From Marinitoga sp. 1197 (lineage in GTDB: Bacteria; Thermotogota; Thermotogae; Petrotogales; Petrotogaceae), in the NCBI RefSeq assembly GCF_001021165.1, contig NZ_AZAY01000045.1, positions 1 to 56,778 on the forward strand: a stretch of 56,778 nucleotides of DNA, given 5' to 3'. Positions within the stretch are counted from its first letter, which is position 1. Every line of letters begins with the position of its first letter. A program made the position numbers and the translations under genes. The notes below the pieces were generated by a model. It was not told the origin of the DNA and ran no database searches. It worked only from the letters and a program-made list of their open reading frames with translations. Shown piece by piece: positions 1-56,778 of this stretch.

Positions 1-1
1 A

Positions 2-52
2 AATACCTCTCTGCTTGATTTAGCAAAGAGGTTTGTCTTCAATCTGAAATAA
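2..52 (+). CDS. 3' end of an unidentified gene (partial, 5' truncated by the window)
   Basis: One reading frame is open from the window edge to a TAA at 50-52 and reads NTSLLDLAKRFVFNLK. The stop codon sits directly on the left edge of a strong intrinsic terminator (51-79), which is the usual arrangement for the end of a transcription unit. Sixteen residues are too few to name the protein, and the frame could be open by chance, so this is a weak call based on position more than on content. Confidence 0.4.
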   Translation, partial: NTSLLDLAKRFVFNLK

Positions 53-79
53 AAAAATCCTGCTTTGCAGGATTTTTTT
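51..79 (+). terminator. Intrinsic terminator, possibly bidirectional
   Basis: The arms AATCCTGC (56-63) and GCAGGATT (67-74) form a perfect 8-bp stem with a TTT loop, preceded by an A-run and followed by a T-run, so it can act on both strands. It ends the gene entering from the left edge. Confidence 0.85.
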
Positions 80-147
80 ATTATATTTTTGTATTTTGTG
101 ATTAAAAATGACTATGTTACAAAATTTTGAATTTAAAAAGTCAAGTG

Positions 148-175
148 TTACTTTTTTGTGTTTTTATGGTATAAT
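148..175 (+). promoter_or_regulatory. Extended -10 promoter of a small transcription unit
   Basis: A perfect TATAAT lies at 170-175 preceded by TG one base away (TGGTATAAT, extended -10). A poor -35-like TTACTT lies at 148-153. The same TATGGTATAAT string precedes the genes at 32374 and 36263, which supports its being a real promoter. Transcription should start near 182. Confidence 0.65.
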
Positions 176-181
176 AAATAA

Positions 182-253
182 TGAAAATAAAAAATACCTA
201 AGGGGGGTATAGGGGCCGCCGCATTGGTAATCCATGCCGTGCGGCTCTTTTTT
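182..253 (+). ncRNA. Candidate small RNA of about 70 nt with its own promoter and terminator
   Basis: Between the predicted start (about 182) and a T-run at 248-253 no credible reading frame exists; the only ATG frame at the start is six codons. The 3' half folds into a long GC-rich hairpin (213-247, loop TAAT at 228-231, single-base bulges only) followed by TTTTTT, which is a textbook intrinsic terminator. The unit is convergent with rnr, whose stop is at 257. It could instead be a leftover attenuator or a terminator serving rnr, although no T-run follows the hairpin on the minus strand. Confidence 0.4.
194..210. promoter_or_regulatory. CsoR/RcnR/FrmR-like operator: ATACC-TAAGGGG-GGTAT
   Basis: An inverted repeat ATACC/GGTAT encloses a G-tract and sits just downstream of the predicted transcription start. 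This layout resembles operators of the CsoR/RcnR/FrmR metal- or aldehyde-sensing family, whose sites are short inverted repeats around G/C tracts. No such regulator gene is in the window, so the assignment rests on shape only. Confidence 0.3.
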
Positions 254-256
254 ATT

Positions 257-2455
257 TTATTTTCTTTTTTTCTTTCTTTTTATTTTAACTTTTGCATTAG
301 GAAATGTTTGTTTCAATTTCTTTTCGATATTGTCTTCATCTTTTTCAACGATTTCAAAATCTATTTCAGCTGTTAATTTATTTGCGTTTATAACTTTAGC
401 ATTTAATTTATCTCCAAGCCTATATATCTTTTTAGTTTTTTCTCCAATCAAAACATTTTGTTTTTCATTATATACATAATAATCATCCATTGAAGAAACA
501 TGTATAAGTCCCTGTATAAATTTTTCTGGTATTTCAACAAACATACCAAATTTCATTATATTTGTTATATAAACCTCAAATGTTTTACCTAAATGATTTG
601 TTATATATTCAACTTTTTTCATATCATTCAAATCCCATTCGGCTTCATTAGCAACTCTTTCTCTTTTAGAACTATGGGAAGCTATTTCTGGAAGTAATTT
701 AGAATATTTTTCAATTTCTTTACTTTTTAGAGTACCTTTATTTTTTAAATATTTTTTTAATAGCCTATGTACAATTAAATCCGGATATCTTCTTATTGGG
801 GATGTAAAGTGTGTATAATTTTGTGATGCTAATCCAAAATGTCCAACATTTAAATCAGAATATACTGCTCTTTTTAAAGATCTTACAAGCAATTTTTGAA
901 TGCTTTTTCTTAGTGGATGATCCTTTAAATGTTCCAACATATCCTGCAATAATTTAGGATGTATGTTTTTAGGAAATTTATATCTCAATCCCACTATTTC
1001 TAAGTAATTTTTAAGTTGTAATAACATATCAGGGTCAGGTTCTTCGTGAATCCTATAAATAAAAGGTAATCCCTGAGAATCGAATATGGAAGCAATTGTT
1101 TCATTAGCTTTTATCATAAATTCTTCTATTATAACTTCTGATATACCTCTTTCAACAGGAATAATATCTTCGACATTACCTTTTTCATCAAAAATAAATT
1201 TAACCTCTCCACCTTCTATGTCTAAAATAGCACCTCTTCTTCTTCTGTTTTCTCTTATAATTTCCATTAATTCTTTCATTAATTCCAAGTTTGGTCTTAA
1301 CCATCCAATTTCTTTTTCGAGTTCAGAGTCAGCATCATTATTTAATATTTTATTCACCTTATTATATGTTAATCTTTTTTTACTATTAATAATGCCATTA
1401 TATACATCAAAATTAACAACTTCTCCATCCTTATCTATCTCCATTAACAAAGACATAGTTAATCTATCTTCACCTTCAACCAGAGAACAGATCCAATCAG
1501 ATAGTTCATGAGGTAGCATAGGTATAACTGTATCTATTAAATAAATACTTGTACCTCTTTTAAATGCCTCTTTGTCTAAATTAGACCCTTCTTTTACATA
1601 ATTTGAAACATCAGCAATGTGAACACCTAATAGATAATTTCCGTTGTCTAATTTTTTCACCTGAACAGCATCATCGAAATCTTTTGCATTATCACCGTCA
1701 ATAGTTACGATTAATTCGTCCCTGAAATCTTTTCTTCCTTTTAAATCTTTTTTCTGAATTGTCTTAGGTATAGATAAAGCTTCTTTCATAACATTTTCAG
1801 GAAATACACCAGGTTCTGGTAGATCGTGTTTTATTATTACAATAGGTAGATCAACCTTTGGGTCATTAACATTTCCTATAATTTTAGTTATCTTTACTTC
1901 AGGGTTTTTTCTTGTATATTTTATTATTTTAGCTTCAACTATTTGTCCCGGTTTGGCTTTATTGAAATTTTCAGGTGAAACATAAAAATCTGTATTTATT
2001 TTTTGATCAATTGGCAAGACAAAGCCAAATAACTTTTTTTGTTCAAAGATACCAACAATTTTTGTAATATTCCTTTTTAATACTCTTAAAACTTTTCCTT
2101 TTGGCAAATCACGCCATGACCCTACTATTTCTATTAATACCAGATCTTTATGCATAGCATTTTTTGTATTTTCTAAAGTAATGGCAATCTCTTCTCCTTT
2201 TTTTGTAGTTACAAATGCCATACTTCCACGTCGGGTAAATTCTATAATACCGATTTTCATATTATTTCCAACAATGCAAAACCTATTTTTTGAATTTTTA
2301 TAGACTTCTCCTTCTTCCTGCAAATCTTTCAATATATTTCGTATTTCTTTTTTTTCATTTTTATTTTTAGCTTTTAATTTATCATATAATTCTTTTTGTA
2401 AGAGTGGTTTGTTTTTTATTAGTTTTAAAATTTTGTTTTTTAAATTTTCTTTCAT
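257..2455 (-). CDS. rnr: Ribonuclease R (RNB-family 3'-5' exoribonuclease)
   Basis: The 732-residue product degrades structured RNA from the 3' end in the cytoplasm. In order it shows an N-terminal winged-helix region (about 1-65), cold-shock-type OB folds (about 66-230), the RNB catalytic domain carrying the metal-binding string TIDGDNAKDFDDAV (about 250-265), and an S1 domain (about 630-710) ending in a lysine/arginine tail typical of RNase R. Length is normal for the family. GGAGGAG stands five bases before the ATG. The gene lies 196 bp downstream of dnaB on the same strand, with a structured gap between them. RNase II is less likely because of the winged-helix domain and basic tail. Confidence 0.95.
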   Translation of the reverse strand: MKENLKNKILKLIKNKPLLQKELYDKLKAKNKNEKKEIRNILKDLQEEGEVYKNSKNRFCIVGNNMKIGIIEFTRRGSMAFVTTKKGEEIAITLENTKNAMHKDLVLIEIVGSWRDLPKGKVLRVLKRNITKIVGIFEQKKLFGFVLPIDQKINTDFYVSPENFNKAKPGQIVEAKIIKYTRKNPEVKITKIIGNVNDPKVDLPIVIIKHDLPEPGVFPENVMKEALSIPKTIQKKDLKGRKDFRDELIVTIDGDNAKDFDDAVQVKKLDNGNYLLGVHIADVSNYVKEGSNLDKEAFKRGTSIYLIDTVIPMLPHELSDWICSLVEGEDRLTMSLLMEIDKDGEVVNFDVYNGIINSKKRLTYNKVNKILNNDADSELEKEIGWLRPNLELMKELMEIIRENRRRRGAILDIEGGEVKFIFDEKGNVEDIIPVERGISEVIIEEFMIKANETIASIFDSQGLPFIYRIHEEPDPDMLLQLKNYLEIVGLRYKFPKNIHPKLLQDMLEHLKDHPLRKSIQKLLVRSLKRAVYSDLNVGHFGLASQNYTHFTSPIRRYPDLIVHRLLKKYLKNKGTLKSKEIEKYSKLLPEIASHSSKRERVANEAEWDLNDMKKVEYITNHLGKTFEVYITNIMKFGMFVEIPEKFIQGLIHVSSMDDYYVYNEKQNVLIGEKTKKIYRLGDKLNAKVINANKLTAEIDFEIVEKDEDNIEKKLKQTFPNAKVKIKRKKKRK

Positions 2456-2474
2456 GCTTTCTCCTCCGTATTAT

Positions 2475-2595
2475 CAATAGCACACCTGCGGTGTTACACG
2501 CTTACAACGGTTTTTTGGATTAAAAATTGTATTTTTCAAAAATAAAAAATTCTTAAATAGTACGCCGTAATTATTTAACTTGCGGTGGGCTATTG
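2475..2595 (-). other. Structured intergenic element between dnaB and rnr
   Basis: The arms at 2475-2489 (CAATAGCACACCTGC) and 2582-2595 (GCGGTGGGCTATTG) pair over about 13 bp with one mismatch and one bulge, closing a roughly 120-nt domain. It is GC-richer than its surroundings and ends just before the rnr ribosome binding site, so it would be the rnr 5' leader or the dnaB-rnr spacer RNA. I do not recognise the family. No open frame of note lies inside. Confidence 0.45.
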
Positions 2596-2651
2596 GTTTA
2601 AAATTCTTGTTTTCTATCTGAATGAATTTAACTTTTTAGACATAGTAATAA

Positions 2652-4046
2652 TTAGTAAGAATCACTATGAATGCTATCTTTTTCGTAAAATAAGGTTACT
2701 TTTGGATCAAACATTAATTTAATAGTACCAACTGGTCCGTTTCTTTGTTTGCCTATAATTAATTCCGATTCATGGGGATGATTTAGTATTAGATTTTCGT
2801 TATTTTTATCTTTTTTGTCACTTTCTTTTTTTCGTTTGTAGTAAGCATCTCTATATAAAAACATAACCATATCAGCATCCTGTTCTATAGCGCCAGATTC
2901 TCTTAAATCACTTAATCGCGGTCTTTTATCTTCTCTTTGTTCAACAGCACGAGATAATTGTGATAGAGCAACAATAACAACATTTAATTCTCTCGCTAAT
3001 AGTTTTAATGAACGTGATATTTCTGAAATTTCCTGTTGTCTGCTTTCAGAACCTCTATTTTTAGATGACATTAACTGCAAGTAGTCAATAAAAATAGCTT
3101 CAATTCCATATTCTCTTTTCATTCTACGAGCTTTTGCACGTAATGTTCTAGGATCCAATCCAGGTTCATCGTCAACAACAATTTTTGATTGTGAAAGTTT
3201 ATGTGCAGCATTTACCAATTTGTCCCAATCATCATTGTTTAACATGCCAGTTCTAACCTTTTGCAAATCTACTTCTGCTTCTGCGCATAAAATTCTTTGA
3301 ACTAATTGTTCTTTTGACATTTCCAGATTGAACATTGCTATGGGTATTTTATACTTTATAGCAAGGTTACTGGCAACATTCAAAGCAAATGCTGTTTTAC
3401 CCATGGAAGGTCTTGCAGCAATAATTATTAAATCAGATCTATGAAAACCAGATGTTAATCTATCCAGAGAAATAAAACCAGTAGGTAGTCCAGTAACAAG
3501 AGCATTTGGTTCAATAGATGCCCTTTTTTTTAATTCATCTAATTTCTCAAAAACATCATGAACAATATTAGGAACTGAATCATATGTTCTTGTTGCACGA
3601 GATTCGGCTATTTCAAATATTTTTTTTTCTGCAAAATCTAAAATTTCCTCAGCTTCACCAATAGTTCTTGTAGCTTCAACAATTTCAGAACTAACACTTA
3701 CAAGACTTCTAAGAAGTGATTTATCTTTTACAATTTTAGCATAATACAATACATTCGCAGGAGTGGGAACCACTTCTGCTAAATATATAAGTTTATCTTC
3801 CCCACCAGCTTTTTCAAGAAGATTAGCATTTCGTAAATTCTCCATAACTGAAATAGCATCAACAGGAAGTCCTCTATCAAATAAATCTTCTATTATTTTA
3901 AAAATAATTTGATATTGTTGATTATAAAAATCATTAGATCTAATTTCTTCCAATACATCAGGTAAAACTTGAGGATCTAAAAATATACTTCCCAATAGAG
4001 CTTCTTCTGCTTCTGTATTATGTGGTGGAGTTAATTCTTTATTCAA
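2652..4046 (-). CDS. dnaB: Replicative DNA helicase DnaB
   Basis: This is the hexameric 5'-3' helicase that unwinds DNA ahead of the replisome. The 464-residue protein has the N-terminal DnaB domain (starts PPHNTEAEEALLGSIFLDP), a linker, and the RecA-like C-terminal domain with Walker A ARPSMGKT (about 211-218), Walker B IEAIFIDYLQLM and the sensor string LSQLSRAVEQREDKRP. Length is standard and no intein is present. AAAGGAGGT precedes the ATG at 4046. It is divergently transcribed from the small membrane gene at 4128. Confidence 0.97.
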   Translation of the reverse strand: MNKELTPPHNTEAEEALLGSIFLDPQVLPDVLEEIRSNDFYNQQYQIIFKIIEDLFDRGLPVDAISVMENLRNANLLEKAGGEDKLIYLAEVVPTPANVLYYAKIVKDKSLLRSLVSVSSEIVEATRTIGEAEEILDFAEKKIFEIAESRATRTYDSVPNIVHDVFEKLDELKKRASIEPNALVTGLPTGFISLDRLTSGFHRSDLIIIAARPSMGKTAFALNVASNLAIKYKIPIAMFNLEMSKEQLVQRILCAEAEVDLQKVRTGMLNNDDWDKLVNAAHKLSQSKIVVDDEPGLDPRTLRAKARRMKREYGIEAIFIDYLQLMSSKNRGSESRQQEISEISRSLKLLARELNVVIVALSQLSRAVEQREDKRPRLSDLRESGAIEQDADMVMFLYRDAYYKRKKESDKKDKNNENLILNHPHESELIIGKQRNGPVGTIKLMFDPKVTLFYEKDSIHSDSY

Positions 4047-4127
4047 TGTTAATACCTCCTTTTACTATGCATGATATAATTATAATACTTTAATGTAAAA
4101 ATTCAAAGGATGTGTGGAGGTAAAAAA

Positions 4128-4319
4128 ATGTGGGCAAATATTTTTTTCTTTTTAGGAGTAATCTTTACGCTAAATGGAATATATTTGTTTAATTCTTCTG
4201 TAAAAGAAACAAGAAAGGGATACATGAAAAACGAAGATAAAATAAGAAAAAACGATAAACATGCATTAATCTCTCTTGGTATTGGAATTATTTTTTTTAT
4301 TATCACTTCACTATTTTAA
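4128..4319 (+). CDS. Small two-helix membrane protein, function unknown
   Basis: A 63-residue protein starting MWANIFFFLGVIFTLNGIY has two hydrophobic segments (about 4-22 and 46-62) joined by a basic, charged loop (KETRKGYMKNEDKIRKNDKH), so it should be a helical hairpin in the inner membrane. I chose the ATG at 4128 because GTGGAGG lies 8-14 bases before it; an in-frame ATG at 4110 has no ribosome binding site. It stands alone between divergent dnaB and queT. I do not recognise a family. Confidence 0.65.
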   Translation: MWANIFFFLGVIFTLNGIYLFNSSVKETRKGYMKNEDKIRKNDKHALISLGIGIIFFIITSLF

Positions 4320-4352
4320 CATATTTTTATTTCTCTAATAATAAAATTTAGA

Positions 4353-4358
4353 TATAAT
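4353..4358 (+). promoter_or_regulatory. -10 element of the queT promoter
   Basis: TATAAT at 4353-4358 would start transcription at about 4364-4366, which is exactly the first base of the riboswitch aptamer. No clear -35 is visible. Confidence 0.6.
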
Positions 4359-4362
4359 TCAT

Positions 4363-4400
4363 CCGGCGGTCGCGGCACCCGCCTTAACAAAACAAGGAGG
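4363..4400 (+). promoter_or_regulatory. preQ1-I riboswitch controlling queT
   Basis: GGCGG (4365-4369) pairs with CCGCC (4379-4383), followed by the A-rich string TTAACAAAACAAGG that is essentially identical to the tail of the well-studied Thermoanaerobacter tengcongensis preQ1-I aptamer. The pseudoknot partner GG at 4396-4397 is part of the Shine-Dalgarno sequence AAGGAGG (4394-4400), so ligand binding should hide the ribosome binding site and turn queT translation off when preQ1 is plentiful. Confidence 0.92.
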
Positions 4401-4407
4401 TGTTATA

Positions 4408-4881
4408 ATGAAAACTAAAAACATGGTATTGGCAGGTGTTGTAGCAGCATTATATGTAGCATTAACGGTTTTATTACAACCCATTAGCTATGGACCGATG
4501 CAGGTTAGGGTTTCAGAAGCGTTAACGGTTTTGCCATTTTTGAATCCAGTATTTATTCCAGCATTATATATCGGCGCTATGCTGGCTAATGTGTTTGGAG
4601 GATTTGGGGCTATTGATATCTTTTTAGGTAGTGCGTTAACATTATTTGCAGCATATTTAACTTATAAAATGCCAAATAAATATTTAGCTCCTTTACCTCC
4701 AGTTATAGTTAATGCTTTTGGAGTTTCGGCATATGTTGCTCCTCTTGCCAATGTTCCGTATTGGCCAACAGTATTTTGGATTGGTATTGGCGAATTTATT
4801 GCCTGCTATCTTTTGGGATTGCCGCTTCTAATATTATTAGAAAAAAGAAATATATTAATAAAAAATGACAGTAGCTCCTAA
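4408..4881 (+). CDS. queT: QueT family transporter: substrate-binding (S) component for preQ1 uptake
   Basis: The 157-residue protein has about five to six membrane helices and the QueT signature region ISYGPMQVRVSEALTVLPF near the N-terminus. S components of ECF transporters bind the vitamin or precursor in the membrane and need the EcfA1-EcfA2-EcfT energising module; an EcfA1/EcfA2 pair is encoded at 25082-26646. A preQ1-I riboswitch overlaps its ribosome binding site, which independently supports preQ1 or a related queuosine precursor as substrate. The final step enzyme of queuosine synthesis, QueH, is encoded at 45135. The gene is monocistronic and its stop codon lies in a terminator hairpin. 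Confidence 0.93.
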   Translation: MKTKNMVLAGVVAALYVALTVLLQPISYGPMQVRVSEALTVLPFLNPVFIPALYIGAMLANVFGGFGAIDIFLGSALTLFAAYLTYKMPNKYLAPLPPVIVNAFGVSAYVAPLANVPYWPTVFWIGIGEFIACYLLGLPLLILLEKRNILIKNDSSS

Positions 4882-4899
4882 TTTTAGGAGCTACTGCTT
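4869..4899 (+). terminator. Stem-loop at the end of queT
   Basis: CAGTAGCTCCTA (4869-4880) pairs perfectly with TAGGAGCTACTG (4885-4896) around a 4-base loop; the queT stop codon is inside the stem. The following T-run is short (CTTT), so termination may be partial. Confidence 0.7.
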
Positions 4900-4924
4900 T
4901 ACACGAACGGAGTATGACGGCGTA

Positions 4925-5653
4925 TTATGCCATTCCTAAGTAAGCTTTTTGTACATTTTCATCTTTTAATAATAAATCAGAATCATTTTCGAGAATTATT
5001 TTACCCGTTTCCAATACATATCCATAATGAGATATTTTTAATGCCTGTGCAGCATTTTGTTCAACAAGTAAAATAGTGCCGCCATTTTCATTTATTATCT
5101 TGATAATGTCAAAAACTTCTGATACTAATACAGGTGCAAGCCCTAAAGATGGTTCATCCATCATAATAACATCTGGTCTGCTCATTAATGCTCTGCTAAT
5201 AGCAAGCATTTGTTGTTCCCCGCCAGATAATGTTCCACCAAGTTGTTTTAATCGTTCTTTCAGTCTTGGAAAAAGGTTATAAACCCAATGTAAATCCCTT
5301 TCAATTTCCTCTTTATCAGTCCTATTGAAAGCACCCATCATTAAATTTTCATATACTGTAAGATTTGGAAAAATACGTCTTCCTTCTGGAACTAAAGCAA
5401 TACCCATTCTATTAATCTCATGAGGAGACTTTCCTGCTATATTATTATTTTTATATAATATTTCACCTTCTTTTGGTTTAACCATTCCAGCAATAGAAGA
5501 AAGAGTGGAAGTTTTGCCTGCTCCATTTGCTCCGATTAATGTTATAATTTTACCTCTTGGAACTTTAATATTTATCCCTTTTACAGCGTGAATAGCACCA
5601 TAATAAATATTAAGATTTTTTATTTCAAGAACAATTTCATTCTGCTTTTGCAT
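4925..5653 (-). CDS. livF: Branched-chain amino-acid-type ABC transporter ATPase LivF
   Basis: A 242-residue ATPase that powers the Liv importer on the cytoplasmic face. Visible motifs are Walker A GANGAGKTS, the signature LSGGEQQMLAISRAL and Walker B VIMMDEPSLGLAP, the last typical of LivF (SLGLAP). The start was set at the ATG at 5653 because GAGGAG lies 9 bases upstream; an upstream in-frame TTG has no such site. It overlaps the end of livG by 17 bases and closes the livJHMGF order. The substrate could also be other amino acids, short-chain amides or urea, which use the same family. Confidence 0.93.
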   Translation of the reverse strand: MQKQNEIVLEIKNLNIYYGAIHAVKGINIKVPRGKIITLIGANGAGKTSTLSSIAGMVKPKEGEILYKNNNIAGKSPHEINRMGIALVPEGRRIFPNLTVYENLMMGAFNRTDKEEIERDLHWVYNLFPRLKERLKQLGGTLSGGEQQMLAISRALMSRPDVIMMDEPSLGLAPVLVSEVFDIIKIINENGGTILLVEQNAAQALKISHYGYVLETGKIILENDSDLLLKDENVQKAYLGMA

Positions 5654-6479
5654 TCTTCCACTCCTCTCCAAGATAAGCCTCGATAACTTTTGGATTGTTT
5701 TGTATATCTTTTGGCTCTCCTTCAGCTATAATAGCACCATAATCCAGAACCAAAATTCTTTCACATATTCCCATTACAACTTTCATATCATGTTCTATCA
5801 ATAATATTGAAAGGTTGAAATCATCTCTGATTTGACGTATAAAATGCATTAATTCTTCAGATTCCTGAGGATTCATCCCTGCAGCAGGTTCGTCTAATAA
5901 CAATACTTTTGGATGTGTTGCTAAAGCCCTTGCGATTTCTAATTTTCTTTGTAATCCGTATGGTAAAGAAGAAGCTTTTTCTTCTGCTAAGTCTAATAAT
6001 CCAACTTTTTCTAAAAGCAATAATCCTTCTTTAATCATATCTTTTTCTTTATGTATATATCCAACTTTAGTTAAAGCCTTAATAAACCATAAAAAAGAAC
6101 TTCCTTTCATTTTTTTTCCGTGTTTTTTGAGAATTTTATCCACATCAGTATTTGATAACATATGATGTTGAGCAACTATGACATTTTCTAAAACAGTCAT
6201 GTCTTGAAAAAGTCTGATGTTTTGAAACGTTCGTGCAATTCCAAGATGAGTAATTTCATGAGGTTTAAATGGTGTGATATCTATTCCATCAAATATTACT
6301 TTTCCTTTTGTTGGTATATATATGCCAGTAATAACATTAAATGCAGTTGTTTTCCCAGCTCCGTTAGGGCCTATTAAACCAAGCAATTCACCTTCATATA
6401 ATTGATTATGAAAGTCATTAACAGCAATAAGTCCCCCAAATTGCATGGTAATATGGTTCATTTCAAGAATTTTTTTCAT
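5637..6479 (-). CDS. livG: Branched-chain amino-acid-type ABC transporter ATPase LivG
   Basis: This 280-residue ATPase is the second nucleotide-binding subunit of the importer. It has Walker A GPNGAGKTT, the degenerate LivG signature SLPYGLQRKLEIARAL, Walker B VLLLDEPAAGMNPQE and the H-loop LLIEHDMKVVM. A lysine-rich insertion (about 110-135) makes it about 25 residues longer than many LivG proteins. The ATG overlaps the livM stop codon (ATGA), indicating translational coupling. Confidence 0.93.
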   Translation of the reverse strand: MKKILEMNHITMQFGGLIAVNDFHNQLYEGELLGLIGPNGAGKTTAFNVITGIYIPTKGKVIFDGIDITPFKPHEITHLGIARTFQNIRLFQDMTVLENVIVAQHHMLSNTDVDKILKKHGKKMKGSSFLWFIKALTKVGYIHKEKDMIKEGLLLLEKVGLLDLAEEKASSLPYGLQRKLEIARALATHPKVLLLDEPAAGMNPQESEELMHFIRQIRDDFNLSILLIEHDMKVVMGICERILVLDYGAIIAEGEPKDIQNNPKVIEAYLGEEWKNAKAE

Positions 6480-7564
6480 TCAACATCACCTTCTTTTTTC
6501 ATATATAACTCAACTATGGAAGTTTTTTTAACCTTTATTCCAAATAATTTTAAAAATTTTTCCCATGAAAATTCTGCTCTTCCCATAATACCTTTTTGCC
6601 AAAAAATCATAATAAATATAAATATAGCAGATATGACTAACATTCTCATTCCAGGAATACCTGGAACATGAACGCCAAATATATCAAAAGGTTCTTCTAA
6701 AGAACGTAAATATTCAAACATTAATGCAAATACACCAGCTCCTATGATAGATCCTGTTATACTTCCTAATCCTCCAAGCACTACCATAATTAAAATATAA
6801 AATGTTAACAGCGGTCCAAATGTTGTAATTCTTGGATCGATAGTTGTTAACCAATGTGCATATAATGCACCAGAAATTCCAGCAAAAAATGCTCCGAAAA
6901 CAAAAGACATAAGTTCGTGTTTGAATACATTTATTCCCATTGATTCAGCTGCAATGGAATCTTCTCTGATAGCTATTAATGCTCTTCCATAAGAACTTTT
7001 AATTAAGCTTATTATAGCTATTAAAGTAATTAATAACCAACCCCATGACCAATAAAGATTAGTGTAATTTGGAAGTCCTTTTAATCCTAAAGGACCATTT
7101 GTTACGCTTATTAAATTATTGGCTAAAACTCTTGCAATTTCTGCAAATCCTAAACTTGCAATTGCTAAATAGTCACCTGATAATTTTAATGTTGGCCATC
7201 CAATTAAAAATGCAAATATAGCAGCTATAAGGCCACCGGCCAACGTAGCTATAAGGAAATTAGAATGTAAATTTAATAACCATGGTTGAATAGGTACTAT
7301 TATATATGAAATTTCCTTTTGAAATGGTTCAAGAGTAAGTAATGCGGAAGTATATGCACCTAATAACACGAAACCAGCATGACCTAAAGAAAAAATGCCT
7401 GTAATACCGTTTATCAAATTTAAACTTACAGCCATAATTGCATATATAGGTATAAGAGTAAAAATTCTTAAAGTATAATCACTAAAATTTCCTTGAGCAT
7501 AATATAGGAAAAGTGTAAATAAAGCAATAAATATAATGGTTAAAGTATAATTTAATTTCTTCAT
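6476..7564 (-). CDS. livM: Branched-chain amino-acid-type ABC transporter permease LivM
   Basis: The 362-residue membrane protein has about ten hydrophobic segments and the LivM permease motif GDYLAIASLGFAEIARVLANN (given here as the family marker; it spans about residues 130-150). The coupling region ESMGINVFKHELMSFVFGA is also typical. It pairs with LivH to form the channel. It ends in a hydrophilic tail (KVKKTSIVELYMKKEGDVE). AAAGGTG precedes the ATG, 4 bases after the livH stop. Confidence 0.92.
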   Translation of the reverse strand: MKKLNYTLTIIFIALFTLFLYYAQGNFSDYTLRIFTLIPIYAIMAVSLNLINGITGIFSLGHAGFVLLGAYTSALLTLEPFQKEISYIIVPIQPWLLNLHSNFLIATLAGGLIAAIFAFLIGWPTLKLSGDYLAIASLGFAEIARVLANNLISVTNGPLGLKGLPNYTNLYWSWGWLLITLIAIISLIKSSYGRALIAIREDSIAAESMGINVFKHELMSFVFGAFFAGISGALYAHWLTTIDPRITTFGPLLTFYILIMVVLGGLGSITGSIIGAGVFALMFEYLRSLEEPFDIFGVHVPGIPGMRMLVISAIFIFIMIFWQKGIMGRAEFSWEKFLKLFGIKVKKTSIVELYMKKEGDVE

Positions 7565-7568
7565 ACTA

Positions 7569-8477
7569 TCACACCTTTACTACGGACTTTTTACCCAATA
7601 GTCCATCTGGTTTTATTAATAAAATAACAATGAGTATTATAAAAGCAAAAGCATCTCTGTATCCAGCAGCAGATGGCATTAAAGCGACGAGGAATATTTC
7701 TAACACTCCCAATAAAAACCCTCCGACAACTGCGCCTGGAATAGAACCTATTCCCCCCAATACGGCAGCTATGAAAGCTTTTAGTCCTGGCATGAATCCC
7801 ATATACGGCTGAACATTAGGATATCTCATAGCCCACATAATTCCTCCAGCTGCTGCCATGGCTGAACCGAGTGCGAAGGTAAATCCTATAACCATATCTA
7901 CATTAATTCCCATTAAAGAAGTTGTAGGAATATCTGAAGAGATAGCCCTCATAGCCATACCAATCTTTGTTCTATATACTATCCAGAATAAAAGCAAGAA
8001 TAATAAAGCAGTTATAAAAAATACTATAAAAGTTAATATGGGAATTCTTGCACCACCAATATTCCATGTTTTGTCCAAAATCCATCTGTTTTTTTCATTA
8101 AAAACAGCTGTAAATGATTTTGGAACAGCCCCGAAAACAACAACAGCAAAACTTTCTAAAAAGAAACTCATACCAATAGCTGTTATTAAAGCAGAAATTC
8201 TTGGGGCATTTCTTAAAGGTTTATATGCAATTCTATCAATTAAAAATCCTAAAATTGAAGCGCCAATGACCCCTATTATAACAGCAAGCCATAATGGAGC
8301 TCCAGCAATTGAAGCATAAAGAGCAAAATAAACGCCCATCATCATAATATCTCCATGAGCGAAATTTATCAATCGTAATATACCATAAACCATGGTATAT
8401 CCAACCGCTAAAAGAGCATATAATCCACCAAACATTATTCCATTAAATAAGTTTTGAAGAAAAATAGAACCACTCAA
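7569..8477 (-). CDS. livH: Branched-chain amino-acid-type ABC transporter permease LivH
   Basis: A 302-residue integral membrane protein with about eight helices and the LivH markers GLYALLAVGYTMVYGILRL and INFAHGDIMM near the N-terminus. I set the start at the TTG at 8477: GGAGGTG lies 6 bases before it, whereas the GTG at 8486 is part of that ribosome binding site. A terminator-like hairpin separates it from livJ, so permease and ATPase genes are probably expressed below the binding protein. Confidence 0.92.
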   Translation of the reverse strand: MSGSIFLQNLFNGIMFGGLYALLAVGYTMVYGILRLINFAHGDIMMMGVYFALYASIAGAPLWLAVIIGVIGASILGFLIDRIAYKPLRNAPRISALITAIGMSFFLESFAVVVFGAVPKSFTAVFNEKNRWILDKTWNIGGARIPILTFIVFFITALLFLLLFWIVYRTKIGMAMRAISSDIPTTSLMGINVDMVIGFTFALGSAMAAAGGIMWAMRYPNVQPYMGFMPGLKAFIAAVLGGIGSIPGAVVGGFLLGVLEIFLVALMPSAAGYRDAFAFIILIVILLIKPDGLLGKKSVVKV

Positions 8478-8495
8478 TGCCGACACCTCCGTTTT

Positions 8496-8526
8496 TTTAA
8501 AAAATCCCCGGGAATTCCGGGGATTT
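8496..8526 (-). terminator. Intercistronic terminator/attenuator between livJ and livH
   Basis: On the minus strand AATCCCCGG (rc of 8517-8525) pairs with CCGGGGATT (rc of 8503-8511) with a 5-base loop, followed by a T-run. Its place directly after livJ suggests partial termination that makes the binding protein more abundant than the membrane complex. Confidence 0.8.
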
Positions 8527-8540
8527 ATTTTATTTATATA

Positions 8541-9647
8541 TTATTCAGCTGCAGGATTTACAGTTGTAACATATGTAAATTCTCCATTTTTAACCATATC
8601 AATAACAACAGATTTTTCTGCATCCCCGTTCTTGTTTATTGTTATCATACCAGTAGCACCTTCAAAATTCTTAACTTGTCTGATAGCTTCTGCTATAGCC
8701 TTTGGGTCAGGTTTTCCAGCCATTTCAATAGCTTTTCTTAATACTAAATATGCATCAAATCCTAATGCGTGCATTGCGCCAGGTTCAGAACCAAATTTTT
8801 CCCTGAATTTTTCAACAAAAACCTTTGTCATTTCGGTTGCAGCACCTTTTGGATGGAAATGAGTTGTGTAATATAATCCTTCTACTGCATCTCCTCCGAT
8901 TTTTATTAATTCAGGAGCTTCTGCACCGTCACCGGCTAAAATAGGACCTTTAAAACCTAACATTCTTGCTTGTCTTGCAAATAATGAAATTTCTGGATAA
9001 TAACCTGTGATGTATAAAACATCAGGATTTTTGTTAATGGCATCTGTCAATTGAGCACTGAACTCTTGATCACCAGTTTTGAAAAATTCGATAAAGTAAT
9101 TTCCGCCTAATTCTTGGAATTTCTTTTTAAAGAAATTTGCTAATCCTACACTATAATCTTGTTCAACATCAATAAATACAGCGGCTTTTTTTGCGTTTAA
9201 ATTTTTAAATGCAAAAATTGCAGCGGCAGCACCCTGATAAGGATCAATAAAACATACACGTGAAACATATTTTTTTCTGTTAGTAACCAATGGGTTTGTT
9301 GAGGAAGAAGTTAACATAGGAATCTTCTTTCTTTCTGCAACAGCACCACCAGCCAAAGAATGAGCGCTTGCAACTTCACCAATAATAGCAACAACCTTTT
9401 CTTTATCGATAACCCTACTTACAGCATTTGCGGCTTCTGTTTTTTCTGATCTATTATCTACTAATACAAGATCAATTTTTTCGCCTAAAACTTCTGGATA
9501 CATTTCATGAGCTAATTCCACACCCTGCCAGCTCATTTCACCAAAAGCTGCAATTCCTCCAGTCATTGGTAATACTACACCAATCTTGATATTCGCATAC
9601 AATACCATAGAAAGGACTAAAACCACTGCCACTAAAATTTTTTTCAT
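8541..9647 (-). CDS. livJ: Branched-chain amino-acid-type ABC transporter substrate-binding protein LivJ
   Basis: This 368-residue periplasmic-type binding protein begins with a Sec signal peptide (MKKILVAVVLVLSMVLYA) and continues IKIGVVLPMTGGIAAFGE, the standard start of the Peripla_BP_6 fold. Further family markers are VVAIIGEVASAHSLAGGAVAE and GFDAYLVLRKAIEMAG. There is no lipobox cysteine, so it should be soluble between the membrane and the outer sheath. AGGGAGGGA precedes the ATG. A consensus promoter lies at 9694-9722. Confidence 0.95.
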   Translation of the reverse strand: MKKILVAVVLVLSMVLYANIKIGVVLPMTGGIAAFGEMSWQGVELAHEMYPEVLGEKIDLVLVDNRSEKTEAANAVSRVIDKEKVVAIIGEVASAHSLAGGAVAERKKIPMLTSSSTNPLVTNRKKYVSRVCFIDPYQGAAAAIFAFKNLNAKKAAVFIDVEQDYSVGLANFFKKKFQELGGNYFIEFFKTGDQEFSAQLTDAINKNPDVLYITGYYPEISLFARQARMLGFKGPILAGDGAEAPELIKIGGDAVEGLYYTTHFHPKGAATEMTKVFVEKFREKFGSEPGAMHALGFDAYLVLRKAIEMAGKPDPKAIAEAIRQVKNFEGATGMITINKNGDAEKSVVIDMVKNGEFTYVTTVNPAAE

Positions 9648-9693
9648 AGAATCCCTCCCTATTCAAATGTATTAAACGTAAAAACTTGTTTAT

Positions 9694-9722
9694 ATTTTAC
9701 TATATTTTAATATACTTGTCAA
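9694..9722 (-). promoter_or_regulatory. livJHMGF operon promoter
   Basis: On the minus strand a perfect -35 TTGACA (complement of 9717-9722) is separated by 17 bases from TAAAAT (complement of 9694-9699). The leader to the livJ ATG is about 40 nt. Confidence 0.85.
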
Positions 9723-9738
9723 GTATGAAAAAAATTTC

Positions 9739-9762
9739 ATTTCTTATATTAACATAAGAAAT
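9739..9762. promoter_or_regulatory. Palindrome upstream of the livJ promoter, possible regulator site
   Basis: ATTTCTTAT (9739-9747) and ATAAGAAAT (9754-9762) are perfect inverted repeats around a 6-base spacer and lie 17 bp upstream of the -35 box, a position suited to an activator or repressor dimer. The regulator is unknown. A (TA)10 run at 9786-9806 fills the rest of the 211-bp gap. Confidence 0.4.
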
Positions 9763-9785
9763 TAATTATTAACTTTACGAACCAT

Positions 9786-9806
9786 TATATATATATATAT
9801 ATATAT
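9786..9806. repeat. (TA)n microsatellite
   Basis: About ten TA units in a row in the livJ/PFK intergenic gap. It is likely slippage-prone and has no further visible role. Confidence 0.85.
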
Positions 9807-9834
9807 GAAGAATAAAGAATTTGATGCATAAAAA

Positions 9835-9860
9835 TAAAAAAAGCCCGTACGGGCTTTTTT
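9835..9860 (-). terminator. Terminator of the hppA-PFK operon
   Basis: AAGCCCGTACGGGCTT (9841-9856) is a perfect palindrome flanked by A- and T-runs; on the minus strand it follows the PFK stop codon at 9859 immediately. Confidence 0.9.
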
Positions 9861-10866
9861 AGAAAAATATTTTTGCCATTTCATAAATTCTGGAGTCAAT
9901 TTCTTTATTGTTTAATAAATCTTGTGAAAAAGGTACACTCGATATTTCGAAACCTTTTAGAGATAGTGCAATATTGACTTTTCCTTTTTTTATGTATTCA
10001 ATAGCCTTTGTTGAAAACATTGTTGCGATCAATCTATCAAAAGATACAGGTGTTCCTCCCCTTTGCATATAGCCCAGATTAACATTTCTGCATTCAACTC
10101 CTTCAATAGTGTTTTTAATATATCTTGAAACTATTTCAGAAGGGGAACTTTCAGGTAATTTTTCTTTAATAATTTTTAATCTTTCAGATAATGAACATTT
10201 TTCTTGTACTACAACAATGGAGAATTTTTTACCTTCTTCGTATCTTTTTCTTATATTTTCAATTAATTTATCAGGATTAAATTTAATTTCGGGAATTAAT
10301 ATATAATCAGCTCCGCCGGTTAAACCTCCTAATGTAGCCAGCCAACCAGCTTCATCGCCACCAACTTCGACAACAATAACTCTATGACCGGCGCTAGCTG
10401 TAGAATGAAGAGAGTCAAGAGTTTTTGTTACTGTTTCTAAAGCTGTAAAAAAACCTATACTGAAATCGGTCCATGGTAAATCATTATCTATTGTTGCAGG
10501 AATTATAATTGAAGGCATACCTTCATCCGATAATTTTATGGCTATTTCTGTACCAGTATGTCCACTCATTATTACAAAGGCAGTAATCTGATATTTTTCA
10601 AAATTTTCTTTTAATTTCAACAGATCGTTAGAATTTTTTGTAGGATCAAATTTAGAAGAGCCTAAAATAGTTCCACCACGTTCCAATATTCCTGATACAT
10701 GTTCTTTTGTCATTACAAATACTCTATCTTCTAAAAAACCTTTAAAACCATCATATACTCCTAAGACTTCAATGTCTTCCATAGCGGATTTTCTAACTAA
10801 AGCTCTAATAGCACTATTCAAACCAGGACAATCTCCACCAACATTTAAAACGGCAATTCTTTTCAT
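9859..10866 (-). CDS. Phosphofructokinase-family protein with a substituted catalytic loop
   Basis: The 335-residue protein is a clear member of the PfkA fold: it starts RIAVLNVGGDCPGLNSAIRA, keeps the fructose-6-phosphate/catalytic string ATIDNDLPWTDFSIGF and the binding string GYMQRGGTPVSFDR. However, the GGDGS loop that binds the phosphoryl donor and Mg2+ in ATP-PFK (GGDDS in PPi-PFK) reads SGHTG (about 102-106), so the conserved aspartate is missing, and the usual EVMGR reads EVGGD. It may use another donor or substrate, or be regulatory. It is 12 bp downstream of hppA in the same operon, which hints at pyrophosphate. AAAGGAGG precedes the ATG. Confidence 0.8.
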   Translation of the reverse strand: MKRIAVLNVGGDCPGLNSAIRALVRKSAMEDIEVLGVYDGFKGFLEDRVFVMTKEHVSGILERGGTILGSSKFDPTKNSNDLLKLKENFEKYQITAFVIMSGHTGTEIAIKLSDEGMPSIIIPATIDNDLPWTDFSIGFFTALETVTKTLDSLHSTASAGHRVIVVEVGGDEAGWLATLGGLTGGADYILIPEIKFNPDKLIENIRKRYEEGKKFSIVVVQEKCSLSERLKIIKEKLPESSPSEIVSRYIKNTIEGVECRNVNLGYMQRGGTPVSFDRLIATMFSTKAIEYIKKGKVNIALSLKGFEISSVPFSQDLLNNKEIDSRIYEMAKIFF

Positions 10867-10878
10867 ATTAATCCTCCT

Positions 10879-12858
10879 TTACCCGAAGATTTTTATTAAT
10901 ATTGGAATAACAACAATTGATATTATAGACATAAGTTTTATTAATATGTTTATTGCTGGTCCGGCAGTGTCTTTAAAAGGATCACCAACAGTATCTCCTA
11001 TGACAGCAGCTTTATGAGCAAATGTACCTTTTCCTCCAAAGTTGCCTTCTTCTATATATTTTTTTGCATTGTCCCATGCACCACCAGAATTTGCCATAAA
11101 TATTGCAAGCATTACACCTGAAACTGTCGTTCCCACAAGCATGCCTGCAACAGCTTCTTTACCTAGGATAAAAAACATTAAAATAGGCATAAAAACAGCA
11201 AGTAATGAAGGTAAAACCATTTTTCTCAAAGCACCTTTAGTAGCAATTGAAACACAGGCAGAATAATCAGGATCAGCTTTTCCTTCCATTAGACCGACAA
11301 TTTCTTTAAATTGTCGTCTTACTTCCTGAACCATTATTTCAGCGGCATCTCCAACTGCTTTCATAGCCATTGAAGAAAATAAAAATGGTAGCATACCACC
11401 AATTAAAGCTCCTATGAATACTTGTGATTTTGATAAATCGATGATGCTTAAATTAGTAACTTTTGTATATGAGGCAAATAAAGCCAGTGCAGTTAAAGCA
11501 GCAGAACCTATAGCAAAACCTTTTCCTATAGCTGCAGTAGTATTACCGACAACATCTAATTGATCTGTTCTATCTCTAACATATGAATCAAGCTCGGCCA
11601 TTTGAGCAATACCACCAGCATTATCCGCAATAGGTCCATAGGCATCAATTGCCAGAGTAATGCCGAGAGTAGCCAGCATTCCAACACCAGCTAAGGCTAT
11701 TCCGAATAATCCAAGTAAATTATATGAAATTATAGTTGCAAAAGATATTAATATAACAGGAATAGCAGTAGATTCCATTCCAATAGCCATACCACTTATC
11801 AATAAAGGTGCGGCACCACTAACCGCGCTTTTAGCAAGTTGTTTAACAGGTTTTTTTGCAGTATAATATTCAGTAATGTTACCAATAATCATTCCAACAA
11901 TCATTCCTAAAAAAATAACAAAAAATGGATTTATAGTTTTAAGATAAATTAATGATAAAAATAATACTCCTATAAGCGTTAATCCATTTGCAATATATGT
12001 GCCGAAATGCAACGCTTTTGAAGGATTGACATTTTCTTTATTTTTCAAACTTAAATTAAAAATTATTATACCGATAATAGCTGATAATATGCCAATAGAC
12101 GCGATTAAAAAAGGGAAAACAGATCCTTTTTCATTAAATAAGATAACACCAAGTGCAGAAGCTGAAAATATGGATCCAACAAATGATTCATATAAATCTG
12201 CGCCCATACCTGCAACGTCTCCAACATTATCTCCAACATTATCAGCAATTACAGCAGGATTTCTCGGATCATCTTCTGGAATTCCAGCTTCAGTTTTTCC
12301 AACTAAATCTGCACCGACATCAGCAGCTTTGGTAAAAATTCCTCCACCAACTCTTGCAAATAATGCAACTAGTGATGCCCCCATAGCATATCCACTCATA
12401 GCAATTGTATCGCCATCTGTCAAATAATAGATTAAACCCAGACCAAATAATCCGAGCGAAGCTACAGTCATTCCCATTACTGCTCCACCATTAAAAGCTA
12501 TTTTTAAACCTTTACTCAAGGATTCAATAGCACCTTGAGCGGTTCTAGTATTGGTTTTTGTTGCAATACTCATGCCAAAAAAACCTGCAGCAACGGATAA
12601 TGTTGATCCTAAAAAGAACGATAAAGCCATTATCCAATTATTTGTAAATCCAAGCAATAGGAAAATAAGTAATACAATAATATAAAGAATTTTATATTCT
12701 GAAGTTAAGAATGCCTTTGCCCCAGTTTGAATAGCTCCTGATATTTTTTGCATTTTTTCATTTCCTGGAGAGTTTTCCAATACTTTAAAAGTTAGAAAGA
12801 CAGTAAAAATAATTCCAATCAGGCCAAAGATAATACCACTTAAGTTTATAACGTTCAT
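10879..12858 (-). CDS. hppA: Membrane-bound, ion-pumping pyrophosphatase (K+-dependent type)
   Basis: The 659-residue polytopic protein (about 15-16 helices) hydrolyses pyrophosphate and pumps H+ and/or Na+ across the cytoplasmic membrane. The catalytic strings are ADVGADLVGKTEAGIPEDDP, DNVGDNVGDVAGMGADLYES and, near the C-terminus, GDTVGDPFKDTAGPA. The position that separates K+-dependent from K+-independent enzymes is alanine here (GNTTAAIGKGFAIGSA, where independent enzymes have lysine), so it should be K+-dependent; family members in Thermotogota are known Na+ pumps. It is somewhat shorter than the roughly 720-residue Thermotoga protein. GGGAGG precedes the ATG; a small GCGAAT/ATTCGC hairpin lies in the leader. 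Confidence 0.95.
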   Translation of the reverse strand: MNVINLSGIIFGLIGIIFTVFLTFKVLENSPGNEKMQKISGAIQTGAKAFLTSEYKILYIIVLLIFLLLGFTNNWIMALSFFLGSTLSVAAGFFGMSIATKTNTRTAQGAIESLSKGLKIAFNGGAVMGMTVASLGLFGLGLIYYLTDGDTIAMSGYAMGASLVALFARVGGGIFTKAADVGADLVGKTEAGIPEDDPRNPAVIADNVGDNVGDVAGMGADLYESFVGSIFSASALGVILFNEKGSVFPFLIASIGILSAIIGIIIFNLSLKNKENVNPSKALHFGTYIANGLTLIGVLFLSLIYLKTINPFFVIFLGMIVGMIIGNITEYYTAKKPVKQLAKSAVSGAAPLLISGMAIGMESTAIPVILISFATIISYNLLGLFGIALAGVGMLATLGITLAIDAYGPIADNAGGIAQMAELDSYVRDRTDQLDVVGNTTAAIGKGFAIGSAALTALALFASYTKVTNLSIIDLSKSQVFIGALIGGMLPFLFSSMAMKAVGDAAEIMVQEVRRQFKEIVGLMEGKADPDYSACVSIATKGALRKMVLPSLLAVFMPILMFFILGKEAVAGMLVGTTVSGVMLAIFMANSGGAWDNAKKYIEEGNFGGKGTFAHKAAVIGDTVGDPFKDTAGPAINILIKLMSIISIVVIPILIKIFG

Positions 12859-12876
12859 TAAAATCCTCCCTTCTTT

Positions 12877-12917
12877 GCGAATCTAAACAATTCGCTATTT
12901 TTTATATGGTTATTATA
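12877..12917 (-). promoter_or_regulatory. hppA promoter -10 and leader hairpin
   Basis: On the minus strand TATAAT (complement of 12912-12917) is the probable -10 box. The leader then contains GCGAAT (complement of 12890-12895) and ATTCGC (complement of 12877-12882), a 6-bp hairpin just upstream of the ribosome binding site. No good -35 is visible. Confidence 0.5.
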
Positions 12918-12981
12918 TCATAAATTTCTAATATTAAAGCAAAAACTTTTAAAAGACGATTATATATCAGGAGGGATAGAT

Positions 12982-13320
12982 ATGAATGAATATTTTATAT
13001 TGGAAAAAAAGAAGAATTTTTTTAAAGTAAGATTTTTAAATAATATTACAGTTGAAAATAGCCAGAAAATAAAAGAAGCATTAAATAAAACGCTAATGCT
13101 TAAAGATGCTAAAATAATTGTAGATTTTTCAAATGTTTATTTTATAGATAGTAACGGTCTTGGGATAATAATTTCTTTAATCCAAAAGGCAAGGACATAT
13201 AACAATAAATTGATTTTTATAAATATTAATGCTTTAATAAAAGATATTTTAGATATTACTAAAGTTAATAGATTGATGAATATTCTCGATACGTATGAAG
13301 AGGCAAAGATTATGTTATAA
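12982..13320 (+). CDS. STAS-domain anti-sigma factor antagonist
   Basis: The 112-residue protein is a single STAS domain of the SpoIIAA/RsbV type. The central string IIVDFSNVYFIDSNGLGIII contains the DSNGLG motif whose serine is phosphorylated by partner kinases. In partner switching the unphosphorylated form binds an RsbW-type kinase; one such kinase is encoded far away at 45942, but pairing them is a guess. CAGGAGGG lies 6 bases before the ATG. It is monocistronic and ends in a terminator. Confidence 0.88.
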   Translation: MNEYFILEKKKNFFKVRFLNNITVENSQKIKEALNKTLMLKDAKIIVDFSNVYFIDSNGLGIIISLIQKARTYNNKLIFININALIKDILDITKVNRLMNILDTYEEAKIML

Positions 13321-13322
13321 AT

Positions 13323-13354
13323 AAAAAAAACAGGCGCATTGTGCCTGTTTTTTA
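13323..13354. terminator. Bidirectional terminator between convergent genes
   Basis: AAAAACAGGC and GCCTGTTTTT arms around a CGCATTGT-type loop, with A-run and T-run on the two sides, serve the STAS gene (plus) and the valS-to-zinc-ribbon operon (minus). Confidence 0.88.
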
Positions 13355-13357
13355 TAT

Positions 13358-13789
13358 TTATAACAATTTTTTTATTTTGTTCAATATATCTTCTATTAAT
13401 TTCATTCTTTCTTCATTCATTTCCTTTTTTGCAATTTCGTATTCATTTTTCCAAAATTCGAATCCGCGTTTTATTAATGTTTGAGTGTTTCTGAGTTTTG
13501 AATTATCATCATCTGAAAATAATAAACTTTTTATAGCTATTGGAAATTCTATTATTACCCGGCTTTTGACATTTTTAATTTCTATTGATTTATTTTTGAC
13601 TGGAAATCTATTTTTAAAAAAAACATTGGTAGAAAATAAACTTAATTTATTTTTATTTACAGGAATAGTATGAAATTTAGCCACGTCATTTAAACAGTTT
13701 TGACAGTATCCGATTTTTGTTTCAATGCCGTCATAATCGAATTTCTGTATTATTTCAGCATTATTTTTTTGACATAAATGGCATTTCAT
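13358..13789 (-). CDS. Zinc-ribbon protein with C-terminal UVR-like helix, McsA-like
   Basis: The 143-residue protein starts MKCHLCQKNNAEIIQKF and has a second cysteine pair in IGYCQNCLND, giving a CxxC...CxxC zinc ribbon within the first 35 residues. The middle is variable and basic; the C-terminus (EFWKNEYEIAKKEMNEERMKLIEDILNKIKKL) is a charged amphipathic helix like the UVR motif of McsA/UvrB. McsA activates the McsB arginine kinase in Firmicutes, but only the architecture supports that link here. Its ATG overlaps the pth stop (TAATG), and it is the last gene of the operon. Confidence 0.6.
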   Translation of the reverse strand: MKCHLCQKNNAEIIQKFDYDGIETKIGYCQNCLNDVAKFHTIPVNKNKLSLFSTNVFFKNRFPVKNKSIEIKNVKSRVIIEFPIAIKSLLFSDDDNSKLRNTQTLIKRGFEFWKNEYEIAKKEMNEERMKLIEDILNKIKKLL

Positions 13790-14361
13790 TAAATGTCATC
13801 TCCAGTAAGCATTTTATTATTATATTTATTCATAGCCTCAACGATTTTATTTTCCAATATTAGATCTATTGTGGGGATTATCTTATCTATTACTTTATTT
13901 ATTTTATAATATTCATCATTTGAAAATTCGCTTAAAACATAATCTGCAAGATCTATATATTCTGGTTTTGGACCAATTCCTACACGAATTCTTGGAAAAT
14001 CTGTACTTTGTAAGGTAGATATTATAGATTTTAAACCGTTATGTCCTCCTGATGAACCGTTAGGTCTAATTCTTATTTTTCCTAATTCTAAAGCAACATC
14101 GTCATATATTACTATTATATCCTCTGGATTATCATAATATTCTTTTAATTCATATAAAACTTTTCCACTTAAGTTCATATATGTAAGTGGTTTTACCAGG
14201 ATTATTTCATTATTATAATATCCTTCAAAAGATCTTTTTTCTGTTTTTTTAAATTTATCTTTATTTATTTCATAATATCTATCTACAACCAAAAACCCCA
14301 CGTTATGTTTTGTAAATACATAACGTGGGCCTGGATTACCTAATCCAATTATTATTTTCAT
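13789..14361 (-). CDS. pth: Peptidyl-tRNA hydrolase
   Basis: This 190-residue enzyme releases peptides from tRNAs dropped by stalled ribosomes. It shows IIGLGNPGPRYVFTKHNVGF with the catalytic histidine at about residue 20, the substrate-binding KPLTYMNLSG, and the string YDDVALELGKIRIRPNGSSGGHNGLKS (family marker, about 93-118). Length is normal. It follows rplY by 3 bases, a common pairing of rplY and pth. Confidence 0.96.
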   Translation of the reverse strand: MKIIIGLGNPGPRYVFTKHNVGFLVVDRYYEINKDKFKKTEKRSFEGYYNNEIILVKPLTYMNLSGKVLYELKEYYDNPEDIIVIYDDVALELGKIRIRPNGSSGGHNGLKSIISTLQSTDFPRIRVGIGPKPEYIDLADYVLSEFSNDEYYKINKVIDKIIPTIDLILENKIVEAMNKYNNKMLTGDDI

Positions 14362-14364
14362 ATA

Positions 14365-14979
14365 TTAAGCTTCTTCTCCCTCTTCTTCTGTTTCTTCAGT
14401 AGTTTCAGAAACTCTTCCAGCTACTGGAATTGATACAATAATTTCATCTTCATCCAATAAAACATCTATAGATTCAGCAATATTTAAATCTTTTACTGTT
14501 AAATGGTCGTTAACATCTAAATCAGTTATATCAACAACAAATTTTTCAACAATATCTCTTGGTAAAATTTCAACAGGTAATTCATGATGGTGTATATCTA
14601 ACATACCACCTCTGGATAATCCTTTTGCTTCTCCAACAAATTCTATTGGGATATTAAGATGCATTTTATGTCCTTTTGAAGGTACATAGAAATCTGCATG
14701 AATAGGTTTATCCGTTACTTTATGTCTTTGAACAGTTTTTAAAAATGTTGTAACTTTGTATGTTTCGCCATTTTCCTTTTCAATATTCAATTGAATAGGT
14801 GTAGTTTCTTCAATTTTATCAAGCATTAATATTGTTTCAACTGAAGAAATTTTTAAATGAATGTTTCCTTCTAAACCAGGTCCATACACTACTGCAGGGA
14901 TAAAACCCTCTTTTTTTACATGATTTGATTTTTCTCCATCTTTCCTTTCAATAGCTTTTAGTTGGTATACTTTTGCCAT
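14365..14979 (-). CDS. rplY: 50S ribosomal protein L25/general stress protein Ctc
   Basis: The 204-residue protein is the long (Ctc) form: an N-terminal L25 5S rRNA-binding domain (AKVYQLKAIERKDGEKSNH...GFIPAVVYGP) and a C-terminal TL5-type beta domain (VDITDLDVNDHLTVKDL), ending in an acidic tail TEETEEEGEEA. It belongs to the 5S rRNA region of the large subunit. The neighbours prs and pth reproduce the prs-ctc-pth order seen in many bacteria. AGGAGGG precedes the ATG. Confidence 0.95.
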   Translation of the reverse strand: MAKVYQLKAIERKDGEKSNHVKKEGFIPAVVYGPGLEGNIHLKISSVETILMLDKIEETTPIQLNIEKENGETYKVTTFLKTVQRHKVTDKPIHADFYVPSKGHKMHLNIPIEFVGEAKGLSRGGMLDIHHHELPVEILPRDIVEKFVVDITDLDVNDHLTVKDLNIAESIDVLLDEDEIIVSIPVAGRVSETTEETEEEGEEA

Positions 14980-15016
14980 TTGAATCCCTCCTATATGAAT
15001 AAATTATTTTGTTTAA

Positions 15017-15973
15017 TTATTTAAATAATATACTTACAGATAGATTATTTTTAATTCTGGCTACAGTTTCTCCGAGAAGTGACGCTACCGATAATACATG
15101 AAATTTACCAGGCAAATCATTATGATATATTGTATCTGTAACATATACTTTTTCAATTACTGAATTTTGTAACTTTTCTTTTGCATTTTTGGAAAGAACG
15201 CCATGCGTTGCACAAGCAATAACTTTTTTAGCTCCCTTTTCTTTCAACATCTCAGCAGCTCCAACCAAAGATCCACCCGTATCTATTATGTCATCAAAAA
15301 TGATAGCAGTTTTATCTTTAACATCACCAATTATATTTACAATTTCTGCAACATTATCTTTTGGTCTTCTTTTATCAAGGATAGCAAGAGGTAAATTCAT
15401 TTTTTCTGCAAACTTTCTTGCCCTTTTTACACCACCAACATCAGGTGATACAACAACTGATGAATTGGAATCGAAATCTTCACATTCATTTTTAAAATAA
15501 TTTACGAATACAGGAAAGCCCATTAAATTATCCACAGGTATATCAAAAAAACCCTGAATTTGTTCAGCGTGTAAATCAATCGTGACTATTCTTGTTGCGC
15601 CAGCAACAGTTAAAAGGTTTGCAACTAATTTAGCTGAAATAGGATCCCTTCCTCTCGCCTTTCTATCCTGTCTTGCATATCCAAAATATGGGATAACAAC
15701 AGCGATCGAATTTGCAGAAGCTCTTTTTAGAGCATCAATCATAACTAATAATTCCATTAAATTTTCATTTACTGGAGAAGATGTTGATTGAATAACAAAT
15801 GTATCCAATCCTCTAACAGTTTCACCAATTCTCAAATTCACTTCACCATCAGCAAATCTTTTTAATTCAACTTCACTTAATCTTATGCCTAAATATTGAA
15901 CAATTTTTTCAGCTAATGTGGGATTAGAATTCCCGGTAAAAATTTTAATTTCGTGGGCCATTGAAAAAGGCAT
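15017..15973 (-). CDS. prs: Ribose-phosphate pyrophosphokinase (PRPP synthetase)
   Basis: The 318-residue enzyme makes PRPP from ribose 5-phosphate and ATP for nucleotide, histidine and tryptophan synthesis. It carries FTGNSNPTLAEKIVQYLGI at the N-terminus, the flexible loop region YARQDRKARGRDPISAKLVA, VTIDLHAEQIQGFFDIPVDN, and the PRPP loop IFDDIIDTGGS. Length is normal for class I. GGAGAG lies 8 bases before the ATG at 15973; an internal Met at residue 5 is less well placed. It sits 4 bases after glmU. Confidence 0.97.
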   Translation of the reverse strand: MPFSMAHEIKIFTGNSNPTLAEKIVQYLGIRLSEVELKRFADGEVNLRIGETVRGLDTFVIQSTSSPVNENLMELLVMIDALKRASANSIAVVIPYFGYARQDRKARGRDPISAKLVANLLTVAGATRIVTIDLHAEQIQGFFDIPVDNLMGFPVFVNYFKNECEDFDSNSSVVVSPDVGGVKRARKFAEKMNLPLAILDKRRPKDNVAEIVNIIGDVKDKTAIIFDDIIDTGGSLVGAAEMLKEKGAKKVIACATHGVLSKNAKEKLQNSVIEKVYVTDTIYHNDLPGKFHVLSVASLLGETVARIKNNLSVSILFK

Positions 15974-15977
15974 TTTT

Positions 15978-17327
15978 TTACTCTCCTTTCTCCCTCTTTT
16001 TAAATACCCAGTTTTCTTTATTTATCTGTCGTGCTCTACCAAGAGCCAACGCTCCTTCTGGGATGTTTTCAGTTATTGTAGAACCAGCTCCTATTAGAGC
16101 ATTATTTTCAATTTTTATTGGTGCAACTAAAGCTGTGTTGCTACCAACAAAAACATTGTTTCCAATATATGTTTTATGTTTATTTTTCCCATCGTAATTG
16201 CATGTTATTGTTCCTGCTCCAATATTTGTGTCTTCACCAATAAATGCGTCACCTAAATATGTTAAATGTTGTGCTTTGGTATTTTTACTTATAGTGGTTT
16301 TTTTAGTTTCTACAAAATTTCCAATTTTTACATTTTCTTTTAATACCGTACCTGTTCTTAACCTTGAATATGGCCCAACAGAAACATTATTTTCAATTAT
16401 GGCTTCCTCACATTCAGACCTGAAAATTTTTACAAAATTACCAATCTTACAATTTTCAATTCGAGTCATTGGTCCTATTTCGCACTCTTCACCTATTTCA
16501 GTTTTTCCGTAAATAAATGTCATAGGATAAATTATAGTGTCCTGTCCAATTTTTACGTCAGGAGATATATATGTTGTATCAGGGTCAATAATAGTAACTC
16601 CGTCTATCATCAAATTAGTTAGAGTTCTTTTTTTCATTATTTTTTCAGCTTCAGCAAGTTGTATTCTGTTATTTATTCCAAGTGCTTCTGAAAAATCTTC
16701 TAAAATATACGTTTCAACATAATTTAAGTGTTTTGCTACATCAGTTAGATAATATTCACCTTGATTATTATTTGGTTTAATTTTTGCTAAACCATCTATT
16801 AGTTTCTTGCCTTTATATATAACAAATCCAGAATTTATTTCTTTTATTTTCTTTTGTGTTTCATCAGTATCTGCTTCTTCGATGATATCTATAAAATTTC
16901 CTTTAATATCTTTTAATATTCTTCCATATCCTGTTGGATTATCTAAAATAGCAGTTAATATAGTTGCATCAGCATCAGTTGAATTATGTTTTTCAATAAG
17001 CTTATTTAATGTGTTAGCAGTTATTAAAGGCGTATCTCCGTATAATATTAATATGTTTTCATCGTTTATAAAATCCTTAGCAGACATTACAGCATGGCCG
17101 GTACCTAATTGCTCTTTTTGATAGTAAATTTCAACATCTTCTGGAAGTATATTTTGTATCATCTCACTTTTATGACCTAAAACCACTCCTATTTTTGTTG
17201 GATTTAGTTTTCTTGCTGTATCGATAACCCAGTTTACCAATTCTTTTTCCATTATTTTATGCATAACTTTTGGATATTTTGATTTCATCCTTTTTCCCAA
17301 ACCAGCAGCTAAAATTAAAATCCTCAT
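15978..17327 (-). CDS. glmU: Bifunctional UDP-GlcNAc pyrophosphorylase/glucosamine-1-phosphate acetyltransferase
   Basis: The 449-residue enzyme performs the last two steps to UDP-GlcNAc, the precursor of peptidoglycan. The N-terminal nucleotidyltransferase has LAAGLGKRMKSKYPKVMHKI and LYGDTPLI; the C-terminal left-handed beta-helix shows hexapeptide repeats and the acetyltransferase strings RLRTGTVLKENVKIGNFVE and TYLGDAFIGEDTNIGAGT. I start at the ATG at 17327, 4 bases after GGGGGTG; an upstream in-frame start has no ribosome binding site. The glmU-prs pair is conserved in many bacteria. Confidence 0.96.
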   Translation of the reverse strand: MRILILAAGLGKRMKSKYPKVMHKIMEKELVNWVIDTARKLNPTKIGVVLGHKSEMIQNILPEDVEIYYQKEQLGTGHAVMSAKDFINDENILILYGDTPLITANTLNKLIEKHNSTDADATILTAILDNPTGYGRILKDIKGNFIDIIEEADTDETQKKIKEINSGFVIYKGKKLIDGLAKIKPNNNQGEYYLTDVAKHLNYVETYILEDFSEALGINNRIQLAEAEKIMKKRTLTNLMIDGVTIIDPDTTYISPDVKIGQDTIIYPMTFIYGKTEIGEECEIGPMTRIENCKIGNFVKIFRSECEEAIIENNVSVGPYSRLRTGTVLKENVKIGNFVETKKTTISKNTKAQHLTYLGDAFIGEDTNIGAGTITCNYDGKNKHKTYIGNNVFVGSNTALVAPIKIENNALIGAGSTITENIPEGALALGRARQINKENWVFKKREKGE

Positions 17328-17395
17328 AGTACACCCCCAATTGTATATCAATATATATTTTAACATTATTTTCATTAATTAAAATTAAGATATTA

Positions 17396-17953
17396 TCACA
17401 ATTTCTTCAAGGCTTGTGTAATAATATTTTCTAAAGAAAGACTATTAAGATCTAAATCTTTTAAGATAGTATAAATCTTATTTCTATCAAATCCTAAGGT
17501 TTCTAAGGCGTCTAAAGCATCATTAAATTTATTATTATTGTCTGTTGAAATAAAAGATTCAAATTTATTTTTTAATTCATTGGCGATTCTTTCAGCAGTT
17601 TTTTTGCCAATTCCGGGTAATTTTGATAATCCATTTATATCATTTGTGGAAATCATATTAGCTATATTTTTCGCATCAGCGTTTTGAATTATTTTAATAG
17701 CACTTTTTGCACCTAATTTAGAAACTTTTTTTAAAGATAAAAACATATTTCTTTCAAATTCATCATAAAATAAATAAAGAGATATATTCCATTCGTTTAT
17801 ATCTAAATATGTTTCGAATAAATATTCCTTATTTTTTTCGCAATTTTTTAATATTCTATATGTTGGAATGCTTTCAAAGTAAAAATTTCCCGATTGTATA
17901 ATTATTTCAGATGTGGTTAATGTTTGTATTAACCCGGTAATTTTTCTAATCAT
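17396..17953 (-). CDS. ruvA: Holliday junction DNA helicase subunit RuvA
   Basis: The 185-residue protein binds four-way junctions and recruits RuvB. It has the OB-fold N-terminus (MIRKITGLIQTLTTSEIII), two helix-hairpin-helix motifs (VSKLGAKSAIKII and LSKLPGIGKKTAERI at about 80-125) and the C-terminal RuvB-binding three-helix domain (DALDALETLGFDRNKIY). The ATG overlaps the folC stop codon (TGATG), with GGAGGAAATTT before it. ruvB and ruvC are not in the window. Confidence 0.93.
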   Translation of the reverse strand: MIRKITGLIQTLTTSEIIIQSGNFYFESIPTYRILKNCEKNKEYLFETYLDINEWNISLYLFYDEFERNMFLSLKKVSKLGAKSAIKIIQNADAKNIANMISTNDINGLSKLPGIGKKTAERIANELKNKFESFISTDNNNKFNDALDALETLGFDRNKIYTILKDLDLNSLSLENIITQALKKL

Positions 17954-19269
17954 CAAATTTCCTCCAGATTGAATATATATCCGCGTATTTTTCCAACTAA
18001 ATACAAAGACCCAGTGACAAAATAATAATCATATGGTGAAGAAAGCAAATTGTTAAAGGCTTCAACAGGATCTTTAATGAAAATAACATTTTTATTAAAT
18101 TTTTTAAATAATTCATATACATATTCTGGATTATTTGAACGCTTATTTGGAACTTGAGTAATGATAATATAATCGAATTCGTTTGCTATAATATTAACCA
18201 TTCCTTCAATATCTTTATCGTCCAATATGCCAACTAAAGCAGCTTTTTTAAAGCTTTTTATATACGTTTTTATAGAATTTTTTAAAGCTAAAGCACCAGA
18301 AATATTATGTGCACCTTCTAAAATAACATTTTTATTTTTATATTCTAATAGTTCGAATCTACCTTCCCATAAAAAACCTTTTAGAGCTTTTTTAGTTTTA
18401 TTAATATCAAGTTTTTTATCTTTTTTCTCAAAAAAACTTTCAACAGCCATTATAGCAGTTGAAATATTATAAGGCTGATATGTCCCATTGGCTTTATAAA
18501 TCAAATTATCAATTTTATTATATTTACTCTTATAATCTATGGAATTCCAGTTCAAAGAAAAAGCAGGATTTTTAAAAGTAAAATCCTTTTCAAATTCAAA
18601 AACATTATTAATTCCAACTTCATTAGCTCTTTGAAGGATTATTTTTTTGGCAGAATCCGTTATATTACCCAAAACTACGTTATTGTTATTTTTTATTATT
18701 CCCGCTTTTTCAAAAGCAATTTTTTCCAAGGTATTTCCCAATAAATTCATATGGTCATATTGAACGGTAGTTATAACAGAAACATCAGAAACTACAACAT
18801 TTGTAGCGTCTAATCGACCTCCTAAACCAACTTCTAATACGGCAACATCTACATTTTGGTTTGAAAAATATTTTAAAGCAAGTGCTGTGATTATTTCAAA
18901 AAAAGAAGGAGACATTTCATCTTTCATATTATCCATTTTTTCAATAGAGAAAATCATTTCATTTAATATTGCAATAAATTCACTATCTTTTATTGATTTT
19001 CCATTTATCTTTATTCTCTCAGAAATATGAGTTAAATGAGGTGATGTAAACAAACCGACTTTTAAACCATGTTCTTTTAAAATATTGTGTATAGCTTTAG
19101 ATGTACTACCTTTACCATTTGTACCTGTGACATGAACAACCGGGAAATCCCTTTCAGGATTTCCCAATAAATCACATAATTTATTGATTCTATCTAATCC
19201 ATATTTGATTCTTGTTCCACCACGTCTATCATATATATATTCAACAGCTTCTTTTAATGTTGAAATCAT
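17953..19269 (-). CDS. folC: Folylpolyglutamate synthase/dihydrofolate synthase
   Basis: The 438-residue Mur-ligase-family enzyme adds glutamate to folates (and possibly to dihydropteroate). The P-loop is VVHVTGTNGKGSTSKAI (about 40-56); further markers are FTSPHLTHISERIKING, VLEVGLGGRLDATNV and EGAHNISGALALKNSI. Length is typical. It starts one base after the valS stop, with GAGGAG as ribosome binding site formed by the end of valS. Confidence 0.95.
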   Translation of the reverse strand: MISTLKEAVEYIYDRRGGTRIKYGLDRINKLCDLLGNPERDFPVVHVTGTNGKGSTSKAIHNILKEHGLKVGLFTSPHLTHISERIKINGKSIKDSEFIAILNEMIFSIEKMDNMKDEMSPSFFEIITALALKYFSNQNVDVAVLEVGLGGRLDATNVVVSDVSVITTVQYDHMNLLGNTLEKIAFEKAGIIKNNNNVVLGNITDSAKKIILQRANEVGINNVFEFEKDFTFKNPAFSLNWNSIDYKSKYNKIDNLIYKANGTYQPYNISTAIMAVESFFEKKDKKLDINKTKKALKGFLWEGRFELLEYKNKNVILEGAHNISGALALKNSIKTYIKSFKKAALVGILDDKDIEGMVNIIANEFDYIIITQVPNKRSNNPEYVYELFKKFNKNVIFIKDPVEAFNNLLSSPYDYYFVTGSLYLVGKIRGYIFNLEEI

Positions 19270-19270
19270 A

Positions 19271-21889
19271 CTATTTTAGCTCCTCTATTAATTTTTCTAA
19301 TTTTTCTATTTGTGTTTTTACTGTTGAATACTTTTCTTTTACATCCTCTATTACATCCTCTGGAGCATTGGAAATAAATTTATTATTTTTCAATTTTTTA
19401 TCATATTTTATAAATTCTTTTTCTAATTTTTCCTTTTTCTTATTTAATCTAATTTTTTCTGCATCGATATCTATTAATTCTCCCAATTTAACATATGCTT
19501 CTATGGTTTCATCAACATATGATGTAGCAGATTTTTCTGGTTTTTCATCAACAACATTTATTTCCGTAACAAAGGCTAATTCCTTTATTATTGATTCGTT
19601 ATTTTTTATCCAGCTATTATCTCCTAATGTTTTATATGCAATTTCTATTTTTGTGATTTGAGGTATATTTATATCGGCTTTAACGTTCCTTATGCCTCTA
19701 ATAAAACTTTTTATTTTTTCAAACTCATATTCTTCTTTTTCAAAATCATGTTCAGGATTAAATTCAGGCCATTTTGCAGTTATTAAATACTTTTCTTCAT
19801 TAATTTTTGGTAAATTCTGCCATAATTCCTCTGTTAAGAAAGGCATGAATGGGTGCAAAAGTCTTAAAGACGTATCTAATACTCTAACTAAAACATTTTG
19901 AGCAATTAGTTTATTTTTTGATTTTAATCTATTTTTTACAGCTTCTATATACCAATCACAATATTCATTCCAGAAAAAGTCATATAAAGCTCTCGCAGCG
20001 ATATTAAATTCATATTTTTTTAGAGAACTTGAGACTATTTTTATTGTTTTGTTTAATTTAGATAGCATCCATTTGTCCTCTAATTCCAGCATATCTGGAG
20101 TAAGTTCAATTTTTTCAAAATCATCCATATTTAATAAAACAAATCTTGTAGCATTCCAGATTTTATTTGCGAATTTTGAATATGACTCAAAGGATTTAGG
20201 ATCAAGTTTAATGTCTCTCCCTTGAGCTGCTAAAATAGCTAATGTAAATCTCATAGGATCAGCACCAAAATTTTCTATAATTTCTAATGGATCAATGCCA
20301 TTCCCAAGGGATTTTGACATTTTTCTTCCATGTTTGTCTCTGACTAATTGGTGTATATATACATCAGAAAATGGTTTGTTTTTCATAAATTTTTCGCCCA
20401 TAACTATCATTCTTGCTACCCAGAAAAAGATGATATCAAATCCTGTTACAAGTAAATCTGTAGGATAGTATTTTTTTAGGTCATCTGTATTTTCTGGCCA
20501 ACCAAGTGTAGAGAATGGCCATAATGCTGAACTAAACCATGTATCTAAAACATCTTCATCTTGTTTTATGTTTGTAGAACCGCATTTTTGACACTGTTGT
20601 ATATTTTCTTCTGAGACATTTATATGGCCACAGTCTTCACAATACCATACTGGAATTCTATGTCCCCACCATAACTGTCTTGAAATACACCAATCCCTGA
20701 TTTCATTCATCCAATTCAAATATACCTTTTTCCATCTTGAAGGATAGAATTTAATATCAGATTTTTCAACAGCTTCAATAGCTTTTTCTGTTAAAGGTTT
20801 CATTTTAACAAACCACTGATCAAGTAAAAAAGGCTCTACCACAGTATTACATCTATAACAATGACCAACTGAATGTTCTAATTCATCTATTTTTATTAAA
20901 TAACCTTCTTTTTCCAGGTCTTCAATAACCGCTTTTCTTGCTTCTTCTCTGTTTAATCCGGAATATTTTCCTCCATTTTCATTTATTTTTGCATATTCAT
21001 CCATTATTTGAACAGATTCTAAATTATGCCTTTGTCCAAGAAGATAATCATTTGGGTCATGTGCAGGGGTTACTTTTAAAGCACCTGTTCCGAATGATGG
21101 ATCAACGTATTTATCTGCTATAATAGGTATTTCTCTTCCAACTAATGGTAATATAGCGGTTTTACCAACGTAATCTTTGTATCTTTCATCCGATGGGTGA
21201 ACAGCAATAGCGGTATCCCCTAACATTGTTTCTGGTCTAGTTGTTGCGATAATTATATAGTTATTCTCACCTTTTAAAGGATATTTTATATGATATAATG
21301 CGCCTTTTTCATCTTTGTGTTCAACTTCTTCATCAGATAATACAGTACCACAGCTTGGACACCAATTTACAATATATTTTCCTTTATATATTAATCCTTC
21401 ATTATATAATTCAACAAAAACTTTTCTTACAGCTTTATTAAGCCCTTCATCTAATGTAAATCTTTCCCTTGACCAATCAACAGATGCACCTATGGCCATA
21501 ATTTGTTTTTTTATATATTCCTTATATTCATTAGCCCATTTCCAAACTTTTTCTATAAATTCTTCTCTTCCATATTCTTCTTTTCTTTTTCCCTCGCTTT
21601 TTATTAAAAACTTTTCAACAACATGTTGAGTCGCAATACCTGCATGATCTTCTCCAGGAAGCCATAAGGTATCTTTTCCCTGCATTCTGTTGAAACGGGT
21701 TATTATATCTTGCAAGGTTATATTAAGAGCATGTCCCATATGTATTTTTCCAGTTATATTTGGAGGAGGTATAACCATTGAAAATTTTCCATTTCCTTCT
21801 CCCTTTGCTTTGAATAAATCGTTATCAAGCCAGAATTTATACCATTTTGTTTCTATTTTATCTGGTGTATACCTTTTTCCAATATCCAT
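19271..21889 (-). CDS. valS: Valyl-tRNA synthetase
   Basis: This 872-residue class I synthetase charges tRNA-Val. It has PPPNITGKIHMGHALN (HIGH motif as HMGH), the editing domain with TTRPETMLGDTA and GTGALKVTPAHDPNDY, a zinc-knuckle-like pair CEDCGH...CQKCGS inserted in the catalytic domain, the KMSKS loop GRKMSKSLGNGIDP, and a C-terminal coiled coil (LNKKKEKLEKEFIKYDKKLKNN). The ATG at 21889 follows AGGAGG by 7 bases; an in-frame upstream start lacks a site. It is the first gene of the folC-ruvA-glmU-prs-rplY-pth operon. Confidence 0.97.
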   Translation of the reverse strand: MDIGKRYTPDKIETKWYKFWLDNDLFKAKGEGNGKFSMVIPPPNITGKIHMGHALNITLQDIITRFNRMQGKDTLWLPGEDHAGIATQHVVEKFLIKSEGKRKEEYGREEFIEKVWKWANEYKEYIKKQIMAIGASVDWSRERFTLDEGLNKAVRKVFVELYNEGLIYKGKYIVNWCPSCGTVLSDEEVEHKDEKGALYHIKYPLKGENNYIIIATTRPETMLGDTAIAVHPSDERYKDYVGKTAILPLVGREIPIIADKYVDPSFGTGALKVTPAHDPNDYLLGQRHNLESVQIMDEYAKINENGGKYSGLNREEARKAVIEDLEKEGYLIKIDELEHSVGHCYRCNTVVEPFLLDQWFVKMKPLTEKAIEAVEKSDIKFYPSRWKKVYLNWMNEIRDWCISRQLWWGHRIPVWYCEDCGHINVSEENIQQCQKCGSTNIKQDEDVLDTWFSSALWPFSTLGWPENTDDLKKYYPTDLLVTGFDIIFFWVARMIVMGEKFMKNKPFSDVYIHQLVRDKHGRKMSKSLGNGIDPLEIIENFGADPMRFTLAILAAQGRDIKLDPKSFESYSKFANKIWNATRFVLLNMDDFEKIELTPDMLELEDKWMLSKLNKTIKIVSSSLKKYEFNIAARALYDFFWNEYCDWYIEAVKNRLKSKNKLIAQNVLVRVLDTSLRLLHPFMPFLTEELWQNLPKINEEKYLITAKWPEFNPEHDFEKEEYEFEKIKSFIRGIRNVKADINIPQITKIEIAYKTLGDNSWIKNNESIIKELAFVTEINVVDEKPEKSATSYVDETIEAYVKLGELIDIDAEKIRLNKKKEKLEKEFIKYDKKLKNNKFISNAPEDVIEDVKEKYSTVKTQIEKLEKLIEELK

Positions 21890-22085
21890 ATTTTTACCTC
21901 CTAATAACATTTGTCATTATTTTATCAAATGTTTATTATAAATCATATTTTCTTTAGAATTTTCAGGTAGTCTATTATAAATAAAAAATCAAAATCTAAA
22001 ATCTATGTTTTAATACAATTATACTTTAATGATGTTAATAATTCAAGGGATTTATTTATACAATTATAGAAAAAATAAATAGGGG

Positions 22086-22523
22086 GTGAAATATATTAAA
22101 GACATACCTGCTAAATATATTATACTTATAATATCAGTTTCAATAATAGTATTATTTCTAATGTTGTCTTTTATCTATTTCTTTTATATAAAAGACATGT
22201 TTGAAATTCGTCTTACTGACGAAGAATACATAAATATAATAAAAAATAGTTCTTTTTATGGATATCCAGATAAAAAAATAGGATCATATTTTGATAATTT
22301 TTTTTCAAATACAAAATGGTATTGTATAAAAAATTTAAATAAGATTAATGTGGTATTTGAAGGTGATGCATATTATTTTGGGAAATATGTAAAATTTAAA
22401 ATAATTTTTGATGCAAAGAAAACAATAAAAACTAAAACAATACAACCCATATTTTATACAGCTGATGATAAAAAAATCCTATATACTGATTTTCTTAATT
22501 TAATAAATATGATTTTTAGGTGA
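22086..22523 (+). CDS. Membrane-anchored protein of unknown function with a YPDKxIGxxFDNFFS motif
   Basis: The protein has one N-terminal membrane helix (about 11-35), then an exported domain of about 105 residues containing SSFYGYPDKKIGSYFDNFFS. I recall similar YPDKTIGxAFDNFF strings in uncharacterised membrane and zinc-ribbon proteins of Firmicutes, which would make this a small secreted binding domain. The start is uncertain: the GTG at 22086 is itself part of the only ribosome binding site (AGGGGGTG), so initiation may occur at the ATT codon at 22095, six bases downstream, or further in. It is followed 9 bases later by another unknown gene, probably co-transcribed. Confidence 0.6.
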   Translation: MKYIKDIPAKYIILIISVSIIVLFLMLSFIYFFYIKDMFEIRLTDEEYINIIKNSSFYGYPDKKIGSYFDNFFSNTKWYCIKNLNKINVVFEGDAYYFGKYVKFKIIFDAKKTIKTKTIQPIFYTADDKKILYTDFLNLINMIFR

Positions 22524-22532
22524 GGTGACAAA

Positions 22533-23342
22533 ATGCTACTCAAATGCGATTTAAGAGGCTTAACAAATTTAAAGAAAATGGCAATAAAATATTTTAATGA
22601 AAAAAAAGATAAATTAGCTGACGAATATACACATTTAGTGGCATTTTCTATTTTTGATATAAACAACAAATTTCCAAGTTTGAATATATTTTTTGATAAT
22701 GAAGGAAAATATTTTTTATCATTAATGCCGGAAAAACCTTCTAAATACATGAGTTCATTGTATCCGAAACTAATAGATGATGAAATCATAGATTTAAAAG
22801 AAATATATAATAATTTAGCAAAAAAATATAACAAAAAAATAAAAATATCTGCAAATATGTCAATTTACCAATCGCCAATTATAATTCCAAGTTTTTTTGT
22901 ACAGGGCGATGAAATATTAATAAAGAAATATATATTATCGGAAAAATTAAAAGGCTTAAAATATTTATCATTGTATAAATACATTGATGATAAAACACTG
23001 GAGAATATTTTAAAAACCTATAATGTATGGCAAAAAGATATATATTATTATTATACTTTAAATGAAGTTCATTTTGTATTTGGTATTCCAGATAAATTTA
23101 AAAATAAATCTTTAGTAATAGAGTTTGGAAAATTAGCGAAAGTATATATAAAAAATAAAAATCCATTATTTTTGGAATCATATAAAATTCCAGATATGAA
23201 TATAAAGGAACCTGTTTTAATGGTATTGAAAACAAAAATCTGGAATTTGAAAAAAATTAATTTAATTGATGTGAGAAATGAGATTATAAGTAAAATAGAT
23301 AAATCTTATGACTATATTATAAAAATATTTGAAATTAAATAA
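22533..23342 (+). CDS. Hypothetical cytoplasmic protein
   Basis: The 269-residue protein starts MLLKCDLRGLTNLKKMAIKYF and shows no signal peptide or membrane segment. It is rich in lysine, tyrosine and isoleucine, with a mixed alpha/beta look (for example EVHFVFGIPDKFKNKSLVIEF). I recognise no family. GAGGTGA lies upstream of the ATG, 9 bases after the preceding membrane protein gene, so the two form a small operon ended by a 20-bp-stem terminator. Confidence 0.65.
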   Translation: MLLKCDLRGLTNLKKMAIKYFNEKKDKLADEYTHLVAFSIFDINNKFPSLNIFFDNEGKYFLSLMPEKPSKYMSSLYPKLIDDEIIDLKEIYNNLAKKYNKKIKISANMSIYQSPIIIPSFFVQGDEILIKKYILSEKLKGLKYLSLYKYIDDKTLENILKTYNVWQKDIYYYYTLNEVHFVFGIPDKFKNKSLVIEFGKLAKVYIKNKNPLFLESYKIPDMNIKEPVLMVLKTKIWNLKKINLIDVRNEIISKIDKSYDYIIKIFEIK

Positions 23343-23386
23343 AATATAATATTTGAGGCACCATCAGGTGCCTCAAATATTATATT
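23343..23386. terminator. Long bidirectional terminator between convergent genes
   Basis: Arms of 20 bases (23343-23362 and 23367-23386) are perfectly complementary around the loop ATCA. It covers the ends of the plus-strand unknown gene and of rplT. Confidence 0.9.
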
Positions 23387-23741
23387 ATTTAGATAAAGCT
23401 TCTTTTGCGATATTAATATATTCTTTGAAAGCTTCGTAATCATTTACAGCTAATTCAGATAGCATCTTTCTATTAATAGTTACGCCAGCTAATTTTAAAC
23501 CATGGATTAAATCGTTATATTTTAATCCTTCGTTTCTTGCTGCTGCATTTATTCTTGTAATCCATAATCTTCTGAAGTCTCTTTTCTTTTGTTTTCTACC
23601 AGCGTATGCATATTTTCCTGATCTAAAGAACTGTTGTTTAGCCAATACGTATCTTCTGCTTAAAGCGCCTCTATAACCTTTAGCGGCTTTTAAATATTTT
23701 CTTCTTTTTTTCTTGGCATGAATGGCTCTCTTTACTCTCAT
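23385..23741 (-). CDS. rplT: 50S ribosomal protein L20
   Basis: The 118-residue basic protein shows the L20 sequence RVKRAIHAKKKRRKYLKAAKG and the conserved C-terminal globular part (INRKMLSELAVNDYEAFKE). L20 is an early assembly protein of the large subunit and a known translational or transcriptional autoregulator of infC-rpmI-rplT operons; a candidate control leader lies at 24645-24750. AAAGGAGAG precedes the ATG. Confidence 0.98.
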   Translation of the reverse strand: MRVKRAIHAKKKRRKYLKAAKGYRGALSRRYVLAKQQFFRSGKYAYAGRKQKKRDFRRLWITRINAAARNEGLKYNDLIHGLKLAGVTINRKMLSELAVNDYEAFKEYINIAKEALSK

Positions 23742-23768
23742 TTAAGTCTCTCCTTTCGACTATTTTTA

Positions 23769-23963
23769 TTATTTCAATCCGAGTAATCTTTCAACTTTAT
23801 CGTTTAAACCTGTTGGGATGTCTTTATACTGATGTAATCTTTTCATTCTCTTTTTTCCTCTTATTCTTGTATTATGTCCAACATTTGATCTTCTCATTCT
23901 GATTTTTCCTGAACCTGTTACCTTAAATCTTTTTGCTGATGAAGAATGTCTTTTAATTTTCAT
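23769..23963 (-). CDS. rpmI: 50S ribosomal protein L35
   Basis: The 64-residue protein matches L35 throughout (KIKRHSSSAKRFKVTGSGKI and a C-terminal KVERLLGLK). It lies between infC and rplT in the universal order. AAAGGAGG precedes the ATG. Confidence 0.98.
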   Translation of the reverse strand: MKIKRHSSSAKRFKVTGSGKIRMRRSNVGHNTRIRGKKRMKRLHQYKDIPTGLNDKVERLLGLK

Positions 23964-23981
23964 AAATAATCCTCCTTTGAA

Positions 23982-24506
23982 TTATTTTTTTGTTTTTGGT
24001 GATAAAATCATGTCCATATCTCTTCCAGCCATTTTTGGTGCTCGAGAAACATCTGCAATATCTTCAACCTTTTTTATAACTTTTTCCAATATTTCTTTTC
24101 CTCTATCTGTAAACATAATATCTCTTCCTAAAAACATTACGACAACCCTAACCTTATTACCATCCTCGAGGAAAGTTCTAATTCTCCTCACTTTCGTATT
24201 AAAATCATGTTCATCAATTCTCAACCTAAATTTCATTTCTTTTAATATTTGTTTTTTCTGTTTTTTCTTCGCTTCTTTTGCCCTTTTTTCTTTTTCATAT
24301 TTATACTTGCCAAAATCCATGATTTTAGCAACTGGTGGATTTGAATTTGGTGAAACTAAAACTAAATCGAGTCCTTCTTGATAAGCTAATTGTAAAGCTT
24401 TTTTTGTTTCCATTACTCCTAATTGTTCTCCCAAATTACTAATTACCATAACTTCCCTTACTTTAATTTCCTCGTTTCTCAAAGTTGTATCTTTTGATTT
24501 TTTAAT
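23982..24506 (-). CDS. infC: Translation initiation factor IF-3, with an ATT start codon
   Basis: The 174-residue factor prevents premature subunit joining and proofreads the initiator tRNA. It shows LRNEEIKVREVMVISNLGEQLGV, VLVSPNSNPPVAKIMDFGKY and the C-terminal FRLRIDEHDFNTKV and GRDIMFTDRG. I place the start at the ATT (complement of 24504-24506): AGGAGGG lies 6 bases upstream, the resulting length and N-terminus fit the family, and no ATG/GTG/TTG is correctly spaced. A rare AUU start is the classic device by which IF-3 represses its own translation. A TTTTCGC/GCGAAAA hairpin (24525-24542) stands just before the ribosome binding site. Confidence 0.93.
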   Translation of the reverse strand: MKKSKDTTLRNEEIKVREVMVISNLGEQLGVMETKKALQLAYQEGLDLVLVSPNSNPPVAKIMDFGKYKYEKEKRAKEAKKKQKKQILKEMKFRLRIDEHDFNTKVRRIRTFLEDGNKVRVVVMFLGRDIMFTDRGKEILEKVIKKVEDIADVSRAPKMAGRDMDMILSPKTKK

Positions 24507-24644
24507 ACTTATCCCTCCTGTTCTTTTTCGCATACGCGAAAAGAAATAAAAATAAAAATTTTGATTATATAATAAAACAAAGTATTTATCAAATAACTGA
24601 TGAAAAAAGAAAACCAAACAGTTTGCTTACATGAGAAATCAAAT

Positions 24645-24750
24645 ATATAAAAAATGGGTGGAGTAATCTCCACCCATGTATTTCCCGTAAATTTTAAACC
24701 CCTGTCGACTTATTTGTCCGAGGTGGGAAGCTACTGGGTGGCTTCCTCTT
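24645..24750 (-). promoter_or_regulatory. Probable L20-type attenuator leader of infC-rpmI-rplT
   Basis: On the minus strand, upstream of infC, there are two stem-loops. The first (stem GGAAGC/GCTTCC, complement of 24726-24746) has the sequence CACCCAGTA in its loop. The second (ATGGGTGGAG-ATTA-CTCCACCCAT, complement of 24654-24677) is followed by TTTTTT and is a strong terminator. The CCACCC of the first loop is complementary to GGGTGG in the terminator arm, so an antiterminator is possible. Position and design fit the L20 leaders that control this operon in other bacteria; I cannot confirm the L20-binding fold by eye. Confidence 0.6.
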
Positions 24751-24770
24751 TAAAAATAAGAAACAATAAA

Positions 24771-24846
24771 TGGTGGGCCATGCGGGATTCGAACCCACGG
24801 CCTACTGATTAAGAGTCAGCCGCTCTACCAGCTGAGCTAATGGCCC
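24771..24846 (-). tRNA. tRNA-Lys (CTT)
   Basis: A 76-nt cloverleaf with acceptor GGGCCAT/ATGGCCC, anticodon loop CTCTTAA (anticodon CTT), T-loop GTTCGAATC and encoded CCA. It is the last of three tandem tRNA genes and lies just upstream of the infC leader. Confidence 0.97.
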
Positions 24847-24859
24847 ACATTCTTAAAAA

Positions 24860-24935
24860 TGGCACGCCCGGAGGGACTTGAACCCCCAGCCTGCGATTTT
24901 GGAGACCGCCGCTCTACCAATTGAGCTACAGGCGT
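24860..24935 (-). tRNA. tRNA-Trp (CCA)
   Basis: A 76-nt cloverleaf with acceptor ACGCCTG paired to CGGGCGT, anticodon loop TCTCCAA (anticodon CCA), T-loop GTTCAAGTC and encoded CCA end. Confidence 0.97.
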
Positions 24936-24955
24936 GTGCCTAAAACTGTTTAAAA

Positions 24956-25029
24956 TGGCTGGGAGGGGAGGACTCGAACCTCCATCGGCGGATCCAGAGT
25001 CCGCTGTCCTGCCATTAGACGACCTCCCA
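24956..25029 (-). tRNA. tRNA-Gln (CTG)
   Basis: A 74-nt cloverleaf beginning with T (TGGGAGG), as usual for tRNA-Gln, anticodon loop CTCTGGA (anticodon CTG) and encoded CCA. It is the first gene behind the promoter at 25041-25069. Confidence 0.97.
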
Positions 25030-25040
25030 AGACAGATAGT

Positions 25041-25069
25041 ATTATAACATTATTTTTTTAATTAGTCAA
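25041..25069 (-). promoter_or_regulatory. Promoter of the tRNA-Gln/Trp/Lys cluster
   Basis: On the minus strand TTGACT (complement of 25064-25069), a 17-base spacer and a perfect TATAAT (complement of 25041-25046). No separate promoter is evident between tRNA-Lys and infC, so read-through into that operon is possible. Confidence 0.88.
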
Positions 25070-25081
25070 CGTCTTTTTTTT

Positions 25082-25876
25082 TCAATATTGAAATAATTTC
25101 TCTAATTTTATATTATTTTTTAATGAACAGTAATATAATTTGAGTTTTTCCGAGAAGGAAATATTTTTTTTTCTCAATTCATTTTCCCCAAGAAGTATGA
25201 AATCATCAAAACTACCAGTATAATTTATTTCGTGATTATGTATATGTAAAATATTTGGCTTAAAAGGTATTAATTCATCTATCCAGTGTGTTACTATTAT
25301 AATTGTTTTCCCAAGTTTTTGAAGTTTTTTTATTATTTCCCAGATTTTTTTTCTTCCGCTATAATCCAATCCTACTGTAGGTTCGTCAAATATAATGTAT
25401 TTTGGATCATAAGATAATATAGATGCAATAGCAACTTTTCTCATTTCTCCTCCAGATAGATTAAATGGATTTCTGTTTAAAAACGAACTGTTTAAACCAA
25501 TTAAGTTCAATATATTGTATAACTCATTTTTAGAAATACTTTTGTTAAAATTCTTTGGAGCATATAACAATTCCTCTATAACTGTGGGGAGAAAAAATTG
25601 ATTTTCTGGATATTGAAAGACCATACCAACTTTTTCTCTAATTTTTTTTATATCTGAATCTCTTGTTGATAAGCCATCGATCATTACTTCACCATTTTTT
25701 GGAATTAATAAACCATTTAGTGTTTGTATTAATGTGGTTTTTCCAGAGCCTGTTTTACCTAAAATTACCCACATTGAATTTTCTTTAATTTCCCAATTAA
25801 TATTTTTTAAAGCAATAGATTCAAAAGGAGTTCCTTCAGCATATGTGTATGAAATATCATTTACTTCTATAGACAT
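25082..25876 (-). CDS. ecfA2: ECF transporter ATPase EcfA2
   Basis: The 264-residue ATPase is one of the two nucleotide-binding subunits of an energy-coupling-factor vitamin transporter. It starts with the EcfA2 hallmark SYTYAEGTPFESIALKNINWEI, has Walker A GKTGSGKTT, signature NLSGGEMRKVAIASIL and Walker B YIIFDEPTVGLD. It overlaps the end of ecfA1 by 10 bases. No EcfT gene adjoins it, so the transmembrane coupling protein must be elsewhere. QueT (4408) is a candidate client S component. Confidence 0.9.
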   Translation of the reverse strand: MSIEVNDISYTYAEGTPFESIALKNINWEIKENSMWVILGKTGSGKTTLIQTLNGLLIPKNGEVMIDGLSTRDSDIKKIREKVGMVFQYPENQFFLPTVIEELLYAPKNFNKSISKNELYNILNLIGLNSSFLNRNPFNLSGGEMRKVAIASILSYDPKYIIFDEPTVGLDYSGRKKIWEIIKKLQKLGKTIIIVTHWIDELIPFKPNILHIHNHEINYTGSFDDFILLGENELRKKNISFSEKLKLYYCSLKNNIKLEKLFQY

Positions 25877-26646
25877 ATATTTCGCTCCAAATCTTTTATA
25901 GATTTTCCTGTATATTTTTTTACAATATTTTCAAAAGGTATTTCAACATTGAATTTTTTGTTTTCTGACCACTGATAAAATTTGTCTCTACTATCATAAA
26001 ATACAACTTTTCCTTTATCTAATGCTATAATTTTTTCTACAAATTGAAGATCTTTTGCATGATGTGAAGCTATAATAACAGTTTTACCTATATTTATAAG
26101 ATTTTTTATTACTTTATATATTTCATCACGTCCTTCAGGGTCTAACATAGTAGTTGGCTCATCCATTAAAATAAAATTTGGTTGCATAGCAATCATAGAA
26201 GCTATTGCAAGACGCTGTTTTTGACCGCCAGAAAGTGTATTAGGGTCTTTTTTTTCTAATCCCAATAGGTCTGTTACACTTAAAGCCCAATTAATTCTTT
26301 TTTTTATTTCATTTCTTTCTAATCCCAGATTTTCAAGTCCGAAAGCAATATCTTCTTCAACCGTTACACCGACAATTTGATTCTCAGGGTTTTGAAATAT
26401 ATAGCCAACATTTTTTTTCAAAAATAATAAAGAACTTTCATCATAAAAATTTATTTTTTTATTATACAAAAAAAATTCGCCATTATCAGGAGTCAAAATA
26501 CCACATAAAATTCTTAACAATGTGGATTTTCCACTTCCATTATCTCCAACCAATCCAATTGGTATTTTACTTTTTAATATGAGATTTAAATTATCAAAAA
26601 TATTTTTATCTTTATAATTAAAAGTAATATTTTTTAATTCAATCAT
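25867..26646 (-). CDS. ecfA1: ECF transporter ATPase EcfA1
   Basis: The 259-residue ATPase has Walker A GDNGSGKST, Q-loop FQNPENQIVGVTVEEDIAFG (the ENQ...T.EEDIAFG string is typical of ECF ATPases), signature TLSGGQKQRLAIASMIA and Walker B FILMDEPTTMLDP. It overlaps the preceding methyltransferase stop codon (ATGA) and the following ecfA2, forming a three-gene unit with the methyltransferase. Confidence 0.9.
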   Translation of the reverse strand: MIELKNITFNYKDKNIFDNLNLILKSKIPIGLVGDNGSGKSTLLRILCGILTPDNGEFFLYNKKINFYDESSLLFLKKNVGYIFQNPENQIVGVTVEEDIAFGLENLGLERNEIKKRINWALSVTDLLGLEKKDPNTLSGGQKQRLAIASMIAMQPNFILMDEPTTMLDPEGRDEIYKVIKNLINIGKTVIIASHHAKDLQFVEKIIALDKGKVVFYDSRDKFYQWSENKKFNVEIPFENIVKKYTGKSIKDLERNICL

Positions 26647-27365
26647 TGTGTTTTCACCGACTTGTATACTCTAATACCACCCTTTTTCACAATTTCAATA
26701 ACATTTCCAAATATTTTTTTCATATAATCTTTAATCCTACTTCCGCCTTTATTATGAAAGGCAACTAATTGTAGTGTTCCAAAAATAACTAAATGTTTAT
26801 ATGAATCTTCTATTAATTTCATCCAGACTTTTTTACCTGCAACAATAGGTGGATTAGATATTATTTGTTCAAATAAAAAATCTTTCCATGGGTCGAATAA
26901 ATATCCCTGCCTGATATCAGCAAAAATATTATTATTTTTTGCATTTATTTTTGAAAATTCCACGGCTCTTTTATTAATGTCACTCATATAAATTTCAATA
27001 TCAGGGTGTTCTTTTTTTAATGTTATACCTATTACCCCGTATCCACATCCAATATCTAAAATTTTTTTTCCTGTAATATCACCATTTTCCAATAATATTT
27101 TAGTAGCTTTATCTATTTCCTTTTTTCCATATACACCTGAAGGTGCTTTAAAAATATAAGTATGTCCATTTTTTAAAGTAAGGGTTAATTCTTTTATTGT
27201 TAATTCAGATTCTGGATTCTCAACATAATAATGTTGAAATTTTGAAATAGTTTTTTTTTCTTTTTTTTCAGTTTTATATTGTTCTTTGTATAAACTTACA
27301 ACTTGTTCCGGAGATAAATCTTTTAAGTCTTCAGGCCCAAAAATTTTTTCATTTTTTTCTCTCAT
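26643..27365 (-). CDS. Class I SAM-dependent methyltransferase, RsmC-like
   Basis: The 240-residue protein has the MTS fold of small-subunit rRNA methyltransferases: SAM motif KKILDIGCGYGVIGITL (about 91-107), the acidic loop MSDINKRAVEFSKINAKNN and the N6/N2-amino methyltransferase motif SNPPIVAGK. The N-terminal region (KIFGPEDLKDLSPEQVVSLY) is specific to this protein. A guanine-N2 or similar nucleic-acid base target is likely from the NPP motif, but the site is unknown. The ATG at 27365 has AGGAGG 6 bases upstream. Confidence 0.8.
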   Translation of the reverse strand: MREKNEKIFGPEDLKDLSPEQVVSLYKEQYKTEKKEKKTISKFQHYYVENPESELTIKELTLTLKNGHTYIFKAPSGVYGKKEIDKATKILLENGDITGKKILDIGCGYGVIGITLKKEHPDIEIYMSDINKRAVEFSKINAKNNNIFADIRQGYLFDPWKDFLFEQIISNPPIVAGKKVWMKLIEDSYKHLVIFGTLQLVAFHNKGGSRIKDYMKKIFGNVIEIVKKGGIRVYKSVKTQ

Positions 27366-27366
27366 T

Positions 27367-28035
27367 TTAGTCCTCCTGTTTAAGCAAATCATTTATAGTT
27401 AATAATATCCCAAAATTATAATTATTTTTAAATTGATACAAAGTTAAGCCGTTCGGAAAACTTATATAGTTTGTACCGAAGTTAAAAAAGACATTAATTT
27501 TGTTATTGTCAATTAAATACGAATAATCTATGCCTATTGTAAATAATACAGAATCTTCAAATGTTCCTGAAAAAGAAGGAAGATTTGTTACAACAGTTCC
27601 TGTTTTTATCCAGTTTAAGGCTTTTAGATTCAAAAAAACATTTAATTTTAAATTTTCTATTTCTGTAGAAAATCCTGTAGAAAATCCAGCATCACCAATA
27701 TTAACAGTAGAGGTAGATTCTTTTGTTGAATTTAAATCATTAAAAACATTCCAGAACCCAGAATAGACAGTAATATTACCAAAAGTTATACCTATGTCAG
27801 AGGAAATATAATTATTTAATTGTGGATTATTCAGGTTAAAATCAGCAACCAAATTATACTTAATATAATCGTTATTATTTGAATAAGATAAACCAAATGT
27901 TGGAAAACCTGCTTTTATTTTTATTTTTTCAATTGGAAATTCCATGAATATACCGTTTGAATAGATTCCGATATTCAAGGAAAAAGTTAAAATTGAAATA
28001 ATTATAAAAAAAGATAAAAAATAAAATTTTTTCAT
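27367..28035 (-). CDS. Exported protein, probable small outer-sheath beta-barrel
   Basis: The 222-residue protein starts with a signal peptide (MKKFYFLSFFIIISILTFSL) and then consists of alternating polar and hydrophobic residues with many aromatics and short turns (for example FGTNYISFPNGLTLYQFKNN), the look of a small outer-membrane barrel, but it does not end in a clear terminal aromatic residue (ends LLKQED). I start at the ATG at 28035 behind AGGGGGGC; the upstream in-frame start lies inside the SRP RNA. Its stop is one base before the methyltransferase ATG. Family unknown. Confidence 0.6.
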   Translation of the reverse strand: MKKFYFLSFFIIISILTFSLNIGIYSNGIFMEFPIEKIKIKAGFPTFGLSYSNNNDYIKYNLVADFNLNNPQLNNYISSDIGITFGNITVYSGFWNVFNDLNSTKESTSTVNIGDAGFSTGFSTEIENLKLNVFLNLKALNWIKTGTVVTNLPSFSGTFEDSVLFTIGIDYSYLIDNNKINVFFNFGTNYISFPNGLTLYQFKNNYNFGILLTINDLLKQED

Positions 28036-28059
28036 AAAAGCCCCCCTAAAAATAAAGAT

Positions 28060-28156
28060 GGCCGGGCACCCCCGCGGCACACAGGAAGTACCGCTTATGG
28101 CTGCTCCCTTCCGGGCCTGACCAGGTTCGCGGGTTCCCGTTGCGCGGGACCCAGCC
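28060..28156 (-). ncRNA. ffs: Signal recognition particle RNA (4.5S type)
   Basis: The minus strand contains the universal SRP RNA domain IV signature GGTCAGGCCCGGAAGGGAGC followed by AGCCATAAGC. The ends pair as GGCTGGG with CCCGGCC to close a single long hairpin of about 97 nt, the short bacterial form without an Alu domain. The RNA binds Ffh to target membrane proteins. It is followed by a T-rich tract (ATCTTTATTTTTA) that should terminate it. Confidence 0.95.
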
Positions 28157-28183
28157 TATAGTAGGTCCCTAAAACCATATGAT

Positions 28184-28189
28184 ATTATA
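28184..28189 (-). promoter_or_regulatory. -10 box of the SRP RNA promoter
   Basis: A perfect TATAAT on the minus strand would start transcription around 28177, about 20 nt before the paired 5' end of the SRP RNA. No consensus -35 is seen; that region is the 3' end of glnA. Confidence 0.55.
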
Positions 28190-28200
28190 ATAGAAAAATG

Positions 28201-29529
28201 TTACATAATCCATAAGTATTTATTAATTTCCCAATCAGTTACATTAATAGAGTATTCTTTCCATTCTTTTTCTTTTAATTCAACGTATTTTTCAAAAATA
28301 TGCATTCCAAGAACATCTTTTATTAATTCATCCTGTTTTAGTTCATCTATGGCTTCTTTTAAATTTGAAGGTAGATGGTCAATGCCAACTTTATCTCTTT
28401 CTTCAGCTGTCATATGGTAAATGTTTGAAATTATTGCTGCAGGAGGTTCTATTTTTTTCTCTATACCTTCAAAACCTGCCGCTAATAAAGAAGCTAATAA
28501 TAAATAAGGATTTGCAGTAGGATCTGGACTTCTTACTTCAATTCTTGTACCCATCTCACGCGATGCAGGAACTCTTATCAGAGCGCTTCTGTTACTTGGA
28601 GACCAAGCTATATTTACCGGAGCCTCATATCCAGGGACCAGTCTTTTATAACTGTTTATAGTCGGATTAGCGATAGCTGTAATTGCTTTTATATGTTTTA
28701 AAATTCCGCCAACAAAATATTTTAAAGTATCACTAAGTTCGAATTCTTTATTTTTGTCATAAAAAGCATTCATATCGTTTTTAAATAAACTCAAGTGAGT
28801 ATGCATTCCAGAGCCATTTGTACCAAAAAAAGGCTTTGGCATAAATGTTGCGTGTAATCCATTTAATAAAGCTATAGTTTTTACAACAAGTTTAAATGTC
28901 TGGATATTATCGGCTGTTTTGAGAGCTTCATCATAAGTGAAATCTATTTCATGTTGTGAAGGAGCAACTTCATGATGAGAAGCTTCAACGTTGATTCCCA
29001 TCTCCTCTAAAGATAGAACGATATCTTTTCTTGTTTCTTCACCCTGATCTATAGGTAATAAATCGAAGTAACCGCCTTCATCTAAAAATCGTAATATTGG
29101 TTTATTTGTTTTTTCATCTTTTGGAAGTAAAAAGAATTCTGGTTCTGGTCCAACATAAGCAGAAAATCCTTTTTCTTTCAATTTATTCAGGACAAGTTTT
29201 AATCTATATCTTGGATCTCCTTCAAAAGGTGTGCCGTTTGAATTATAAACATCACATATTAGTCGTGCAGATTTATATCCTTTATCTGTCCATGGATAAA
29301 TGGCAAAAGTATCTGGATCAGGTCTTAAATACATATCAGATTCTTCTATTCTAACAAATCCTTCTATTGAAGAGCCATCAAACATAGTTCCTTTTTTAAA
29401 AGAATGTTTAAGCTCATCCCATGGAATTTCAACATTTTTTAGTAAACCATTAATATCTGTAATTTGTAATCTTATAAATTTTACCTTTTCTTTTTCTACA
29501 ATTTTTAAAACATCTTCCCTCTCCACCAA
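28201..29529 (-). CDS. glnA: Glutamine synthetase, type I
   Basis: The enzyme (442 residues from this start) makes glutamine from glutamate, ammonia and ATP as a dodecamer. Markers are [46 protein letters not shown] and [19 protein letters not shown]. The region where GSI-beta enzymes have NLYDLP with the adenylylated tyrosine reads differently ([14 protein letters not shown]), so it is the GSI-alpha form without adenylylation control. The start is a TTG at 29529 (7 bases after GGGGG) or the adjacent GTG at 29526; the ATG at 29586 has no site. TATAAT (complement of 29558-29563) is the likely -10. Confidence 0.95.
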
Positions 29530-29615
29530 TAAACACCCCCTATAAAAATATGAAAAAATTATATCATATTTTGAGATTTTTTTCAATAAGTACTAATAAA
29601 TTAGTTTAATTAAAT

Positions 29616-31928
29616 CTAATTGACTTTAAAAAAAGAAATAATATCGGTTAGTTTTTCAGAACTTTTTTGGAGTTTTTCAGATTGTTTTATTAATGTATTT
29701 ATGACCTCTGTTTCGTTATTTATTACTTTAGTAAAATCTAAAATTTCTTTTTTGGATACTTTTAAGAAAGAATTTACTTCGCTTTTGCTTTTATCGAATG
29801 ATTTCAAAACATTATTTTGTTCTTCAATGATATTTTTTAGAATATCAAAAATTCTGTCTAATTCTACCGTAAGATTATTTATTTCATTCATATCTTTTTC
29901 AAATTTATCCATTATTTTATCTAAAGAAGTAATATTTTTTTGTGAGGATTGAACTTCATTTAATAATATTTTCATATCATTACCAATTAAACCAATCTGA
30001 CTTGAAATATCTTCAGCAATATTATTTGTTTCAATAGATAAGCTTCTTATTTCATCTGCAACAACTGCGAAACCTTTTCCTGCTTCACCTGCTCTTGCAG
30101 CCTCTATTGCAGCATTTAATGCTAATAAATTTGTTTGCCTGGAGATGTCAGTAATTTTTTCAACAAAGTCAAATATTTGTTCTACCTTTTTATTAAAGTT
30201 TCTAAAGCTATTAGAGAGATTTATAGTTAAATTATTTATTAATTGTGTGGAGCTTTTTGTTTTGGAAGTCATATCTTTTGTTATCGTATTAAATTCACTT
30301 AATTTGTTTATGGTTTTTTCTATAGTATTTGATTCATTTAATATATTATTGCTATTTTCAAAAAGAATTTCCATGTTTTTATCAAGAGAACTAAGAAAAA
30401 TTTCAAGATCATTCATAAGTTTTTTAACGCTTGTAACGATATTTTCTATAGTATTTTTTGTATTCTCTAATTTTTCTGAGGAAGTGTCAATCTCTTTTGT
30501 AGCAGCATTTAGTCTCTTTACATTTTCATTTAAATTCTTAAACATAGAAATCAGGAAATCAATAGTATCATGAATTTTTTTCATCATATGACCAATTTCG
30601 TCATTTTTTCTTTTTTGCAATTTTTCAATATCTTTTAAATTACCCTGAGATATATTATCAAGGTTTTGGGCCACAATATATAAATCCTTTGAGAACCTCT
30701 TTCCCATATAAATAGATATTATTATTGAAATTATAATAATTATTGCAATGATTAACAAAATAATATTTAGAATTTTTCTCATGTCTATGTTTAAATTTAT
30801 AGAAATACGTTGTGTTTTGAATTCTGGCAAGGAAAAATTGCTTTTTAAACTTATATTTAAATCAGTTTTTGCTTTTATCAGTGGTTTTGATATCTGGACA
30901 TACATTAAAGGAAAAATTTGTGAAGTTGTATAAAAACTCCTCGTATCTTTTTTTAGCAATTTTTCAGTAATAAATTTATTTATATTGGAAAGATTGAATT
31001 TTAAATTAGATGTTGGAATATTGCCGAATAATGGGTGTCCGGATGATGAATATATAACGATATATGCATTTATTAAATTTCCTATTTCAACAATATCGTT
31101 ATATCCGAATTCTTTTAATCCGACCAATAATCCTGTTATTTTTTGTGTTGAAACAGGATCATATACAGGTGTTAAAATAAGAAAATAAGGTTTATTTTCT
31201 ATGAAAGTCACTTTGCTTAAACCATAAGATAAATTTTTTGAAATTATTTGAGATGAAATCATTTTAACCAAACTAATAATATTTAAATTTTTTAAATTAT
31301 CTTTACCAGCCATATAACTTTCAGCTTTTTTCTGGATTTTATATATTTCACCTCTTATTGAAATTTCAAAAGAATTTTTTCTTGTAACAATTTTTGGATT
31401 AACCAACCACAATTGAATACCATCAAATTTTTGTAAGTCTGCATAAGGCTGTAATAAACTATATCTATCAACAATAGAAATGGACTTTGAAGCTGATTTT
31501 GTTTTTAAGTCTGAACTTCTACTAATAGCATTTAAAAAATCTTTTAAATTCTTTATGTTTTCTTTTATTTTGTTTTCAAATATAGAAAATAAAGTTGATA
31601 AATTTTTATCATAATTCTCTATAAAAAAGTCTTCAAATTTTTTATTTACAGAATCATTTAATTTCTCTATTTGTCTTGAGATATCCATATTATATTCTTT
31701 TATCTGTTTTTCCAGAAGTTTATTATATTCATCAAATTGTTTTTTGTAATTATTTTGAATAACAGATATTTGTGAATTTACATTTTGTTTTATAATATTT
31801 TCCTGATTTTTTATAGAATAATTTACGAAAAAAGTAACAATTAATAAAGGAATGATGGATAAAGAAAGGATTATAATACCAATCTTAAAACCTATAGAAT
31901 TAAATATTTTAATATTAGAATTTTTCAC
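29616..31928 (-). CDS. Methyl-accepting chemotaxis protein with a long coiled-coil sensor region
   Basis: The 770-residue receptor has an N-terminal membrane helix (about 12-30), a large extracytoplasmic region of about 350 residues that begins with a heptad-rich coiled coil (about 35-130) followed by a Cache-like domain, a second helix (about 388-408), a HAMP linker and a cytoplasmic signalling domain with the hairpin tip [20 protein letters not shown] and [17 protein letters not shown] (about 598-635). It should signal through CheA/CheW. The start is GTG at 31928, 5 bases after AGGAGGG. No other che genes are in the window. Ligand unknown. Confidence 0.93.
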
Positions 31929-32102
31929 AGTATCCCTCCTAAGTTTGATATATTTAAAACAATTATATCAAAAAATCTTCACTAAATACAAGTATGGCAA
32001 AACAATTTTCTTAATTAATTATATATAATTACTATTAATTATTATTAAATAAACGTGATTATAGATAATAAATAACATGTCAAAAAAATAAAAATATTAT
32101 GG

Positions 32103-32289
32103 TGTCCAATTAGTAAAGTAAGCGAAAACTCGAAAATTGCCTGAAAAAATAGCATATGAAGCCGGTCAATTTTGCATGGATGCAAAATTGAGTGAAGCCG
32201 AACATGGATGTGAGTCTGATACGACCGGCGAAAATATGCTATTTTTGAAGATTGGCAATTAAGGTTTGAGCAATTTTACTTTTTGGACA
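32103..32289 (+). repeat. 187-bp foldable repeat element, copy 1
   Basis: This copy and the one at 35971-36157 are both exactly 187 bp, in opposite orientation, and by my hand alignment differ at about 20 positions. The ends are imperfect inverted repeats (TGTCCAATTAGTAAAGT at the left, complement TGTCCAAAAAGTAAAAT at the right). Nested arms pair inward: AATTGCC/GGCAATT, AAAATAGCATAT/ATATGCTATTTT, GCCGG/CCGGC, and a central hairpin CAATTTTGCAT/ATGCAAAATTG. A MITE-like mobile element or structured RNA is possible. A 9-bp TAAAAATAT occurs on both sides (32089-32097, 32293-32301), a possible but AT-rich target duplication. The rest of the 445-bp gap (31929-32373) holds nothing else recognisable besides the promoter at 32324. 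Confidence 0.88.
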
Positions 32290-32323
32290 TTGTAAAAATA
32301 TAAGAGTAATTTAAATTTTATGG

Positions 32324-32329
32324 TATAAT
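32324..32329 (+). promoter_or_regulatory. Extended -10 promoter of the coiled-coil gene
   Basis: TATGGTATAAT with TATAAT at 32324-32329 and TG in the extended position; no consensus -35. It lies 35 bp downstream of repeat copy 1 and about 45 bp before the ATG at 32374. Confidence 0.7.
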
Positions 32330-32373
32330 GGTAATGAAAATCGGAATTATTCCAGATAAAGAGGAGGAATAAT

Positions 32374-33867
32374 ATGAATGATAATGAATTTAAAAGAGAA
32401 GAGAAAATTGAATTAAATATTGAACATTCTAAAAATGCTGAAGTTGGAAAAAATCTCCAATTGAATAAAACTTTGTCTAGAATTTTTATAATAATTTTGC
32501 TGATTAATGTAATTCTTTTAAGTGGAATATTGTATACAATAATTGAACAATATAATTTTAAACAGCTGTTAAAAAATGATATAGAAAATATAAAAGAAAA
32601 AGTAAATGGACTAAGTGATTTAAACAAAAATCTCGAGAAATTGAACAATAATTTTCAAATTCTGGATATTATTAATTCCAATACACGCCAAATTCCAGAA
32701 ATATTAATGGGATTAGAAGAAAATAATAAAATTTTAGAAACATTAAATATAAATGAAACATCTCGGGGACAAAAAAATAATATTAGCATTGATTTGAAAA
32801 ATGAAATGAATAATTTAAAACAATATATAAAATCAGATATAAACAAAGTTTTAAGTGAAAAAACAAATAGAATATTAAATGAGATTAATAAAATTGAAAA
32901 AAATATAAATGATAAATTAAGAGAAACAACCGAAAAAATAGACGGGGTTTCAGTAAATTTTGATAATATTGAAAAAGTAATTGAAGGTAAAAATATAAAA
33001 ATTCTGGATAGAATCAATACAATTTCTCTAAATACAAAAGGGTTAGAAGATCTTATAAATGAAATTAATTCAAACATTAAAAAAATAAATTCAGGAAATA
33101 AAAATATTTACGATAAGGTTCAAGAAATAGATGAAAAAATAAAAGAGATTGAGGAAAATGAGGTTGTTACAAAAGAAATAGAAGAGATTAAAAATATGGT
33201 GATAATGATTGATAAAAAAATATCAGACTTAGAAAATGATATTTCCAAAAAGCAGGAAGAATATTATAAAAAACTTGAATACCTAATGAATAAAGAAGAT
33301 ATTTTATCATTAATTGATAAATTAGATAATTATATAAAAGGTAAAGAATTTAAATTGATAGAGATGATTAATATATATAATAATATAGTTTTGAGATATA
33401 GTGATTTTTCTAATGATAGTGATGTAAAAAAGAGTTTTTTGAAAATTTCAAAAATGGTATACAGCAAGTATTTAACAATAATAACAGATGAAATTTCATA
33501 TATGGAAAGATCGATGTATAGTGAAAATATAAAAAAAGATGTCAAATATTTATTGTATGTATTTGAAAGATTTCCGGAAAATACTGAATTTAGAGAGGAA
33601 TATAATACAATTGAAAATTATTTAAAAAAATTAAAGGAGTTAGAAAATCAGAAAAAAATGGAATATAACAATAAAGCAATATATGAGATGAATGAGTATT
33701 TAGATCTATTTAAAAAGAAAATGGTTTCTCAAGAAGAAATAATAAAGTATTTTAAGAAAAAAATATTACCAATAAATGAAAATCTTTTAGAGGAAAATGT
33801 AAAAGAAAGATATTACAATATTATTGATAAAACAAAAGAGATATTAAAAGATAGATATATATGGTAA
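32374..33867 (+). CDS. Membrane-anchored long coiled-coil protein, function unknown
   Basis: The 497-residue protein has a short charged N-terminus, one membrane helix (about 36-57, LSRIFIIILLINVILLSGILY), then some 230 residues of almost uninterrupted heptad repeats (about 65-310) and a helical C-terminal domain (about 330-497) rich in lysine and tyrosine. The topology (N-in) would place the coiled coil outside the cytoplasm. Such proteins often act as spacers or scaffold partners in the envelope, but I recognise no family. GAGGAGG precedes the ATG. It is monocistronic, flanked by the repeat element and by convergent tRNA genes. Confidence 0.75.
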   Translation: MNDNEFKREEKIELNIEHSKNAEVGKNLQLNKTLSRIFIIILLINVILLSGILYTIIEQYNFKQLLKNDIENIKEKVNGLSDLNKNLEKLNNNFQILDIINSNTRQIPEILMGLEENNKILETLNINETSRGQKNNISIDLKNEMNNLKQYIKSDINKVLSEKTNRILNEINKIEKNINDKLRETTEKIDGVSVNFDNIEKVIEGKNIKILDRINTISLNTKGLEDLINEINSNIKKINSGNKNIYDKVQEIDEKIKEIEENEVVTKEIEEIKNMVIMIDKKISDLENDISKKQEEYYKKLEYLMNKEDILSLIDKLDNYIKGKEFKLIEMINIYNNIVLRYSDFSNDSDVKKSFLKISKMVYSKYLTIITDEISYMERSMYSENIKKDVKYLLYVFERFPENTEFREEYNTIENYLKKLKELENQKKMEYNNKAIYEMNEYLDLFKKKMVSQEEIIKYFKKKILPINENLLEENVKERYYNIIDKTKEILKDRYIW

Positions 33868-33871
33868 AAAA

Positions 33872-33900
33872 AAATAAAGGGCATATGCCCTTTATTTTTT
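33872..33900 (+). terminator. Terminator of the coiled-coil gene
   Basis: AAATAAAGGGCATATGCCCTTTATTT is a perfect palindrome followed by T-run to 33900; the last T is also the first base of the tRNA-Arg CCA end on the other strand, so the two units touch. Confidence 0.9.
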
Positions 33901-33976
33901 GGCGTGCCCGACTGGATTTGAACCAGCAACCTTTGGATCCGCAGTCCAATGCTCTATCCAATTGAGCTACGGGCAC
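33900..33976 (-). tRNA. tRNA-Arg (GCG)
   Basis: A 77-nt cloverleaf with acceptor GTGCCCG/CGGGCAC, anticodon stem TTGGA/TCCAA enclosing the loop CTGCGGA, so the anticodon is GCG, and encoded CCA. Most bacteria read CGN with an ACG anticodon edited to ICG; G34 is unusual. Confidence 0.95.
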
Positions 33977-33996
33977 ATAAAAATTGATAAAAAAAA

Positions 33997-34086
33997 TGGC
34001 GGAGAGGGTGGGATTTGAACCCACGGAGGGTAATAACCCTCACTTGCTTAGCAGGCAAGCGCCTTCGGCCGCTCGGCCACCTCTCC
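33997..34086 (-). tRNA. tRNA-Ser (GCT)
   Basis: A 90-nt class II tRNA with acceptor GGAGAGG/CCTCTCC, anticodon loop CTGCTAA (anticodon GCT), a long variable arm (GTGAGGGTTATTACCCTC) and encoded CCA. Confidence 0.97.
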
Positions 34087-34097
34087 GACGCAAAACA

Positions 34098-34126
34098 ATT
34101 ATAACATGAAGATCAATCTTTGTCAA
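34098..34126 (-). promoter_or_regulatory. Promoter of tRNA-Ser/tRNA-Arg, inside the 3' end of proS
   Basis: On the minus strand a perfect TTGACA (complement of 34121-34126), 17-base spacer and perfect TATAAT (complement of 34098-34103). The -35 box is within the last codons of proS (stop at 34113-34115). Confidence 0.92.
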
Positions 34127-35858
34127 TAGAATTAAGGTAAATTTTTGGGTCGTATTCGTTTAATTTTTTTTCAACAATTTCTAATAATTTATTGAAGGAT
34201 TCCGATATATCAACTTCTAAAGCATTTTTTTCATATCTTAATTTTAATTCGACTTTACCATCTTTCATTTTTTTACCGATTATGATTTTCAACGGAATAC
34301 CTATTAAATCAGCATCTTTAAATTTAAAACCTGGAGAAGCATCTCTATCATCGTACAAAACATCATATTTATCTTTTAATAAATTATAAATTTCTTCTGA
34401 TTTTTTAACCAATTCTTTTTGTTTTATAGATACTGGTATAATTACAATTTCAAATGGAGCAATACTTCTTGGCCACATCATTCCGTAATCATCATGTAAC
34501 TGTTCGACAATTGCACCTAAAGTTCTTGAAACTCCCCAGCCATAACATCCCATAATAAAAGGTTTTTGTTTTCCGTTTTCTGCTGTATAATATGCATTTA
34601 ACTTTTCAGAATATTTTGTACCCAATTTAAAAACCTGCCCCACTTCTATACCTTTTATTTCTTTTAACGGAGAATTACATTTTGGACATGGTTCGCCTTT
34701 TGAAACCACTCTAATATCAACAAAATCGTCAACTTTAAAGTCTCTATTCAAATTTACATTCATATAATGAGTATCTTTTTCCATTCCACCAACAACAAAA
34801 TTTTTTAAATTTTTAACGCTTAAATCAGCTATTATTTTAACATCTTTAATTCCAATAGGTCCTATAAAACCAGTTTCTACACCAAATGTACTTTTTATTT
34901 CAGCAGGTTCTCCTAAAGTTAAAGTTTGGTCCCCGAAATATGCTTTAAGTTTTGAAACATTTAATTCAAAATCCCCTCTTATTAATGCTAAAATCCAACC
35001 GTCTCTTCCTTTAAAAAGCAGTGATTTTACAATTTTATTTTTCTCAACATTCAAAAAAGATGAAACATCATCTATTGATTTGACATCTGGTGTATCCATT
35101 TTTTTAATTTCTTTAATATTTTCATTTATTTCATCGAAAACAATATTTGACTCGGCTTTTTCATCAGTTGCAGCATAGCCGCAATCGCAATAATATATAG
35201 TACTTTCACCATATTCAGCTTTTATTTGAAACTCATGAGAATTACTTCCGCCGATGGCACCAGTATCAGCTTCTACTACTAAATAATCTACGCCCAATCT
35301 CTCTAATATTTTTTCATAGGCTTTATAAAAATCGTTGTATGCCTCGTCAAGTGATTTTTCTGAATCGTGAAATGAATAAGCGTCTTTCATTATAAATTCT
35401 CTTGCTCTTAAAACACCAAACCTTGGTCTTATTTCATCCCTGTATTTATTTGCGATTTGAAATAAAGAGACTGGCAATTGTTTATATGATCTTAATTCAT
35501 TTTTTATAATAGTGGTAATCATCTCTTCATGTGTAGGGCCTAATGTGAAGTCTCTATTATGCCTATCCTTTAGTTTCATCATTTCAGGTCCATAATCATC
35601 CCATCTGCCACTTTCTTTCCAGATTTCAGCGGGTTGAATAATTGGCATTAATATTTCCTGTGAACCAATTTTTTCCATTTCTTCTCGTACGATATTTTCA
35701 ATTTTCTTAAGAACCTTTGTACCTAAAGGTAAGTAAGTATAAACACCGGATGCGCTTTTTCTTATAAAACCGCCTCTTATTAATAATTCGTGACTTTTAA
35801 TTTCAACATCATTAGGAACTTCTTTTAAAGTTGGTGCATAAAATTTAGACATTTTCAT
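34113..35858 (-). CDS. proS: Prolyl-tRNA synthetase
   Basis: The 581-residue class II synthetase is the bacterial (type I) form with an editing insertion. It starts [20 protein letters not shown], has motif 2 region [21 protein letters not shown], the INS editing domain between (about 225-400, with [17 protein letters not shown]), a cysteine pair CPKCNS, motif 3 [16 protein letters not shown] and the anticodon-binding domain. Length is normal. AGGAGG precedes the ATG by 7 bases. It is divergent from metG with repeat copy 2 between them. Confidence 0.97.
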
Positions 35859-35970
35859 AACAATTCCTCCTGTATTTATATTTTTTTGTTTTATTTATTT
35901 TAACATATCATTTTAAATAAAACAACTTTAGAAAGTAAAAAAAATATGAAGGTCAAAAGATATAATATGC

Positions 35971-36157
35971 TGTCCAAAAAGTAAAGTCGCTCAAACCTTG
36001 ATTGTTAATCCTCAAAAATAGCTCATTCTCGCCGGTCGTATCAGACTCACATCCATGTTCGGCTTCACTTAATTTTGCATCCGTGCAAAATTGACCGACT
36101 TCATTCGCTATTTTTTCGGACAATCTGCGAGTTTTCGCTTGCTTTACTAATTGAACA
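35971..36157 (-). repeat. 187-bp foldable repeat element, copy 2 (inverted relative to copy 1)
   Basis: Read on the minus strand this copy aligns end to end with copy 1 without gaps. Its arms show compensatory changes relative to copy 1: AATTGCC/GGCAATT becomes GATTGTC/AACAATC, so an A-T pair becomes G-C and a C-G pair becomes T-A while pairing is kept. AGATATA stands on both sides at 35958-35964 and 36162-36168, a possible target duplication. It occupies the 404-bp divergent gap between proS (35858) and metG (36263); beyond it only the metG promoter is visible. Confidence 0.88.
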
Positions 36158-36219
36158 CCCTAGATATAAAAATATGACTGAAATTTTAAAAACTTCTTAA
36201 TTATACTAAAGTGAGTATA

Positions 36220-36228
36220 TGGTATAAT
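36220..36228 (+). promoter_or_regulatory. Extended -10 promoter of the metG-gyrA gene string
   Basis: TGGTATAAT at 36220-36228, the same extended -10 string as at 167-175 and 32321-32329. The start would be near 36235, about 28 nt before metG. Confidence 0.7.
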
Positions 36229-36262
36229 ATAAAAAAATAAAAAATTATAGGAGGTTGAGAAA

Positions 36263-38206
36263 GTGAAAAAATTTTATGTAACTACTCCCATATATTATGT
36301 TAATGCAGAACCGCATATAGGATCAAGTTATACAACAATAGTTGGAGATATAATAGCAAGGTATAAAAGAATGAGAGGATTTGATGTATTTTATTTAACA
36401 GGTACAGATGAACATGGTCAGAAAATAATGCAAGCTGCTAAAGCTAAAAATATAGAGCCACAGGAATTATGTGATGAATTAGCAGGGAAATTTAAAACAC
36501 TGTGGGAAAAATTGGATATTACAAATGATTATTTTGTAAGAACTACAGATGAGCAGCATATGAAAACAGTTCAATATATAGTAAAAAAGATGATGGAAAA
36601 TGGAGATATATACAAAGGCAAGTATGAAGGTTGGTATTGTGTGCCATGTGAAACTTATTGGACAAAGGATGAAATTGAAGAAAAGAATGGAAAGAAAATA
36701 TGTCCCTCTTGTGGCAGAGAGGTGAATTGGGTAGAAGAAGAAAATTATTTTTTCAAACTTTCAAAATATAATGAACCTTTAAAAAAACATTTTGAAGAAA
36801 ATCCTGATTTTGTGGAACCAGAATTCAGAAAAAATGAAATGTTGAAAATATTGGAAAGTGGATTAAAAGATTTAAGTATAACCAGGACAACTTTTAATTG
36901 GGGAGTTCAAATGCCTGATGATCCAAAACATGTAATTTATGTTTGGGTTGATGCTTTGATAAATTATGTCAGTGCTCTTGGATATCCGGAAAATAAGGAA
37001 ATGTTTGAGAAATATTGGCCAGCAGACTTGCATTTAATAGGGAAAGAAATAAATAGATTTCATTCGTTAATATGGCCAGCAATGCTGATGTCAGCAGGTT
37101 TACCATTGCCTAAAAAGATTTTTGCTCATGGATGGTTAACTGTAAATGGAGAAAAAATATCAAAATCCCTTGGTAATGCAATTGATCCAAGAGTTTTAGT
37201 TAAGTCGTATGGAAATGATGTTATAAGATATTATTTAATGAGAGACATAGTTTTTGGGAAAGATGGCGATTTTTCAGAAGATAATTTAATAACAAGATAT
37301 AATTCAGATTTAGTGAATGATTTAAGTAATTTAGTTCATAGAACTTTATCCATGGTTAATAAATATTTTGATGGAATTATACCACAGCTAAAAGAAAAAA
37401 AAGATGTAGATAATCAATTATTTAAATTAATAAACGAAACAGTGAAAAAGTACGAAGAAAATATGGATAAATATTTATTCACACATGCGTTGGATAATTT
37501 GTGGGAATTAGTAAGATTTACAAATAAATATATAGATTTAACAGAACCATGGTTATTGGGAAAAGATGAATCAAAAAAAGATAGATTATCAACTGTTATG
37601 TATAATTTAATGGATTCAATTAGAATTATAGCATTACTAATATCGCCAATTATGCCGGATACATCTATAAAAATATTAAAAAAATTAGCTATTGAAAATC
37701 CAGAAGAATATTTAAAAAGTGAAAATATCAAAATTGGTTTATTAGTACCAGATAGAAAAATAGAAATAGGTAATCCTATTTTCAAAAGAATAGATGTTAA
37801 GAACTGGAAAAAGGTAATAGTTATGAAAAAGGAGGAAAAAGACATGGAAGAGAAAAAGATTGAAGAAAAATTCGAAAATGTTTTGATTGATATAGAATAT
37901 TTTAAGAATGTAGATTTAAGAGTTGCTGAAATAATTGAGGCAGAAAAAGTAAAAAAATCCAGAAAGTTGATAAAATTACAATTAAATTTAGGCGAATTGG
38001 GAAAAAGACAGATAGTTGCAGGGATTGCTAATTATTATGAACCAGAGAATTTAATTGGTAAAAAAATTATAATAGTAGCAAATTTAAAACCTGCAAAATT
38101 AATGGGAATAGAATCAAATGGAATGTTACTTGCAGCAAAAATAAATGACAAATTAGTATTATTAACAACAGATGGTGAGATTGAACCAGGAGCTAAAATT
38201 TCTTAA
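36263..38206 (+). CDS. metG: Methionyl-tRNA synthetase with C-terminal tRNA-binding domain
   Basis: The 647-residue class I enzyme charges tRNA-Met. It has TPIYYVNAEPHIGSSYTTI (HIGH as HIGS), a zinc knuckle CVPCETYW...CPSCGREVNW (about 126-158), KMSKS as KISKSLGNAIDP, an anticodon-binding helical domain, a charged linker (about 520-545) and a C-terminal OB-fold tRNA-binding domain (NVDLRVAEIIEAEKV to the end) that promotes dimerisation. The start codon is GTG at 36263 after AGGAGGTTGAGAAA. It heads the long plus-strand gene string. Confidence 0.96.
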   Translation: MKKFYVTTPIYYVNAEPHIGSSYTTIVGDIIARYKRMRGFDVFYLTGTDEHGQKIMQAAKAKNIEPQELCDELAGKFKTLWEKLDITNDYFVRTTDEQHMKTVQYIVKKMMENGDIYKGKYEGWYCVPCETYWTKDEIEEKNGKKICPSCGREVNWVEEENYFFKLSKYNEPLKKHFEENPDFVEPEFRKNEMLKILESGLKDLSITRTTFNWGVQMPDDPKHVIYVWVDALINYVSALGYPENKEMFEKYWPADLHLIGKEINRFHSLIWPAMLMSAGLPLPKKIFAHGWLTVNGEKISKSLGNAIDPRVLVKSYGNDVIRYYLMRDIVFGKDGDFSEDNLITRYNSDLVNDLSNLVHRTLSMVNKYFDGIIPQLKEKKDVDNQLFKLINETVKKYEENMDKYLFTHALDNLWELVRFTNKYIDLTEPWLLGKDESKKDRLSTVMYNLMDSIRIIALLISPIMPDTSIKILKKLAIENPEEYLKSENIKIGLLVPDRKIEIGNPIFKRIDVKNWKKVIVMKKEEKDMEEKKIEEKFENVLIDIEYFKNVDLRVAEIIEAEKVKKSRKLIKLQLNLGELGKRQIVAGIANYYEPENLIGKKIIIVANLKPAKLMGIESNGMLLAAKINDKLVLLTTDGEIEPGAKIS

Positions 38207-38225
38207 TTTAGGAGGTTAAATTTTA

Positions 38226-40655
38226 ATGAGTGATATTTTAAATAAATCTTTTGAGCAGGAATTAAAAGAGTCATACCTTTTATATTCATTAAGCGTTATA
38301 ACAAGCAGAGCAATACCAGATGTTAGAGATGGATTAAAACCGGTGCAAAGAAGAATTTTATATTCAATGGATGAGTTAAATTTGCGCCATACAGCATCAT
38401 ATAAAAAATGTGCGCGTATTGTAGGGGAAGTAATGGGTAAATATCATCCTCATGGAGATGCTGCAATATATGATGCACTTGTAAGAATGGCACAACCATT
38501 TAGTTTAAGATATCCACTAGTAATAGGACAGGGGAATTTTGGATCTATTGATAGGGATCCGCCAGCTGCTATGAGATATACTGAAGCAAAAATGCATGAA
38601 TTAGCAGAATATATGTTAATTGATATTGATAAAAATACGGTAGATATGATGGATAACTTTGATGGTTCATTAAAAGAGCCTTTAGTTTTACCAACAAGGC
38701 TACCGAATTTGTTAATGAATGGAGTAAATGGTATTGCTGTTGGTATGGCTACAAATATTCCATCTCATAATTTAAATGAACTAATTGATGGAATAAATCA
38801 ATTGATAGATAATCCTGAATCAACCATAGATGATTTGATGAAATATATCAAAGGACCGGATTTACCAACTGGAGGAATTATTGTTGATGGAAATAAAATA
38901 AAAGGAATTTACGAAACCGGTAGAGGTTCTTTTCACATAAGAGCAAAATATGAGTTGGAAGAAAATAAAAATGGTATGAGTATAGTTATCAAAGAAATAC
39001 CATATGGTGTTCCAAAATCAGATTTAATTACACAGATAGCAAATTATGTTACAAAACAGAAAGAAAATAAAAAAGATGTAGGAATAAAAAATATCCGTGA
39101 TGAATCAGACAAAGAGGGAATCCGTGTTGTAATTGAGCTGAAAAAAAATGTAAATCCTCAAAAAATAATAAATCAGTTATTAAAGCATACATCATTACAG
39201 ATTTCTTTTGCGGTTCAGATGACTGTAATTGATAAAAGAAAACCGAAAGTAATGAATTTAAAAGAAATTTTAGAAGCTTTTATAGAACACAGAATAGATG
39301 TTGTGACAAAAAGAACACAATTTGAGCTTGATAAGGCAAGAAAAAGATCTCATATTGTAGAAGGATTAATGAAAGCTTCTGAAGGTATAGAATCGGTTAT
39401 AGAAATCATTAGACAGTCTGACGGTAGAGAAGATGCTATAAATAGTTTGATGGAAATAATAAATGTTACAAAAGAGCAGGCAAATGCGATTGTAGATATG
39501 AGATTAATAAGCCTTTCTAAATTGGAAGGGGAAAAACTGGAAAAAGAATATTCAGAATTAACAAAAAAAATAAAAGAAGCTATGGAAATTTTAAACAATA
39601 AAGAAAGAATGTTAGAAGTAATAAAAAAAGAATTAGAAGAAGTAAAAATGAAATTTGGTGATGAAAGAAGAACTAAAATAACAAATCAAGGATCTAAAGT
39701 AGAAGAAATGGATAATGTTGAAGAAGAAGATCTTGTAATAGTATTGACACAATGGGGATATATAAAAGCAATGAAAAGTGATGAATATAAGGTTCAAAAT
39801 AGAGGTGGAAAAGGATCAAAAGCTATAAAAAAATCTGATAATGATTTTATTATCCAGGTTTTACAAACAAATAGTTTATCAAGACTTTTATTTATAACTT
39901 CAAAGGGAAAAGCTTTTGAGCTTCATGCGTATAATATAGAAAAGAGTAAAAAAGAAACTAAGGGAAAACACATAAGTTCATATTTATATTTAGATAATGA
40001 TGAAAAAATAAAAACAATAATCCCAATTGAAAATGAAAAAGATATTGAGAATAAATATATTATGTTATTTACCAAAAATGGGATAGTAAAAAGAACATCA
40101 TTAAAAGAATTTTCTAATATCAGGAAAAATGGATTAAAAGCGATAACAATTAGAGAAGATGATATGGTAATAGATGCTCTTATCGTGGAAGATAAGGATG
40201 AAGTATTGGTGATAAGTAAAAAAGGAATGAGTTTAAGATTTAAAGTATCAGATGTTAGACCTATGGGAAGAGCCGCCTCAGGAGTAAAATCAATAAAACT
40301 CAGAGAAAATGATAATGTAGTAAATGCTGTAAAAGTAAATGAAAACAAAAGCATGTTACTGATCACAGAATATGGATTTGCCAAACGTGTGAATTTTGAA
40401 GATTTTAGATTGCAAAATAGAGGTGGAATAGGGTTAAAATGCGTTAAAAGTACGTCGCGTATAGGAAATATAGTAAAAGCTTTAACTGTTACAGGAGAAA
40501 GCCATATAATAGTATTTACCAGATTAGGGAAAGCAATAAGAGAAGAAGTTTCTACAATATCAACATTGAGTAGATACGCAATAGGAGTTAGGGCAATTAG
40601 ATTGGACAAAGAAGATATGGTTGCAGATGCTGCTGTGGTGATAGAGGATGAGTGA
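38226..40655 (+). CDS. gyrA: DNA gyrase subunit A
   Basis: The 809-residue protein is the breakage-reunion subunit. The active tyrosine is Y118 in [10 protein letters not shown]; the quinolone pocket region reads [20 protein letters not shown], with alanine at the position of E. coli Ser83. The C-terminal beta-pinwheel contains the GyrA-box-like [11 protein letters not shown], which distinguishes gyrase from topoisomerase IV. gyrB is not adjacent. AGGAGG precedes the ATG; its end overlaps the archease gene by 8 bases. Confidence 0.95.
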
Positions 40656-41016
40656 AGAATTAAAGCATATAGCAGATATGATGTTTGAAATATCAGGAAA
40701 AAACACAAAAGAAATTTTAGAGGATTTTTTTGATTCATTAAATAAAATTTTTAAACCGTTAGTTGGTGGTTTGGAAAGTGAGTATAATTATTACATTAAT
40801 CAAAAAGATATAGATGATATAATATTTGATATAGGAAATTATTCTTTAAATAAAATAAAAGAAAATCAATTTCCTTCAAAAGTAGCCGTAGGAAAAGATC
40901 AGATAAAAGTATATTATTCTAAAATAATTGAATTAAGAAATAATGTAGAAATAAAAGGGGTAGTATACCCAGAAGTTTTGAACAAGGAGAAATTAAGAGT
41001 AATATTTGATGTATAA
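40648..41016 (+). CDS. Archease-family protein
   Basis: The 122-residue protein has the archease pattern: an N-terminal [22 protein letters not shown] that lines up with the HTADxGIxxxGxTLEExFxxA string of archeases, a central region [15 protein letters not shown] and a C-terminal [23 protein letters not shown]. Archease promotes guanylylation of the RNA ligase RtcB and normally sits beside it; no rtcB is in the window. The aspartates of the metal site are only partly conserved (D10 kept). The ATG overlaps the gyrA stop, so the two are translationally coupled. Confidence 0.65.
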
Positions 41017-41033
41017 GGAGAAATAAAAATTTT

Positions 41034-41489
41034 ATGAAGGAAATTACAGAAAAGCAAAAAAAAATCTTAGAATATATAGAATTTTATATCAAATTAAGGG
41101 GATATCCTCCATCTATGAGAGAAATAAAAGAATATTTTGAGTTGAAAAGCGTTTCAACGGTTTATTCTCATTTAAAATCTCTTGAAAAAAAAGGAGTTAT
41201 AGAATTATCTGGAAAATCTCGAGGTATAAAAATTATACGTAAAGGGAATTCTGGTATTATAGAAATTAATGGTGAATACAAAAAAGGAAAAATTGAGTTA
41301 TATAGTAAACCTAGATATATAGAATGTATTTCTGAAATTAAATTGGTTAGTTCAGCAAAAATATTAAACCTTATTTCAAAGGACGATTCAGGAGAAGACA
41401 TCATTTTAATATTTAATGAAAAATTAAAAATTATAGGAAAAATATTGATAAAAGAGGTGATTGAAGATGAAAATAGTAATAGGTTCTGA
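41034..41489 (+). CDS. LexA-like repressor lacking the self-cleavage domain residues
   Basis: The 151-residue protein has a normal LexA winged-helix N-terminus: ITEKQKKILEYIEFYIKLRG, YPPSMREI and SVSTVYSHLKSLEKKGVIEL (1-60). The second half begins like the S24 peptidase domain (GIIEINGEYKKGKIELYSKP) and ends like it (KIIGKILIKEV), but the GDSM serine and catalytic lysine segments are absent and the protein is about 50 residues shorter than LexA. It may bind DNA without RecA-triggered cleavage. The ribosome binding site AGGAG is 13 bases from the ATG. Confidence 0.75.
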   Translation: MKEITEKQKKILEYIEFYIKLRGYPPSMREIKEYFELKSVSTVYSHLKSLEKKGVIELSGKSRGIKIIRKGNSGIIEINGEYKKGKIELYSKPRYIECISEIKLVSSAKILNLISKDDSGEDIILIFNEKLKIIGKILIKEVIEDENSNRF

Positions 41490-41910
41490 TCATGCAGCTT
41501 ATAAAATGAAAGAACATATAAAAGAATATTTAAAGAATAAAGGAATTGAAGTTATAGATGAAGGTCCATACTCAGAAGATAGAGTGGATTATCCAATATA
41601 TGCAAAAAAAGTGTGTGAAAAAGTTGTTAACAAAGAAGCAGATTATGGAATTTTAATGTGTGGAACAGGGCTTGGGATGTCTATTGCAGCAAATAAAGTT
41701 AAAGGAATAAGGGCTACTTTGGCTTATTATCCAAAAATGGCAGAACTTGCAAGACAACATAATAATGCTAATGTGTTGGTATTGGGCGGTAGAACAATGG
41801 GGTTTGAACTTGCAGAATGGACTGTAGATACATTTTTAGAAACGTCTTTTGAGGGAGGGAGACACGAAAAGAGAATTAATCTCATTTCCGAAATGGAGGA
41901 AAATTTATGA
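41467..41910 (+). CDS. rpiB: Ribose-5-phosphate isomerase B
   Basis: The 147-residue enzyme interconverts ribose 5-phosphate and ribulose 5-phosphate. Visible motifs are IGSDHAAYKMKEHIKEYL, VDYPIYAKKV, the active-site LMCGTGLGMSIAANKVKGIRA and the HNNANVLVLGGRT string. The ATG at 41467 follows GAGGTG by 7 bases. It overlaps the LexA-like gene by 23 bases and the HDAC-like gene by 4. Confidence 0.95.
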   Translation: MKIVIGSDHAAYKMKEHIKEYLKNKGIEVIDEGPYSEDRVDYPIYAKKVCEKVVNKEADYGILMCGTGLGMSIAANKVKGIRATLAYYPKMAELARQHNNANVLVLGGRTMGFELAEWTVDTFLETSFEGGRHEKRINLISEMEENL

Positions 41911-42875
41911 AAATAGTTTATGATCCAAGACATGTTTTTTATTCTCCTAAAAGTGAATTTGATGGATTTAAATTAATTGAAAACATGGATAAGCCCGGTA
42001 GAATAGAATCAATAAAAGAAGTATTACAATTAAAATATGGTGATATTGTTATAGGGGCAAAAGATTTTCCGCGATCGTATTTATATTTTGTTCATTCATC
42101 TGATTATATAAATTGGTTGAAAGAAAAACAATATACTTTAGAAAATAATCAGGAATATTTTCCCAGAATGTTTGGATATGACTTTTGTATAGATACAAAA
42201 ACACCTGTTAGCAAAAACACATTTGAAATGGCATGGATAAGTGCAAAATGTAGTTTAACAGGTGCGACCTTAATGCTTGAGGGGGAAGAATTGGTATATT
42301 CTTGTTCCAGACCCCCGGGGCATAATGCCGGGCTATCATATTGTGGAGGGGGATCATACTTTAACAATGCAGCTCTTGCAACGCGATATCTCCAAAAAAA
42401 CGGCGATATATATATAGCAATCCTTGATCTGGATTTTTATGCAGGTAATGGTACGCAGGAAATTTTTTATGAGGATAATACTGTTTTGACTATTAGTATT
42501 CATGGAAATCCATCAATACATTATCCTTATGTTTCAGGTTTTGAATGGGAAATTGGCGGAAAAGATGGAAAGGGTTATAACATTAATTTCCCTTTAAAAG
42601 ATAATATAAACGGAAGAGTATATTTACGTGTTTTAGAAAAAGCACTACTTGAAATAGAAGATTTTGATCCGGACTTTATTATAATCCCTTTTGGTAGCAA
42701 TACGCATGAAAAAGATATTTCAACATCATTTAAATTAAAGGATGGAGATTACAAAGAAATGGGAGAAATGTTATCATATTTAAATATACCAAAACTAATA
42801 ATTCAAGAAGGAGGTTTTAATTCTCAAATAAATGAAAAAGTTATAAGTAATTTGTTTGACGGATTGAATATTTGA
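41907..42875 (+). CDS. HDAC/acetylpolyamine amidohydrolase-fold protein with lost zinc site (pseudoenzyme candidate)
   Basis: The 322-residue protein aligns along its whole length with acetylpolyamine amidohydrolases (CSRPPGHNAGLSYCGGGSYFNNAA, IAILDLDFYAGNGTQEIFYED, IPFGSNTHEKDISTSF, LIIQEGGFN; each is a family motif). Against the Mycoplana enzyme as I remember it, four active-site residues are changed: the second histidine of GHHAG is N, the zinc histidine of DxDxHHG is Y, the zinc aspartate of GxDTxExD is N, and the catalytic tyrosine of EGGY is F. Only one zinc ligand (D of LDLDF) remains. The fold is intact, so a binding or regulatory role is likelier than deacetylation. Its ATG overlaps the rpiB stop. 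Confidence 0.8.
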   Translation: MKIVYDPRHVFYSPKSEFDGFKLIENMDKPGRIESIKEVLQLKYGDIVIGAKDFPRSYLYFVHSSDYINWLKEKQYTLENNQEYFPRMFGYDFCIDTKTPVSKNTFEMAWISAKCSLTGATLMLEGEELVYSCSRPPGHNAGLSYCGGGSYFNNAALATRYLQKNGDIYIAILDLDFYAGNGTQEIFYEDNTVLTISIHGNPSIHYPYVSGFEWEIGGKDGKGYNINFPLKDNINGRVYLRVLEKALLEIEDFDPDFIIIPFGSNTHEKDISTSFKLKDGDYKEMGEMLSYLNIPKLIIQEGGFNSQINEKVISNLFDGLNI

Positions 42876-42885
42876 GGTGACCAAA

Positions 42886-43881
42886 TTGAAAAAAACTTTT
42901 TTTGAAATAGATGATATACAAAATGTTGAAATTATAATTGATTATAATCATTTTAAAAAATATATCAATGACAAAAAATATAATAATTATATAATTTTTG
43001 ACAAGAAAATAGAGTTAATAAATAAATTAAATATTAATAATGCAATATCCTTGATTGGAAATGAAAGTTTAAAAAGTTTAGATAAATATCTGACCTTAAT
43101 ATTAAAGCTTTCGGAATATGAAATAAATTCTGTGAATATTTTTGGTGGGTATAGTGTTTTAGAATTTTCTGGATATATTCTTGAAAATTTAGGTATTAAA
43201 AAGTATAATTTTTTTCCGACTACAATAAGTTCTGCTATAATGCTTCCAATTAAGGGAGAATTTTTTTTAAATTTTAATTGGAAAAAAGATTATTTAATTC
43301 AAAAGGGATATCCGAATAAAATAATTATAGATACTATATTATTTGAAACACTCTCTAATCAGGAAGTAAAAAATATGTTTGTTATACCATACATAATAGG
43401 AAAAATACTAAATTCAAAAATTTCCAAACTCGCATTGAATTATTCGAAAATGAATTTTTCAGATATAGATTTACAAGATTTTATTTTTTATTCTTTAAAA
43501 CAATGGACATATTATATAAAAAATGAACATAAAAATTTTCCAGGCGAAACAATAATAAAGTTATTTTATAATAAAAAATCCGGGTTTAACAAAAATTATA
43601 CTCAAATTTTCGCAATAAGTTTTATAATCGAACTATATATATCATGGTATTATGGCTTTTTAGATTTTGAAACGTTTGAAAAAATTGAAAAAGAAATTAT
43701 AAATAATTTTAATGTTCCATATAAATTGATTGAGCACATAGATTTTAAGGAATTTTATTGTAATAACAATTTTGCTCTTTTTACATCATCTGGAAAGATT
43801 ATCGAATATATGATTCCATATGATGAATTAAAAAATATTTTAAAAGAAGTAAGGGAATATTTTAGAGGTGGATATTTGTGA
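42886..43881 (+). CDS. Divergent 3-dehydroquinate synthase-like (AroB fold) protein lacking catalytic residues
   Basis: The 331-residue protein has an AroB-like order of elements: NIFGGYSVLEFSGYILENLGI where AroB has GGGVVGDLAGFVAA, FFPTTISSAIMLPIKGEFF where AroB has PTTLLAxVDSSVGGKT, and PNKIIIDTILFETLSNQE where AroB has PxAVxxDTxFLxTLPxRE. The glycine-rich NAD loop, the GGK lysine and the zinc histidines (NFGHTLGHA region) are not conserved, so it is unlikely to make dehydroquinate. The start is a TTG at 42886 six bases after GAGGTG. It directly follows the HDAC-like gene. The similarity is remote and should be tested by profile search. Confidence 0.55.
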   Translation: MKKTFFEIDDIQNVEIIIDYNHFKKYINDKKYNNYIIFDKKIELINKLNINNAISLIGNESLKSLDKYLTLILKLSEYEINSVNIFGGYSVLEFSGYILENLGIKKYNFFPTTISSAIMLPIKGEFFLNFNWKKDYLIQKGYPNKIIIDTILFETLSNQEVKNMFVIPYIIGKILNSKISKLALNYSKMNFSDIDLQDFIFYSLKQWTYYIKNEHKNFPGETIIKLFYNKKSGFNKNYTQIFAISFIIELYISWYYGFLDFETFEKIEKEIINNFNVPYKLIEHIDFKEFYCNNNFALFTSSGKIIEYMIPYDELKNILKEVREYFRGGYL

Positions 43882-44645
43882 TGAGAAGACAACAAAAAAA
43901 TTGGACTTTGATTGTGATTACCATATTATTAATAATAATTCCAACAATATTGGCCATAACTACCTCATATACGTTATATTTAAAATATAAAATAAGAAAT
44001 CTTGAAATCAAGATTAATGAATTAAAAAAAGTACCGGATACTAAAAAAACTGAAAATAATAAATTAAAAAGTAATTTAAATGAAGATTTAAATATTGTTG
44101 AAATAGAAAAATTTCTTAATATAAAACCAAAAGGTATAATAGAAAAAGAAAAAGTAGATATGTATTATTTAATAAAAAAAGCAAAAAGTAGTTTTCAAAA
44201 TTCGGAAAATGGAGGAATTAAATTATTAAATGAAAAAGAAGCATTTTTTCAAAGTATTGATTCTTTAGAACATGAAAAAAAATATTTTTTAACAAAAGTA
44301 GCAACAAATTTATATTCTTTTTATTCAGAATCATTTAATTTTGGAATACAAAAGGTCTATACAGTTCAACTGAGACTGTACTTAACAGAAGAGGATGCGT
44401 TTTTTACGGCTTTGACTTTACGTAATGCAGGGTTGCCGGTGTTTGTATATAGAGGAAGATTTAAAAATAGTGGTAAAAATTATTTTGCTATTTGTTCTGG
44501 ATTGTTTTCAGAAATTGAAAATGCAAAGAAATATTTGAAAAGAATAGATGAAAAGAAAATATTACAACTTACAGGACTAAGTGTTAAAGATAGATTTTTA
44601 AAAAGTTTTGAATTAGTTGGGGAAAATGAAAATGAGAATGAATAA
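43881..44645 (+). CDS. SPOR-like domain membrane protein
   Basis: The 254-residue protein has one membrane helix near the N-terminus (about 9-31), a short coiled-coil/linker, and a C-terminal domain of about 75 residues (VYTVQLRLYLTEEDAFFTAL...NAGLPVFVYRGRFKNSGKNYFAICSGLF in two pieces) with the beta-alpha-beta pattern of SPOR peptidoglycan-binding domains. It probably sits in the envelope at sites of denuded glycan. ATG at 43881 or GTG at 43878, both behind GAGGTGG. It overlaps the end of the AroB-like gene and the start of the comEA-like gene. Confidence 0.65.
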   Translation: MRRQQKNWTLIVITILLIIIPTILAITTSYTLYLKYKIRNLEIKINELKKVPDTKKTENNKLKSNLNEDLNIVEIEKFLNIKPKGIIEKEKVDMYYLIKKAKSSFQNSENGGIKLLNEKEAFFQSIDSLEHEKKYFLTKVATNLYSFYSESFNFGIQKVYTVQLRLYLTEEDAFFTALTLRNAGLPVFVYRGRFKNSGKNYFAICSGLFSEIENAKKYLKRIDEKKILQLTGLSVKDRFLKSFELVGENENENE

Positions 44646-45138
44646 AGTAATTATAGTTATAATTATTTTTTTAATAGCATTATTAATATATTTGTTTAAT
44701 AATGAGGAAAGTAGAGATATACAGTATAGTAAATATGAAAAAATTGATTTATCGAATTTCACAATAGATGAAATTGTTAAAATTCCTGGAATTGGGATAA
44801 AAAAAGCAACTGAAATAAAAAAATATGAAGAGGAATATGGCTTTAATTCTATTGAAGATTTGAAAAAAGTTCCTGGAATTGGGGAGAAAACATATCAAAA
44901 AATAAAGAAATATTTTTATATATCTCAAAATATATATATATTAAGAACAGTTGAGAAAATAAATTTAAATACAGCTTCATATGAAGAATTAATAAAATTA
45001 CCTGGAATTGGAGAAAAGAGTGCTAAAAAAATAATAAATTATAGAAAAATAAAAAGAATTGAAAATCTGGAAGAATTAAGAAAAATAGGAATTAACAGTT
45101 CTCAAATAAAACAAATAAAGGGAGTTGTTGAATTTTGA
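44632..45138 (+). CDS. ComEA-like DNA-binding protein with two helix-hairpin-helix domains
   Basis: The protein has an N-terminal membrane anchor (MNKVIIVIIIFLIALLIYLF) and two ComEA-type HhH repeats: VKIPGIGIKKATEIKKY...LKKVPGIGEKTYQKI and LNTASYEELIKLPGIGEKSAKKI. ComEA binds incoming DNA outside the membrane during natural transformation. Most ComEA proteins have one such domain, so two is slightly unusual. Several ATGs (44626, 44632, 44638) are close together and the exact start is uncertain. No comEC or pilus genes are in the window. Confidence 0.8.
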   Translation: MRMNKVIIVIIIFLIALLIYLFNNEESRDIQYSKYEKIDLSNFTIDEIVKIPGIGIKKATEIKKYEEEYGFNSIEDLKKVPGIGEKTYQKIKKYFYISQNIYILRTVEKINLNTASYEELIKLPGIGEKSAKKIINYRKIKRIENLEELRKIGINSSQIKQIKGVVEF

Positions 45139-45932
45139 AAATATTTTTACATGTTTGTTGTGCTCCAGATTTAGTATTAGCTCATAAAAAATTAAAGAAA
45201 AACAATATAGAATATACAACTTTTTTTTATAATCCAAATATATACCCATTTGAAGAATATGAAAGAAGATATGAGGCCTTTTTAAAATTGAAAGGAATGT
45301 GGAATTTCGACGAAAAGTCAATAGATTATAACCATAAAGAATTTTTAGATTCTATGGAAAATGTTGATGTGAAAAACGAACAAAAAAGATGTTATAAGTG
45401 TATGTATATGAGAATGGAGAAAACAGTTATTGAAGCTAAAAAAAATGGATATGAAATATTCTCAACTACCTTATTATCCAGTCCAAGAAAAAATCATGAA
45501 GATATAAAAAATATTGCTAAAGAGTTAGAAAAAAGATACAACATAAAGTTTTATTATAACAATTTTAGATCAAATAATGCAATTTCAGAAGGAGCAAAAT
45601 TTTGTAAAATAAATAATATATATAGGCAACAATATTGTGGATGTGAATATTCCTTAATAGAAGCAGAAAATATCAGAAAAAAATCCTTAGAAAAAAGAAA
45701 AAAACTATTATCCAAAATGCTTGATTTTGATTTTACAGAATTAATGAATAAAGATTTGCTGAAAATTCCAGAAGATTTATATCCTGGATATCTTTATGAA
45801 TATGGAATAGAAGTATTAAAATATTTAAAACCAAAGATTATAATAATGCGAAGAGAAATAGCGAAAGATTTTAATATAAAAAACGGAAGAAACAAAATAG
45901 GAAACTGGAAATCAAAAATTATAATTGTTTAG
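45135..45932 (+). CDS. queH: Epoxyqueuosine reductase QueH
   Basis: The 265-residue protein (DUF208 family) reduces epoxyqueuosine to queuosine in tRNA, replacing QueG in many anaerobes. The iron and cluster cysteines are visible: VCCAPD (8-9), RCYKCMYMRM and RQQYCGCEYSL, together with FFYNPNIYPFEEYERR and STTLLSSPRKNHE. It starts with TTG at 45135, overlapping the comEA-like stop. The C-terminal 80 residues form a basic tail. With QueT (4408) it shows that this organism salvages preQ1 and completes queuosine itself. Confidence 0.93.
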   Translation: MKIFLHVCCAPDLVLAHKKLKKNNIEYTTFFYNPNIYPFEEYERRYEAFLKLKGMWNFDEKSIDYNHKEFLDSMENVDVKNEQKRCYKCMYMRMEKTVIEAKKNGYEIFSTTLLSSPRKNHEDIKNIAKELEKRYNIKFYYNNFRSNNAISEGAKFCKINNIYRQQYCGCEYSLIEAENIRKKSLEKRKKLLSKMLDFDFTELMNKDLLKIPEDLYPGYLYEYGIEVLKYLKPKIIIMRREIAKDFNIKNGRNKIGNWKSKIIIV

Positions 45933-45941
45933 GGGGATATT

Positions 45942-46361
45942 ATGAAAAATTTAGAAAATATTGAATTAAAAATAATGAGCAGAACAAAGTATATAAAAAT
46001 TCTTAGAGAAGCAATGAAATACTTTTTAAAGTTAAATGATTATAACGAAGAAGAGCAAATATTCTTTATGGAACTTGCTTTAAATGAAGCTGTGGCAAAT
46101 GTAATAGAACATACTTACAAGTTTGACGAGAATAAGGAAATTTTTATAAAATTTGAAATCGTAAATGAAATTTTTAGTGTTTATATCCGCGATTTTGGTG
46201 AGAAAATCGACAAATCCAGCGTAAAATCCAGAGATCTTGAAGATATAAAAGATCATGGTCTGGGAGTTCATATAATAACTCAGGTTTTTGATGAAATGAT
46301 GTGGAAAGATATAAATGAAGAAGGTAATTTATTGGTACTAAAAAAGAATTTGGGGGACTGA
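45942..46361 (+). CDS. RsbW-type serine kinase/anti-sigma factor
   Basis: The 139-residue protein is a single GHKL ATPase domain of the RsbW/SpoIIAB kind: N-box ALNEAVANVIEHTYKF, G1 region VYIRDFGEKID and the G2 string DIKDHGLGVHIITQVFDE. Such kinases phosphorylate STAS antagonists on serine and hold sigma factors or other partners. The STAS protein at 12982 is a possible substrate. AGGGGGAT precedes the ATG; the DUF342 gene follows by 3 bases. Confidence 0.85.
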   Translation: MKNLENIELKIMSRTKYIKILREAMKYFLKLNDYNEEEQIFFMELALNEAVANVIEHTYKFDENKEIFIKFEIVNEIFSVYIRDFGEKIDKSSVKSRDLEDIKDHGLGVHIITQVFDEMMWKDINEEGNLLVLKKNLGD

Positions 46362-46364
46362 AAA

Positions 46365-47747
46365 ATGGCTATAACCAAAATAAAGGTGTCTGAAGATAAA
46401 CTTAGAGCATATATGACTTTAATATATGATGGGAGAATTCCTACTGATGGTGAGTTATTAAAAACTCTTCAAACAGCTGGAATAAGACACGGTATAAAAT
46501 ATGACATTTTAAGAAGTTTGGCTCTAAATCCGACATACAATGAATCTATAGTTGTAGCAGAAGCAACAATGCCTGAAAAAGGAGAACCAGGTTATGTTGA
46601 ATTGTATAAATTAGAAAAAGAAAAGAAAGAAATAAAAAATAATGAAAAGATAGATTTCAGAGAATTTGCTAAAAATATTGTAACGGTAGAAATAGGTGAA
46701 AAGATAGGAATTATACATCCGCCAAAATTAGGAAAGCCTGGGAAAGATGTATATGGAGAAGAAATTCCAGGTCTTCCAGGAAATCCTGCAAAGGTTGTGT
46801 TGGGGAAAAATGTTGAAAAAGATGAAGAAGGTAATATTATAGCTACATCATCAGGAGAATTGAGAATAAATAAGGATATAGATAGTACTGTACATATAGA
46901 AATAGAAGAGGTATACGAAATTAGAGGAGATGTTGATTTTAATACAGGAAATATACAATTTCCGGGTAAAGTTATAATAACAGGTTCAGTAAGGCCTGAT
47001 TTTATCGTTGAAGCAGAAGGAGATATTGAAATATATGGAGAAGTGGAGCTAGCTAAAGTATTTTCTAAAAAAACTATAAAAGTTAATGGTATAAAAGGTG
47101 GAAATAAAGGATATATAAAGGCCAAAAATATAATTGCAAAATTTGCAGAAAATGCTATTTTAGAAGCAGAAGAAAAGATTCAAATAGATAAGGCAATGAT
47201 TAATTGTAAAGTTCTTTCTGCAGAAGAAGTAATATTGGATGGATATAATAGCAGAATTTTAGGAGGGCATATAAAAGCATTAAATAAAGTAGAAGCATAT
47301 TATCTTGGAAGTCCAATGGGTGTTTCTACAGAAATAGATGTTGGAGTTGATCCAAAGTTATTTGAAGAATATACAACTCTAATTGAAATCACCAAAAGAG
47401 ATACTACAGAATTAAAAGCTATAACCCCTCAAATCAATTCTTTATTGAAAAAAATAAAGCAGATGAAAATAAAAAATGAATCAGTGTTATATTTAAAAAA
47501 ATTAATAGATAGAGCGACAACTATAAAAAGTAGAGTTGAAGAAAATAGAAAAAAAATAGTTAAATTAAAAAAAATAATTGAAGAGTCAAAAAGTTCGGGA
47601 GTGGTTATTGCAAGAAAAATGTTATATCCAGGAGTTATTATAAGAATTAATAATAGAATGTTAAATCCTGAAAAAGGGTTAAGTAATGTTCAACTAATGA
47701 ATATAGATGATGAAATAAAAATTTATGCATATGTTCAGGGGGAATAA
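46365..47747 (+). CDS. DUF342/FapA family protein
   Basis: The 460-residue protein has the family's N-terminal domain (YMTLIYDGRIPTDGELLKTL), the conserved string IIHPPKLGKPGKDVYGEEIP and GKNVEKDEEGN, a long right-handed beta-helix-like polymer domain (about 175-340) with repeats such as VEAEGDIEIYGEVE, and a C-terminal coiled coil (about 345-400). FapA proteins are linked to flagellar assembly or surface processes in several bacteria, but the biochemical role is unclear. It directly follows the RsbW-like gene and is followed by a TPR-like gene. Confidence 0.85.
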   Translation: MAITKIKVSEDKLRAYMTLIYDGRIPTDGELLKTLQTAGIRHGIKYDILRSLALNPTYNESIVVAEATMPEKGEPGYVELYKLEKEKKEIKNNEKIDFREFAKNIVTVEIGEKIGIIHPPKLGKPGKDVYGEEIPGLPGNPAKVVLGKNVEKDEEGNIIATSSGELRINKDIDSTVHIEIEEVYEIRGDVDFNTGNIQFPGKVIITGSVRPDFIVEAEGDIEIYGEVELAKVFSKKTIKVNGIKGGNKGYIKAKNIIAKFAENAILEAEEKIQIDKAMINCKVLSAEEVILDGYNSRILGGHIKALNKVEAYYLGSPMGVSTEIDVGVDPKLFEEYTTLIEITKRDTTELKAITPQINSLLKKIKQMKIKNESVLYLKKLIDRATTIKSRVEENRKKIVKLKKIIEESKSSGVVIARKMLYPGVIIRINNRMLNPEKGLSNVQLMNIDDEIKIYAYVQGE

Positions 47748-47754
47748 AAACGTT

Positions 47755-48951
47755 ATGAAAAAATTTAGAATATTAATAATTGTTATAATGATATCTATTA
47801 CAACGATATTCAGCGAAGATATAGGAAAATTTTATATAAAAACCTTTGATTCTGATAAAATGATTAATTATAACAAAATAAATATAAAAATATTTGGATA
47901 TTTAAAGAAATATTTAGAAACGGGATATAGCGGATATTTAAAATCTGCTAATGAATTAAGGGTTACTTATAATAACGAGTTAGATATAGTGGAAAAAAAA
48001 GTTTTTGATACGATGTCTTCTATAAATCATCAAACTACAATTGAGCCAATAAAAAGGTTTGAGGAATTAAAAATAAGATATCCTGAATCATTGCTAATAA
48101 AAAGCTTACTTTTAGAATTTGAATATAGCCAGTGGTTAATTACAGGAGATCCCAAGTTGGCTAAAATAATATTAAATAAAATTAAAGATATTGAAAATAT
48201 AATGGGGGAAGCCCCATTTACCGTTTATTATAAAGCTAATTTTTTATATAAGTCCAATATATATGGAGATAAAAAAGAAGCTTATAATATTATAAAAAAA
48301 GGTGTTTTGGAGTTTCCGGATAATAAAAAAATAGTTGAAACATTTTTGATAATATCAAGTCAATTAAAAAAGGAAAAAGAGGATAAAGAAATTTTTGAAA
48401 AAATAGCTAGAATTTATTTAAAAGAACCTGAAAACAAAGAAAATATATTATTATTAATTGCAAAATATTTTTTTGAAATTGGTAATAAAGATTTTGCAAA
48501 AGAAATATTAACTGAAAGAATTCTTAGTAATTCAAGAAATGCGGGAATATTATTTTTAACATATGAATTATTAGGGGATTATGCAGATACAAATATTCAG
48601 AAAATGAACTATTATCAAAAAGCATTAAAATATAAATCCGAAAGTTCAAGGGTAATGTCAAAATGGGCGTTATCAATGTTAAAAGTTGATCGAGAAAAAT
48701 ATAAAACATTGGCAAGAATTGCCTTAAACAAAGCTGTGACATTGGATGAAAATATATCAGAAGAAGCTAAGAAAGCACTTTCTGACTTAAGAACAGAAGT
48801 AAAAATAGAAGTGTTTTTAAACTATGTTTTACCAATAATATTATTTATTATAATTTCAATAAGCATTTTAATTTATTATGAAAAAAGAAAAGAAAGAAAA
48901 GAAAAAGATTTTCTTTTAAAAGTTAGTAAAGAAGGTGAGGATAATGAATGA
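47755..48951 (+). CDS. Exported TPR-like protein with C-terminal membrane anchor
   Basis: The 398-residue protein starts with a signal sequence ([20 protein letters not shown]), continues with repeating helical pairs consistent with degenerate TPRs (about 110-340, for example [23 protein letters not shown]) and ends in one membrane helix (about 357-378) and a basic cytoplasmic tail ([13 protein letters not shown]). It is therefore an extracytoplasmic scaffold fixed at both or one end. The ATG at 47755 has GGGGGA upstream; the end overlaps thyX. Family unknown. Confidence 0.65.
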
Positions 48952-49627
48952 AAAAAAGGTTCTGGATAAAGGATTTATAAAATTAATAGATATACTTGGT
49001 GATGATAAAGCAGCGGTAAGAGCTGCAAGAGTTTCATATGGAAAAGAATTATCTGATAATAATAGAGATAAGAAATTAATTTTCTATTTAATGGAGCATA
49101 AGCATCACAGCCCATTTGAGCATCAGGTTTTTACATTTCATGTAAAAACACCTATTTTCATTGCAAGGCAGTGGATGAGACATAGAATAGGAAGTTATAA
49201 TGAAATTTCACGTAGGTACACAACTAAATATTCAGAAGAATTTTATATTCCGGATCACATAAGAATACAGGATACTAAAAACAAACAGGGATCAATAAAA
49301 ACAAATGATGCTAAATTATTTGATGAAGCAATAAATATAATAGGAGATTTTTATAATAAAGCATATGAAAATTATAAAAAATTATTGAATATGGGTGTCT
49401 CCCGTGAAATGGCAAGAATGGTTTTGCCTGTTGGACAATACACACAATTTTATTGGACGGTAAACACACGAAGTTTAATGAATTTTTTAAATCTTAGAGC
49501 AGATTCCCATGCTCAATGGGAGATACAACAATATGCAATAGTATTGGCTAAAATATTTAAAGAAAAATTGCCTTGGACATATGAAGCATTTTTAAAATTT
49601 GAATATAGAGGAGATTTATTAATATGA
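48944..49627 (+). CDS. thyX: Flavin-dependent thymidylate synthase
   Basis: The 227-residue enzyme makes dTMP from dUMP using FAD and methylenetetrahydrofolate. The ThyX motif RHRxxSxNxxSxRY is present as [14 protein letters not shown], and the preceding [23 protein letters not shown] and C-terminal [19 protein letters not shown] are diagnostic. The ATG at 48944 overlaps the TPR gene by 8 bases. Its presence suggests that ThyA is absent, as in other Thermotogota. Confidence 0.97.
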
Positions 49628-50001
49628 GATTGATAAAAATCGCTAAAATGTTAAATGCAAGATTTTTACACATGCCTGATAATTATGAAAATATTGAAAT
49701 AACCCATGCTGGTGCATCAGACTTAATGAGTGATTTTTTGGCTTTTTCAAAAACAAACATGTTAATAATAACAGGTTTAGCAACACCTCAGACGTTGACA
49801 ACTGCTTCAGTTATTGAAGCAAGTGCTGTTTTATTCGTTAGAGGAAAAGTAATTCCTCAAAAATTTTTAAAAATAATTGAAGAATGTGAAATTCCTATTT
49901 TAACAACAGATTACTCTATGTATTATACATGCGCAAAATTACACGAATCTGGAATAAAAGACGCAATGGAAACTGATAAGGCTGATGAAAATGAAAAATA
50001 A
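49624..50001 (+). CDS. DRTGG-domain protein
   Basis: The 125-residue protein is a single DRTGG-like domain: it starts [20 protein letters not shown] and contains [20 protein letters not shown] and [21 protein letters not shown] domains occur in kinase/phosphatase regulators and alone in gene strings with CBS, PHP and GHKL proteins. Here it overlaps the thyX stop (ATGA) and starts such a string. Biochemical role unknown, perhaps nucleotide or metabolite sensing. Confidence 0.8.
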
Positions 50002-50932
50002 AAATAAAGAAAGTAAACTACTGGAAAAAATTCTAGAGATGTTTTCTGATACAAAAATTGGAGAAATAATGACTTCACCAGTTATTGTTGTTACTCCAGA
50101 AACTTCTATAAAACAGGTAAAAAATATAATGAAAATAAAAAAAATATCGGGATTGCCAGTTGTCAAAAAAGGATTGAAAATAGAAGGTATTATAAGTATA
50201 GAAGATATAATTAATGTATTGGAGAAAGGTAATTTAAAAGATCCGGTGATGAAATGGATGACGGAAGAGGTTAAAGTATTAAATGAAGAAGATACTTTGG
50301 CAGATTTTATACAAATCTCTAAAAAGTATAATTTTGGAAGATATCCGGTAATAAATGATGAAAAAAAAGTTATAGGTATAGTTACAAAATACGATATTAT
50401 ATCGTGGTTGTTTAAAAAACTTGGGACTATATATATTCATGATAACAGAAGAGAAAAAATATTAGATCAGGAATATATCTCTAAATTAACAGATGAAATA
50501 TTAGATGATAAAAAAATATCGTTTAAATTTGAAATAGACTATAATGATATACAGAAAATTGGAATAGGAGCAACAAAATTAAAAAGTTTTTTAAAAAATA
50601 AAAGTATAGATGAAAAACTAATTAGAAAGATTTCTATATCAACCTATGAAGCAGAAGCAAACGTAGTTATACATTCCAACTCATATGGTGAAATATATTG
50701 TTGGATTTTTGAAGATAATATAAGATTATTAATTAAAGATTATGGAAAAGGAATTGAGAATGTTGAATTAGCAATGCAAGAAGGATTTTCTACAGCTTCT
50801 GAGGATGTCAGATCTCAGGGTTTTGGAGCTGGAATGGGACTGCCTAATATGAAAAGGTTTTCAGATAAAATGACAATAATTTCAGAAAAAGGAAAAGGAG
50901 TAATAATTGAAATGTTATTCTATAAAGATTAA
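49985..50932 (+). CDS. Fusion of two CBS domains with an RsbT/RsbW-type GHKL ATPase
   Basis: In the 315-residue protein the first part (about 22-150) is a CBS pair (IGEIMTSPVIVVTPETSIKQ and FGRYPVINDEKKVIGIVTK), which usually senses adenine nucleotides, and the last part (about 180-315) is a serine-kinase-type ATPase with N-box STYEAEANVVIHS, G1 LLIKDYGKGIEN and G2 GFGAGMGLPNMKRF. It can be read as a kinase or ATPase switch gated by energy status. It overlaps the DRTGG gene by 17 bases and is followed by a second DRTGG gene. Confidence 0.88.
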   Translation: MKMKNKNKESKLLEKILEMFSDTKIGEIMTSPVIVVTPETSIKQVKNIMKIKKISGLPVVKKGLKIEGIISIEDIINVLEKGNLKDPVMKWMTEEVKVLNEEDTLADFIQISKKYNFGRYPVINDEKKVIGIVTKYDIISWLFKKLGTIYIHDNRREKILDQEYISKLTDEILDDKKISFKFEIDYNDIQKIGIGATKLKSFLKNKSIDEKLIRKISISTYEAEANVVIHSNSYGEIYCWIFEDNIRLLIKDYGKGIENVELAMQEGFSTASEDVRSQGFGAGMGLPNMKRFSDKMTIISEKGKGVIIEMLFYKD

Positions 50933-50949
50933 AACAACGGGGTGAAAAA

Positions 50950-51285
50950 ATGAAATTGTCAAAAATATTAAAAAATGAATATGTTGAAAAAGTATATATA
51001 TTTAATGAAAATGTTGAAATAAAAAATGGATATATAGGGGATTTGCTCAGTGAAATAATGCGTAACGCCCCTGCTTGCTCAATATGGTTAACCCATCAAA
51101 CACATCCGAATATTGTAGCAGTAGCTTCTATTGTTGAAGCAAACACAATAATAATACCAGAAGGATTTGAATATGAAGAAGAAACTATAGAAAAAGCAAA
51201 AGAGAATCAAATAAATCTATTAAAAAGCAAATACGATATATTTAAAACTGCAGGAATAATATATAATGAATTAAGAGAGGAATAA
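50950..51285 (+). CDS. Second DRTGG-like domain protein
   Basis: A 111-residue single-domain protein starting MKLSKILKNEYVEKVYIFNE, with DLLSEIMRNAPACSIWLTHQ and VASIVEANTIIIPEGFEYEE, the same order as the first DRTGG protein ([12 protein letters not shown]). It likely pairs with that protein or the CBS-ATPase. GGGGTGA precedes the ATG; the PHP gene follows by 1 base. Confidence 0.75.
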   Translation: MKLSKILKNEYVEKVYIFNENVEIKNGYIGDLLSEIMRNAPACSIWLTHQTHPNIVAVASIVEANTIIIPEGFEYEEETIEKAKENQINLLKSKYDIFKTAGIIYNELREE

Positions 51286-51286
51286 A

Positions 51287-52006
51287 ATGGCAGAATTTTA
51301 TGGAAATTTTCATATACATACTGTAATTTCTCCATGCGCAGATATAACAATGACACCTGACATTTTTCTGGAGTATTTAAATGGAATTAATTGGATTTCA
51401 ATAACAGATCATAATACAGCAAGGCATATAAGACTATATTCAGAGACTTTAAAAAGAACAGATATAAAAGTTATACCTGGAATAGAAGTTACAACAAAAG
51501 AAGAAGTACATATTTTAGTTTATTTTGAAAACATAGAAGATACAGAAGAATTTGGTGAAATTATAGAAAAACATTTAATAATAAAAGATTATGATCAGGA
51601 AAAATTCGGATATCAGATTTTGTGTGATGAAAAAGGTGAATTTAAAAAAATAATTGAAACTCCATATTTTGGAAGCGCTACAAATCTATCTATAGAAAAA
51701 ATATATAAATTATCTAAAAAATATAACTCGTTATTTATTCCGGCACATATTTTCAGATATAATGGGTTAATAACAAATCTGGGTATTCCACCGGAAACCA
51801 TAAATCTGGATGCTGTTGAAATAAAATCAGAAGAAGAAATGGAAAAAGCTAAAAAATTTGGGTTCCAGAAATTTATTATTAATACAGATGCGCATATACC
51901 ATATCAACTAAAACCATCGTGTAAAATAATTGCAAATAAAAGGAATTTTCATAATTTTAAAAAAGCTATATATGAAAGTAAGGTGATACCTATTTGGCAA
52001 CATTGA
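51287..52006 (+). CDS. PHP-domain metal-dependent phosphoesterase
   Basis: The 239-residue protein has a complete set of PHP motifs: FHIHTVISPCAD (I), ITDHNTARH (II), IPGIEVTTKEEVHILVYF (III), the histidine in LFIPAHIFR and the final INTDAHIPYQL (IV). These bind two or three metal ions. Family members cleave phosphate esters of nucleotides or histidinol phosphate; the true substrate here is unknown, and the context suggests turnover of a signal molecule. The end overlaps the next ATPase gene by 13 bases. Confidence 0.87.
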   Translation: MAEFYGNFHIHTVISPCADITMTPDIFLEYLNGINWISITDHNTARHIRLYSETLKRTDIKVIPGIEVTTKEEVHILVYFENIEDTEEFGEIIEKHLIIKDYDQEKFGYQILCDEKGEFKKIIETPYFGSATNLSIEKIYKLSKKYNSLFIPAHIFRYNGLITNLGIPPETINLDAVEIKSEEEMEKAKKFGFQKFIINTDAHIPYQLKPSCKIIANKRNFHNFKKAIYESKVIPIWQH

Positions 52007-52545
52007 GAACTATTAGTGATCATATACTGGATATATGTGAGAATGCGATTAAATCTGGAGGAGATAACGGATATTTAGTAATAATTGAAACAAAAGATAT
52101 ATTTAGATTTTGTATAGCGGATAATGGAAAAGGAATGAGTGAAGAAGAGATAAAAAAAGCACTTGATCCATTTTATACAACTAAAAAACAAAGAAAGAAA
52201 AAATTTGGTCTTGGGTTGGCTTTTTTGAAATATTCAGCTGAGATAACAAGAGGATATTTTAAAATATATTCTAAAAAAAATAAAGGAACTACAGTTATAG
52301 CGGGATTTAATTTAAAACACATAGATTGTCAACCAATTGGAAATATAACAGAAATGTTATTAAATCTTCTAAATAGAAGTAATGGATTTTCATGGAAAAT
52401 AACAAGATTTTTCTTAAAAAACGGATATAAAATAGAAACAAAATATTTGAACGAAAACTTTGATATAACAAATCCAAGAGAATTATTTGTAATAAAAAAA
52501 TATATAATGGAGTTAGAAAAAGAAATTAGGGAGGTAGTTAAATGA
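51994..52545 (+). CDS. GHKL ATPase protein (histidine-kinase-like ATPase domain)
   Basis: The 183-residue protein carries a histidine-kinase ATPase domain (N-box HILDICENAIKSGG, G1 FCIADNGKGMS, F-box FYTTKKQRKKKFGLGL) and a C-terminal extension of about 70 residues without sensor, phospho-histidine or membrane segments. It starts with TTG at 51994 behind AAGGTGAT. It is the fifth gene of the DRTGG/CBS/PHP string. Overlap of its stop with the bamA ATG suggests coupling only by position. Confidence 0.85.
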   Translation: MATLRTISDHILDICENAIKSGGDNGYLVIIETKDIFRFCIADNGKGMSEEEIKKALDPFYTTKKQRKKKFGLGLAFLKYSAEITRGYFKIYSKKNKGTTVIAGFNLKHIDCQPIGNITEMLLNLLNRSNGFSWKITRFFLKNGYKIETKYLNENFDITNPRELFVIKKYIMELEKEIREVVK

Positions 52546-54821
52546 AAAAAAAGTTACTATTGCTTGTAGTTTTAAGCCTTTTTATCAATATTTTTTCATT
52601 AATGACAGTAGAAAAAGTTATCTTTGAAAGTACAAATGGAAAAATATCATTTATTGAAAATGAATTAAAAAAGGTATTATCAGAATATGATATAACAGAT
52701 AATTCATTAGTTGGTGATATAGATATAAAACTGGCTATAGATAATATTCAAAAAAAATATCCGTATTTTTCATCTATTTCATACAATTATTTAGAAGATG
52801 AAAAAGAGCTAAAATTTATATTTAAATTGAATCCTGAAGTTGCAAACGTTAAATTTAAAGTATTAGGAGATAAATTGCTGGATTTATCTAAAATAGCGAC
52901 AAAGGTATATACAGAAAAAAACAAACCTTTAAATATAAATGAATATAAAAAAGGATTAGAAGAAATAAAGAAATATTATAATAAAAATGGTTATATGTAT
53001 ATAGAAGTATTCAGCAATATAAAATTAAATGCAGATGGAATAACATTAGAGGCAACAAAAATAAATTCTAAAATGGAATCAGATAAAAATACTCTGGTTT
53101 ATGTCATAAAAGAATATGATTTATGGGATATAGAATTAGATGGAGAAATAAAACAAATAGATAAAAAAGAATTAAAAAAGGTATTTGGATTTAATTTTAG
53201 AAAAGATTGGGAAGATAAATTTTTCTTATTCAGATCAGATGTAAAAGAAACTTATCCTAAAATTGAAGATATTCAAAGAATATTTCAGTCATTACAACAG
53301 CTTCCGTATTTTTCTAAAGATACAAAAATATCTATAAAACCTATAAATATTGAGAAAACACCAGGTGGAGATTTAACAATAGTTTTATCCGGAAATTTAA
53401 GAAAAATACTTGAAAAACCATCTTTGATAAAAGAAATAGATATTGATGGAAATGAGAGTATTCAAAAATTTGAAATTTTGGATAAATTGAAACAATCTAA
53501 AATTTCTGAAAATTCAACAATTACAAACATCGAGATATTAAATAGCTTAAAAAATTTAAAAAATTATTATAATACATTAGGATATCCATTTATCAATATA
53601 AATGCAGAGTATAAATCAAAAAAATTAACATATAAAATAATAGAATATAAAGTTGGAGAAATAACTATAAACGTTAATCCAGAGAAGAAAACAAAAGATT
53701 ATTTGATAAAACCAGCAATAAAATTAACTTCAGGTAAAGTTATAAAAACAAAGGATATGCAGGATACATATTATGCATTATCAGGAACGGGATTTTTTGA
53801 AAAAGTTAATATATATCCTTATAATCAAATTAGAGATAAAGTGGATTTTAAAATAGACATTACCGAGAAAAATAAACCAGGGAAATTTGTTGGAGGAGTA
53901 ACATATACAATGCCAGAAAATGCACCATGGTATATGGGATTTCTTGGCCAAATAGAACTTCAGTGGGCTAATCCGCTTGGATTTGGACAGACATTTAACA
54001 TCTCGACCAATATTAATCCGTTATCCAACACGTATATTTTTAATGGAGGATATGGAATAAAGAATTTATATGGTTCTAAGTTTTCATTTAACACAAACCT
54101 ACAATATGGAATATATGATGAAAATATTGGAATACCTCAAGAAAATATAAGTGGAGAAGCAACAGTTTCAAATAAAATATCTTTTTCTGTATCTCCTAAT
54201 TATAATATAGATGATTTTAATAATCTAAATATGAATTTTAGTTATTCTGAAACAAAATTTAATTCGAATACTATTTTACAAAAAAAACAAATAAGTGGCG
54301 GAATCGGATATACATATTCGCGACTTGATTATCCATATAGACCTTATAATGGGCTATATAACAATGTTCAGATATTTGGTGGATTGAATACACTAAATAC
54401 CAGTGAATATTATTATGGTGGATATATGGAAAATAAAATTTTCAAAACGTATTATAAATTCACTCTTGCAAATAGGTTTAAATTAGGTTATGTGAAAGAT
54501 GATTTTGATTTATATGATTATTATTTAGGTGGAATGTATACTATTAGGGGATATGATTTTTCAACCAGAACAGGAAATATTATGGCATTAAATAATACAG
54601 AAATTCAATATCAATTGAATAGAGAGAACATCCCCGTTGATATATATTTATTTTTTGATATGGGAAATGCAAATAATGTGGATTTAACAAAAGAATATTT
54701 ATGGTCATATGGAATAGGTGTGAAATTAACATTACCAATGATTGGTCCAATTCGATTTGAAGGGGTATTTGATACAAATAATAAATTTAAATGGACATTT
54801 GGTTTTGGTCCTGTATTCTGA
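52542..54821 (+). CDS. bamA: BamA/Omp85-family outer membrane assembly protein
   Basis: The 759-residue protein starts with a signal peptide (MKKKLLLLVVLSLFINIFSL), has several POTRA domains (about 22-430; for example LIKEIDIDGNESIQKFEILD and YKVGEITINVNPEKKTKDYL) and a C-terminal beta-barrel (about 435-759) with the conserved late-strand region YLGGMYTIRGYDFSTRTGN and the end FEGVFDTNNKFKWTFGFGPVF with terminal phenylalanine. It should insert barrel proteins such as those of the toga sheath. GGGAGG precedes the ATG; a terminator follows. Confidence 0.93.
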   Translation: MKKKLLLLVVLSLFINIFSLMTVEKVIFESTNGKISFIENELKKVLSEYDITDNSLVGDIDIKLAIDNIQKKYPYFSSISYNYLEDEKELKFIFKLNPEVANVKFKVLGDKLLDLSKIATKVYTEKNKPLNINEYKKGLEEIKKYYNKNGYMYIEVFSNIKLNADGITLEATKINSKMESDKNTLVYVIKEYDLWDIELDGEIKQIDKKELKKVFGFNFRKDWEDKFFLFRSDVKETYPKIEDIQRIFQSLQQLPYFSKDTKISIKPINIEKTPGGDLTIVLSGNLRKILEKPSLIKEIDIDGNESIQKFEILDKLKQSKISENSTITNIEILNSLKNLKNYYNTLGYPFININAEYKSKKLTYKIIEYKVGEITINVNPEKKTKDYLIKPAIKLTSGKVIKTKDMQDTYYALSGTGFFEKVNIYPYNQIRDKVDFKIDITEKNKPGKFVGGVTYTMPENAPWYMGFLGQIELQWANPLGFGQTFNISTNINPLSNTYIFNGGYGIKNLYGSKFSFNTNLQYGIYDENIGIPQENISGEATVSNKISFSVSPNYNIDDFNNLNMNFSYSETKFNSNTILQKKQISGGIGYTYSRLDYPYRPYNGLYNNVQIFGGLNTLNTSEYYYGGYMENKIFKTYYKFTLANRFKLGYVKDDFDLYDYYLGGMYTIRGYDFSTRTGNIMALNNTEIQYQLNRENIPVDIYLFFDMGNANNVDLTKEYLWSYGIGVKLTLPMIGPIRFEGVFDTNNKFKWTFGFGPVF

Positions 54822-54822
54822 T

Positions 54823-54848
54823 AAAAGGGCAATTATGCCCTTTTTTTT
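54823..54848 (+). terminator. Terminator at the end of the metG-bamA gene string
   Basis: AAAAGGGC and GCCCTTTT arms around AATTAT, followed by a run of eight T. Confidence 0.92.
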
Positions 54849-54901
54849 ATACAATAATAGATTATAGTATTTATTAAGATAGCATATATTGATGAAAAAA
54901 C

Positions 54902-54930
54902 TTAAAAATTTTGAAAAAATTTGATATACT
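54902..54930 (+). promoter_or_regulatory. Promoter of the motE-like/fliK genes
   Basis: TTAAAA (54902-54907), a 17-base spacer and TATACT (54925-54930), placing the start near 54937 and the GTG at 54965 about 28 nt later. The sequence looks sigma-A-like; I see no clear sigma-28 pattern. Confidence 0.55.
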
Positions 54931-54964
54931 ATACATTGAATAAAAATCAAAAGGAGTGAAAAAC

Positions 54965-55630
54965 GTGGCTAAAGATAAAGAAAAAAAATCTGGAAGATTA
55001 AAAAGACTGATTTCCTTATTTTTTTGGTCAACATTTATAACTTTAATAATAATTTCTCTCGTTTACATTAATTTTGAATTTAATAGATTAAAAATATTAA
55101 ATCTTAGTATAGATAAGGATTGGAAAAGTTTTGTGGCATATATGCTGCAAAAAGTTCCTGTTCTTAAAGATAAAGTGAAATATGAGTATTTAGATGTAGG
55201 AAATGCATACATTATACAAGAAAAATTAATTGATGAAAGATTAAAAGAGTTGGATTTGAAAAGTGAGCAAATAAAAAATCAATTGGAAGAATTGAAAAAA
55301 CTTTCAATTCAAATTCAAAATGATTCAAATAAATTGGAAGAAGCAAAAAAAGTATTTGAAAATGAAAAAAAAGTATTTGAAGAAGAAAAAAAGGTTTTTG
55401 AAGATTATAAATATAGAATTAATAAACTTGCAGAATGGTTTGCCTCCTCGACTCCTGCAAATATAGCAGTAGCTTTATCAAGGGATGAAGTGAGTATTGA
55501 TTTAATCGTAAATGCTTTACTTATATTACCTTCTGATACAGCAGCGGAAATAATACAGGCTTTAGCCCAAATTAATCCAACAAAAGCTGCAAATGTTATT
55601 TCCAAAATAGGGGAGGTGAAAAGTAAATAG
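54965..55630 (+). CDS. MotE-like flagellar protein (MgtE N-domain-like)
   Basis: The 221-residue protein has a basic N-terminus, one membrane helix (about 17-36), a spacer region, a coiled coil (about 85-145, with KKVFENEKKVFEEEKKVFED) and a C-terminal helical domain of about 70 residues (WFASSTPANIAVALSRDEVS, ALLILPSDTAAEIIQALAQINPTKAANVISKI) of the MgtE N-terminal type. This layout matches MotE, a chaperone or structural partner of the flagellar stator complex. The start is GTG at 54965 with AAGGAG 8 bases upstream. Confidence 0.78.
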   Translation: MAKDKEKKSGRLKRLISLFFWSTFITLIIISLVYINFEFNRLKILNLSIDKDWKSFVAYMLQKVPVLKDKVKYEYLDVGNAYIIQEKLIDERLKELDLKSEQIKNQLEELKKLSIQIQNDSNKLEEAKKVFENEKKVFEEEKKVFEDYKYRINKLAEWFASSTPANIAVALSRDEVSIDLIVNALLILPSDTAAEIIQALAQINPTKAANVISKIGEVKSK

Positions 55631-55640
55631 GAGGGAAAAA

Positions 55641-56778
55641 ATGACAATGAATTTATTAATATCAAAAGTTTTTAATGACAAAGTTAATGTCGAACAAAAC
55701 AAAAAAATAGAAAAAATCACGAATTCGAAAAAATTTAATATTAATGAATATATAGTTAATAATAAAAATAATACATTAGAAAAAAAGAATAATATACTTA
55801 TAAAGAAACTTTCAATTAGTATAAAAAAAATCTACTTACCAAAAAAATCTTCTAATAAAATAAAAAAAATTCCATTAGGGAAAACCTTAAAACCTATACA
55901 AAAAAACTTCAAATTTAAATCTTTCAGTGTGAACTTTATGAAAAAAAATAATAATGTTAAAAATTTCAATAATGGTAAATTAAAAACTTCCAGAAAAGTT
56001 TTTCTGGAAAGTGTTGTTTTTTCAAAAAATTCCAAAAAAAGAAATAAAATAATAAAAGAATTAATAGAGAGAGAAAATAGATTGCCAGAAAGAATAAAAA
56101 AAGAAGTAAAAGAAATAAAAGAAATGATAAAAGCGGGAAAGAATGAAAAAAAAGACTTCGAATTAATAAAAGAAATAAAAGTGGAAAATGAAGAAAAAAA
56201 AGGACAAAAAGAAAGAATAGAAACAAAGGAAATATCGGCAACAAAGGGAGTGAAAAATAAAAAAACAGAAACAAAAGTAAAAAACACAGAGGAAATAAAA
56301 GGAAAGATAAATAAAATAATAAAAGAATTAATAGAAAAAGAAAAGGAATTACCAGAAAGAATAAAAAAAGAAGTAAAAGAAATAAAAGAAATGATAAAAG
56401 CGGGAAAAAACGAAAAAACAGATTTTAAATTAATAAAAGAAATAAAAGTGGAAAATGAAGAAAAAAAAGGACAAAAAGAAGGAGTAAAGATAAAAGAAAT
56501 ATTGGCAACAGAAGAGATAAAAAATAAGAAGGTAGAAACAAAAGTAAAAAACACAGAGGAAATAAAAGGAAAGATAAATAAAATAATAAAAGAATTAATA
56601 GAAAAAGAAAATGAATTACCAGAAGGAATAAAAAAAGAAGTAAAAGAAATAAAAGAAATGATAAAAGCGGGAAAAAACGAAAAAAAAGACTTCGAATTAA
56701 TAGAAGAAGTAAAAGTAGAAAATAAAGTAGAAAATGAAGAAAAAAAAGGACAAAAAGAAGGAGTAAAGATAAAAGAAA
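55641..56778 (+). CDS. fliK: Probable flagellar hook-length control protein FliK, 5' part (3' truncated by the window)
   Basis: An ATG at 55641 (AGGAGGG 5 bases upstream, 10 bases after the motE-like stop) opens a frame that stays open to the window end, at least 379 codons. The visible product starts MTMNLLISKVFNDKVNVEQN, is extremely rich in lysine and glutamate and contains an 89-residue tandem repeat. FliK normally follows motE, and has a long variable, low-complexity N-terminal region acting as a molecular ruler; the conserved C-terminal switch domain would lie beyond the window. The name rests on context, so another secreted flagellar or repeat protein is possible. Confidence 0.5.
   Translation, partial: MTMNLLISKVFNDKVNVEQNKKIEKITNSKKFNINEYIVNNKNNTLEKKNNILIKKLSISIKKIYLPKKSSNKIKKIPLGKTLKPIQKNFKFKSFSVNFMKKNNNVKNFNNGKLKTSRKVFLESVVFSKNSKKRNKIIKELIERENRLPERIKKEVKEIKEMIKAGKNEKKDFELIKEIKVENEEKKGQKERIETKEISATKGVKNKKTETKVKNTEEIKGKINKIIKELIEKEKELPERIKKEVKEIKEMIKAGKNEKTDFKLIKEIKVENEEKKGQKEGVKIKEILATEEIKNKKVETKVKNTEEIKGKINKIIKELIEKENELPEGIKKEVKEIKEMIKAGKNEKKDFELIEEVKVENKVENEEKKGQKEGVKIKE
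56044..56778 (+). repeat. 267-bp (89-codon) tandem repeats inside the fliK-like gene
   Basis: Unit starts at 56044, 56311 and 56578 carry the same string ATAAAATAATAAAAGAATTA; the period is exactly 267 bp both times, in frame. Two full units and 201 bp of a third are visible; more may follow. Each encodes a helix-prone block beginning NKIIKELIE and containing LPERIKKEVKEIKEMIKAGK. Confidence 0.92.

Follow-up and report, generated by a model that had tools for sequence, protein, structure and literature searches.

Organization of the unit between the upstream terminator and rnr

The start of the window (the whole stretch of 56,778 nucleotides of Marinitoga sp. 1197 analyzed here) raises the question of what is made from a short interval that carries a promoter, an inverted repeat, and a terminator and lies tail to tail with rnr. 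The earlier note on this DNA had read the interval as a regulated small RNA, possibly under a metal or aldehyde sensor of the CsoR/RcnR/FrmR type. On the evidence of sequence comparison, the unit is probably a small RNA gene of approximately 70 nt that is specific to the genus Marinitoga. Its near-constancy in all seven available species of this thermophilic genus makes a small regulatory RNA very probable, whereas control by such a sensor was not borne out.

On the plus strand, positions 1 to 260 of the window present, in this order, a terminator, two TGTTAC elements, a −10 box, the repeat, a hairpin, and a T-run. The terminator (positions 48 to 82) is the intrinsic terminator of the upstream neighbor and was retrieved by a terminator scan, which found one in the sequence against a mean of 0.1 in shuffled sequences. 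The gene that it serves lies off the contig end and is Fur family-like in the flanks of five of six relatives. The upstream TGTTAC element (115 to 120; TGTTAA in G006) is placed 31 bp ahead of the second, the TGTTA..TGTTA spacing being the same in all seven Marinitoga genomes, G002 included. The promoter core, TGTTAC..TGGTATAATA, spans positions 146 to 176, and the extended −10 box TGGTATAAT was read from the sequence at positions 167 to 175. The match to a −35 element is poor, and this promoter was absent from the output of the promoter scan. In Marinitoga, TGTTAC or TGTAAC is found repeatedly a short distance 5′ of −10 boxes; the copA promoters of three genomes (L071, L072, and L073) carry TTTGTAACAAAAAA, and the promoter of the SRP RNA (window position 28200) carries ATGTAACATTT.

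From the position of the −10 box, transcription is predicted to start at positions 181 to 184, giving a predicted small RNA at positions 181 to 253 of the plus strand. The inverted repeat ATACC-N7-GGTAT (194 to 210) consists of ATACC (194 to 198), TAAGGGG (199 to 205), and GGTAT (206 to 210), with a G6 tract at positions 202 to 207. In the RNA it corresponds to a 5′ hairpin with the Shine-Dalgarno-like AAGGGGGGU, and on the minus strand to a weak hairpin with a U-tract after it. The GC-rich terminator of the small RNA (211 to 253) is formed by a hairpin at positions 211 to 248 and a T6 tract at positions 248 to 253. The convergent neighbor, the open reading frame of rnr (RNase R), occupies positions 257 to 2455 of the minus strand with its stop at position 257. 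The arrangement described in the earlier note, from the upstream terminator to the tail-to-tail position of rnr, was confirmed, extended −10 box, G6-containing repeat, and GC-rich hairpin included.

The RNA from position 182 to 256 folds with a predicted energy of −26.7 kcal/mol (z score of −2.11), a value equaled by 6 of 200 shuffled sequences. Structure prediction at 37, 55, and 65°C gives the 5′ hairpin as well as the terminator each time, with the 5′ hairpin mostly retained at 65°C. Among 1,000 shuffles of this one sequence, 19.9% contain at least one palindrome of the same kind (5-bp arms with at least 2 G/C and a spacer of 5 to 9), so the palindrome alone proves nothing. It is conservation across the genus that places the complete unit far beyond chance.

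Conservation within Marinitoga and distribution outside the genus

A blastn search with positions 130 to 262 retrieved the unit 3′ of rnr in all seven genomes of the genus, with E values of 1.3e−32 or better. The promoter is its most conserved part: 30 of the 31 positions of the core are invariant in the seven genomes, compared with 2 of 138 fourfold-degenerate sites in rnr, where 1,249 of 1,995 aligned coding positions are invariant. The SRP RNA gene of the window, used as a control, has a promoter with 27 of 28 positions invariant in the genus; part of this promoter lies within the end of the frame upstream, and past this overlap 15 of 16 positions are invariant. This is the pattern of a stable-RNA promoter in Marinitoga, and the small-RNA promoter is conserved about as well. 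The GC-rich hairpin and the T-run are likewise present in 7/7 genomes. Strict invariance extends to 28 of the 38 hairpin positions and to 10 of the 17 positions of the palindrome, with two indels and the loop reducing these shares. Double compensatory changes were found in none of the 22 base pairs, since the stems hardly vary. The A-tract preceding ATACC is kept in all seven genomes.

The promoter, together with its TGTTAC-31-TGTTAC pair, is also retained in G002, which has a ferritin gene facing away from the unit where the other five flanks have a Fur family gene (Pfam was run on the G002 ferritin and on one of the five Fur family genes). The spacer between ATACC and GGTAT, in an alignment register set by hand, is 7 nt in the window, 6 nt in five genomes, and 5 nt in G003. 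The last of these genomes has G5 and G3 in place of G6 and G4, and several of its frames are broken or fused, namely, an rnr without its usual stop, a MurB-like frame, and a split copA. Homopolymer errors in the assembly of G003 are likely, so the spacer of 5 is weak evidence.

Outside Marinitoga, blastn with the same stretch returned just short, low-score pieces from the remainder of the 41 genomes covered, with E values of 6.7e−6 or worse. A covariance model derived from the seven genus sequences scores 83 to 102 bits on these and at most 27.9 bits elsewhere. In the search of 21 genomes of the family, 20 had some match at an E value of up to 1. In the search of 103 Thermotogota genomes, 12 had a match at an E value of 0.1 or better, and 7 of these 12 belong to the genus; no homologue of the unit was found elsewhere among the 103. 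The best match outside the genus, the 27.9-bit match in G010, was rejected as a homologue, as it shares the GCCGC terminator stem alone and differs in the 5′ part; the other matches are weaker. The sequence 3′ of rnr in 10 genomes from other genera also lacks the unit (10 of 14 rnr loci outside the genus); an 11th locus, in G016, ends inside the gene and was excluded from this comparison. No Rfam 15 family matched at its gathering score, and the permissive scans remained far below the gathering scores. Phages and plasmids gave no match to the unit, and there were no matching viral contigs. A broader scan of genome contigs retrieved two loci, one in Marinitoga lauensis and the other in the alphaproteobacterium Celeribacter litoreus, of which the latter was taken as a chance match restricted to the letters of the hairpin. 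A literature search on small RNAs and Hfq in Marinitoga and in Thermotogae/Petrotoga returned no title on Marinitoga small RNAs.

Alternative readings of the repeat and of the linkage to rnr

According to PMC3902906, the operators of CsoR and RcnR consist of TAC/GTA repeats flanking G-tracts, with type 2 sites typically reading TAC-X9-GTA and type 1 sites having a spacing of 6 to 9. The repeat in the window reads TAC-X9-GTA around a G-tract and bears a fair resemblance to this published form. A DUF156 repressor (CsoR/RcnR/FrmR) could accordingly sit on ATACC-N-GGTAT just past the start and be released by binding of a metal or an aldehyde, as the earlier note had supposed. At least one PF02583 gene occurs in 20 of the 21 genomes of the family, and Marinitoga sp. 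1197 has two. G002, which is 99% complete, yielded no PF02583 candidate and yet carries the exact palindrome. The search of the seven genus genomes for further copies retrieved no second site within 2 mismatches; it used the common form of the palindrome and misses the indel variants of the window and of G003. The TAC..GTA spacing changes with the species, from X9 in the window to X8 in five genomes and X7 in G003 (the last maybe a homopolymer error). The repeats upstream of copA are also unlike that of the unit, for example CCCACCCCCC..AGGGGTA. The missing repressor in G002, the single site, the different copA repeats, and the variable spacer together favor an RNA hairpin of free loop length over a DNA operator. 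The operator reading was rejected on these grounds and is considered very improbable. The unit is an example of a G-tract palindrome that can imitate the operator of a metal sensor, in which a relative lacking the sensor argues against that function.

What the genus itself appears to use for CsoR is suggested by the position of other repeats. In the copA genes located upstream of csoR these follow the −10 box, as in AACCCACCCCCCAACCATAGGGGTAA of the window genome, of which G005 has a near copy, and they are the probable CsoR sites of the genus. Repeats of C-tracts and G-tracts occur directly after the copA −10 box and similar ones near csoR (L033 at 1680 to 1730, L070, L071, L072, and L073), with the appearance of the CsoR operators of the genus. 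The second CsoR family gene of Marinitoga sp. 1197 (G000:C23, L029) is codirectional with genes that presumably correspond to FeoA and FeoB, which they resemble. G002, devoid of any CsoR family gene, is also the genome in which ferritin replaces the Fur family neighbor of the small RNA.

The position next to rnr allows two further interpretations. The region could be nothing more than a terminator that serves rnr and its convergent neighbor in both directions, with an incidental promoter: a U-tract comes after AUACC-N-GGUAU on the minus strand, the A-tract ahead of ATACC is kept in 7/7 genomes, and changes in loop length suit a hairpin. The rnr-strand hairpin is nevertheless weak (−2.9 kcal/mol in the window and −3.5 kcal/mol in G006), and the promoter persists in G002 despite the different neighbor on the other side. 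This interpretation is unlikely, although the rnr-strand hairpin may help to end rnr transcripts. The stronger form of the same idea, in which the region is only the rnr terminator, fails because the promoter is what is conserved most. A cis-antisense RNA to rnr is somewhat easier to entertain, of low probability but still in contention. The predicted RNA overlaps the presumed 3′ untranslated region (UTR) of rnr, to which it is complementary by position, and ends 3 nt from the stop codon; it could in this way set the stability of the rnr mRNA or mediate feedback by RNase R. Its linkage to rnr is fixed in 7/7 genomes even where the other neighbor changes, but antisense action leaves the conservation of the exact sequence unexplained.

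A leaderless mini-ORF starting at the ATG at position 181 and followed by the terminator, encoding a leader peptide or a microprotein, is the hardest reading to sustain and is regarded as highly improbable. The ATG is kept in 7/7 genomes, five of which read MK..IPRGV, and some indels in the leader are multiples of three. However, the window reads MKIKNT and G003 reads MKDKNT, with earlier stops, and nothing is encoded past the terminator in the same direction. The frame has 6 codons in the window, 8 to 10 in five relatives, and 6 in another, and its C-terminal ends differ. The statement in the earlier note that the unit has no reading frame thus holds for anything conserved, the 6-codon frame being variable among relatives.

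Proposed action of the small RNA and its relation to known systems

The small RNA gene remains the best explanation of the unit, which has three features of such genes: its own conserved promoter, its own intrinsic terminator, and no conserved reading frame. Of the regulated small RNA proposed originally, the RNA gene stands, with promoter, transcribed part, and terminator conserved in 7/7 genomes, while the sensor control finds no support in view of G002 and of the single site. RNA polymerase carrying the housekeeping sigma factor would start near positions 181 to 184 and finish at the T-run, around position 253, and the resulting RNA would be abundant. Its U-tail and A-rich leader would bind Hfq, and it would act in trans through the G-rich, Shine-Dalgarno-like loop of the 5′ hairpin. 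The ATACC/GGTAT repeat would then be part of the RNA, besides giving the weak hairpin on the rnr strand, rather than a repressor site.

Hfq is encoded in all seven Marinitoga genomes, and the RNA is probably bound by it. Short intergenic bacterial small RNAs of the Hfq type form a general class with their own promoter and intrinsic terminator, and several of them carry C-rich (anti-Shine-Dalgarno) loops. The Marinitoga RNA resembles this class in layout, size, A-rich leader, U-tail, and the presence of Hfq, but it differs in having no Rfam match, in being restricted to one genus, and in its G-rich loop. Within the phylum, 13 putative noncoding RNAs (12 according to the abstract) with unusually conserved promoters are described for Thermotoga maritima in PMC3636130. 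These are also small gene-less transcripts, the Marinitoga unit being deduced from sequence, and according to the same paper their structure could not be defined. The Marinitoga RNA has no homologue found in the rest of the phylum. It would provide a concrete, well-bounded small RNA gene for a phylum with few described.

Exact seed searches with the complement of the loop returned fewer sites than the reversed control (24 versus 84 and 19 versus 27). Seed complements below the control give no support for the trans-pairing step, and since the loop complement is not enriched, no target can be named. Leaving out the sites at the small-RNA locus itself, 19 of the 24 and 13 of the 19 sites were inspected, and most are antisense to a long coding frame. 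Nine of the 19 inspected sites share one repeated sequence, which proved to be the reverse strand of 23S rRNA in the single case examined; the 10-mer common to the small RNA and 23S rRNA was judged a coincidence.

The loop of the 5′ hairpin holds AGGGGGGU, which is Shine-Dalgarno-like and similar to Marinitoga ribosome-binding sites; for several seed matches, such a site lies on the opposite strand just 5′ of an ATG. Pairing with the 16S rRNA tail of the same genome is predicted at −11.9 kcal/mol, which is reached by 33 of 2,000 segments of 71 nt drawn at random from the contig, and cofolding with this tail is predicted to open the 5′ hairpin. A speculative model is that AGGGGGGU opens to pair with the 16S anti-Shine-Dalgarno sequence, or with anti-Shine-Dalgarno-like sequestering stretches of mRNAs, and so tunes translation in Marinitoga. 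The model is unlikely; if it were true, a tiny stable RNA would tune translation in this genus.

Elsewhere in the window, between positions 30000 and 35000, both the GC skew and the AT skew change sign, with the GC skew passing from about −0.15 to between +0.2 and +0.3, as at a replication origin or at a switch in gene orientation.

Follow-up and report, generated by a model that had tools for sequence, protein, structure and literature searches.

The two inverted 187-bp repeats in the window, by which we mean the whole 56,778-nucleotide stretch of Marinitoga sp. 1197 DNA that was analysed (contig NZ_AZAY01000045.1), are almost certainly copies of a non-autonomous transposable element (MITE), and the core of the element is, with high confidence, of the TwoAYGGAY type (Rfam RF01731). 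We hold it to be reasonably probable that the two combine, the MITE carrying a TwoAYGGAY-type core as cargo, the two loops of which most likely dock one CsrA dimer. A preliminary description of this DNA had proposed either a MITE or a family of structured RNA genes, and both halves of that proposal hold: the first through the element’s ends, its duplicated target sites, the empty sites and an insertion sequence that matches it, the second in that the core scores as RF01731, with copy 1 just under the cut-off and several relatives above it. MITEs and Rfam RNAs are each known kinds of sequence; their combination, with one core under at least three kinds of ends, is new, and the mobile-element setting of a TwoAYGGAY core appears to be so as far as the literature found shows.

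Two copies in the window and a genus-wide family

Aligned without gaps, the two 187-nt copies are identical at 167 of 187 positions (89.3%) and inverted to each other, as the preliminary description had estimated by hand (same length, no gaps, about 89% identity). The imperfect terminal inverted repeats that it reported are also present, and the element reaches about 5 nt beyond the unit at both ends (TAnGG/TGTCC...GGACA/TnGTA, slashes marking the limits of the 187-bp unit), followed by the target duplication (Table 1). Its claim of compensatory changes in the outer arm stands for two pairs, one G-C instead of A-T and the other T-A instead of C-G, but a third, C-G in copy 1, is broken to C.A in copy 2; this same last outer-arm pair is also C.A in the sister copies closest to copy 1 (TTAGCAATT). 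One long hairpin is possible from either strand of the copies. The RNA fold of copy 1 has an energy of -67.8 kcal/mol compared with -36.2 +/- 3.7 for shuffles (z = -8.6), and none of 200 dinucleotide shuffles matched it.

Table 1. Coordinates of the two element copies, their parts and the genes next to copy 2 (positions in the window)
Feature	Position	Strand	Remarks
Element copy 1, family A	32103..32289	+	about 32098-32294 with conserved outer 5-mers
Copy 1, left target-site duplication	32089..32097	.	TAAAAATAT
Copy 1, right target-site duplication	32293..32301	.	TAAAAATAT; overlaps conserved outer TA
Copy 1, three-way-junction core	32161..32229	+	R1 match 98.8 bits, E 4e-25
Copy 1, core hairpin 1	32168..32189	+	loop GCA-UGGA-UGC; GGA 32178-32180
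Copy 1, core hairpin 2	32196..32217	+	tandem G.A then ACA-UGGA-UGU; GGA 32206-32208
Element copy 2, family A	35971..36157	-	between divergent proS and metG
Copy 2, target-site duplication, low-coordinate side	35958..35965	.	AGATATAA; empty site in G005
Copy 2, target-site duplication, high-coordinate side	36162..36169	.	AGATATAA; empty site in G005
Copy 2, three-way-junction core	36031..36099	-	R1 match 93.8 bits
proS, neighbour of copy 2, outside the element	34113..35858	-	ORF; collinear in relatives
metG, neighbour of copy 2, outside the element	36263..38206	+	ORF; collinear in relatives

Further copies, which the preliminary description had proposed to seek by BLASTN, turned out to be many. 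In a BLAST search, copy 1 matched 42 places in the source genome (2.27 Mb, 51 contigs), and at about 22 of these the match was full-length. Subfamily B, a second full-length group of about 23 copies, has the ends TGTCTAAAAAGTC, and in a third group, subfamily C, the ends differ and the core is the same. Using a covariance model built on the 69-nt core (R1), we found cores in seven of seven genomes of the genus, with 67 copies in the source genome (G000) and 1, 35, 25, 42, 5 and 2 in G001 to G006, summing to 177; the 31 further genomes searched from the order had no copy. A DNA search over 61 genomes also confined the element to the genus. Exact-pattern scans of genome-contig and viral-contig collections, as well as distant BLAST of plasmids and phages, gave no match in collections that may not include near relatives.

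Evidence for transposition

The family has the properties of a MITE: it is short (about 190 bp) and multi-copy, with no transposase ORF inside; its TGTCYAAAAAGT ends are terminal inverted repeats in common with an autonomous element, an insertion sequence with a PF01609 transposase; and both target-site duplications and empty sites are found. Direct repeats flanking the copies averaged 9.2 nt for 22 full A copies and 9.5 nt for 23 full B copies, against 5.2-5.6 nt for mismatched flanks used as a control, and repeats of at least 8 nt occurred at 17 of 22 A and 17 of 23 B copies, against 7-8% of the control. Target duplications of the copies span 8-14 bp. The proS-metG junction is without copy 2 in all six relatives, and in G005 the flanks join directly. 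The two ends that flank a transporter-like gene at C2:34277-35096 are without a target duplication, and we did not count them as a cassette.

The matching insertion sequence occurs in the genus and shares its outer sequence, TAGnn TGTCYAAAAAGTCTAA, with the element; the insertion sequence encodes a transposase and is without the core. A frameshifted copy of 1021 bp lies at G001:C64:1169-2189, and pieces are found at contig ends in the source genome (the start of C50 and the end of C1); in the genomes examined, the copies were fragmentary or frameshifted only, with no intact transposase seen. The encoded protein matches PF01609 (DDE_Tnp_1) at E 3.8e-12 and also the IS982, IS5 and IS4 transposase models, all below cut-off. 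While the element, its target duplications, the empty site, the family and the matching transposase are read from the sequence, this insertion sequence as the mover is what we infer because the ends are shared. The MITE is probably moved in trans by it, through the same TGTCYAAAAAGT ends and the DDE_Tnp_1 transposase. Each insertion duplicates some 9-10 bp of AT-rich sequence at the target, and the element lies between genes.

Structure of the core and its resemblance to TwoAYGGAY

The core is a three-way junction in which a closing stem leads to hairpin 1 and a linker separates this from hairpin 2. Across an alignment of 14 sequences, 99.7% of the 307 cells of its 22 pairs were paired, and ten of the 22 pairs showed two-sided change, compared with 0-3 in a slid control, which provides the covariation that the preliminary description had asked about. 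The closing stem exists as GCCGGTC/GACCGGC, GCAGGTC/GACCTGC, GGGGGTC/GACCCCC, ATTAGTC/GACTAAT, GGTTTCC/GGAAACC and other versions. At least five stem types occur for hairpin 1 and about eight for hairpin 2; the loops keep to CA(N)GGANG, with both N positions varying among cores. GGA is present in hairpin 1 of 97 and in hairpin 2 of 91 of the 103 unique cores, across about ten stem sequences; the exceptions are mainly from subfamily B-I, where hairpin 2 has CGA. Both hairpin 2 and the arms retain tandem G.A mismatches. The part that the preliminary description had singled out as most conserved is core hairpin 2 (ACA-UGGA-UGU with the tandem G.A), a hairpin and not simply the unpaired or loop-like stretch it had been called.

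The element core has two features of RF01731, a junction with two AYGGAY terminal loops and a tandem G.A. The full model matches copy 1 at 32119-32274, a stretch that encloses the core, with 41.9 bits, 1.1 short of the cut-off of 43; this match came from an E-value search, below the gathering threshold, and an Rfam search at that threshold missed the window element. Copy 2 gave no RF01731 match among those listed up to E 0.1. Among 40 related loci tested from the source and other genomes, the cut-off was reached ten times (43.1-52.2 bits). Structure, loop conservation and this similarity can be taken from the letters themselves. TwoAYGGAY was described from the human gut, gamma-Proteobacteria and Clostridiales in PMC2864571, the available part of which does not mention a mobile-element nature. 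Gardner and Eldai noted the tandem G.A and proposed that the RNA binds CsrA (PMC4333381), so the CsrA reading is not new.

Predicted link to CsrA

RNAs that bind CsrA have A(N)GGA in their hairpin loops, as a rule two by two, and the cores share this feature. The loop CA(N)GGANG equals published CsrA/RsmA signatures, namely the consensus (A/U)CANGGANG(U/A) and RUACARGGAUGU, as quoted in PMC6692469, and the CsrB motif CAGGA(U/A/C)G (PMC7652899). One csrA is present in each of the seven genomes. In the source genome the order is flgK-flgL-fliW then csrA, the FliW protein has two domains, and, among solved structures, the chains closest to CsrA in sequence bear the name carbon storage regulator. 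Flagellin ribosome-binding sites carry CA(C/T)GGAGG in seven of seven genomes, as CACGGAGGTG or CATGGAGGTG at the placed loci (at least one per genome, leaving out one main-type locus each in G002 and G006 and the shorter paralogues), so the motif stands where CsrA acts in Bacillus, at the hag leader (PMC7652899).

Mechanistically, the cargo would be a long stem ending in the three-way junction, with two hairpins presenting CA(N)GGANG loops. The folding strand would be transcribed by read-through or from a putative promoter, and the two loops of the transcribed core would most likely dock one CsrA dimer, the outcome depending on context: an added CsrA site on a neighbouring transcript, or help in titrating CsrA. 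Transcription, CsrA binding and any host effect are steps that we infer, and they differ in strength. That the core RNA would bind CsrA we rate as evenly balanced, and the element may in this way scatter predicted CsrA docking sites around the genome. A real effect of the element on free CsrA would be possible but is doubtful, and we are equally tentative about a mobile CsrA sponge, that is, a MITE with a selected cargo of paired CsrA-binding RNA, present in tens of copies in a FliW-type bacterium, whose transposition would change both the CsrA regulon and free CsrA.

By inspection, both window copies are probably upstream of their neighbours’ promoters. Promoter and terminator scans returned matches at about chance level. 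With respect to genes, 47 copies are antisense to both neighbours and 32 are sense, so a sense-orientation bias was rejected; the antisense excess is mostly due to G004. A replication-strand reading of the apparent mid-chromosome strand switch in G004 was dropped, as local gene direction and antisense placement explain much of it.

Alternative explanations

The hairpin could instead be a DNA palindrome in a plain MITE, with template-switch correction of quasipalindromes keeping the arms complementary and the loops roleless and simply inherited. Several features suit this explanation, including the absence of a sense bias and the composition of the core, where more than 96% of pair cells are Watson-Crick, only 1.4% are G.U, and G.U and A.C cells are near balance (17:13, compared with 14:5 in A and 39:10 in B). 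Because this strand signal is weak, pairing could be maintained at the level of DNA, for instance through the correction of quasipalindromes, and an excess of G.U over A.C as proof of RNA-level selection was dropped as too weak in the core. Such correction would not, however, account for the conserved tandem G.A mismatches and the GGA loops, which persist though stems have been replaced outright; the folding strand is also the more stable one in 63 of 65 elements, and elements with different ends carry the same core. We consider a plain MITE unlikely.

In another reading, the hairpins would act as single-stranded DNA and be recognised by a transposase or a protein of replication, in the manner of REP/RAYT or IS200/IS605 elements. 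In its favour, one strand folds better with DNA parameters too (-36.7 versus -34.7), and the G.A tandems and loops are strand-specific. Those systems use a Y1 transposase and leave no target duplication. The 8-14 bp duplications seen here, and inverted ends in common with an insertion sequence of the DDE-transposase kind, are foreign to Y1 transposition, and core copies outnumber any single end type, making this explanation very improbable. More remote still is the suggestion in the preliminary description that the pair drives inversion of the coiled-coil-tRNA-proS segment. The copies do form an inverted pair 3.7 kb apart, but gene order and orientation are the same in G003 and G004, so nothing points to inversion by the pair; copy 2 is missing at the proS-metG site in every one of the six relatives, and the two copies, which are unlike at 20 of 187 positions, belong to a set of at least 67 in the genome.

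Significance and comparison with known systems

TwoAYGGAY is an orphan among RNA families, and in the literature found its binding to CsrA is a prediction. A reason for its spread is suggested by the finding that its core is what stays constant in mobile elements whose ends differ, and the family offers about a hundred natural variants with varying stems and constant GGA loops. As the host csrA adjoins fliW, CsrA binding would bear on the coexistence of FliW and RNA antagonists (PMC7652899), and, if the reading as cargo that binds CsrA is true, a mobile element would be rewiring a post-transcriptional regulon as it moves.

Within the genus, the IS5/IS4-like insertion sequence (PF01609) resembles the element in its TGTCYAAAAAGTCTAA ends and its occurrence in the source genome, and differs by its transposase gene, its length (about 1.02 kb in G001) and the absence of the core. 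ERIC, RU and BOX-type bacterial MITEs are, similarly, intergenic palindromic mobile repeats of 100-200 bp with the potential to fold as RNA (PMC2229807). The present family is distinguished from them by one core across different ends. To our knowledge, paired CsrA-type loops are not known in elements of that type. The sponge RNAs CsrB and RsmX/Y/Z also present paired GGA hairpin loops fitting the CsrA consensus, but they have many sites, whereas the element unit has two and is dispersed in tens of copies; no promoter or terminator was seen in the element, and the host has fliW beside csrA, the joint action of FliW and sRNAs in any species being listed as undetermined in PMC7652899. TwoAYGGAY RNA itself likewise has a junction with two terminal AYGGAY hairpins, a tandem G.A in a stem and an outer stem; what sets it apart here is its place as genus-wide mobile cargo, with terminal inverted repeats and target duplications, and probably its occurrence in Thermotogota.

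Insertion history and modular structure of the elements

B-type copies in two species (G006, locus L260; G001, L261) lie between the same flanks and are, judging by sequence, orthologous, representing an older insertion. Another module (ACACGCTACCGCGGGTATTGG ... CTTAGATTTTTTATAAAAAATCTAAGCG) replaces or interrupts an arm segment in approximately ten copies and is perhaps a nested element. Two inverted element ends enclose an open frame in Marinitoga sp. 1197 (L106) that by eye resembles an acetate/succinate transporter. We saw no target duplication around these ends, and the locus possibly constitutes a captured gene or, alternatively, two decayed insertions. At three loci in the relative G003 (L124, L127, L130), elements with CAGACTGTnGACAAAATAAAATA ends adjoin intrinsic-terminator hairpins, with terminator-like sequence flanking the element on either side. 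In relatives, weakly conserved counterparts of the coiled-coil frame (67–71% DNA identity) occupy the same place.

Coordinates of features in the window and in Marinitoga sp. 1197 and relatives (G000–G006)
Feature	Location	Strand	Remark
Coiled-coil open frame, 497 codons	window 32374-33867		adjoins copy 1 (family A element)
Small SRP RNA gene	window 28057-28156	-	Rfam RF00169
Copies with ACACGCTACCGCGGGTATTGG ... CTTAGATTTTTTATAAAAAATCTAAGCG module	L028, L029, L030, L035		also several B copies, e.g. G000:C48:22998-23399
Open frame between element ends, 198 codons	L106 (G000:C2:34277-35096)
Double-domain FliW gene	L248:2863-3843 (G000)	-	two matching stretches; immediately 5' of csrA

Flagellin leaders and fliW-csrA

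The ribosome-binding sites ahead of the flagellin genes (L337, L341 and L348 among others) have CA(C/T)GGAGG contexts, often in the form of a TTTCAC/GTGAAA hairpin. Codons 6–8 form a second, ACATGGAAG site ~30 nt downstream. From their sequence, both sites are likely CsrA targets. Marinitoga sp. 1197 encodes a double-domain FliW beside csrA.
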